Source of the DNA: Bacilli bacterium
Lineage (GTDB): Bacteria; Bacillota_I; Bacilli_A; RFN20; CAG-826
Length of the DNA: 33,434 nucleotides
NCBI GenBank assembly: GCA_017479485.1
Contig: JAFVCC010000030.1
Location: 1-33,434 of the forward strand
Reading direction: 5' to 3'
Shown one piece after another: positions 1 to 33,434 of this stretch. The notes under the pieces are model-generated. The model made no database searches. It saw only the letters and a list, made by a program, of their open reading frames with translations, and had not been told where the DNA came from. The position numbers were made by a program, and so were the translations under genes. Position 1 is the stretch's first letter, and each line of letters begins with the position of its first letter.

Positions 1-2488
1 CGATGCCTGCCATGGCAACGTCTAAGGAGAAGTGCGCAAGGCCTGCATCGACTAAATCATAGTTATGTCGAGCCTGATCAAGGCCTTCGCGGGAAAAAGG
101 CAAAACCGAGAAGGAGAAAGGCTGATCTGCAGTGATGGAGAGTTGGTCCATCTTAAGATAGCTCGACCCATAATGGGAACCGCATTCCTGCGGTTTTAGG
201 TTGCTCGGACTCTCCGCCCCAATAACCGCGGTGAATTCGCCCATTTGGTTATGGATGCGCTTATCGATATAGGATTCGCCCGGGCCATAACCGAAAAAGG
301 CATATTTCTTACTGCGACGCTTTTTGGCGAAGGTGATTCCAACTCGAGGAACAAGGAGGTCTCCGTCGAGAACTTTATAGGACAGTTTCACTTCCAGTTC
401 ATTCCCAAGACAAGTATAGGTAACGGAGAAGTGGAGCAGTGGCCTTTCGTTGGATAGCTCTCCTTCGTATTCCAGGACAGAATCTTCGCATCGGATGGCT
501 TTGATTACGCGCTTTGCGTTCTTAATCAAGGGATAGCTTGTGCCTCGTTCATGGGCGTCGTTATCCAAGAATGCGCGTAGGAAATTGAGCCGTAAGCCTG
601 AAACAAATATGGGCTTGCCGTTTACGAAGACTTCCTTGAGCTCGCCGGTTTCATCATCCCCTAAAAAGGTTACCTTGGCTTTAGAAACGGGCGCGTGGAA
701 CGACTTGGTCTTGTCAACGAGCGGGGCAATGCTTCGTTTGCCATGGTATATCGCGGATAGCTCGAGCGTGTTGGACTTGAGTCTGCGGTAAGGGGTTACA
801 AGCCCGTCAACGCAGAAATTGCCGTCGTTAGGATAGTCGTTATCATCGCCGCCATAGCGGAGTTTGCCATCGACAATAACCGCGTGGTCGCACCATTCCC
901 ACACAAAGGCGCCAGCGAAGCGGGGCGAGGAGTCGAAAAGTTTCCAATAATCGAGCAAATCGCCGTTAGAATTACCCATCGCATGCGAATACTCACACAT
1001 GATGATGGGCCGGGTTTCCCGAGGATTATCCAAATGCTTTTGCTTTAGTTCTTCAGGGCTAGGGTACATGCGCGAAGCGAAGCTAAAGCGAGGGTCATAA
1101 TAATCGTCTTCCTTAGTGGAGTTATAGACGCCTTCATAATGGATGGGCCGGTCTGAGGCTTTGGATAAATAATCGAGGCCTTTTTCAAAAGAACGGCCAT
1201 ACGAAGATTCGTTTCCTAAAGAGAAGATGACGACGCACGTCCGATTCTTATCGCGTTCAAATAGGGAGACTTCACGGGTATAAATGGCCTCTTCGTTCTC
1301 CATGTTGTCTGCAAACTGTCTCCAGTGAATTGGGTCATATTGGCCTTTGACTTCGGAAGCCCCATGGGTTTCCAAATCTGCTTCATCGAGGACGTAGATG
1401 CCCATGACGTCGCATAGGTCATAGAATTCAGGGATATTGGGATAATGGGAAGTGCGTACGGCATTTATGCCAAGTTTTTTCATCAGACGAAGGTCTTGGT
1501 AGGTGTCCTCCATCGTGACGGTCATGCCGGTCCGTGGATTGGATTCATGACGGTTTACGCCGCGAAGCTTGACGTGCTTGCCGTTGATTTTAAAGACGCC
1601 AGAAGAAGTGGAGACCTCACGGATGCCAATCCGTTCATGAATCTCTTCGCCTTCGCCAGAAAGGGTGAAGGAATAAAGATAAGGGTCTTCATCGGTCCAG
1701 AAGCGAGCCTTAGATATAACGAAGGAAATCTCGTCATGAGGCCCTATGATTTCATTGATGTCGCGGAATTTGATTTCGATGGATACGTCCGACAGATTTT
1801 GGAAAACAAAGACACCATCTTTCCCTCTTTTCTTGGTAATGAATCGGTAGTCGGTGATGTGGCGTTCGGGGCGATGCAGGAGATAGACGTCGCGAAAGAT
1901 GCCCGAGAAGCGGAATTTATCCTGGTCTTCAAAATAGGAAGAGGCGGACCATTTGAGCACGAGAACGTCGATGGTGTTATCGCCCTCCTTGAGATAAGAA
2001 GAAACATCAAATTCGCTTTTGGAATGGGCAATATTGGAATAACCGACTTTTACGCCGTTAACGAAGAGGTAGAACGCATTATCAACGCCCTCGAAGACCA
2101 AATCATAATGGCCTGACCTTTCGATATGGACCGTTCTTCGGTAATGGAACAGTGGATTATCGATATCGATATAGGGCGGATGAAAGGGAAAGGGGTAGGT
2201 AAGGTTCAGGTATTGGGTATGGTCATAGCCGTGGCACTGCACGCAGGAGGGGACGGGAATGGTGTCGGGGAGCGGTTCGTTTAATTCGACAAGATCTTGG
2301 TACTTTTCATGTGCTTTGAATGCCCACTCGCCATTTAGGGAGAGAACCTCGCTGCTACTGTATTTATCGATAATGCCGCGAACGTAATGCGGCTTATCCC
2401 CTTTGGCAAAAGGGATGTAATGGCAGCGGAAAGGCTTTACCCCGATGCGGGCGTTCCCAAGGAATTCGTTTTCGAAGATTTTGTTCAT
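1..2488 (-). CDS. lacZ: Beta-galactosidase, GH2 LacZ type (3' end cut by window)
   Basis: This is a retaining GH2 beta-galactosidase that hydrolyses terminal beta-galactosides such as lactose. I translated it from the ATG at 2488 to the window edge, giving 829 residues with no internal stop. The N-terminal sugar-binding domain contains SLNGEWAF. The catalytic barrel carries LGNESSYG with the acid/base Glu427 and MCEYSHAMGNS with the nucleophile Glu499, followed by VWEWCDHA. LacZ proteins are usually about 1000 residues, so most of the C-terminal beta-sandwich domain lies outside the window. There is no signal peptide, so it is cytoplasmic. No Shine-Dalgarno sequence precedes the ATG; a TAACAT hexamer ends 6 nt upstream. 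The reverse-strand ORFs across this span (for example 1445-2116) are shadows. Confidence 0.95.
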   Translation of the reverse strand, partial: MNKIFENEFLGNARIGVKPFRCHYIPFAKGDKPHYVRGIIDKYSSSEVLSLNGEWAFKAHEKYQDLVELNEPLPDTIPVPSCVQCHGYDHTQYLNLTYPFPFHPPYIDIDNPLFHYRRTVHIERSGHYDLVFEGVDNAFYLFVNGVKVGYSNIAHSKSEFDVSSYLKEGDNTIDVLVLKWSASSYFEDQDKFRFSGIFRDVYLLHRPERHITDYRFITKKRGKDGVFVFQNLSDVSIEIKFRDINEIIGPHDEISFVISKARFWTDEDPYLYSFTLSGEGEEIHERIGIREVSTSSGVFKINGKHVKLRGVNRHESNPRTGMTVTMEDTYQDLRLMKKLGINAVRTSHYPNIPEFYDLCDVMGIYVLDEADLETHGASEVKGQYDPIHWRQFADNMENEEAIYTREVSLFERDKNRTCVVIFSLGNESSYGRSFEKGLDYLSKASDRPIHYEGVYNSTKEDDYYDPRFSFASRMYPSPEELKQKHLDNPRETRPIIMCEYSHAMGNSNGDLLDYWKLFDSSPRFAGAFVWEWCDHAVIVDGKLRYGGDDNDYPNDGNFCVDGLVTPYRRLKSNTLELSAIYHGKRSIAPLVDKTKSFHAPVSKAKVTFLGDDETGELKEVFVNGKPIFVSGLRLNFLRAFLDNDAHERGTSYPLIKNAKRVIKAIRCEDSVLEYEGELSNERPLLHFSVTYTCLGNELEVKLSYKVLDGDLLVPRVGITFAKKRRSKKYAFFGYGPGESYIDKRIHNQMGEFTAVIGAESPSNLKPQECGSHYGSSYLKMDQLSITADQPFSFSVLPFSREGLDQARHNYDLVDAGLAHFSLDVAMAGI

Positions 2489-2494
2489 GCGCCT

Positions 2495-2500
2495 ATGTTA
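2495..2500 (-). promoter_or_regulatory. Possible -10 element of leaderless lacZ
   Basis: The minus strand reads TAACAT (4 of 6 consensus bases), then AGGCGC, then the lacZ ATG. No convincing -35 lies 17 bp upstream. It is listed because its spacing matches stronger examples elsewhere in the window. Confidence 0.3.
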
Positions 2501-2637
2501 AAACTCTTTCGCAGCAAAACTAAAGAGAATCGGCGATAGATTGATGCCTGACGCATTCATAAATCTACGAAGTTACGCAAAGCCAAGAGAAAAGAGGCTA
2601 ACTCATGTGCTGAAGTAGCGGTAAACAAAAGGCACCG

Positions 2638-3198
2638 TTAAGACAAAATGTCGCCGTAATGGCCTAAGGCCTTCATTGCTTTACTTAGGAATTCTTCCGA
2701 GAGTTTATCGGCTTTGATCTGACTTCGTTTCGCCTCCTCTTTGGTGACAATACGCGAATCTAGAAAACGGAGATTTGCGATGGATTTTTGATTTTTCAAC
2801 ACGATTTGCGTGAATTTTGGTTCAAGCGAAAGCACCTTGAGACAGACGGGCTTAGGTACGAATCCGCTGGTGAGGATTCCGACGAGGTCGAACAAGGTGT
2901 CGTTGGCAATCGGTGCGATAACGACGTCAGCGTCTGAATATGCGTCTTGGGCGAAGTTTCGGTTTTGAAAGACGGTGTCGAACCATCGCTCATTGATTTT
3001 TAGCGTCTCGACCTTAAGGCCGTCATCACGAAATTCATACACATTGATGTACCAACCCTCTTTTGCCCATAACAAGGAAAATTCTTCATCGGGCGATAAG
3101 TAAAACCCTTGCCCCATGTCGGCGTTTTTGCGGCCATGGAAGGGGCTTGGCTCTAAGATGGGCGTTTTGCTTGCGTGATATAGAGTCGTGGAAGCCAT
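2638..3198 (-). CDS. DUF3990 family protein (ADP-ribosyltransferase-like fold)
   Basis: This 186-residue soluble protein shows the DUF3990 pattern: LYHAS near residue 6, HGRKNADMGQGFYLS at about 21-35, and DVVIAPIANDTLFD at about 95-108. From family knowledge, DUF3990 has been placed near ADP-ribosyltransferases; the His of LYHAS and the Tyr of GFYLS would be the NAD-site positions. Its activity is not established. In clostridia it often follows a small DUF3791 gene; I see no such partner here. It lies 149 bp upstream of lacZ on the same strand but appears to be its own unit. The start at 3198 has no Shine-Dalgarno sequence and sits 6 nt after a TATAGT hexamer. Confidence 0.8.
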   Translation of the reverse strand: MASTTLYHASKTPILEPSPFHGRKNADMGQGFYLSPDEEFSLLWAKEGWYINVYEFRDDGLKVETLKINERWFDTVFQNRNFAQDAYSDADVVIAPIANDTLFDLVGILTSGFVPKPVCLKVLSLEPKFTQIVLKNQKSIANLRFLDSRIVTKEEAKRSQIKADKLSEEFLSKAMKALGHYGDILS

Positions 3199-3204
3199 GT
3201 GTTA

Positions 3205-3210
3205 ACTATA
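3205..3210 (-). promoter_or_regulatory. -10 element, leaderless start of DUF3990 gene
   Basis: The minus strand reads TATAGT (5 of 6), then TAACAC, then the ATG at 3198. A transcript starting about 7 nt after the hexamer would begin at the start codon. The -35 match is poor (TTCAAC at 16 bp). Confidence 0.5.
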
Positions 3211-3250
3211 TCGAGGGGATAAGAAAGTTGAAGCGTGCATTTGCCCCGTA

Positions 3251-3307
3251 ATTCTTGCGAAAAATCTCAAAAGCGTCGCAAAACGGCGGGATTTGAAAAG
3301 ATTTCGT
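3251..3307. repeat. Imperfect inverted repeat, possible terminator
   Basis: Between the stop of the His-rich gene and the DUF3990 promoter there is a long imperfect hairpin. Its outer arms are AAAAATCTCAAAA-like and GATTTGAAAAGATTT-like, and the core is CGTCG/CGGCG around CAAAA. T-rich tracts flank it on the minus strand, where it could end transcription of the His-rich gene. Pairing is interrupted, so this is tentative. Confidence 0.3.
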
Positions 3308-3329
3308 AAAAAATATACCTACGTATCGA

Positions 3330-3707
3330 TTAAAAGGAAGACGGATCAGAGAACTCGTCCCCTGCGTCATCAGCGTTTTTCTCTTGTTCTAGAGGAGGCT
3401 CGCTTTTCAGGAATTTAACGGCGCGGACGATTTGAATGACGCTGACGGCGATAAGTATTATGGGGACTACCAAAAATGGAATGATGACGAAAATGGGAAT
3501 TACCTTTGAGCTCAGAACCATAGCCGCTCCGCCTACGGCAAAGCCAATGGAGAAAAGGATAACGAAAATACCCATGGGAATCGTCACCTTCATCGCCTTG
3601 ACCTGCTGCTCATAGGATAACTGCTCGAAATCGGTGGTAGAAGTACTGTGATGAAAGTGGTGATGGTGATGATGGGTGGAAGAGATGTGCGTGTGGTGAT
3701 GATGCAT
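3330..3707 (-). CDS. His-rich small membrane protein, two TM segments
   Basis: I chose the ATG at 3707 over an upstream in-frame ATG at 3743 because AAGGAGGG sits at ideal spacing before it. The protein is then 125 residues. The first 19 residues contain 13 histidines in clusters (MHHHHTH, HHHHHHFHH). Two hydrophobic helices follow at roughly residues 42-64 and 71-96, then an acidic tail (EQEKNADDAGDEF). The His cluster could bind Zn, Ni or Co, but that is inference. It is divergent from the XRE-TPR regulator with 192 bp between, so co-regulation is plausible. I do not recognise a named family. Confidence 0.75.
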   Translation of the reverse strand: MHHHHTHISSTHHHHHHFHHSTSTTDFEQLSYEQQVKAMKVTIPMGIFVILFSIGFAVGGAAMVLSSKVIPIFVIIPFLVVPIILIAVSVIQIVRAVKFLKSEPPLEQEKNADDAGDEFSDPSSF

Positions 3708-3749
3708 GGAATCCCTCCTTTCGGCGCGATGGTTTACGCGCAACTACGA

Positions 3750-3778
3750 AGTATAGAAACCTGATGGTTACTATGCAA
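3750..3778 (-). promoter_or_regulatory. Promoter of the His-rich membrane protein gene
   Basis: On the minus strand TTGCAT (3773-3778) and TATACT (3750-3755) are separated by exactly 17 bp. This gives a leader of about 36 nt containing AAGGAGGG before the ATG at 3707. Confidence 0.5.
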
Positions 3779-3869
3779 GGTGGGGGCAACGATGCGTTGC
3801 CGATGACCATTCAACCGTTTGGATAGACAACTATCTTTTTGGGTTATCGATTTGCCCCGCCCCCTTTCG

Positions 3870-3875
3870 TAGAAT
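3870..3875 (+). promoter_or_regulatory. -10 element of the XRE regulator gene
   Basis: TAGAAT lies 24 bp before the ATG at 3900, leaving a short leader that holds GGAGGA. No good -35 is visible at 16-18 bp, so support is moderate. Confidence 0.35.
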
Positions 3876-3899
3876 GTTGACGAGAACGGAGGAACATCC

Positions 3900-4976
3900 A
3901 TGCAATTAGCAAGCAAAATCAAGCAATTAAGGGTGAAGTGCGGATATACCCAAGATGAATTAGCCAATAAACTCGGCGTTTCTTCCCAAGCCGTTTCTAA
4001 GTGGGAAAACCAAGTTACTACACCGGATATCACCCTTCTTCCGGCTCTTTCAGAAGCCTTCGGCGTCACCATTGATGAACTCTTTGATTTGTCCTTGGAG
4101 CAGAAGCTGGAACGGATCGAAAACAAACTCGATGTCATCGAAGAGCTGACGCCTCGCGAGTTTGGCGACATTGAGTTGTTCTTAAAAGATCAACTTGAAG
4201 AAAGCCCGAAAAACCAAAAGATTCATTATCTCCTCGCCTATCTTTATACCCACCGCATGATGAGCGACGCGAAAAAGGTCAGCAAATACGGCCGGGAAGC
4301 CATCCGCTTGGGGCCGGAGAAAAGAGAGAACACTCAATGGATGGTGAGCAAAGCTGAGGCGGGGGCTTGCTGGGATTGGGATATCTCCAACCATAGCGGC
4401 ATCATCAATTTCTACAAAGAAGTGGTGGAGAATAACCCCGAAATCATCGAGCCCTACCACCACCTCATTTGGAACCTCATCGACGACTGCCGCGTTGAAG
4501 AAGCGACGTTCTACCTGAACAAACTCAAAGACCTCTATAGCAAGAAGAAAGAACCTCATCCAAATGACGTCATCATCACTGAGGCTTACCGCGCTGGAAT
4601 TGCTTTGGCGCGCTGCGACGAAAAAGAAGCGGATGAGATCATGAATAGCCTTGCTAAAGACTATGGAAACTGTGATGGATATTGCTTTGAAATGGCCCAA
4701 TATTACACAAAGAAAGGGCGGTATAAAGAAGCCGTTCAACTCTATGAAGACGCTTTTGCAAGAAGCGCCCGCAGGCCTCGCTACAGCGACGACCTACTCG
4801 GCATCATCGCGATATGCGAAATCATGGGCGATGTAGACAAGGAAATCGAAACTTATGACCGCTTGCTGCGCCTTTATAAAGAAGAGTGGAACATGAGTGA
4901 TGACGAGTCGACTTACCTCGAAGCCCTGCGGAAGAAGAACGAGCTTCTCGATCGACAACGCAAATCAAAGGAATAA
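3900..4976 (+). CDS. XRE-family HTH regulator with TPR-like C-terminus
   Basis: This 358-residue DNA-binding regulator has an N-terminal Cro/C1-type HTH at about residues 5-60 (GYTQDELANKLGVSSQAVSKWE). The rest is helical with TPR-like spacing (for example AQYYTKKGRYKEAVQLYEDA near residue 265). That architecture resembles Rgg/PlcR-like and other helical-repeat regulators that bind peptides or partner proteins, but no ligand can be named. A good GGAGGA ribosome site precedes the ATG. The gene is divergent from the His-rich membrane protein, its most likely target besides itself. The methyltransferase follows after 120 bp. Confidence 0.88.
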   Translation: MQLASKIKQLRVKCGYTQDELANKLGVSSQAVSKWENQVTTPDITLLPALSEAFGVTIDELFDLSLEQKLERIENKLDVIEELTPREFGDIELFLKDQLEESPKNQKIHYLLAYLYTHRMMSDAKKVSKYGREAIRLGPEKRENTQWMVSKAEAGACWDWDISNHSGIINFYKEVVENNPEIIEPYHHLIWNLIDDCRVEEATFYLNKLKDLYSKKKEPHPNDVIITEAYRAGIALARCDEKEADEIMNSLAKDYGNCDGYCFEMAQYYTKKGRYKEAVQLYEDAFARSARRPRYSDDLLGIIAICEIMGDVDKEIETYDRLLRLYKEEWNMSDDESTYLEALRKKNELLDRQRKSKE

Positions 4977-5096
4977 ATCGCCTTGCGCGGTTTATTTTCT
5001 ATCAGCGCCTTTTCACAAGGAAAAGATACAAAATATGCGGAAGGGGCTATACATTGATTGGCCATATGGTAAAAACAGGGACGCAAAGGACTACCT

Positions 5097-5891
5097 ATGA
5101 GCGATCGCAAAGAGTTTATCAGCAGCTTCTACGAACAATATGACGAGGATACGCGAACCTTGCGCTCGCGTCATGGCCAACTCGAATATGCGACGACGAT
5201 GGCCTATATTCATCGTTACGCGACGAGAGGTTCCAAGATACTTGAGGTCGGCGCGGGAACTGGCAGATATTCCATTGCTCTAGCAAAAGAGGGCATGGAT
5301 GTGACGGCGGTAGAACTCGTCGAGAGCAACCTTGCGATTCTCAAAGAGCACAGCCAAGGAATTGATAACGTTTGTTCCTTTCAAGGGGATGCGACAGACC
5401 TTAGCCGCTTCATGGATAACTCCTTTGATGTGACACTGTTTTTTGGGCCGATGTACCATCTCTACGAAGAAAGAGACGTTCATCGCGCGATTGACGAGGC
5501 CATCCGCGTGACAAAACCAGGCGGCGTGATGCTCTTCGCCTTTTTGTCGGTTTACGCCATCATGTACGCAAATTACCTCAATGGGGACTGGAAGGCGGGT
5601 GAGGAGATGAACTTCACAACGGACTACCGCGTCCGTCACTTCCAAGAACAGCTCTTTACTGGCTATGACATTACTGAATTTGAAGATCTCTTCCGTGATA
5701 AGCCCGTGGAATGGATTACTACAGCCGGCGTGGATGGTTTGCTCGAGCCATTAGAAAACCGGTCCGACTTTTTGATCACAGACGAGGACTTTCCCCGTTT
5801 TGCTGCGTGGTATTTAGCGTTTGCCGAAAAGCGAGAGCTCCTTGGCGCCTCCGACCACCTTCTTTATATCTGTCGTAAAAAGGCTCAGTGA
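5097..5891 (+). CDS. Class I SAM-dependent methyltransferase
   Basis: This 264-residue cytosolic methyltransferase has motif I ILEVGAGTGRYSIALA starting at residue 48, the acidic end of beta-2 (VTAVELVESNL), and motif IV-like FDVTLFFGPMYHLYE. Its N-terminus (FYEQYDEDTRTLRSRHGQLE) is typical of a common Bacillota methyltransferase family of unknown substrate, which supports the ATG at 5097. AAAGGA precedes the start. The stop is TGA at 5889-5891. Substrate cannot be told from the sequence. The gene stands alone, with 120 bp before it and 383 bp after it. Confidence 0.88.
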   Translation: MSDRKEFISSFYEQYDEDTRTLRSRHGQLEYATTMAYIHRYATRGSKILEVGAGTGRYSIALAKEGMDVTAVELVESNLAILKEHSQGIDNVCSFQGDATDLSRFMDNSFDVTLFFGPMYHLYEERDVHRAIDEAIRVTKPGGVMLFAFLSVYAIMYANYLNGDWKAGEEMNFTTDYRVRHFQEQLFTGYDITEFEDLFRDKPVEWITTAGVDGLLEPLENRSDFLITDEDFPRFAAWYLAFAEKRELLGASDHLLYICRKKAQ

Positions 5892-6274
5892 TTCGTTGTT
5901 CCTGAAAACTCGATTGTTTGGCGCCTGCGCCCTACGATTCATTTTTTGACTGCACAGTGAGGCGTTTTGATAGAGGATGGCTTTTACGATGCCCCACGCC
6001 GTTTCGATTCGTATGGACAGCTAGAAGCAAAAAGAGCAGGGCCGTGTATTTAAAAGTTATAGAAATTCGTGGTGAAATATCACTTGAATCGGCCTCGTTT
6101 TTTGATGGGCCGTCCTAGCGAATAGTCCCGCGTCTTGCCCGTTCGGAAGCGGGTAGCCGAACTTCAACCGCCCCTTTTCTTCAATCCGGATTTTACCGTT
6201 GGCGCGATTTTCCGCATTTTTTATGCGTTAAGGTGCTGAAATGGAGAGAATAAACGCTTATCATTTTTAGAAGA
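5892..6274 (+). other. 383-bp gap before GGDEF gene, no convincing gene
   Basis: The only forward ORF (5918-6118) has no ribosome site and no recognisable protein sequence, so I treat the stretch as non-coding. It holds a short GGCG/CGCC hairpin near 5922-5933, a set of competing hairpins at 6138-6171, and a CGCAT-TTTTT-ATGCG palindrome at 6213-6227. The palindrome overlaps a weak promoter (TTGGCG at 6199-6204, TATGCG at 6222-6227). No tRNA or known riboswitch was recognised. Confidence 0.5.
6138..6171 (+). repeat. Mutually exclusive hairpins upstream of GGDEF gene
   Basis: CCCGTT (6138-6143) pairs with AGCGGG (6148-6153) around CGGA. GTTCGG (6141-6146) pairs perfectly with CCGAAC (6157-6162). 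GCGG (6149-6152) can pair with CCGC (6168-6171), followed by CCCTTTT. The first two cannot form together. This is attenuator-like, but no ligand-binding consensus was recognised. Confidence 0.35.
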
Positions 6275-7309
6275 ATGGACCTCGCAGTAGATAAGAAACA
6301 ACACTACAAGACGATCAGCAAAACGTGCTATGTAGCCAACACGGTGTATTTGTTCATACACGTTTTCTACTTGGTTTTGTTTTTGATTGCCAAACTTTAC
6401 ATCATGGTTGCCGTCGATGCAGCGGTTATTGCGATTTACCTTGCTTTCTTCTTGGTGCTTAAAAAGCAAAAGTACTACCTCTATGCGTTACTGTGCGGCA
6501 ACGAGTTCTTTGTCTTCGTTTCCGTCGCGACCGTAATGCTTGGCTTTGACACAGGCTTCCATTTTTATCTGATTGGCCTTTGCGTCGTTTCGTTCTTTAC
6601 CTCGTATTTCTCGAAGATTTCCAGCGCGACAAAGTCGTTGATTTGGGTAGGGTTATCCGTGGTGCTTTACCTCACACTATATTTTGTTACGCGGTATAAC
6701 GCTCCGTACTATGCCATCGATCCCTGGCTTGAAATCACCTTATTCGTCACCCACGCCATCCTGGTGTTTGGTTTTATCGCTTCGTATATGGTGGTGTTCC
6801 TTAGGTACGCGCTATCCCTCGAAAACCAGATTATGAACGATTCACGCACCGATGAACTGACCCAAATCAACAACCGATATGCTTTATATGACTATGTCGC
6901 GACCATTAAGGACAAGACATCCAAGGCGCTGGCACTATTTGATATTGATGACTTCAAAAACGTTAATGATATCTATGGCCACGCCACGGGAGACTATGTT
7001 TTGAAGCGTATCGCGGAGATCGCTTCTCAAACCTTAGAGGATGCGTTTGTTTGCCGCTATGGTGGTGAGGAGTTCGTCCTTGTCCTAAATGCGTATGGGA
7101 AGACCTCCTACTATGATCAGCTAGAAAACCTACGAACGAGCGTAGAGCGTGAACCGTTCGAGGTTAACGGTGAGCCACTGAAGATCACGATTACAGTCGG
7201 AGCGGCCATTTGCCCGAGCAAGGATATTGCTTTAGAAAAATGGATTTCGTTAGCCGACGAAAAGATGTACGCCGGCAAAAGCGCAGGTAAAAACCGGGTT
7301 GTTGTGTGA
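6275..7309 (+). CDS. Membrane diguanylate cyclase (GGDEF)
   Basis: This 344-residue protein makes c-di-GMP from two GTP. About six hydrophobic helices fill residues 20-178 and a GGDEF domain runs from about 187 to 344. The active-site motif is intact as GGEEF at residues 263-267, with the metal and substrate motif LFDIDDFKNVNDIYGHATGD upstream. The inhibitory I-site (RxxD, five residues before GGEEF) is absent: the corresponding residues are TLED. Product feedback at that site is therefore unlikely. The ATG at 6275 has only a weak AGAAGA ribosome site; an upstream ATG at 6239 runs into a stop. It is convergent with the RT gene. Confidence 0.93.
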   Translation: MDLAVDKKQHYKTISKTCYVANTVYLFIHVFYLVLFLIAKLYIMVAVDAAVIAIYLAFFLVLKKQKYYLYALLCGNEFFVFVSVATVMLGFDTGFHFYLIGLCVVSFFTSYFSKISSATKSLIWVGLSVVLYLTLYFVTRYNAPYYAIDPWLEITLFVTHAILVFGFIASYMVVFLRYALSLENQIMNDSRTDELTQINNRYALYDYVATIKDKTSKALALFDIDDFKNVNDIYGHATGDYVLKRIAEIASQTLEDAFVCRYGGEEFVLVLNAYGKTSYYDQLENLRTSVEREPFEVNGEPLKITITVGAAICPSKDIALEKWISLADEKMYAGKSAGKNRVVV

Positions 7310-7350
7310 TCTAGCGGCCGACAGAAACGGTTCAATTCGCAGAAATCATA

Positions 7351-7383
7351 AAAACGGGAAATCGAAGCAGAAACCCCGTTTTT
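7351..7383. terminator. Bidirectional terminator between GGDEF and RT-PLD genes
   Basis: AAAACGGG (7351-7358) pairs with CCCGTTTT (7375-7382) over 8 bp with a 16-nt loop. T-rich sequence follows on the plus strand and an A-run on the other side gives U residues on the minus strand. The position between convergent genes fits a shared terminator. Confidence 0.65.
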
Positions 7384-7421
7384 ATTTTGAAATTCGTCAA
7401 TTTTGCGGAGATTTTACGTTT

Positions 7422-9638
7422 TTAGCCTTGCTTATCTTCACCCATATTTCGATTGATGAAACGGTAATAAGAATTGACTAGGCTCCGATAGCCGAAGAGG
7501 CGGATGGTATCTAGAGAAAGGCGGAAACGGTCCTTCCCTTTCTTGCCGGTTGCGACAATGCGAATTAAGTCGAGAATCATGTCGTCGAGAACTTTGAGCG
7601 ACTTGGTTGTTGTGATGACTTTGAAGTGGTTTTCGACCTCATATTGATCCATGAAGCGCTCAATGTAGCGAATGAGTGAAGGCAAGCGTAAGACCGAGGG
7701 TACTTTCTTCTTCGAATAGTAGCGAAGGAGCGTTTTCCTTTGTTGAAAGATTCCTTGCTTCGCTCGTTTCATGAACGCTGGGCTAAGATCGATTTCCCCG
7801 CCCTCGACTTGATATCCCAAAAACGGAACTGCTTCCGAGGGGGATGCGATGAGGGTCTTCTCTTTGCTTAGGGCTAATCCGCGTTTTCCCAGAGCCTCTT
7901 CTATCGCATGGAGGGTTTGCTCTGCGTTTTCTTTGGTTTTGCATCCGACGAGAATGTCGTCTCCAACGCGGACATAAAAGGGGCATTTGGACTCAATATC
8001 TTGGTCGAGGCCTTTGAGGTATACATTCTCCATTACACCCGCCAAAGCCATTCCGGTCCATTGGGCTGGGCCGTCATGGTAGACGGACTCATCGCCTTCC
8101 TTGCGGTAGTCCTTCGCGGTGATGTAACGGCACAAGAACGAAGAGAGTGACTCATCGAATCCGTAAGCCTCTTTGACCGAACGAACCATCCATTCCTCTT
8201 GCATCGAAGGGTCGAAGGCATGGATGTCGGTGCGAAGGATGTAATACGAACTGAATTCTTTCTCGTTACGAATCTTTAAGAAGACGTCTTTTGGCCCTCT
8301 TCCCTGTACGTGCAGATATACGTTAGGGGAGAACTCTCGGTCATAACGATGCATCGCAAAATTGATTAATCCGAGGTCCCATTGATCACGATGCGGCAAG
8401 GAATAAAAAGTGCGTTCTTTGCCGTTTGTCACCGCGGTTTTCTGCGTTGGAATTAATGGAAAATAAGGGGATTTTAGAAGGTTTTCTACATTTTTGACGC
8501 AATTTTTGGATAAAAGGTACCGCAATGCTTCTAAGTCATCGTCTCCGCGGACACGTTCGTTTTGATGCAGCTGCAAGTAGTAGTCGCGGCGCAAGGCATA
8601 GTTCGTTACTTGAGATAAAAAGCCTTCGCCCTCATGAGGCTCCAGCTCGCGCAAAGCATCTTCCACTTCCTCGGGGTCGAGCTCAAGAAAGGAAGAGAGA
8701 AAATCACTGACGCTTTTGACTTCAGGCACGTTAGGAAACTCCACCATGAGCTCTAGATTCTTATTTATCGCGTAGTCGGTAAGGTTCATCGAGCCGAGGT
8801 AGAGATCGAATTTCTCGCCTTTGCGCGCAAGATATAACTTAGCGTGGATGAAGCGGTCGGTGTTTAGAAACAGGTACCGTTCGGATAAAAGCCCATCGTG
8901 GAGCAATGATTCCACGGTGCTCGGATTGGTGAATACGGTGCAACGTGAATCTGGCGGAAGCTTCTTTTTGACTTGTGCTAGAGCATCGGGCGAGATAAAG
9001 GGTGAGACGATGAGCAACTCGTCGTATTTATTCGTGAGCAAGGGCAAGGCTGAACAATGTGGGCCGTGGAAGACAAAAGAGGGTGCCCCAATGAGCGTGC
9101 TTTGAATGGCCGCTTCCCTTTCTTCTACTCGGAAATGAATGAAAGGAATGTCCTTAATTGCTTCTTTTAAAAGAGCCCTTTTTGCCTCTACGTCAGCAAT
9201 ACCCTCTTGAAGGCATGGTTCAAGCGATTGAAGGAGGCGAAGTAATGGTTCGTTGCCGGGCTTGGATTGGTCTGTTTGCTTGCCGATGAAGGTAACCCCG
9301 GCCTCAATGTTATCGTAGGCGCAGATGTTCTTGCTTCCGATTTCCAGACGGTACGCTATTTGCCCGCCTTCGCCCTCAAAGCAAGAGAACACGAATTTCG
9401 CGTGCATAAAACGAGGATAAGTCTCTCCTTCTTCGAGGGGAAACGCGACTTTTACAATTCCGTTATCGGGTATGTCGGTGTCGTTTTTATAAGGACCATC
9501 GCCGCGGAAAACGAGGACTTTTTTCCGGTCTAGACCTTTGGTCTCCTGCAAGTAGATTCCCATATCAAAATCGAACGTTGTCTCGATGAGATAACGCAGT
9601 TGGCGTGAGATCTTTGGGAAAACACTAGTTCGAGCCAT
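7422..9638 (-). CDS. Phospholipase D-like/reverse transcriptase fusion protein
   Basis: This single 738-residue ORF joins two enzymes. Residues about 1-300 form a PLD-like phosphodiesterase with two HKD-type half-sites: HAK 79-81 with GSKN 101-104, and HAK 265-267 with GSMN 282-285. Residues about 405-700 form a reverse transcriptase: NGKERTFYSLP (fingers), motif A LRTDIHAFDPSM with Asp471, motif B GPAQWTGMALAGVMENVYL, motif C YVRVGDDILV with Asp560-Asp561 (VGDD in place of YADD), then GLALSKEKT and FLGY at 606-609, and a helical thumb. All three catalytic Asp residues are present. There is no maturase-type or HNH domain and no intron ends. It has no signal peptide. The ATG lacks a Shine-Dalgarno sequence, with TATAAT 17 nt upstream. 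It is divergent from the peptide-RtcB-Fic operon. RNA-templated synthesis and nucleic-acid cleavage are inferred; it could belong to the defence-associated 'unknown group' RTs. Confidence 0.9.
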   Translation of the reverse strand: MARTSVFPKISRQLRYLIETTFDFDMGIYLQETKGLDRKKVLVFRGDGPYKNDTDIPDNGIVKVAFPLEEGETYPRFMHAKFVFSCFEGEGGQIAYRLEIGSKNICAYDNIEAGVTFIGKQTDQSKPGNEPLLRLLQSLEPCLQEGIADVEAKRALLKEAIKDIPFIHFRVEEREAAIQSTLIGAPSFVFHGPHCSALPLLTNKYDELLIVSPFISPDALAQVKKKLPPDSRCTVFTNPSTVESLLHDGLLSERYLFLNTDRFIHAKLYLARKGEKFDLYLGSMNLTDYAINKNLELMVEFPNVPEVKSVSDFLSSFLELDPEEVEDALRELEPHEGEGFLSQVTNYALRRDYYLQLHQNERVRGDDDLEALRYLLSKNCVKNVENLLKSPYFPLIPTQKTAVTNGKERTFYSLPHRDQWDLGLINFAMHRYDREFSPNVYLHVQGRGPKDVFLKIRNEKEFSSYYILRTDIHAFDPSMQEEWMVRSVKEAYGFDESLSSFLCRYITAKDYRKEGDESVYHDGPAQWTGMALAGVMENVYLKGLDQDIESKCPFYVRVGDDILVGCKTKENAEQTLHAIEEALGKRGLALSKEKTLIASPSEAVPFLGYQVEGGEIDLSPAFMKRAKQGIFQQRKTLLRYYSKKKVPSVLRLPSLIRYIERFMDQYEVENHFKVITTTKSLKVLDDMILDLIRIVATGKKGKDRFRLSLDTIRLFGYRSLVNSYYRFINRNMGEDKQG

Positions 9639-9655
9639 GGAAGATTCGTAGCTAG

Positions 9656-9661
9656 ATTATA
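9656..9661 (-). promoter_or_regulatory. -10 element of the RT-PLD gene
   Basis: A perfect TATAAT lies on the minus strand, 17 nt before the ATG at 9638. That leaves a leader of about 10 nt with no ribosome site. No good -35 is seen, so promoter use is uncertain. Confidence 0.4.
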
Positions 9662-9668
9662 GGACTAA

Positions 9669-9709
9669 AACGGCTTTTCATTAGAAAACGTTGCAATGAA
9701 TGAGCCGTT
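9669..9709. repeat. Long hairpin next to the RT-PLD start
   Basis: AACGGCT (9669-9675) pairs with AGCCGTT (9703-9709). Inside it TCATT (9678-9682) pairs with AATGA (9695-9699), with a small 2x3 internal loop and a 12-nt apical loop. The hairpin lies just upstream of the TATAAT, as seen from the RT gene. Confidence 0.55.
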
Positions 9710-9754
9710 GGTTGGGAAAAATAGCGGAATTTACGTGGCTGGGACATATGTTCA

Positions 9755-9783
9755 TTTACGCGAAACCCATTACCCATTAAAGT
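9755..9783 (+). promoter_or_regulatory. Possible promoter for the peptide-rtcB-fic operon
   Basis: TTTACG and TAAAGT are each 4 of 6 to consensus and are spaced by 17 bp. They would start a leader of about 150 nt that includes the structured segment. Confidence 0.3.
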
Positions 9784-9802
9784 AATGCTGAAGGTAAGGA
9801 AT

Positions 9803-9885
9803 GCAGCTTCGGCTGCTAGCCTGCAATCGTTCGTCAAGTTTGTCTACGCGGGTTACCCCGAGCAAGGCAGGCTGCTGCAAACTTG
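9803..9885 (+). ncRNA. Candidate structured RNA with interleaved helices
   Basis: Seen directly: GCAGC-TTCG-GCTGC hairpin (9803-9816); AGCCTGC (9818-9824) perfectly complementary to GCAGGCT (9867-9873); CAAGTTTG (9835-9842) perfectly complementary to CAAACTTG (9878-9885); and CGGG-TTAC-CCCG (9849-9860) nested between. The 7-bp and 8-bp helices interleave, so they form either a pseudoknot or a two-state switch. It could be the 5' leader of the peptide operon or, in antisense, a non-coding RNA upstream of the RT as in retrons and some defence RTs. No known RNA family was recognised. Confidence 0.4.
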
Positions 9886-9942
9886 GCGAAACATCTCTCA
9901 TCACCGTTTCCTTCCTCTCACGAATCATAAAGGAGAAAACGT

Positions 9943-10185
9943 ATGGCCAAATTACAGATCGAAAACCTTACGCCCGAATTGCTCGCTGAAGTGAGCAAAT
10001 TGACCACCGTGGACGAGGTGGTGAAGTATTTTGCCGACAAAGGCTTTGAAGTGAGCCCCAAAGTTGCCGAGCGCATCTTAGAAGGCAGCAAGCGCGAAAG
10101 CGTCGAACTTACCGACGAAGAGCTTAAAGCCATTGCCGCTGGCGGTGTCTGCGATAAGAAAAAAACCAGCGCGACCCGTTCCTAA
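9943..10185 (+). CDS. Nif11-like leader peptide (putative RiPP precursor)
   Basis: This 80-residue acidic peptide follows a strong AAAGGAG site. Its sequence follows the Nif11/NHLP leader pattern: a helical start (ENLTPELLAEVSKLTTVDEV), then YFADKGFEVSPKVAERILEG, then VELTDEELKAIAAGG. The double glycine at residues 67-68 is the usual cleavage point for C39-type peptidase-transporters. That leaves a 12-residue tail, VCDKKKTSATRS, with one Cys and several Ser/Thr. No LanM, radical SAM, cyclodehydratase or C39 gene is present in this window, so maturation would need enzymes elsewhere. Alternatively the peptide has a non-RiPP role with RtcB, 61 bp downstream. It is the first gene of an operon with rtcB and fic. 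Confidence 0.75.
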   Translation: MAKLQIENLTPELLAEVSKLTTVDEVVKYFADKGFEVSPKVAERILEGSKRESVELTDEELKAIAAGGVCDKKKTSATRS

Positions 10186-10217
10186 TTCTTGATCGTCTGC
10201 CATCCTTGACGGATTGA

Positions 10218-10234
10218 CTTTGTTCCCGACAAAG
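10218..10234 (+). repeat. Small hairpin between peptide gene and rtcB
   Basis: CTTTGT (10218-10223) and ACAAAG (10229-10234) pair over 6 bp with loop TCCCG, 12 nt before the rtcB ATG. No U-tract follows, so it is more likely a processing or translation-tuning hairpin than a terminator. Confidence 0.4.
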
Positions 10235-10246
10235 ACCAATTTGCAT

Positions 10247-11347
10247 ATGGAAATCATTAACGGCAAATACTGCAGCGCTTTTAACTTCGCGCCAGATTTA
10301 TCCTCAAAGGCTCGGAACGACCTTCTTTCGTTATGCTCTTCCCCAGCGTTAAGCGGGCGCAAAATCGCCATTATGCCCGATGCTCATCCTAACGGAGACG
10401 GCACGCTTACGGGTTTTACCATGACGTCAGGGGAAGAGGTTATTTTAGGCATCGAAGACGACTCTGGGTGCGGCGTGCGTTACGTGAAGCTTCCCGTAAA
10501 GAAAAGCGAGGTAGATTTTACGTTGCTCGATCAAGCCTGCCATCTGATTCCCGCGGGAAGGAAATGTTATCTCGAGCCGGGCTTTGACTTTGATTTCACG
10601 CATCTGCGCTGCTTCGAAGCAATCCGAGATTACTTCTCTTGGCCCGTTTATTTGGGGTGCCTTGGTGGCGGGAATCACTTCATTGAACTCGACGAAGACG
10701 AAGATGGCTTTCTCTACCTTCTTGTCCATAACGGGCTCGGCGTCTACTCTGGCCCCGCGAAGGACTATTATTTCCAAAAAGCGTTAGAGAAAGCAGGGGT
10801 TTGCAAGGAAAACGCGAAATTAGAAGATACGGTAATCATCGGGAAAGACAAAGAAGACTTCCTGTTCGATATGCATATCTTCGAGGAATTATGCCGCGAA
10901 AACCGTGCCTATATTCTTGACGTCGTCTTAGGGCGTCTGGGATGGAAGGCTATTGAAGAAGTGGATATCTGCCACCATTTCACCAGCGAGCAAGACGGCA
11001 TTATTCGCCATGGCGCGATCCAAGCGCAGAAAGGCGACCCGATTATCATTCCGGTCAACGCGAAAGAAGGTTGCCTGCTTGGCGTGGGAAAAGGCAATCC
11101 CGATTGGAATTACAGCGCCCCGCATGGAGGCGGACGCCTTTATAGCCGAAAGCAAACGCGAGCCACCTTCTCTATGGACGAATACCGTAGCCAAATGGCG
11201 GAAGTGCGCTCCTCGACCGTTTATGAGGAGAATCTGGACGAGATCCCTTCTGCTTACCGCGGCCTTGAAGACGTAAAGAAAAGGGTGGAAGACACCATGG
11301 AAATCCAGCACATCTTACGCCCGCTATATAATTACAAGGGCAAATAG
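10247..11347 (+). CDS. rtcB: RtcB-type RNA ligase, short (RtcB2-like) form
   Basis: RtcB joins RNA ends bearing 2',3'-cyclic or 3'-phosphate to 5'-OH using GTP and Mn2+. I start it at the ATG at 10247 (366 residues); the TTG at 10214 would add 11 residues unlike the family. The catalytic set is readable: MPDAHPNGDGTLTG (43-56), DDSGCG with Asp72 and Cys75, GGGNHF with His144, His161 in LLVHNGLG, His243/244 in CHHF, HGAIQAQKGDP, and SAPHGGGR with the guanylylated His at 293. Everything needed for activity seems present. It is shorter than canonical RtcB (about 400-480), like the RtcB2 branch tied to RNA damage repair. Fic follows 8 bp later, and the divergent neighbour is a reverse transcriptase fusion, which suggests an RNA-centred module. 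Confidence 0.92.
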   Translation: MEIINGKYCSAFNFAPDLSSKARNDLLSLCSSPALSGRKIAIMPDAHPNGDGTLTGFTMTSGEEVILGIEDDSGCGVRYVKLPVKKSEVDFTLLDQACHLIPAGRKCYLEPGFDFDFTHLRCFEAIRDYFSWPVYLGCLGGGNHFIELDEDEDGFLYLLVHNGLGVYSGPAKDYYFQKALEKAGVCKENAKLEDTVIIGKDKEDFLFDMHIFEELCRENRAYILDVVLGRLGWKAIEEVDICHHFTSEQDGIIRHGAIQAQKGDPIIIPVNAKEGCLLGVGKGNPDWNYSAPHGGGRLYSRKQTRATFSMDEYRSQMAEVRSSTVYEENLDEIPSAYRGLEDVKKRVEDTMEIQHILRPLYNYKGK

Positions 11348-11355
11348 AAGAGCTC

Positions 11356-12087
11356 ATGGAAATCGCGAACCACAAACCCCAAGAGAACGTGTCCTTTAAG
11401 GACCTCCTTTCGCTCGACCAGTGCCTAATGCCCCTTTTAGGCGATTATGAGAAATCAGGCTCCCATCTGCGGTTGCTCTACACCATGTCGCACTCTGCCT
11501 TAACGTTAGGAGAAGATCACCCTCGGGTCTATACCGCAAACCAATATCGCGCATTTCTTTTCTTAAGCGAACATAAGGACGACCTTTTTAACACGGATTT
11601 CATCCTTGGTCTCCATCGTGCCTTAACGGGCGAAGAAGGGGGCCGCTGGAAAAGCCGCAACACGTATTTTGACTTCCCAGACGGGGGCTTTTATGTGACC
11701 ACCTCGGCGGAGAAGACCCCTGAGGTTATGGAAGCCTTGGTGAAGAAGTATTCCTACCTCAACGCTCCAAAGGAAGATGAATTCGAGGGCATCTTCGAGT
11801 TCATTCTGCATTTCCTCTGCATCCATCCTTTCCTCGATGGCAACGGAAGGGTGTCTTCGTTTCTACTTCAATTCCTGCTTTATAAGGCGGGGCTAAAGAC
11901 GGCGATTTATTTGCCCATCGATGCGTTGCTAACAGGCCTTAACGCAACGAGAACGAGCGTTGAGATACGCCGCGCGACGGGATCATTCTACGGCATGAAG
12001 GAACCGGTGCTCGACTCATTCGTTCCGTATATGAAGAGCTTGGTAGAGAAAAGCTATCGTTTAATGATTGAGTCCCTCGAGGACTAG
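11356..12087 (+). CDS. fic: Fic domain protein (AMPylase-like)
   Basis: This 243-residue protein contains the Fic core HPFLDGNGR at residues 157-165. Fic enzymes transfer AMP or other nucleotide moieties from a co-substrate onto proteins, using the His of this motif. Two features are odd. The canonical motif HPFxxGNGRxxR has its last Arg replaced: RVSS puts Ser at that place. The usual inhibitory-helix motif SxxxE(G/N) is not clear: the matching N-terminal stretch reads MSHSALTLGED, with no Glu at the expected place. Self-inhibition may therefore be absent, or supplied by a partner. It lies 8 bp after rtcB and is the last gene before a terminator, so it is co-transcribed with rtcB and the peptide gene. 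The target is unknown. Confidence 0.9.
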   Translation: MEIANHKPQENVSFKDLLSLDQCLMPLLGDYEKSGSHLRLLYTMSHSALTLGEDHPRVYTANQYRAFLFLSEHKDDLFNTDFILGLHRALTGEEGGRWKSRNTYFDFPDGGFYVTTSAEKTPEVMEALVKKYSYLNAPKEDEFEGIFEFILHFLCIHPFLDGNGRVSSFLLQFLLYKAGLKTAIYLPIDALLTGLNATRTSVEIRRATGSFYGMKEPVLDSFVPYMKSLVEKSYRLMIESLED

Positions 12088-12125
12088 GATTTTGCCTAGA
12101 AAAAACGATATATTTGAAATCATAT

Positions 12126-12146
12126 TCCCGTTTTGCGGGATTTTTC
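12126..12146 (+). terminator. Intrinsic terminator after fic
   Basis: TCCCG (12126-12130) pairs with CGGGA (12136-12140) with loop TTTTG, directly followed by TTTTT and more T-rich sequence. On the minus strand no U-tract follows, so it serves the peptide-rtcB-fic operon. Confidence 0.7.
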
Positions 12147-12164
12147 TGATTTTTTGCTTGGTTT

Positions 12165-13922
12165 TTATAAAAGTGGAAGCAAGTTCTTCAAAACATGCTG
12201 CGTCCGCTTTTTCGCTCCTTCGGTGGAAAGGTGGTTATCGGTCCCATAAAAGTAATAGGGGTCGAGAAGGCTATCCTCGATGCGTGAGAGGAAGAGCATT
12301 GGAATGGACTTTTGCAGATACTCGCCAAGCTCTATCCAAGAGGCTTCGCTTGAATCCTCGCTGATGCTAGTGATCATGCGTGGCGAATAGTCGAAGTAGA
12401 CCTGCACTCCCTGGGATTGAAGCGGTGCATAGGCGGCGTTAAATAAAGCGATGTCCGAAGCGCGGAAATGCGATTTGTTATAGTAGGCACGGCGAATGCC
12501 AAAACTCTTTCTTGATGTGTTATTTTCGCGGAATAAGGAGTAGTCACCATAAGCATTATAAGAGGAGTGTGAAACGCGGTTTCCGTCTTCATCATAGAAG
12601 GAGGGGCTATCTTCATAACGAGATCGCGCCATGGCTTTTCTGCGGGAGAGATAGTCTCCGAACGAATCAAAGAAATTTGAATAATGGGATAACGGTAAAT
12701 AACGGATGATGTCGTAATTGGCCTCACACATCGCAAAGAAGGCAAAATCGAGGGTGTCATCCACGTTCATCTGTGTTTCTAAGGTGTCGAATTCCGGGGA
12801 AACAAGGAGGATGTCATCGCGGTTAAGGAAATGCGATAAGACATCAATCTGAGGCTTGGATTCCGTATAGGCATAGACGCCCATGTTCACGACGTCATAG
12901 TCAGCTAGAGATTCGTCGAGCAAAGCGGAATCGAATCCAAACCGTGTCGAGGAGCCGCTATAGAGAACGAACTTTTTCTTTTCTTTTAAGGCAATCAAGC
13001 GGTCTACTTTATCGGCGTAAGATCCAAAATAGGTGCCGATATAAGCGGGGCTCTCCTTGGCGTTGATTCGTACGTTATTAATACTCGTGTGTTCGAAGCA
13101 CGAATCACCGACAGACTGAATTCCGTCATATATGACGAGCTCATCAATAGAGCAGGAAGAGAAGGCGCCCGGAGACAAAGAGGTTAAAGAGGAAGGCAAA
13201 ACAACTTGTGTATATATTCCGTTTTGAAAGCATTCTGGTTCGATGGAATCTACGATGCGTCCATCGATGGTTTCAGGGACAACAATCGCGCCGCCTACGC
13301 CGTTATACCGAGCTATAGACAGATACCGGCTGCCTTTTTCGATATAAGAGAACTCGGTTCCGCTGGTTTCTTTTGCATGGACGGGATACAGGGCGATGGT
13401 GCCGCTTTCCGACGGGGAAACACGGCTGCCTAAGGAGACAATCTGCCCCTCCCCATCTTTGTATCCAATAAGCTTGTGTCCTTCTTTTTTGAACCGACTT
13501 AAATCCGTGGACACGTTGAACCGTGTGTGGGTGAGTGGGGCAAAATCGGTATATTGCTCATCAAGCCCCACATAGGAAAGCGTTTGGATTGCCTCGATGC
13601 GCAGAGTTATGACCGTTGAGTAGCGGACGTTATGAAACGTCAACGTCTGAAAGCGGATATCGTTTTGCGGATCAACGGACGAAGACGCGGTGAAATCCTC
13701 ATAACTTGATCCGGTAACCGCTTTGGTGATTGAAGTGGTGATGGAAAAGGTGAAATCCTCCCCCGAATTTCCGGAAACGGATTGGGTTTTGCAGTGAAAA
13801 TCGCCGTCTTCTAAGGTAACGGTAATAGATGAATGGTGAAAATCCCCGCAGGAAGATAGCGTGGCTAAGAGCAGCCCTAAGGCCAAAGACTTCAAGTAGT
13901 TTTTCTTTCTGCGGGGATTCAT
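12165..13922 (-). CDS. Lipoprotein with LRR_5 repeats and C-terminal SGNH domain
   Basis: This 585-residue predicted lipoprotein has a lipobox LSSC with Cys25. A beta-rich segment follows (GHKLIGYKDGEGQIV at about 148-162 recalls InlB B-repeats), then BspA-type leucine-rich repeats at about 190-290 (VVPETIDGRIVDSIEPECF, VVLPSSLTSLSPGAF). From about 318 comes an SGNH/GDSL-like domain: LYSGSSTRFGF with the likely nucleophile Ser325, NMGVYAY, and TDNHLSTEGA with Asp562 and His564. SGNH domains of this AlgJ/AlgX/DltD-like type act as O-acetyl transferases or esterases on polysaccharides outside the cell. It carries the same two modules as the protein at 19561-20982 but in reverse order. The ATG at 13922 has no ribosome site; a perfect hairpin ends 13 nt before it. 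Confidence 0.85.
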   Translation of the reverse strand: MNPRRKKNYLKSLALGLLLATLSSCGDFHHSSITVTLEDGDFHCKTQSVSGNSGEDFTFSITTSITKAVTGSSYEDFTASSSVDPQNDIRFQTLTFHNVRYSTVITLRIEAIQTLSYVGLDEQYTDFAPLTHTRFNVSTDLSRFKKEGHKLIGYKDGEGQIVSLGSRVSPSESGTIALYPVHAKETSGTEFSYIEKGSRYLSIARYNGVGGAIVVPETIDGRIVDSIEPECFQNGIYTQVVLPSSLTSLSPGAFSSCSIDELVIYDGIQSVGDSCFEHTSINNVRINAKESPAYIGTYFGSYADKVDRLIALKEKKKFVLYSGSSTRFGFDSALLDESLADYDVVNMGVYAYTESKPQIDVLSHFLNRDDILLVSPEFDTLETQMNVDDTLDFAFFAMCEANYDIIRYLPLSHYSNFFDSFGDYLSRRKAMARSRYEDSPSFYDEDGNRVSHSSYNAYGDYSLFRENNTSRKSFGIRRAYYNKSHFRASDIALFNAAYAPLQSQGVQVYFDYSPRMITSISEDSSEASWIELGEYLQKSIPMLFLSRIEDSLLDPYYFYGTDNHLSTEGAKKRTQHVLKNLLPLL

Positions 13923-13935
13923 GTTTTTTAGCCAA

Positions 13936-13962
13936 TAAAGGAGGCCGTAATGACCTCCTTTA
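13936..13962. repeat. Perfect 9-bp hairpin in front of the SGNH lipoprotein gene
   Basis: TAAAGGAGG (13936-13944) is exactly complementary to CCTCCTTTA (13954-13962) with a 9-nt loop. Position suggests it ends the GH3-membrane protein transcript, but no U-tract follows on the minus strand. One arm is a Shine-Dalgarno sequence and the other its complement. Confidence 0.55.
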
Positions 13963-13981
13963 CTGTTGTTTGAGTTATCGA

Positions 13982-14452
13982 TTAGTCTTCTTTCTTTAAG
14001 AGGAAGAAGGAACCAACGATGCCCGCGACCGCGGCGATGCCGTCGAACACCAAGGTGGTGATGGCAAGGTAAGCGGAAGCGAGGTTTGCAGGGGTCGCGA
14101 CTTCTTTACGGACGTCTTCGTTGGAGAAGAAGATGTAACCGAAGCCGGCAACGCGTTCTGCCGTGAGGGCCATGACCGCAAGGAACATCATCACCGGGAT
14201 GAGAACCTTGAGAACCATGACGACGATGTCGACGATTTTGCCGACGATTCCGTTACGCGGAAGGAAGCTCGCGGCAATGATGAGGAGGGAGAATACCATG
14301 GCGAGGACGCAGTAGGCGATAACGCCATCGACGTTATGGCCTTTGAAGAAGCCATCGCCATTAACGTTGGCAACGTAGAGGATCAAGCCAACGAGCGACA
14401 AGATGAAGCAGAGGCAAGCAATGATATTGCCTACGGAAAGAAGTTTTTTCAT
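13982..14452 (-). CDS. Four-TM membrane protein, partner of GH3
   Basis: This 156-residue integral membrane protein has four hydrophobic helices: about residues 5-28, 45-65, 76-97 and 128-151. I chose the ATG at 14452 because AAGGAGGA lies upstream within the end of the GH3 gene; the longer upstream ORF would overlap GH3 for over 100 bp. It starts 5 bp after the GH3 stop, so the two are translationally linked. Both proteins end in KKED. I do not recognise a named family. A role in anchoring, secreting or stabilising the GH3 enzyme is inferred from the pairing only. Confidence 0.8.
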   Translation of the reverse strand: MKKLLSVGNIIACLCFILSLVGLILYVANVNGDGFFKGHNVDGVIAYCVLAMVFSLLIIAASFLPRNGIVGKIVDIVVMVLKVLIPVMMFLAVMALTAERVAGFGYIFFSNEDVRKEVATPANLASAYLAITTLVFDGIAAVAGIVGSFFLLKKED

Positions 14453-14457
14453 TTCGA

Positions 14458-17400
14458 TTAGTCCTCCTTCTTGCTCGGCCAGACCGCAAGGGCGAGTGCG
14501 GCAAGAGCTCCGATTCCAGTGAGGATGCCCGTCGAGACGGTGATGGCGGTTAAGGTCGCTTCCCACCACGGGGTCATCTTGATGGTCTTGATGTTGAAGA
14601 CTGCGCTGTTGGCAAAGGTGAAGAGCTGATACTTGAGGTCTTCGCGGGCCTGTTCGACGAGGTGAGCGTCATTCTTGACGGCGTTCACGGAGATGTAAGG
14701 CCAGGTCTTGTCGACACCGCCGGTGCCTTGATTGATGTGGTTATCGTTCTGCGAGAAGTCCGCGACCTGAGTGACGGTGGCAAGGATCATGCCTTCAGCG
14801 ATGAAGTAGTAGGAGTTGGTGGCCATATCGGTGGAGATGATGCCAGTGAAGCCCCATTCTTCGCGGAGGATGTTTTTGCATACGCCGATGTTCATGCAGG
14901 CGTTGGTCGAACCGATGCGGTTGAAGGCGATCATGACGGCAAGGCCATGGCCATCGTTAGGTTCAAGAGCGGCTTGGAAGCAGCGGAGGTCGCCCTCACG
15001 GAGCTTTTGCTCGGTCATAAACTCGTTGATGCCAGCGCGCTTGTATTCTTGATCGTTGGCGCCGAGGTGTTTCGGGCCGTTGATGATGCCGTAGTCGGCG
15101 CAGCCCTTGAGGATGCGAGCACCGATGCGGTTGGAGAGCATGGCGTCTTCGGAGATGTATTCGTAGTTACGTCCGTTGTAGGGGGTCCTTCTTTGAGTAA
15201 GGCCGGTTCCCCAAAGGTCGTAACGCTGGATCCAAAGACCAGAGTTGCCTTCGACTTCGCCCCATTCATAGGCTAAATCCGGGTCGAAGGAGGTAGCCAT
15301 GAGGGTCTGAGAGTGGACATTGAACTTGAAGACTTTCGCGCCGGTGTCTTTTTCGTACTGGGTGTTGAGCCCGTCGAGGTTGAGGCCGGTGGTGAAGCCA
15401 GAAACGCCTTCGTTTTGTAAGACTTCAGGGTTCTCGACGTTGGTGAGAACATCGGTCTTCGAGCCGCCATGGAGAACGGCGCCAAGCGCTTCGTCGATGG
15501 TGATTTGGCTGACCAACTGACTCCAATAGAGGTCGTTCACGTTGGAGAGCTGGGTGTCGGAGAGAGCGGATTCAGGTCCGAACCTCATTCCGAGGTCCTT
15601 ACCTTCCGTGGCCGGCTCATCCGTGCGGATGGTGTACTGCTTGCCTTGGAATTCCTTGATCCACTCGTCCTTCTTGGCGGAATCAGCGATCTTGAAGGCG
15701 TTCTCGGGGAGAGTGTAGTCCTTCGGGAAGGTGTTCCAATCCTTGCGGGTCATGTAAGTGACGGATCCAGGGAGCCAATAGTTGATGTCGGCGTTATCGA
15801 CGCGGTTGGTGATGACGCTGTTGTTGTAACCTTTGGAGAAAGTGGTGACGTCGTTGGTTGCGCTGTTCCATTCCTTGACGGCCTGTGCACCCGTTCCAAC
15901 CGTGGGGGTTCCACCCTGCGCGGTAATGAAGGAGTTGACCGCCTCGTGGGCGCCGTTAGCGGCGGTGAAGAGGTATTTGCCTTCCTCGAGGCTATAGGTC
16001 TTCACGCCTTCGGAAGCATCATAGGAAGCGAGATATTTGCTCGGAACCGTGATGGTGACGGTGGCGGAAGAGTTGGCCGCGACGGAGACCTTCTTGCTGT
16101 TGAGGAAGCTGACTGCAGACTTTTCAACGTTGGCGGTGCGGTCGTGTTCGGTGTAGGGTTGCTGCACGTAGAGCTGCGCAGTGAAGAGGCCTTCTTTCGA
16201 GCCTTTGTTGGTGACTTTGACTTCAGCGGTCACGTTGCCTTCGTTGGATTTATCAACGGTGAGGTTGGTGATTTCCTGATCGTAGTCGATGTAGGAGAGG
16301 CCTTCACCAAAAGTGAAGGTGACCTCGTTGTCATATTTCCAAGCGTTGCCATCCCTAGATCCGGCGGTGGAGTCGGCGTGGTAGGACGGATTCATGATGG
16401 AATCGTAGTAACGGGTCTCGAAATATTTGTAGCCAACATAGATGCCTTCGGCTTCAACGATATAAGAATCAGAGGAGTAAGAAGGCTGAGAGGCGAAGGA
16501 CGAGAAGACACCAGTGCCGAGCTCTTGGTCGGGCCAACGGGAGTCAAATCCGTTCGTCGCATTAGCGGCAACAATGGAGGCGTCTTTGAAGATGCCATCG
16601 CCGATGTTGCGGCTTGCGGGGATGGAGAGGTTATCGTAGACGAAGGTGTCGGCTAAATGGCCGTTGGCGTTGACTTTGCCCGAAAGGACATCGACGACAC
16701 CAGCGAGCTGATAGTCGTTGACGCAGCCAATATAGGCGATGCCATCGACTTTGTGGTCACCGCTAAGGATGTCGCCGAGCTCAAGGTTGTTGCCCGAGTT
16801 GATGAGGACGACGACCTTGTTGCAGTGTGCTTTGGCGAGGTCGATGACGCTGAGTTCGTCTTCGGAAAGGGCGAGGGCGTTGCGGGTCGTGACGTTGCCT
16901 TTGTAATCCAAGGCAAGATCTTTGTCGACGGGATCGAACATGCCTCCGGATCCCTTCTTTCCCTTGGGGGTATAGGTGTTGCCTTCACCAGCACCGCGGG
17001 AGATCACGACAAAACCAGTGGTGGAGCCTTTGTCGATGCTGTCGGCCCAGTTGGCGGGCTCGGCGGCGATGGTGGCTAAATCCGCGGCAGGGACTTCTTC
17101 GTTTTTGAATTGCGCGAAGTCGCCAGGAGCTGTCGCGGGGGCGTGGTCATAGCCGACGGACTTGGTCTTTTCATGGGTCCAAGGGTTCTCGACTTCAATC
17201 TCGTGTTTGTTCGAGACCTTTTCATAAACGCGGGTGACGTTGCTCTCGAGCGTGAATCCCGCTTTGGTAAAGGCGGTTTTGAGGTCGAGCGCATCGGCGT
17301 TGCCGGCTTTGAGGTCGCCTGCAGAGTACGGATAGGTCGCATAAGCGCCGATTCCGAACAGGGCGACTTTGGTGGTGGATGCTAACGGTAGGGCGCCATC

Positions 17401-17667
17401 GTTCTTCAATACAACGGTACCTTCCTGGCCTTCTTTGATTGCAACGTTGCGAGCGGCGTTGATCATTTCATCGGCGGTCTGGTACTTCTTAACGAAGCGA
17501 GCACCTTCAGAGGAATCGTCGATTTTGAAGCTTTCCGTGCCAAACATCTGGTCAATGTTGGTGCGGTAGCTATTGGCGATCGAAGATCCCGCGATAGAAA
17601 TGACCATGATCGAAGCAAACGTTGCGGTCAGGCCAAGCGTTAAAGCATTTAAAGTTCTCTTTTTCAT
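14458..17667 (-). CDS. Membrane-bound GH3 glycosidase with permuted domains
   Basis: This 1069-residue exo-glycosidase of family GH3 acts outside the cell. An N-terminal TM segment (about 8-30) and a C-terminal one (about 1038-1062, before WPSKKED) would tether both ends. Domain order is permuted: the alpha/beta sandwich comes first (GTVVLKNDGALPLA at about 83-96), then a fibronectin-III-like part (about 470-590), and last the barrel domain. The barrel carries KHLGANDQEYKRAG, NACMN and GFTGIISTDMA with the likely nucleophile Asp947. Classical GH3 enzymes have the barrel first; permuted forms are known in rumen and gut Bacillota. A beta-glucosidase or beta-xylosidase activity is likely, but specificity is not readable. 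AGGAGGA sits before the ATG. A cre/LacI-like operator abuts the promoter. Confidence 0.92.
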   Translation of the reverse strand: MKKRTLNALTLGLTATFASIMVISIAGSSIANSYRTNIDQMFGTESFKIDDSSEGARFVKKYQTADEMINAARNVAIKEGQEGTVVLKNDGALPLASTTKVALFGIGAYATYPYSAGDLKAGNADALDLKTAFTKAGFTLESNVTRVYEKVSNKHEIEVENPWTHEKTKSVGYDHAPATAPGDFAQFKNEEVPAADLATIAAEPANWADSIDKGSTTGFVVISRGAGEGNTYTPKGKKGSGGMFDPVDKDLALDYKGNVTTRNALALSEDELSVIDLAKAHCNKVVVLINSGNNLELGDILSGDHKVDGIAYIGCVNDYQLAGVVDVLSGKVNANGHLADTFVYDNLSIPASRNIGDGIFKDASIVAANATNGFDSRWPDQELGTGVFSSFASQPSYSSDSYIVEAEGIYVGYKYFETRYYDSIMNPSYHADSTAGSRDGNAWKYDNEVTFTFGEGLSYIDYDQEITNLTVDKSNEGNVTAEVKVTNKGSKEGLFTAQLYVQQPYTEHDRTANVEKSAVSFLNSKKVSVAANSSATVTITVPSKYLASYDASEGVKTYSLEEGKYLFTAANGAHEAVNSFITAQGGTPTVGTGAQAVKEWNSATNDVTTFSKGYNNSVITNRVDNADINYWLPGSVTYMTRKDWNTFPKDYTLPENAFKIADSAKKDEWIKEFQGKQYTIRTDEPATEGKDLGMRFGPESALSDTQLSNVNDLYWSQLVSQITIDEALGAVLHGGSKTDVLTNVENPEVLQNEGVSGFTTGLNLDGLNTQYEKDTGAKVFKFNVHSQTLMATSFDPDLAYEWGEVEGNSGLWIQRYDLWGTGLTQRRTPYNGRNYEYISEDAMLSNRIGARILKGCADYGIINGPKHLGANDQEYKRAGINEFMTEQKLREGDLRCFQAALEPNDGHGLAVMIAFNRIGSTNACMNIGVCKNILREEWGFTGIISTDMATNSYYFIAEGMILATVTQVADFSQNDNHINQGTGGVDKTWPYISVNAVKNDAHLVEQAREDLKYQLFTFANSAVFNIKTIKMTPWWEATLTAITVSTGILTGIGALAALALAVWPSKKED

Positions 17668-17711
17668 TAATTTCCTCCTAAGTGAAAAAGCGTTTTAAAG
17701 CTTGTGAGCCC

Positions 17712-17717
17712 ATTCTA
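17712..17717 (-). promoter_or_regulatory. -10 element of the GH3 gene
   Basis: The minus strand reads TAGAAT, 44 nt before the ATG at 17667, with AGGAGGA in the leader. A -35 is not clear. The operator at 17719-17739 starts one base upstream of this hexamer. Confidence 0.45.
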
Positions 17718-17718
17718 A

Positions 17719-17739
17719 CGAAACCGCTTACACGTTTCG
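17719..17739. promoter_or_regulatory. cre/LacI-type operator at the GH3 promoter
   Basis: CGAAACCGCTTACA (17719-17732) matches the CcpA cre consensus TGWNANCGNTNWCA at every position except the first. CGAAAC (17719-17724) and GTTTCG (17734-17739) also form a perfect inverted repeat. Binding here would cover the -35 region and block GH3 transcription. It could serve CcpA or a local LacI-family repressor. Confidence 0.55.
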
Positions 17740-17796
17740 GGAAAACCCCCTTCGTAGTTCGCTATATTTCCAATATCTACATTGAATTGTCCAAAA

Positions 17797-17824
17797 GTGT
17801 TCAAAATTGCGCAGAAGTGAACAC
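17797..17824. repeat. Inverted repeat upstream of the MBOAT operon
   Basis: GTGTTCA (17797-17803) and TGAACAC (17818-17824) are a perfect 7-bp inverted repeat with a 14-bp spacer. It lies about 70 bp before the small membrane protein gene. It resembles a dimeric regulator site; no specific factor can be named. Confidence 0.35.
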
Positions 17825-17876
17825 GATAGAGAAAAACGAACCCTTTATGCGCTTCCTTTCCCCATAAACCATCGTG

Positions 17877-17885
17877 TGGTATCGT
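17877..17885 (+). promoter_or_regulatory. Possible extended -10 for leaderless MBOAT operon
   Basis: TGGTATCGT is an extended -10 form (TG, one base, TATCGT) ending 6 nt before the ATG at 17892. No -35 is evident and no ribosome site precedes the ATG, so a leaderless start would explain the gap. Confidence 0.35.
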
Positions 17886-17891
17886 CTCTAT

Positions 17892-18149
17892 ATGGCTTGG
17901 GTTTTGATACGGATTCCATGGATGATTGCGCCCGTAGCGGTCGTCTTTTTATGGACGCTTTTTTCGGCCTTTTTGCCTCGTGGCAGGTTTTATGCTATGG
18001 TCGCTTCGATGGCTGGCTTTATTGCACTGCTTTTATCTTTCTTTTTCCTTGGTTCGCCCCTAGAAGAACTCGCAGTTATCGCGGGTTCATCGCTACTTTT
18101 TGTGCTAGCGCATATCTCTATTTATAAATATAGGAGCGGCAAGGCATGA
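17892..18149 (+). CDS. Small three-TM membrane protein, first gene of MBOAT operon
   Basis: This 85-residue hydrophobic protein has three predicted helices (about residues 11-30, 35-57 and 60-77) and a basic tail (YKYRSGKA). Its stop overlaps the MBOAT start as ATGA, so it is translationally coupled to the acyltransferase. It does not resemble DltX or other known helper peptides closely enough to name. The start is uncertain: a GTG at 17874 is also in frame, and neither has a ribosome site. I prefer the ATG because an extended -10 ends 6 nt before it. Confidence 0.6.
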   Translation: MAWVLIRIPWMIAPVAVVFLWTLFSAFLPRGRFYAMVASMAGFIALLLSFFFLGSPLEELAVIAGSSLLFVLAHISIYKYRSGKA

Positions 18150-19558
18150 GCTTCGTGTCATGGGTTTTCCTCATCTTTTTACCGCTTGTTTTGCTGGTCT
18201 ATTATCTTTTGCCTCACCGCTTCCGTTGGGCCTGGCTTTTGCTTGCGAGTTACTTCTTCTATGCGTTTTATAACGTCTGGCTCGCCTTCCTTATTTTTGG
18301 GATTACGCTTGCGTGTTATGGGGCTGCGATCGGCATGGAAAAAAAGCCAAAACACCGCAAGGTTTTCCTCGTTTTGACCCTCTTGGTGTCGCTTGGATGC
18401 TTATTCGTGTTCAAATATCTGGATTTTGCGCTAGGTACGGTCAGTTTCTTCGTCCGTCTTGGCGGAGGAAGGGGATTCGACGCATTATCCATCATTCTTC
18501 CGGTGGGCATTTCCTTTTATACATTCCAGTCGCTTTCTTATGTGATTGATGTGTATCGGGGAACGGTCAAAGCCGAACGTCACTTTGGTTATTTCGCCTT
18601 ATTTGTTTCCTATTTTCCGCAGCTTGTCGCGGGGCCAATCGAGCGTTTCGACCATCTCATGCCTCAACTTAAGCAAAATCATCCCTTCGATGGCGAAAAT
18701 GTCTGGGTTGGCCTTCGGTATGTGCTGCTTGGCTATATTAAGAAAGTGGTGATTGCGGATTTCCTCGCGATTACCGTGAACGCGGTATATGGGGACCTAG
18801 CCGGACATGATGGCGGTGCCATCTTACTTGCGACAATTCTTTTTGCTTTCCAGATCTATGGTGACTTCTCGGGATATAGCGATATCGCGAAAGGCTGCTC
18901 GAAGATGATGGGAATCGATTTGATGGAGAATTTCGATTCACCCTATCTTGCGACGTCTCCACGCGACTTTTGGCGAAGGTGGCACATTTCGCTTTCGAGT
19001 TGGTTTGGGACATACATCTATATCCCGTTAGGCGGGAATAAAAAAGGAAAAGCGCGGCAAATCCTCAATCTTTTGATTGTTTTCTTGCTTTCTGGGTTAT
19101 GGCATGGCGCGGACTGGAAGTTCGTTTTGTGGGGCTTAATTCATGGCGCGATGGTTTCCATAGAGAGTCTCTTTCCACGTAAAGAGCCAACTCGAAATGC
19201 CGCTTTAATCTGGTTAAAACGAATCGGTACATTCTTGCTCGTGGACTTCGCGTGGATCTTCTTCCGTGCGAATAGCATCGGCGATGCCGGGCTTGCGATT
19301 GTCAAAATCTTTACTTCATGGAACGTTGGAACTGGAATCATGACGATTCTTACCCCAACATTCTTCATCCAGCTGTTGATGTGCTTTGGGCTACTTGCTT
19401 GCTGGAAACATTTGCCCATAATCTCGCGGCAAAAGAATATGGAGGATAACATTGCCGCGGCTTTTGCATTAAGTGTGGCGGCGACATTGGTTCTATTATG
19501 CTGGCTTAGCCACGATGTTATGGGAGGGGGAAGTTCCTTTATTTACTTCCAATTCTAA
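18146..19558 (+). CDS. MBOAT family O-acyltransferase (AlgI/DltB-like)
   Basis: This 470-residue polytopic membrane protein moves acyl groups, usually acetyl, across the membrane to a glycan-modifying partner. It has the PatB/AlgI pattern: LPVGISFYTFQSLSYVIDVY at about 118-137, FSYFPQLVAGPIERF-like sequence at about 154-168, QIYGDFSGYSDIAKG at about 236-250, RDFWRRWHISLSSWF with His280, and the catalytic His320 in LSGLWHGADW. A ribosome site AGGAG precedes the ATG, which overlaps the upstream stop. Its SGNH partner begins 3 bp after its stop. Together they look like a complete O-acetylation pair for a cell-surface or secreted polysaccharide; the substrate is not shown. Confidence 0.93.
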   Translation: MSFVSWVFLIFLPLVLLVYYLLPHRFRWAWLLLASYFFYAFYNVWLAFLIFGITLACYGAAIGMEKKPKHRKVFLVLTLLVSLGCLFVFKYLDFALGTVSFFVRLGGGRGFDALSIILPVGISFYTFQSLSYVIDVYRGTVKAERHFGYFALFVSYFPQLVAGPIERFDHLMPQLKQNHPFDGENVWVGLRYVLLGYIKKVVIADFLAITVNAVYGDLAGHDGGAILLATILFAFQIYGDFSGYSDIAKGCSKMMGIDLMENFDSPYLATSPRDFWRRWHISLSSWFGTYIYIPLGGNKKGKARQILNLLIVFLLSGLWHGADWKFVLWGLIHGAMVSIESLFPRKEPTRNAALIWLKRIGTFLLVDFAWIFFRANSIGDAGLAIVKIFTSWNVGTGIMTILTPTFFIQLLMCFGLLACWKHLPIISRQKNMEDNIAAAFALSVAATLVLLCWLSHDVMGGGSSFIYFQF

Positions 19559-19560
19559 TC

Positions 19561-20982
19561 ATGGGAAAAGTAGCAAAGACCGTTGTTATTGCTTCGCTCT
19601 CCGCCATGGTCGTTGCTGCGGTGCCTTTAGCTACGGCCGCAGTGGTGCTAGGCGAATCTTCCCTTTACGAGGACACTTACCTTGCGGGATTAAAACTGAA
19701 GCGTGATTTGCTGAAGCAAAAGGACCGGAAACGCCTCATATTCATCGGTGGTTCCTCGTTGCCTTTTGGGCTACGCAGCGAGCTCATTGAAAAAGAGTTG
19801 CCGGAATATCATGTGGTCAATTTTGGGCTATATGGTGCTTTGGGCACGGAATGCATGCTCGACCTTGCTTTGCCCTATATCCAAGACGAAGACGTGGTCC
19901 TCCTTTCGTTTGAACAAAACAAACAAACCTTATCGAGTTATTTCTCGGGACACACTTTCCTGCAAGCGGCAAATGACTGCAAAGATGCATTCTTCGATCT
20001 TGATGAACGCGACCGTAACGCGATGCTTGGCGCCGGAGTTTCCTTCGCCCAAGAAAAGTTTTCTTATTGGTCCTCTGCTTCAAAGCCGCAAGGCGATGGG
20101 GCCTATCAAAAGCGATACTTCGAGGCGCATGGCGACCTGGTCTATGACGGAGCAAGCAGCAACGCGATGGCAGAGCGTTATGACCCCAATCAATTGGTTT
20201 CGTTCGACATTTCTTGGTGGGAAAAATCGTTTATTGAAGAAATAAACCATTTCATTGACGAGGCTCAGAAAAAAGGCGTGAAAACCTATTATTGGTTTGC
20301 TCCAATAAATCAAAAATCTCTGCAAAACCTATATGAAATTGATGATTATTGTATTTCTTTAGAAGAAAAACTTAAGTGCCCAATCCTAGGCGATCCCCAC
20401 GCTTCGGTGTTTGACGAGGGCTATTTCTTCGATTCGAACTTCCACTTAAATATGGCCGGCGCGAACAATAATACCCGGCGATTCGTCCGCGACTATAAAG
20501 CGGAACTTGGCATCTCGAGCAAAACCAATATCGAGGTTATGGATATCCCACCCGCGATAGTTCCTGAAGTCGAGGAAGGAGATAACTCCGACCGCGATTG
20601 CTTTGTAATTGAATCCGCATCAGACCATGCGGTTGTGACGGGCCTCTCAGAAGATGGTCGAAAGAGGAATGGGCTAACCCTCCCCTCTACCGAAAAAGGG
20701 TTGCCGATTACGGAATTTGGCGCATCCACCTTCCAAAATAACTCAGTCATCGAATCAATACGGCTGCAGAATAACCTGCGTGCCATCCCTGATTACGCCT
20801 TTTCTGGCGCGACAAATTTAAAGCGAATCGAGCTCACTTCACTTAACCCGTCCACCTATCAAATTGGCTCCCATCTTCTCGACGGAACCGACGCGGACAT
20901 CTATGTTTCAAAAGAAGCAGTGGGCCGTTACCGTAGTCATTATTTCTTCTCAGCCTATTCCTCACGCATTCATGGATATTGA
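19561..20982 (+). CDS. SGNH acyltransferase/esterase with C-terminal LRR
   Basis: This 473-residue protein has an N-terminal membrane anchor (about residues 7-29). An SGNH domain follows: IFIGGSSLPFGL with the likely nucleophile Ser66, VVNFGLYG at 85-92, and DSNFHLN with Asp291 and His295. From about 345 a BspA-like leucine-rich segment follows (TLPSTEKGLPITEFGASTF, NNLRAIPDYAFSGATNL). AlgJ/AlgX/DltD-like SGNH proteins take acyl groups from an MBOAT partner and place them on glycans, which fits the gene directly upstream. The LRR could bind the glycan or a protein target. No ribosome site is present 2 bp after the MBOAT stop, so translation is probably coupled. It pairs with 12165-13922 as a domain-order swap. 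Confidence 0.87.
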   Translation: MGKVAKTVVIASLSAMVVAAVPLATAAVVLGESSLYEDTYLAGLKLKRDLLKQKDRKRLIFIGGSSLPFGLRSELIEKELPEYHVVNFGLYGALGTECMLDLALPYIQDEDVVLLSFEQNKQTLSSYFSGHTFLQAANDCKDAFFDLDERDRNAMLGAGVSFAQEKFSYWSSASKPQGDGAYQKRYFEAHGDLVYDGASSNAMAERYDPNQLVSFDISWWEKSFIEEINHFIDEAQKKGVKTYYWFAPINQKSLQNLYEIDDYCISLEEKLKCPILGDPHASVFDEGYFFDSNFHLNMAGANNNTRRFVRDYKAELGISSKTNIEVMDIPPAIVPEVEEGDNSDRDCFVIESASDHAVVTGLSEDGRKRNGLTLPSTEKGLPITEFGASTFQNNSVIESIRLQNNLRAIPDYAFSGATNLKRIELTSLNPSTYQIGSHLLDGTDADIYVSKEAVGRYRSHYFFSAYSSRIHGY

Positions 20983-21017
20983 TTATTTGCGCTCGTTTTT
21001 GATGCTTTCCGATAGAA

Positions 21018-21029
21018 ATATGCACATAT
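21018..21029. repeat. 12-bp palindrome upstream of DeoR gene promoter
   Basis: ATATGCACATAT has arms ATATG/CATAT around CA and lies just before the -35 of the DeoR gene. It could be an operator, for example for autoregulation, but is short and AT-rich. Confidence 0.3.
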
Positions 21030-21032
21030 CGT

Positions 21033-21061
21033 TTGATTTTGCCTCTTAACTTGCCCAAAAT
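21033..21061 (+). promoter_or_regulatory. Promoter giving a leaderless deoR-type mRNA
   Basis: TTGATT (21033-21038) and CAAAAT (21056-21061) are separated by exactly 17 bp. The ATG of the regulator begins 6 nt after the -10, and no ribosome site is present. Confidence 0.5.
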
Positions 21062-21067
21062 GGTTTC

Positions 21068-21835
21068 ATGGCGAACGAAAATAAAGATTTGTTTGTATCC
21101 GAACGTTTTCGGATGATTTTGGACTACCTTGAGGTCCATAAGCGAGCAACCGTTGAGGAAATTGCGAATAAACTCTACGTGTCCCCAGCAACGGTTCGAC
21201 GCGACTTTGCCTCAATGCAAAAGCTCGGCATGCTCCAGCGCACCCATGGCGGGGCCATCTATTTATCCGCCTCCGAAGACGTATCGATCTTTGTCCGCAT
21301 GGAGAAAGAATCCGCATCCAAGGAAATGGTCGCGACGGTAGCCATGAATCACCTCCCCGAATTTAAGTCTTGTTTTATCGACAATTCTTCCACCGCCTTC
21401 GCTTTGGCGACGCGACTTGATCTCTCGTTTAAGACTATTGTTACCAACGGCTTAGAGGTTGCGGCTAAACTCTCCGAGAAAAAGAACGTTGAAGTCATTT
21501 TCCTTGGCGGCGTTATCCGTTATTCCCACTTTGCCTCTACCGGAATTTATCCTTGCAAGATGCTTGAGGACTTCAACCTTGACGTCATGTTCTCGGGCGC
21601 AGCTTCCGTTAAACCTGAGGGCGCTTTTGAGCGCTCTCTTGAAACCATGGAAATCAAGCAAAGCGCCTTCCGGCGTTGCCGTAAAAGAATTCTTCTCGTG
21701 GATAAAAGCAAGTTCTCGGAAAACTTCATTTACCGCACGGCTCCGTTAAAAGAATATGATTTCGTCTGCACCGATGCCGACAGCGTCACTATCGCGCCAT
21801 ACGTCGCCTCAGGCATACGCGTATTTAATCGTTAG
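21068..21835 (+). CDS. DeoR-family transcriptional regulator
   Basis: This 255-residue repressor-type protein has an N-terminal winged HTH: ATVEEIANKLYVSPATVRRD, then LGMLQRTHGGA, ending near residue 63. The C-terminal DeoRC sensor shows SCFIDNSSTAFALA, IVTNGLEVAAKL, VIFLGGVIRY and LLVDKSKFS. DeoRC domains sense phosphorylated sugars. The next four genes, 142 bp downstream on the same strand, catabolise L-rhamnose, so the natural effector would be rhamnulose-1-phosphate or a related intermediate; that is inference. Bacilli commonly use DeoR-type regulators for rhamnose in place of the RhaS/RhaR pair of enterobacteria. Confidence 0.9.
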   Translation: MANENKDLFVSERFRMILDYLEVHKRATVEEIANKLYVSPATVRRDFASMQKLGMLQRTHGGAIYLSASEDVSIFVRMEKESASKEMVATVAMNHLPEFKSCFIDNSSTAFALATRLDLSFKTIVTNGLEVAAKLSEKKNVEVIFLGGVIRYSHFASTGIYPCKMLEDFNLDVMFSGAASVKPEGAFERSLETMEIKQSAFRRCRKRILLVDKSKFSENFIYRTAPLKEYDFVCTDADSVTIAPYVASGIRVFNR

Positions 21836-21914
21836 TTTGCTCAATGCTGCTCATTTCTGCGCAAGTCAAGCCATTCTTTTGGCTGATTTCGCGACATGCC
21901 ATGCAAATTAAGAA

Positions 21915-21970
21915 GGAAAGCGCAAATATTCAATAAGTAGGGTTTACAATGCAACCATCTTTTAGGGTTG
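21915..21970 (+). promoter_or_regulatory. Control region of the rhamnose operon
   Basis: TACAAT (21945-21950) is a good -10 before the rhamnosidase ATG at 21978. Around the predicted transcript start, CAACC (21952-21956) and GGTTG (21966-21970) form an inverted repeat that could be the DeoR operator. Upstream, GGAAAGCGCAAATA (21915-21928) is a degenerate cre-like site with two mismatches. The -35 is not clear. Confidence 0.4.
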
Positions 21971-21977
21971 TATTACT

Positions 21978-24539
21978 ATGCTTACGATTTCCCGCCTCTC
22001 CATTGAAGATTCTCTTGAAGAGATCACCCTCGACCAGCCACATCCTCATTTCGCCTTTTCGCTTTCTTCGGATCATAGCGGCGAGAGCCTGAAATCGGCG
22101 GAAATTGTTTTTAGTAACGGTCACCACATGGTCCTAGATAGCGAGCTTGGCAAGGATTACGATGGCCCTGCTTTAGAGCCTTTCAAATCCTATACTGCGA
22201 CGCTTACCGCGGTCGGTACCTCGGGAGAAAAAGCGACCAAATCAATCCGATTCCATATGGGTCGGATGAGCACTCCGTGGACGGGACGCTTCATCACCGA
22301 TGGCGGTTATCAATTCACTGAGAAAAACGTTTCTCCCACCCCGATGACTTTTGAAAAAACCTTCGATTTGCAGGAAATTCCTGCCGAAGCGACACTTTTT
22401 GCTACGGCGATTGGTATCTATGAAATCGAATTGAACGGCGAAAAAGTAGGGGACCGTTATTTTGCCCCAGGATTCACGTCCTACGAGCACCAACTCTACT
22501 ATCAAACCTATGACCTGCTTCCTTTGCTCCGTAAGGGTGGCAATGTCCTTCGCGTTCATGTCGCCGGTGGTTGGGCCGTTGGAAGCTATGTCATGAACCG
22601 CGTCAACCGCGTCACCGCTCCCCGCCAATCCCTTATGCTAGAAATCCGCATGAAGGACGGGAAAGGAAACGCGTCCATCATTGGTAGCGACGAAACCTTC
22701 CGTGTCACCCGCGATGGACCATACAAAATGGTCGACATCTATGACGGCGAGACGTTTGACGCCTCGGTCGATTATTCCAAAGCGAAGTTCGTTTCTGCTT
22801 CGATTGAGAACGTCGCCATTCATCCCAGCATCGAAGCCGATATCGGTGAGAAGGTGCAGGACAACGAAGAAATGCTCCCCGTTTCCAAGAATGTCTTATC
22901 TGACGGCAGCGTCGTCTATGACTTCGGGCAGAATTTCGCTGGCGTCGTCGACGCGGAGATTCGCGGTGCAAAAGCGGGACAAAAGATTATCTTTACTCAT
23001 GCCGAAATTCTCAATGCGGATGGCACGCCAAATACTGCCCTGCTCCGCAGCGCGAAAGCGACGGCCACTTATATTTGCCGCGAAGGAGACCAGCATTACC
23101 GTCCCAAGATGGCTTATATGGGCTTCCGCTATGCCCGAGTCCAAGGCATCGATCCAAGCCAAATTGAAGTGAAGGCGTTTGCCCGTTATTCTCGCATCGA
23201 ACATACAGGCGATTTCTCTTGCTCCGACCCACGCATCAACCGCCTCCAGCAAAATATCCTTTGGTCCTCAAGGTCCAACTTTGTAGACATTCCTACCGAT
23301 TGCCCGCAGCGTGATGAGCGTATGGGCTGGACGGGCGACATCGCTTTATTCGCCCGCACTGCATGTTGGAACTTCAATATGCCGCGCTTCCTAAAGCGCT
23401 GGCTCCGCGACCTTCGTTCCGAACAATTAAAAACCGGTGGTATTCCCAATACGATTCCGAACCAGGGCTATGGCTTTCCAGTCACCATGCCGAAGATGGC
23501 CATCGATTTCTGGGGTGACGCATCGGCCTTAGTACCCCATGCCCTCTATGAGCATTATGGAGATCAAGAAATCCTTGCGACCTCTTATGATTCCATGAAG
23601 CGTTATTGCTTGGCCGAGAAATTCTGGGCCAATATTTGGGGCGTTGGAGCTTACCGTTATATCTGGCATACGCCTGCCATCTTCCATTTCGGAGACTGGG
23701 TTTCTCCGGATGAGCCGACGATGGGCGGCTGGCAGAAACGGTCTAAATATACGGGCACGGCATCTTTGTGCAATATGTCCAAAATCGTTGCAAAAACCGC
23801 ACGAATTATTGGAAAAAGCGAAGATATTGAACGATTTGAGTCTCTTTCCAAGAAGACTGCATCGGCCTATCGCAGCGTATTTATGGACGCGGATTTCCGT
23901 ATCATAAAGAAAGAGTTCCAGACCGCCTATGTCCTCCCTCTCCACTTCAAGATGCTCGATGAGCAAGGCATGAAGAAGGCGGCGGATCATCTCGCAGAAC
24001 TCGTTCGCAAAGGCAACTACACCATCGGCACCGGCTTCCCTGGCACCCCCTATATTCTCTTTGCTCTGGCGGACAATGGTCATGTGGAAGATGCCTACAA
24101 AATGCTCCTCACCGACGCATGCCCCTCGTGGCTTTATGAGGTGCGTAAGGGCGGCACCACCATCTGGGAACGCTTCGATGCGATTAAAGAATCCGGTGAA
24201 GGCAACCTAGGCCAAAACGATGGCACGGGTGGCATGGTGAGCTTCAACCATTATGCTTCCGGCGCGGTGGGTGACTTCCTCTATTCTCGTGTCTTGGGCA
24301 TCCGCCATTTGGAGCCGGGCTATAAGAAATTCTCTTTTGCCCCTTTGCTTGGCGAAGGCATCGATTACGCAGAAGGAAAAACGCTGACTCCCTATGGTGA
24401 GATTAAGGCTCGTTTTGAGCGGAAGGACGGTTCCGTAACCTATATCGTGGATGTCCCCGTTTCTACCTCCTGCCTGATCATTGGGCCAAAAGGCGAACAA
24501 AAAGAAGTCCTTAGCGGGCATCATGAGGTGAAATGGTAA
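21978..24539 (+). CDS. Alpha-L-rhamnosidase, GH78
   Basis: This 853-residue inverting glycosidase releases L-rhamnose from rhamnosides. It lacks a signal peptide, so it works on imported short glycosides. N-terminal beta domains include PMTFEKTF, GIYEIELNGEKVGDRYFAPG and YQTYDLLP, typical of Bac_rhamnosid_N. The (alpha/alpha)6 catalytic domain carries the family signature DCPQRDERMGWTGD at residues 441-454, with the acidic residues used in catalysis. Later come GGTTIWERFD and SFNHYASGAVGDFLYSRVLGI, and a C-terminal beta domain. Length is normal for the family. Its stop overlaps the rhaB start (TAATG), so the pathway genes are translationally chained. Placing the glycosidase first ties sugar release to its catabolism. 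Confidence 0.95.
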   Translation: MLTISRLSIEDSLEEITLDQPHPHFAFSLSSDHSGESLKSAEIVFSNGHHMVLDSELGKDYDGPALEPFKSYTATLTAVGTSGEKATKSIRFHMGRMSTPWTGRFITDGGYQFTEKNVSPTPMTFEKTFDLQEIPAEATLFATAIGIYEIELNGEKVGDRYFAPGFTSYEHQLYYQTYDLLPLLRKGGNVLRVHVAGGWAVGSYVMNRVNRVTAPRQSLMLEIRMKDGKGNASIIGSDETFRVTRDGPYKMVDIYDGETFDASVDYSKAKFVSASIENVAIHPSIEADIGEKVQDNEEMLPVSKNVLSDGSVVYDFGQNFAGVVDAEIRGAKAGQKIIFTHAEILNADGTPNTALLRSAKATATYICREGDQHYRPKMAYMGFRYARVQGIDPSQIEVKAFARYSRIEHTGDFSCSDPRINRLQQNILWSSRSNFVDIPTDCPQRDERMGWTGDIALFARTACWNFNMPRFLKRWLRDLRSEQLKTGGIPNTIPNQGYGFPVTMPKMAIDFWGDASALVPHALYEHYGDQEILATSYDSMKRYCLAEKFWANIWGVGAYRYIWHTPAIFHFGDWVSPDEPTMGGWQKRSKYTGTASLCNMSKIVAKTARIIGKSEDIERFESLSKKTASAYRSVFMDADFRIIKKEFQTAYVLPLHFKMLDEQGMKKAADHLAELVRKGNYTIGTGFPGTPYILFALADNGHVEDAYKMLLTDACPSWLYEVRKGGTTIWERFDAIKESGEGNLGQNDGTGGMVSFNHYASGAVGDFLYSRVLGIRHLEPGYKKFSFAPLLGEGIDYAEGKTLTPYGEIKARFERKDGSVTYIVDVPVSTSCLIIGPKGEQKEVLSGHHEVKW

Positions 24540-25912
24540 TGAAACGCTACCTTGCAATCGACATCGGTGCCTCTAGCGGACGCGGCATGCTCGCGACGCT
24601 AGAAAATGGGAAGATCGTGATGGAAGAAATCCATCGTTTCCCCAACCATCCTCAGCAAGACGAGCGCGGCTTCCTCTATTGGGATGTGGATGCGTTATTC
24701 AATGAGATCGTCACCGCTTTGAAAAAAGCCAAAGAACAAGATAAAGCCCCCGATTATATCGGCATCGATACGTGGGGCGTGGATTATGTCCTTTTAGATG
24801 AAAACGGAGAACGTATGGGCCTTTGCCATAGTTACCGCGACCCGCTTCGCCACCGTCATGAACAGGTCCATGAAACAATTCCCTTCGAAGCGCTTTATTC
24901 GCGGACGGGGATTCAATTCCAGCCATTTAACACGATCTATCAGCTCTATGCCGATAAAGAAAGCGGCAAACTCGATAAGGCGTCCGCCATGCTGATGCTC
25001 CCGGATTATCTCAATTACCGCCTTACTGGCCTTTGCCACCAAGAGTATTGCAACGCGACTACAACCGGCCTTGTCAATGCGGTGACGCACGATTGGGATA
25101 AGGAGCTTATCGATAAATTGGGTTATCCACGGAAGCTCTTCGGAACGCTCTCTCAACCCGGTGAAGCGGTAGGACCACTCTCCCGCAAGATTCGCCTCCA
25201 GGTTGGCTTCAATGCGACTGTCGTGCTCCCCGCAACCCACGATACCGCTTCGGCGGTGCTGGCGGTACCGCTAGAACCTGGGGAAGCCTACATCTCATCG
25301 GGGACATGGTCGTTGCTCGGGATGGAAAGCCCATTGCCACATCTTGAGGAATCTTCTCGTGCGCTGAACTATTCGAACGAAGGGTCGTTGCAGCATTCCT
25401 TCCGCGTGCAGAAAAACATCATGGGCTTATGGATGATCCAAGAAGTCCGTCACGAATTTGAGGATCGCTATTCCTTCGCGGAGATCGTCGACTTGGCGAA
25501 AAAGTCCGTCGCAAAAGACTTAGTCGATTGCAATGACGTGCGCTTCCTCTCCCCAAAAAGCATGAGGGGCGAAATTGAAAAAGCGGTGGGGCGTGAGCTA
25601 AAAATTGAAGATATTAGCCATATTGTCTATGCCTCTCTAGCGGAGACTTACCGCAAGTCCTTAGAGGAGCTTGAGACCCTTACGGGAAAGAAATTCCCCG
25701 CGCTTCATATCACAGGAGGCGGAGGCAAGAACGAGTTCCTCAACGAACTCACCGCGAAAGCCATCAACCGTCCCGTTATCGTTGGGCCAATCGAAGGCAC
25801 GGCGATCGGCAATGTGCTGATGCAAATGATTTATTCCGGCGAAATCGCGTCCTTAGAACAAGGGCGTCGCATCATAAAAGACTCATTCGGATGCAAGGAG
25901 GTATTACCATGA
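24539..25912 (+). CDS. rhaB: Rhamnulokinase
   Basis: RhaB phosphorylates L-rhamnulose to L-rhamnulose-1-phosphate with ATP. This 457-residue FGGY-family kinase starts at the ATG at 24539, which shares a base with the rhamnosidase stop and has AGGTG 8 nt upstream; the ATG at 24533 is a less likely alternative. It shows the phosphate-1 loop IDIGASSGRGM, IGIDTWGVDYVLLD, the catalytic Asp235 in HDTASAV, the phosphate-2 loop SSGTWSLLG, and the adenosine motif ITGGGGKNEFLNEL. The context with rhaA and rhaD settles the substrate among FGGY kinases. The stop TGA overlaps the rhaA ATG. Confidence 0.95.
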   Translation: MKRYLAIDIGASSGRGMLATLENGKIVMEEIHRFPNHPQQDERGFLYWDVDALFNEIVTALKKAKEQDKAPDYIGIDTWGVDYVLLDENGERMGLCHSYRDPLRHRHEQVHETIPFEALYSRTGIQFQPFNTIYQLYADKESGKLDKASAMLMLPDYLNYRLTGLCHQEYCNATTTGLVNAVTHDWDKELIDKLGYPRKLFGTLSQPGEAVGPLSRKIRLQVGFNATVVLPATHDTASAVLAVPLEPGEAYISSGTWSLLGMESPLPHLEESSRALNYSNEGSLQHSFRVQKNIMGLWMIQEVRHEFEDRYSFAEIVDLAKKSVAKDLVDCNDVRFLSPKSMRGEIEKAVGRELKIEDISHIVYASLAETYRKSLEELETLTGKKFPALHITGGGGKNEFLNELTAKAINRPVIVGPIEGTAIGNVLMQMIYSGEIASLEQGRRIIKDSFGCKEVLP

Positions 25913-27156
25913 GCATGTTCGAAGAAGCAAAGAAACAATATGAAGCCCTCGGCATTGACGTCGAGGAAGCGTTCCGCAGAGTAGCGGACATCCCCGTTTC
26001 GGTCCATTGCTGGCAAGGCGATGACGTTTTGGGATTTGAAGGATCCACTTCCTTAGAAGGCGGCATCCAAACTACGGGCAACTATCCGGGCAGGGCACGT
26101 AATTTCGAAGAACTCACCAAGGACATTGAGACCTGCTTTAAACTCATGCCGGGCAAAAAACGCCTCAATTTGCACGCGAACTACGCGATTCTTGGCGACG
26201 ATCTCGGCAAAATTGACCGCGACCAATATACCTTTAAGCACTTCAAACCCTGGGTCGATTTTGCGAAGAAACTCGGCCTCGATGGCATCGATTTCAACCC
26301 CACCTTCTTCTCCCATCCGAAGATGAAGGACGGCTTATCCCTCTCTTCTCCCGACGAGGCGACCCGCAAGTTCTGGATTGAACATGGCAAGCGCAGCCTT
26401 GAAATCGCGACGGAATTAGGTAAGGCCTTTGGTAAGCCTTGCTTTGTCAACATTTGGATTCCCGACGGCTTGAAGGATATCCCTGCGGACCGTCTTGGAC
26501 CGCGTATGCGCTTAAAAGATTCCTTAGATCAGATTCTTGATTCCAAAGGCTGGGATAAGAAATGGGTTATCGTCGGCGTCGAGTCAAAGGTATTCGGCAT
26601 TGGCGTGGAGTCCTATACCGTCGGCAACAGCGAGTTCTATCAAAATTACGCTGCCCTTAAAGGTATCTGCTGCTTGATGGATACCGGTCATTACCACCCG
26701 ACCGAAGTCGTCAGCGACAAAATCTCCTCATTGCTTTGCTTCCACGACCACCTCGCGCTTCACGTTTCCCGTCCAGTGCGCTGGGACTCCGACCACGTCA
26801 TCATATTTGAGGACGAACTCCGCGAAGTCGCGAAGGAAATCATCCGCAATAACGCCGATAGCAAAGTCATCATCGGCCTCGATTACTTCGATGCGTCCAT
26901 CAACCGCCTCATCGCGTGGACCACGGGCGTCCATTCCATGCAGAAGTCGTTGCTATATGCGGCAACATTGCCGAACGAAGCGATGAAAAAGATGCAGGAC
27001 GAAGGAGACTTCACCCAGTTGCTCTTCATGCAAGAACGCGCGAAGATGCTGCCCTTCTCCGTGCTTTGGGAAGAATATCTAAGACGTCAAGGGCTGTCCG
27101 TTGACTATTACTCCCCCTTAAAGAAATATGAGGAAGAAGTCCTCTGCAATAGATAA
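25909..27156 (+). CDS. rhaA: L-rhamnose isomerase
   Basis: RhaA interconverts L-rhamnose and L-rhamnulose in the cytoplasm. I start it at 25909 because AAGGAGGT lies in front and the ATG overlaps the rhaB stop (ATGA); the upstream ATG at 25891 includes the ribosome site itself. The protein has 415 residues, near the 419 of E. coli. The metal ligands known from E. coli RhaA (Glu234, Asp267, His270, His294, Asp302, Asp304, Asp334) are all found here at a constant offset of nine: Glu225, Asp258, His261, His285, Asp293, Asp295 and Asp325. Motifs are MDTGHYHPTE, HVSRPVRWDSDH and GLDYFDAS. It should be fully active. Confidence 0.97.
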   Translation: MSMFEEAKKQYEALGIDVEEAFRRVADIPVSVHCWQGDDVLGFEGSTSLEGGIQTTGNYPGRARNFEELTKDIETCFKLMPGKKRLNLHANYAILGDDLGKIDRDQYTFKHFKPWVDFAKKLGLDGIDFNPTFFSHPKMKDGLSLSSPDEATRKFWIEHGKRSLEIATELGKAFGKPCFVNIWIPDGLKDIPADRLGPRMRLKDSLDQILDSKGWDKKWVIVGVESKVFGIGVESYTVGNSEFYQNYAALKGICCLMDTGHYHPTEVVSDKISSLLCFHDHLALHVSRPVRWDSDHVIIFEDELREVAKEIIRNNADSKVIIGLDYFDASINRLIAWTTGVHSMQKSLLYAATLPNEAMKKMQDEGDFTQLLFMQERAKMLPFSVLWEEYLRRQGLSVDYYSPLKKYEEEVLCNR

Positions 27157-27168
27157 GGAGATTCATCC

Positions 27169-28026
27169 ATGAAAAACATCTTAGAAGCCCCATTCCTTCA
27201 AGAATTCTGCCGCACGGCAAGCAATATGTATCGCCTCGGTTGGGACGAGCGTAACGGCGGCAACATCTCGTACCTTCTCAAAGAAGAAGAGGTGGCCGAA
27301 TACCTCGATTTAAACCACGTCGTCCGCGTGATTCCTTTCGCGGGCGTCCATCCGACCGCTTTTGATGCCTCGCCTTTAGCGGGCAAGATCTTCCTTGTCA
27401 CGGGCACCGGGCGTTACTTCAAAAACGTCGAGCGTGACCCTGCAAATAACGTCGGCATCGTCCGCATCGCGCCTAACGGCAAAGAAGTCGAACTGCTTTG
27501 GGGATACGAAGATGGCGGACGCTTCACCAGCGAATTCCCCGCCCACATGATGTCCCATATGGCGCGTTTATCCGTCGATCCGGAGAACCGCGTCGTCCTG
27601 CACTGCCACCCCACCAACCTGCTCGCCATGACCTATGTTCATGAACTTGACGAAGCGAAGTTCTCCCACACCCTTTGGGAAATGTCGACCGAGTGCATCG
27701 TGGTCTTCCCCGATGGCGTTGGCGTGCTTCCTTGGATGCTCTGTGGTACCGACACGATCGGTATGGCGACCGCGGAGAAAATGAAAGAGTTCCGCACCGT
27801 CATCTGGGCTCTCCACGGCGTCTATGGAGCCGGCAGGGACCTCGATGAATGCTTCGGTCTCGTGGAGACGGAAGAGAAGGCGGCGACCATCTATAACATC
27901 ATTGGCTCACGCCCCATCAAAAACACCCTCTCCGAGGATAACATGAAGGAACTCATTGACCTCTTTGGCATCAAACCGCGTTACGACTTCTTCCGCGAAG
28001 AAAAGTACCGCAAGCTTGCAAAATAA
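27169..28026 (+). CDS. rhaD: Rhamnulose-1-phosphate aldolase
   Basis: RhaD is a class II, Zn-dependent aldolase that splits L-rhamnulose-1-phosphate into DHAP and L-lactaldehyde. It has 285 residues (E. coli 274). Zn ligands are His145 and His147 in VVLHCHPTN and His216 in IWALHGVYGAGRD; the catalytic Glu is Glu122 in SEFPAH. The N-terminus WDERNGGNISYLL is typical of the family's phosphate-binding loop. A clear ribosome site AAGGAG precedes the ATG, 12 bp after rhaA. It is the last gene before a strong terminator. No lactaldehyde reductase or dehydrogenase gene follows, so that step is encoded elsewhere. Confidence 0.96.
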   Translation: MKNILEAPFLQEFCRTASNMYRLGWDERNGGNISYLLKEEEVAEYLDLNHVVRVIPFAGVHPTAFDASPLAGKIFLVTGTGRYFKNVERDPANNVGIVRIAPNGKEVELLWGYEDGGRFTSEFPAHMMSHMARLSVDPENRVVLHCHPTNLLAMTYVHELDEAKFSHTLWEMSTECIVVFPDGVGVLPWMLCGTDTIGMATAEKMKEFRTVIWALHGVYGAGRDLDECFGLVETEEKAATIYNIIGSRPIKNTLSEDNMKELIDLFGIKPRYDFFREEKYRKLAK

Positions 28027-28041
28027 GGCATTCTTCCTCTC

Positions 28042-28082
28042 TCCTAGGGCGATTCTTCCTTTCGTTCGTCCTAGGATTTTTT
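28042..28082 (+). terminator. Intrinsic terminator of the rhamnose operon
   Basis: TCCTAGGGCGA (28042-28052) pairs with TCGTCCTAGGA (28066-28076) over 11 bp with one G-T pair, directly followed by six T. It ends 56 nt after the rhaD stop. Confidence 0.85.
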
Positions 28083-28135
28083 CTTTGCAAAAATAGAAAA
28101 ATCACTGCAAAAACCAAAAGAAAAAGTTGAAAACG

Positions 28136-29605
28136 TTATTTTGCGAGATAGTTTTTCGCGTCTTCTTCGTAGGAAGCAAATAGGCTATCGATCTCTTCTG
28201 CGAGGTTATTGGAATTAAGGCAATCGCCCAGTAGTAATCCAACGTTGGTGCGGGCGTTGCTTGAGCCGCGGAATACGGCGGTATTGAAGAGACTGCCGCG
28301 GACTTCGTTGCTGGCTCTTAGGTTCGCCGCGACGTAACGATCGTATATCGTGCTCTTTTCGTCGGTGGCGATCGCTTTTTGATATTCGGGCGAAGAATAG
28401 GAGCTATTGCGGATGCCTAGGTATCCGGTTTCTAACGCCCAAGAATTGGAATTCTCTTCGTTGGTCAAATACTTCCATAAAAGGAATGCTGCGGCCTTGC
28501 GGTCTTCGTCTTCGTGATCGAGGATGCAGATGGAAGGGCCTTGGTTGATGGAGCTGTAGGCCAGGCTTTTGTTTGCTGCTTTAGGTAATTTGGCAACGCC
28601 GATGGAGAAGGGCTTGGCTTCGTTGTAGTTATAACTTAAGGATGCCGTTGAAGAGACGGTGAATAAGTTATGACGGCTGACGAACAAGCTGGAGACATAA
28701 TCCATGCCGTTGCTGCGGCGGGTGCGGAAGTAGTTCTTGTTCTTGGCTTCGTATAGTTGGGTAACGATTTCTTTCATCCCCTCATTGTCGAACTCCACAA
28801 CGCCTTTTCCAGAACCGTCGATCCGCGTGTAGCCGAACCCATATTGATGAGCGAGGGTAATGAAACAATTTTCGTCGGAATCATAGGTGACGATCGCGTG
28901 GTCGGAGGCGGGGTCATAGATGCGTTTTTCTTCCGGCAAGGCGGCGTTATATTCTTCAATCGCGGGGCATAGTCTGCTCAAAAGCTCTTCCCAATTGAGC
29001 GAGCCAAGATATGTCTCGTCTAAAGGCTGCCCTCCATTGATTGAGGGATCGATGGAGGAGAGGTCCATTCCAAGAAGAACATCGGCGTTGTAATAAAGGA
29101 GCTCGGTGGATTTGCAAAAGGGCAGGGAGTAAGTGCCTTTTTCGGCATAGCCGGTCCCTTCGTTTAAGAAAGAGGCGATGTAGTCTTCGCGTTCTTCTTT
29201 ACTGAGGCCATAAATCGGGGATTCGAGATATGGGCTCAGGTTCACCGCATAACCTTGGGCGAGGTATTTGACGACATTATCGGGGTAGCACTGGACGATG
29301 TCGGGGTAGTCTTCTTTAAAGAAACCGGCAACGACGTTCTTTTCGATCATCGCATAGCTTCCCGTGCCCTGTGGGTTGACGAGGTGAACACGGACGTGCG
29401 GCTCTACTTTCATGAAGTCTTTGACGATCTTTTGCAGGCTCGGATAGTACTTTTTATCGGCCATGCACAGAAAGCTGATGTCGGTGTCGTTTTTGATGAA
29501 GTAAGCGCCTTCTTCAGTAGAAGTGGATGCCGAAAAGGAAACACCCGCAGAAGCACATGCGGGAAGAAGCAGCGAAAACAGCGATAATAAGGCGGTTTTT
29601 CTCAC
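28136..29605 (-). CDS. ABC-type extracellular solute-binding lipoprotein
   Basis: This 489-residue substrate-binding protein has a lipoprotein signal peptide with LPAC at Cys17. It has the family 1 (sugar-type) solute-binding pattern: ISFLCMADKKYYPSL, DYPDIVQCYPDNVVKYLAQG, YSLPFCKSTELLYYNADVL, LNWEELLSRLCP and AAFLLWKYLTNEENSNSWA. The usual permease and ATPase genes are not adjacent, so it is an orphan binding protein within this window. The start is GTG at 29605 with no ribosome site, 6 nt after TACAAT, so the mRNA is probably leaderless. It is divergent from an HD-GYP membrane protein with only 35 bp between start codons. A carbohydrate ligand is likely; its identity is not readable. Confidence 0.9.
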   Translation of the reverse strand: MRKTALLSLFSLLLPACASAGVSFSASTSTEEGAYFIKNDTDISFLCMADKKYYPSLQKIVKDFMKVEPHVRVHLVNPQGTGSYAMIEKNVVAGFFKEDYPDIVQCYPDNVVKYLAQGYAVNLSPYLESPIYGLSKEEREDYIASFLNEGTGYAEKGTYSLPFCKSTELLYYNADVLLGMDLSSIDPSINGGQPLDETYLGSLNWEELLSRLCPAIEEYNAALPEEKRIYDPASDHAIVTYDSDENCFITLAHQYGFGYTRIDGSGKGVVEFDNEGMKEIVTQLYEAKNKNYFRTRRSNGMDYVSSLFVSRHNLFTVSSTASLSYNYNEAKPFSIGVAKLPKAANKSLAYSSINQGPSICILDHEDEDRKAAAFLLWKYLTNEENSNSWALETGYLGIRNSSYSSPEYQKAIATDEKSTIYDRYVAANLRASNEVRGSLFNTAVFRGSSNARTNVGLLLGDCLNSNNLAEEIDSLFASYEEDAKNYLAK

Positions 29606-29611
29606 GAGGGC

Positions 29612-29633
29612 ATTGTATCATTTGTGCTAGAAT
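29612..29633. promoter_or_regulatory. Overlapping divergent promoters for SBP and HD-GYP genes
   Basis: Minus strand: extended -10 TGATACAAT (TACAAT at 29612-29617), with TTGTTT 17 bp upstream at 29635-29640. Plus strand: extended -10 TGCTAGAAT (TAGAAT at 29628-29633). The two hexamers are 10 bp apart, so each promoter's upstream half lies over the other's start. Each start codon follows its own hexamer by 6-7 nt. Confidence 0.6.
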
Positions 29634-29640
29634 CAAACAA

Positions 29641-31410
29641 ATGAAGAGGAAGTTCCGTTTCACCATCCGCGTAAAACTGGCGATCATCTCCACCATCAGT
29701 ATCGGCGCTGCGGTGTCGATTTTGGGCGCCTTCTTAGGCCTGTCCTTTCGTGACTCCGCTTTTAAAACGGCGGAGGCTACGTTAGAGAGCGTCGCTTCTA
29801 ATGGCAGCCAGTCTTTAGAACATGCCATCACTTCTCTCGACACTTCGATGAACCTTTTGGCCAACCAAATTGGCTATAACTCCGATTTCGCAAACTCCAT
29901 CGAGACGGTTTCTACCGATGAAAACTCCCTAAAATCCATCCGCACCGCGATCAGCGGCAAAGATGGGTCGGGCGACGGCTCGACAATCGCTGGAGCGATG
30001 GACTACCTTGTGCTCAGCGAGGATTCGATCCTTTCTGCGACGATGTATTCCCCTTACGTCACCGAGCCCATTTTGTCACGACTATATCCGGTGGACGATG
30101 GTACCGTGGCCTTCACCGAAGAACGCTATAACGCCCTCATCGACCATCCGGGGCGCTCGTTATGGTTCTTTGAAGGGGAGGGAAACAATTCCTCCCTCTA
30201 TGTATGGAAGGCATTAGTCAATTTCGGCGTCATCGATAACTTCGACATGAAAGTTGTTGGCTATGTCGAATACCAGTTTGACAAGTCGGTATTCTTAAAC
30301 CCCATATCTGCAACTTCCTATGACGATGAAGGTATGGTGCTGCTGGATGAAAACGGCAAGCTCGTCTTCTCCTTAAGCAGCGGAGAGGAAAACGTGGATT
30401 CCCAAGTGCTAGGGAATCTCTCTTCCATTCCGGCGGGGAACAAGCGGGAATCAGGCTATTCCACCCACAAAGCCGCTTTACCGACGAAAGGTTGGACCTA
30501 TATCGCTTACGTTAATCACCGTTCCATCGAGGCCATCACTGCTCAAAGCCTCAACCTCACCATCATCATTGTATCGATATCCATCGTCGTCGCCGGCGCG
30601 ATCACGGTCCTTCTGTCCGCCCGCGAAGTAAACCGCATCAAAAGCGCCTCGCGTACCGCCCACGCTATCTCTCAGGGTGACTATTCCGCAAAAGTACCCA
30701 TCAAAGGCAACGATGAGCTTACGGACCAAGCCCACTCCATCAACATCATGGGCGAGAACATCCGTAATTTGATTGAGGAACTAAAGAACCTGAACCAAAC
30801 CCTCATCCTCCAGTCGGATAGCCTTACCGAAAACTTCGCGACCGTCGTATCCAATAAATCCGGTGAATCGGGTTACCACGTTCGCAGGGTGAGCGTTTAT
30901 AGCGAAATTCTTGCCCGTCACCTAGGTTATAACGAAGACGAAGTGCACGTCATTAAAGTCGCCTCGACCCTCCATGATATCGGAAAACTTCTCATCGATG
31001 ACGCCATCCTCCATAAGCCCGGCCGATTTAATGACGAAGAGCGCGCGATCATGCAGCAGCACGTCGTCTATGGGGCTCAGATTCTCAATAACGTACCTGG
31101 CGAAATCATGGTAACGGGCGCGAAGATTGCTCTCTACCATCATGAGCGGTGGGATGGTAGTGGCTACGTCCATGGCCTAAAGGGCGATGAAATCCCCGTC
31201 GAAGCCCAAATTGCCAGCGTTGCCGACGTGTTCGACGCCTTGATTAGCAAACGCTGCTACAAGGGCCCCTGGTCGATGGAAGACGCCTATAACGAGATCG
31301 TCGCGAATCGGGGAACGCAGTTCTCTCCGCGCGTCGTCGATGCCTTCGTTGCCTGCTTCGACGAAATCAAAGCGACCGCCATCCATTACCAAGAAAAAGA
31401 AGGCGAATAA
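29641..31410 (+). CDS. Membrane HD-GYP phosphodiesterase with HAMP domain
   Basis: This 589-residue protein probably degrades c-di-GMP. The ATG at 29641 is preferred over 29527 because the longer form would overlap the divergent gene and add a basic, unrelated N-terminus. TM1 is at about residues 9-31, an extracytoplasmic sensor region at about 32-300, TM2 at about 302-325, and a HAMP linker follows (ISQGDYSAKVPIKGNDELT). The HD-GYP domain has LHDIGKLLIDD with His445-Asp446, MQQHVVYGA, and HHERWDGSGYVHGL at about 500-513. The signature reads GYV, not GYP; the metal-binding His/Asp set is otherwise present. There is no ribosome site. It ends at a strong terminator. Confidence 0.92.
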   Translation: MKRKFRFTIRVKLAIISTISIGAAVSILGAFLGLSFRDSAFKTAEATLESVASNGSQSLEHAITSLDTSMNLLANQIGYNSDFANSIETVSTDENSLKSIRTAISGKDGSGDGSTIAGAMDYLVLSEDSILSATMYSPYVTEPILSRLYPVDDGTVAFTEERYNALIDHPGRSLWFFEGEGNNSSLYVWKALVNFGVIDNFDMKVVGYVEYQFDKSVFLNPISATSYDDEGMVLLDENGKLVFSLSSGEENVDSQVLGNLSSIPAGNKRESGYSTHKAALPTKGWTYIAYVNHRSIEAITAQSLNLTIIIVSISIVVAGAITVLLSAREVNRIKSASRTAHAISQGDYSAKVPIKGNDELTDQAHSINIMGENIRNLIEELKNLNQTLILQSDSLTENFATVVSNKSGESGYHVRRVSVYSEILARHLGYNEDEVHVIKVASTLHDIGKLLIDDAILHKPGRFNDEERAIMQQHVVYGAQILNNVPGEIMVTGAKIALYHHERWDGSGYVHGLKGDEIPVEAQIASVADVFDALISKRCYKGPWSMEDAYNEIVANRGTQFSPRVVDAFVACFDEIKATAIHYQEKEGE

Positions 31411-31424
31411 CGGAAAATCCTCGC

Positions 31425-31456
31425 AAAAACCACGGATTGCGGAATCCGTGGTTTTT
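31425..31456. terminator. Bidirectional terminator between HD-GYP and M13 genes
   Basis: AAAAACCACGGATT (31425-31438) is exactly complementary to AATCCGTGGTTTTT (31443-31456) with a GCGG loop. The A and T ends give a U-tract on either strand, and the genes on both sides converge on it. Confidence 0.9.
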
Positions 31457-31515
31457 CAATAAAAGTGCTTGAAACTTGGGGATTTGCAGGCTTTTCGTGA
31501 TTTTTTGCAGCGATT

Positions 31516-33434
31516 TTATCCCCAAATGTTGAGGCGGTCCGCCGCAGCGACATACATCTTGTCGTTCTCACCGACTTGATAGGTTTCATAGAACTTCTCG
31601 AACTGGTTGACGACGCCATTGACGCGGAAGGTGGAGATGGGGTGGGGGTCTTGTTTGCCGCTCATCGCGCCATAGATGAGGTTATTGAGCGCGTCTTCCG
31701 ACATGATGCTGCCGTGCATAGCTGCATAGGAAGTGAAGAACTTATCGTAATCGAAGTTCGTTTGCTTCGCGCCGAGGCGGAGACAGACGGAAACGCCTCC
31801 CATATCGGCGATGATTTCGCCGAGCATCTCCTCGTCGCAAGAGAGTTTCATGTTGGGCTTATTTTCGTATTGCGACCAGACGTTCTTTATCTTATTCACC
31901 TTGGCTTCATAGGCGGCTTTGTCTTTATTGGTCCACCAATCGCTGGCAAGACCGCTCTTGTCATACTTTGCCCCACTGACGTCAAAGGCGTGCGAGATTT
32001 CGTGTCCGATGACTGCGCCGATGGAGCCATAGAGTTCCTCTTTGCTCATGCTCGTGCTATAGGAATCGGAGGCCAATAAGCCATCGTAGATGACGAAGGA
32101 GTTGGTAATCGGGCTATAGACGCCATTGATTGTCGTTGCCGTCCCTTCCCAAAGGTTATAGTTGGGGTTGGCGGGCTGCTCGGCGCGACGCGACCATGCC
32201 GAATAGCTATTCACCGCTTCCATGAAACTGGCGGGAACGGTGAAGTTCCAAGCAGGAAGAGATTCCAATGAGACGGGATAACAGGCGTCGAAAGTCATCG
32301 CCTCAAGTTTTTCCACAGCCTCTTTGCGTGTGCTTTCGTCTAACCACGTGGATCCATTTAAGAGGGCCTTATATTCCGCCGTGACCTCATTCATCAAAGA
32401 AATGATGGAAGCGCGGCGTTCTTTGGTTTCGTAGTTATCGAGATAGACGCGGTCATAGACATCGCGGAAATAGGTGGCGAAGATGTCCTTAAGGTGCATG
32501 TCGTCGTTGAAACCCTGGGTGTTGCTATTGAGCCCTTGAGTCAACGCGATGAACCCATTTTCTCCAGACATGCCGCGAGAGATGCAGGAGATAAAGGCGA
32601 GGCGGAAGATCAGGCTGTCCTTAATCTGCGCTAGATTCAAGTCGGCGCCTTCCGCACCGTTCCAAGCGCTCGAAATGGCGTTGAGTAGATGGTAGGCTCC
32701 GCCAGAGACGGTCACCTCGTCATTAAGGTTATAGCCGAGTTTTGTGGAAAGGTATTCCTTGAGCTTCAGATGGGGGAATTTATCGTCGATTTCCTTGATG
32801 GAAACGATGGTTTGGTCGAAGGATTTGCTGGTGACATCGCGATAGGAATTCGCGGCGGAATCAAGGACTGCATTAGCTTGCTGCTCGTTATAGCCATATA
32901 GACCGAGCATGTAAACCGTAGTGTCGATGATGCGTTGCTTATTTTCTCCCCCTTCGCTCAAATAATCGTAGAAAACCGATGAGGGGGTTAATCCCATGTT
33001 TTCCTCTTTAAATAGGAGTTTTCCTGCACCGGTACGAACGATTTCAAATAACGGCCATACCGAATCATAGCCTTTATTGCAGAGATAGTCGGCGAGGGCA
33101 TCCAAAGTAGAAATGGCTTTGATTTCGTCGATGAGTCCTTTGACGTAGGCAACTTCGGCGGATTTATCTTCTTTGGAGAAGAGGCTAAACACGCTGCGAA
33201 GGGCGCTGCTATAGGAAGAAGTGGTTTCTTCGGTGAGCATCTTGGTGGTGCGCTTCGAGATGGTCTTGATTGCTCCAGGTAAACCGCCGACGGCAATGTC
33301 GCCCGGCTCAAGTTTCGCGGTGATCTGTATGTCGTAAGTCTTGTTAAGATAGAAATCGTCTTTTAGCGACGGCTTGACCAATTTGGCTGCGATGCCTTCC
33401 TTGACGGAGTTGACCCAAGGGGCGCCTTCAAGGC
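31516..33434 (-). CDS. M13-family zinc metallopeptidase (5' end cut by window)
   Basis: This neprilysin/PepO-type peptidase cleaves short peptides. The reading frame stays open to the window edge (about 639 residues seen), and the first readable residues LEGAPWVNSVKEGIAAKL lead into KDDFYLNKTYD. That matches the start of the M13 domain, so only the N-terminal signal or anchor region is missing. Zinc ligands are in HEISHAFD (codons 31990-32004 for HEISH) and the Glu of GEIIADMGG. The S1' region reads INGVYSPITNSFVI, a loose form of the usual NAYY motif. The C-terminus NIWG retains a Trp near the end. M13 enzymes in Gram-positives are usually surface or secreted. It is convergent with HD-GYP and otherwise without close neighbours. 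Confidence 0.93.
   Translation of the reverse strand, partial: LEGAPWVNSVKEGIAAKLVKPSLKDDFYLNKTYDIQITAKLEPGDIAVGGLPGAIKTISKRTTKMLTEETTSSYSSALRSVFSLFSKEDKSAEVAYVKGLIDEIKAISTLDALADYLCNKGYDSVWPLFEIVRTGAGKLLFKEENMGLTPSSVFYDYLSEGGENKQRIIDTTVYMLGLYGYNEQQANAVLDSAANSYRDVTSKSFDQTIVSIKEIDDKFPHLKLKEYLSTKLGYNLNDEVTVSGGAYHLLNAISSAWNGAEGADLNLAQIKDSLIFRLAFISCISRGMSGENGFIALTQGLNSNTQGFNDDMHLKDIFATYFRDVYDRVYLDNYETKERRASIISLMNEVTAEYKALLNGSTWLDESTRKEAVEKLEAMTFDACYPVSLESLPAWNFTVPASFMEAVNSYSAWSRRAEQPANPNYNLWEGTATTINGVYSPITNSFVIYDGLLASDSYSTSMSKEELYGSIGAVIGHEISHAFDVSGAKYDKSGLASDWWTNKDKAAYEAKVNKIKNVWSQYENKPNMKLSCDEEMLGEIIADMGGVSVCLRLGAKQTNFDYDKFFTSYAAMHGSIMSEDALNNLIYGAMSGKQDPHPISTFRVNGVVNQFEKFYETYQVGENDKMYVAAADRLNIWG

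Follow-up and report, generated by a model that had tools for sequence, protein, structure and literature searches.

What does a bacterium do with a protein that joins a phospholipase D-like (PLD) nuclease to a reverse transcriptase (RT)? The question is raised by a gene on contig JAFVCC010000030.1 of assembly GCA_017479485.1, from a Bacilli bacterium (CAG-826, RFN20). The whole stretch of 33,434 nt was analyzed and is called the window here. The gene lies at 7422..9638 on the minus strand and encodes 738 aa from ATG to stop, with the PLD domain at residues ~1-335 and the RT domain at ~351-728. A preliminary description had reported a single uninterrupted frame of this length without giving the strand, and the frame is present as described. 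The motifs it had listed were found as well, namely both PLD half-sites (H79-A-K81...GSKN104 and H265-A-K267...GSMN285) and RT motifs A (D471), B (around G529/N538), C (D560-D561) and FLGY. Pfam RVT_1 matched the fusion above its cut-off (E 2.9e-10) and PLDc_2 slightly under it (E 1.9e-5, 25 versus a cut-off of 27 bits). Of the PADLOC profiles, ZacB matched the PLD part (E 8.8e-32 at residues 59-336) and RT_UG26 the RT part (E 8.1e-64 at residues 351-728; next UG17, 1e-20). Both models are linked to defence, and these sequence matches support a putative defence role. Taking all analyses together, we propose that the gene is one of five parts of a cassette that is most likely a relative of the DRTs acting in defence against phages, with an ncRNA-dependent polymerase at its centre, and we give this explanation about an even chance. 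The computed elements of the cassette are the PLD-RT protein, a pseudoknotted RNA, a peptide-RtcB-Fic operon, their co-occurrence and the changes in the polymerase active site.

The PLD domain (8634..9638, minus strand) is supported by an AF2 model, a fold search and the ZacB match. Its half-sites H79/K81/N104 (nt 9327-9404, minus strand) and H265/K267/N285 (nt 8784-8846, minus strand) are both without the Asp of the HKD form. Modelling of residues 1-339 alone with AF2 resulted in a pLDDT of 80 and a pTM of 0.83. A Foldseek search with this model returned Tdp1 (E 1.3e-6), and VIA placed yeast Tdp1 first with a Z of 16.7 (~261 aa, rmsd 3.8), versus Z ~14.5 for phospholipases D. As modelled, the domain is thus a pair of H-K-N half-sites in one two-lobed fold nearest to TDP1. 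The half-sites of Tdp1 itself are H-K-N and have no HKD Asp, so that the likeness covers both the top solved fold and the half-site residues; however, the identity to TDP1 is only ~11-15%, and the phospholipases D follow next in the ranking. The preliminary description had expected the half-sites to form one pocket and an RT palm to be present. The first expectation agrees with the single, confident TDP1-like unit obtained for the PLD domain alone, whereas the RT palm was of low confidence in the full-length model.

By sequence, the PLD domain is related to ZacB and aligns with it along both half-sites. ZacB belongs to the candidate defence operon ZacABC of PADLOC (DUF6361 - PLD - helicase) and differs from the fused domain in being a separate protein of ~600 aa that has a helicase partner and no RT. 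In rumen Bacteroidales we observed operons of the order ZacA (DUF6361), ZacB (PLD) and ZacC (helicase) at two loci (L038 and L039, complete in L039). Among stand-alone proteins, their ZacB-type products, of which that of L039 was aligned, are the nearest relatives of the fused PLD domain.

The RT domain (7455..8588, minus strand) was assigned by its nearest model, a tree and fold matches to RTs, the top RT match in Foldseek being a DGR RT. RT_UG26 was the best RT model for the fusions tested (window, G018 and G212), with 214-240 bits over ~375 aa, and UG17, UG4 and UG27 came after it. In a small tree of 15 rows, one of them a long row that was not placed, the fusions grouped as a clade of their own, with 100/100 support, whose long stem (1.24) arises next to UG26. 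The preliminary description had left the position in the RT phylogeny to be settled; we found no described group with the same PLD fusion. The fusions differ from UG26 in several respects. True members reach 446-528 bits with the UG26 model, are RT-only proteins of ~400 aa (model length 398) lacking the N-terminal PLD domain and, in the aligned members, have a Phe gate and YxDD where the fusions have an Asp gate and V/C-GDD. Furthermore, they are without the RtcB, Fic, peptide and RNA partners of the fusions, and some adjoin an alpha/beta hydrolase gene in our data. Such a gene was seen beside each of three RT-only UG26 genes from within the order (L006, L044 and L045), in otherwise ordinary chromosomal surroundings, and the hydrolase is a possible partner of UG26. 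A search for RT-only UG26 in viral contigs found none. Two common homes of bacterial RTs were considered and rejected. For a group II intron, TIGR04416 reached 73.8 bits against a cut-off of 300 and no Rfam intron RNA was present in the window; for a retron, NF038233 reached 22.6 bits against a cut-off of 235 (E 5e-5), with no Rfam match at gathering thresholds. A DGR, the kind of element to which the top Foldseek RT match belongs, is a conceivable third home.

The active site of the polymerase departs from that of other RTs at two positions. Motif A (DIHAFDPSM; 8202..8228, minus strand) contains the catalytic D471 and, at the +5 steric-gate position, Asp476. An ungapped alignment revealed DIH[AD]FDPS[MI] in five of five fusions and D-x3-[FY]-F in 11 other RTs. 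The gate residue was Asp in all five fusions versus Phe in 11 of 11 other aligned RTs, which include four true UG26 proteins plus a near-copy of one and some mutually close sequences and hence amount to fewer independent controls. In RTs the steric gate is the +5 residue of motif A (Tyr115 in HIV-1, Phe155 in MLV), and RNA-dependent RNA polymerases carry Asp at the equivalent position (Asp238 in poliovirus). Full-length AF2 modelling, with 7 alignment rows, gave a pLDDT of 55.6 overall and an RT part too poor for placing the gate in three dimensions. The gate assignment therefore rests on the ungapped sequence alignment. The second change is in motif C, VGDD (V558-D561; 7956..7967, minus strand). 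The preliminary description had noted VGDD instead of YADD and had taken it to distinguish the protein from typical RTs. Both statements hold, since C-GDD is present in G018, G012 and G212 and V/C-G-D-D in all four fusions that reach motif C, versus Y-x-D-D in 11 of 11 other RTs. The gate substitution tells more than VGDD, and it was missing from that description, as were the RNA and the divergent operon. The gate Asp makes RNA a serious alternative to DNA as the product, but it is no proof of rNTP use.

The same data have to be weighed for a polymerase that writes DNA. This could be a DRT variant that makes cDNA from the ncRNA, protein-primed as in DRT9, DRT10 and the Abi RTs, with the TDP1-like domain freeing or trimming the protein-linked cDNA and RtcB and Fic acting downstream. 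The RT neighbours UG26, UG17, UG4 and UG27 agree with it, as the DRTs characterized so far make DNA. TDP1, the top fold of the PLD part, cleaves protein-DNA bonds; however, it favours 3'-linked adducts, whereas protein priming yields 5' links. The change from F/Y to Asp at the gate in every fusion also speaks against a DNA product. We regard DNA writing as possible, though clearly short of probable.

Among the 279 genomes searched in the order, 5 carry the PLD-RT gene; they fall into two genera of one family (5 of the 224 genomes of that family). Besides the copy in the window, the same genus holds a full-length fusion with 58% identity to it (G018), a copy with 50% identity split across two contig ends (G012) and a copy with 34% identity cut off by a contig end (G003). 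Another genus of the family has a full-length fusion with 36% identity (G212). The named copies come from rumen or abomasum MAGs of Bacilli/Erysipelotrichaceae. Because homologues of the fusion occur in independent assemblies, an assembly artefact can be ruled out. In a class sample of 395 and a phylum sample of 392 genomes there was no fusion, and only RT-only relatives were detected. Phage and plasmid collections did not contain it either, pattern scans of IMG/VR found none, and an origin from phages or plasmids was rejected. The GC content of the module genes is 48-51% in one genus and 29-33% in the other. As the fusion was kept in two genera with such different module GC, the association appears old and not the result of chance joining.

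The fusion gene does not stand alone. In five of five loci the same neighbours are present, which rules out a lone gene, and across a gap of 200-300 bp a divergent operon encodes a peptide, then RtcB, then Fic; these and all other cassette statistics rest on five loci from one family, several of them on truncated MAG contigs. The peptide (80 aa; 9943..10185, plus strand) has a ribosome site AAAGGAG at 9929-9935 (plus strand), a double-Gly leader and a short Cys-bearing tail. It is found in all five loci, with 78-80 aa and 45-63% identity. Its matches to TIGR03798 (E 3.8e-4, 20.6 versus a cut-off of 32.3 bits) and PF07862 (16.3 versus 23.8 bits) stay under the curated Nif11 cut-offs, and we call it only Nif11-like. 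The second gene encodes a short RtcB RNA ligase (10214..11347, plus strand; PF01139 E 6.5e-29) with a likely start at ATG 10247. The metal/guanylylation residues D83, C86, H155, H172 and H304 are invariant in the three aligned sequences. RtcB falls under every cut-off of the curated NCBIfam RtcB equivalogs and thus represents a divergent subfamily. The third gene encodes a Fic protein of 243 aa (11356..12087, plus strand; PF02661 E 2.7e-14), present in five of five genomes. Where Fic AMP-transferases have HPFx(D/E)GNGR, its motif reads HPFLDGNGR in the window and G012 and HPFPDGNGR in G003, and deviates in G212 (HPFKNGNGR) and G018 (HPFLDCNGR).

The link between PLD-RT and RtcB is strict. This RtcB type (at least 540 bits) occurs in exactly the five module genomes among 216 of the family, the next RtcB scoring 176 bits. 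Within the genus, RtcB matches and PLD-RT share the same 4 of 31 genomes, with a chance of 3e-5 if they were independent, a value that shared ancestry raises. In G018 the contig stops at RtcB and Fic is found at the start of another contig; in G212 the genes flanking the cassette differ from those of the window. An RtcB-Fic-peptide toxin or RiPP cluster that happens to lie beside an unrelated PLD-RT gene would fit the divergent transcription and the resemblance of the peptide to Nif11-type RiPP precursors. It is nevertheless highly improbable, since order and orientation are the same in two genera with different flanking genes and no unlinked copy was found.

Two further observations were made around the cassette. 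A short locus of G018 (L015, contig C11, 1-1717) starts with 217 nt that are near-identical to the interior of PLD-RT (antisense) and lead into a Fic gene whose product is 63% identical to that of the window. The same locus has a GGDEF gene that shares 70% identity with window 6275-7309. This arrangement reflects either a chimeric assembly or a copy of the cassette that is inverted at the same site. Two genomes encode a DUF3990 protein in the vicinity of PLD-RT, at a distance of 4 kb in the window (2638-3198, minus strand) and directly beside it in G018 (L034, 3947-4354). DUF3990-like proteins are candidate defence genes in PADLOC (PDC-M13/M10).

A strict partner that is an RNA-specific ligase has no obvious place in a pure cDNA system, and this again argues against DNA writing. 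RtcB also brings up a device for RNA repair or editing, in which the PLD domain would cut RNA, the polymerase would fill or extend it, RtcB would seal it and Fic and the peptide would regulate, without being defence as such. Conservation of RtcB, and of a polymerase whose gate resembles that of an RNA polymerase, fits such a device. Phages often encode RtcB, and RNA damage and repair are a known battleground. However, presence in 5 of 279 genomes is the patchy spread typical of defence genes and not of housekeeping functions. Moreover, we know of no RNA repair operon with Fic and a conserved ncRNA, and the cassette is in this respect unlike those we are aware of. We consider a repair device unlikely.

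The gap between PLD-RT and the divergent operon contains a structured RNA of ~125 nt (9790..9925, plus strand), which is supported by covariation and shuffling. It is enclosed by a closing helix P0 (5' AAGGAA at 9796-9801, 3' TTCCTT at 9908-9913). Inside are the hairpins P1 (9803-9816) and P4 (9849-9860) and the helices P2 (GCCTGC/GCAGGC; 5' 9819-9824, 3' 9867-9872) and P3 (5' 9830-9843, 3' 9877-9890; 10-14 bp across loci), all on the plus strand. P2 and P3 interleave and thus form a pseudoknot. Between P3 and P0 lies a conserved single strand, CTCTCATCACCG (9895-9906, plus strand; CTCATnAnCG), which in the window RNA has a direct repeat of CTCTCA on its flanks. Repeats occur in some loci, and 58 of 2000 shuffles reached their sum over all loci, so that a DRT10-like A-B-A' repeat template was rejected as unconvincing.

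P0, P1, P3 and P4 are paired in each of the five loci, and the spacing P4-6 nt-GCAGGC-4 nt-P3 is constant. Outside P2, a structure-guided alignment of the five sequences contained Watson-Crick double changes at 15 of 24 aligned pairs. Plain MAFFT misplaces P1 and P3, so the counts for P0, P1 and P3 were taken from this structure-guided alignment, which is biased towards the structure. P2 is nearly invariant and therefore without covariation support of its own, and the one mismatch in all five sequences is in P2 of G012. RNAalifold on the plain MAFFT alignment independently recovered P1, P2 and P4, and in 7 of the pairs both partners had changed. P0 has 6, 6, 12, 9 and 10 bp in the five loci, and none of 2000 shuffles was as good. 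From the window to G212 the GC content of the RNA falls from 53% to 34% with the pairing retained. Eight G.U pairs on the plus strand (A.C on the other) versus one C.A favour the plus strand, the strand of the peptide. A possible promoter (TTTACG-N17-TAAAGT; 9755..9783, plus strand) was seen by eye and is weak. Its 17-nt spacing is readable in the other four loci, and a stricter consensus scan found no promoter before the RNA. Rfam had no match to the RNA at its thresholds.

The preliminary description had supposed that the RT makes cDNA from a specific RNA, and this RNA is a candidate for such a partner of the adjoining PLD-RT. It could also be a mere leader, since it ends about 30 nt before the start codon of the peptide. 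In that case it would control the peptide-RtcB-Fic operon in cis and PLD-RT would be a functional partner without copying it. The common orientation with the operon and the end just before the ribosome site are in line with a leader. Yet a covariance model built from the five loci, which matches once in each of those genomes by construction, found the RNA only with PLD-RT among 220 genomes of the family, save one weak partial match (E 0.038). The pairing of the ends in P0 suits a discrete RNA, and a pseudoknotted cis RNA beside an RT is the arrangement of DRT2 (PMC12039810). We think a regulatory leader rather doubtful.

Under the defence explanation we propose the following course. As is the case in DRT2, DRT9 and DRT10, the RNA would be a separate molecule that partners the RT domain. 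The polymerase would copy a short single-stranded part of it, for which CTCATnAnCG between P3 and the closing helix is the best template candidate. Because of the Asp at the steric gate and xGDD in motif C, ribonucleotides may be accepted, possibly yielding RNA or mixed RNA/DNA. The TDP1-like domain would cut or free the product end, which could be a nucleic-acid end or a link between protein and nucleic acid, and RtcB would join or circularize RNA ends. Fic may be the toxic or regulatory output, perhaps acting on the peptide or being restrained by it. A more specific version is suggested by the gate Asp, the GDD and the strict RtcB partner. Here, an RT-derived polymerase that writes RNA copies the cis RNA and, with the TDP1-like nuclease and RtcB, makes or circularizes RNA for immunity. 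We put this version forward tentatively, as an attractive possibility and not as the expected outcome.

In the available literature, which did not extend to the main UG/Abi survey (10.1093/nar/gkac467), we found no PLD-RT fusion, in agreement with the preliminary description, and no RtcB/Fic/Nif11/RT system. RTs of the UG/DRT type with a cis ncRNA are known (PMC12039810, PMC12632851); for the fusion, its altered active site and its set of partners we found no description. DRTs are bacterial RTs that write unexpected DNAs for immunity. The cassette would extend this theme to an RNA-polymerase-like active site and an RNA ligase and, if RNA writing is true, would do with RNA what the DRTs do with DNA. 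For the RT lineage it would be a natural example of changed sugar selectivity, and it would combine in a single machine three components known separately from defence: a UG26-like RT, a ZacB-like PLD and Fic.

Compared with known systems, the fusion shares with RNA-dependent RNA polymerases the D-x4-D of motif A (5/5 fusions) and the GDD of motif C (4/4 fusions). It differs from them in that its profile and fold matches are RTs and its motif B is RT-like (G-x8-N). The plan of retrons, an RT with a structured RNA and an effector, is alike in general terms, but retron models match the fusion weakly. DRT2 and DRT10 (UG2 and UG17) are closer in arrangement. In both, a cis-encoded structured RNA adjoins the RT, as here; that of DRT2 is pseudoknotted (PMC12039810), and DRT10 combines its ncRNA and RT with a partner protein, SLATT (PMC12632851). 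They have another RNA fold and other partners, make DNA and are without PLD, RtcB or Fic. A cis-encoded structured RNA beside the RT is a trait of the Class 2 DRTs studied so far, and the cassette has one in the covarying RNA at 9790-9925.
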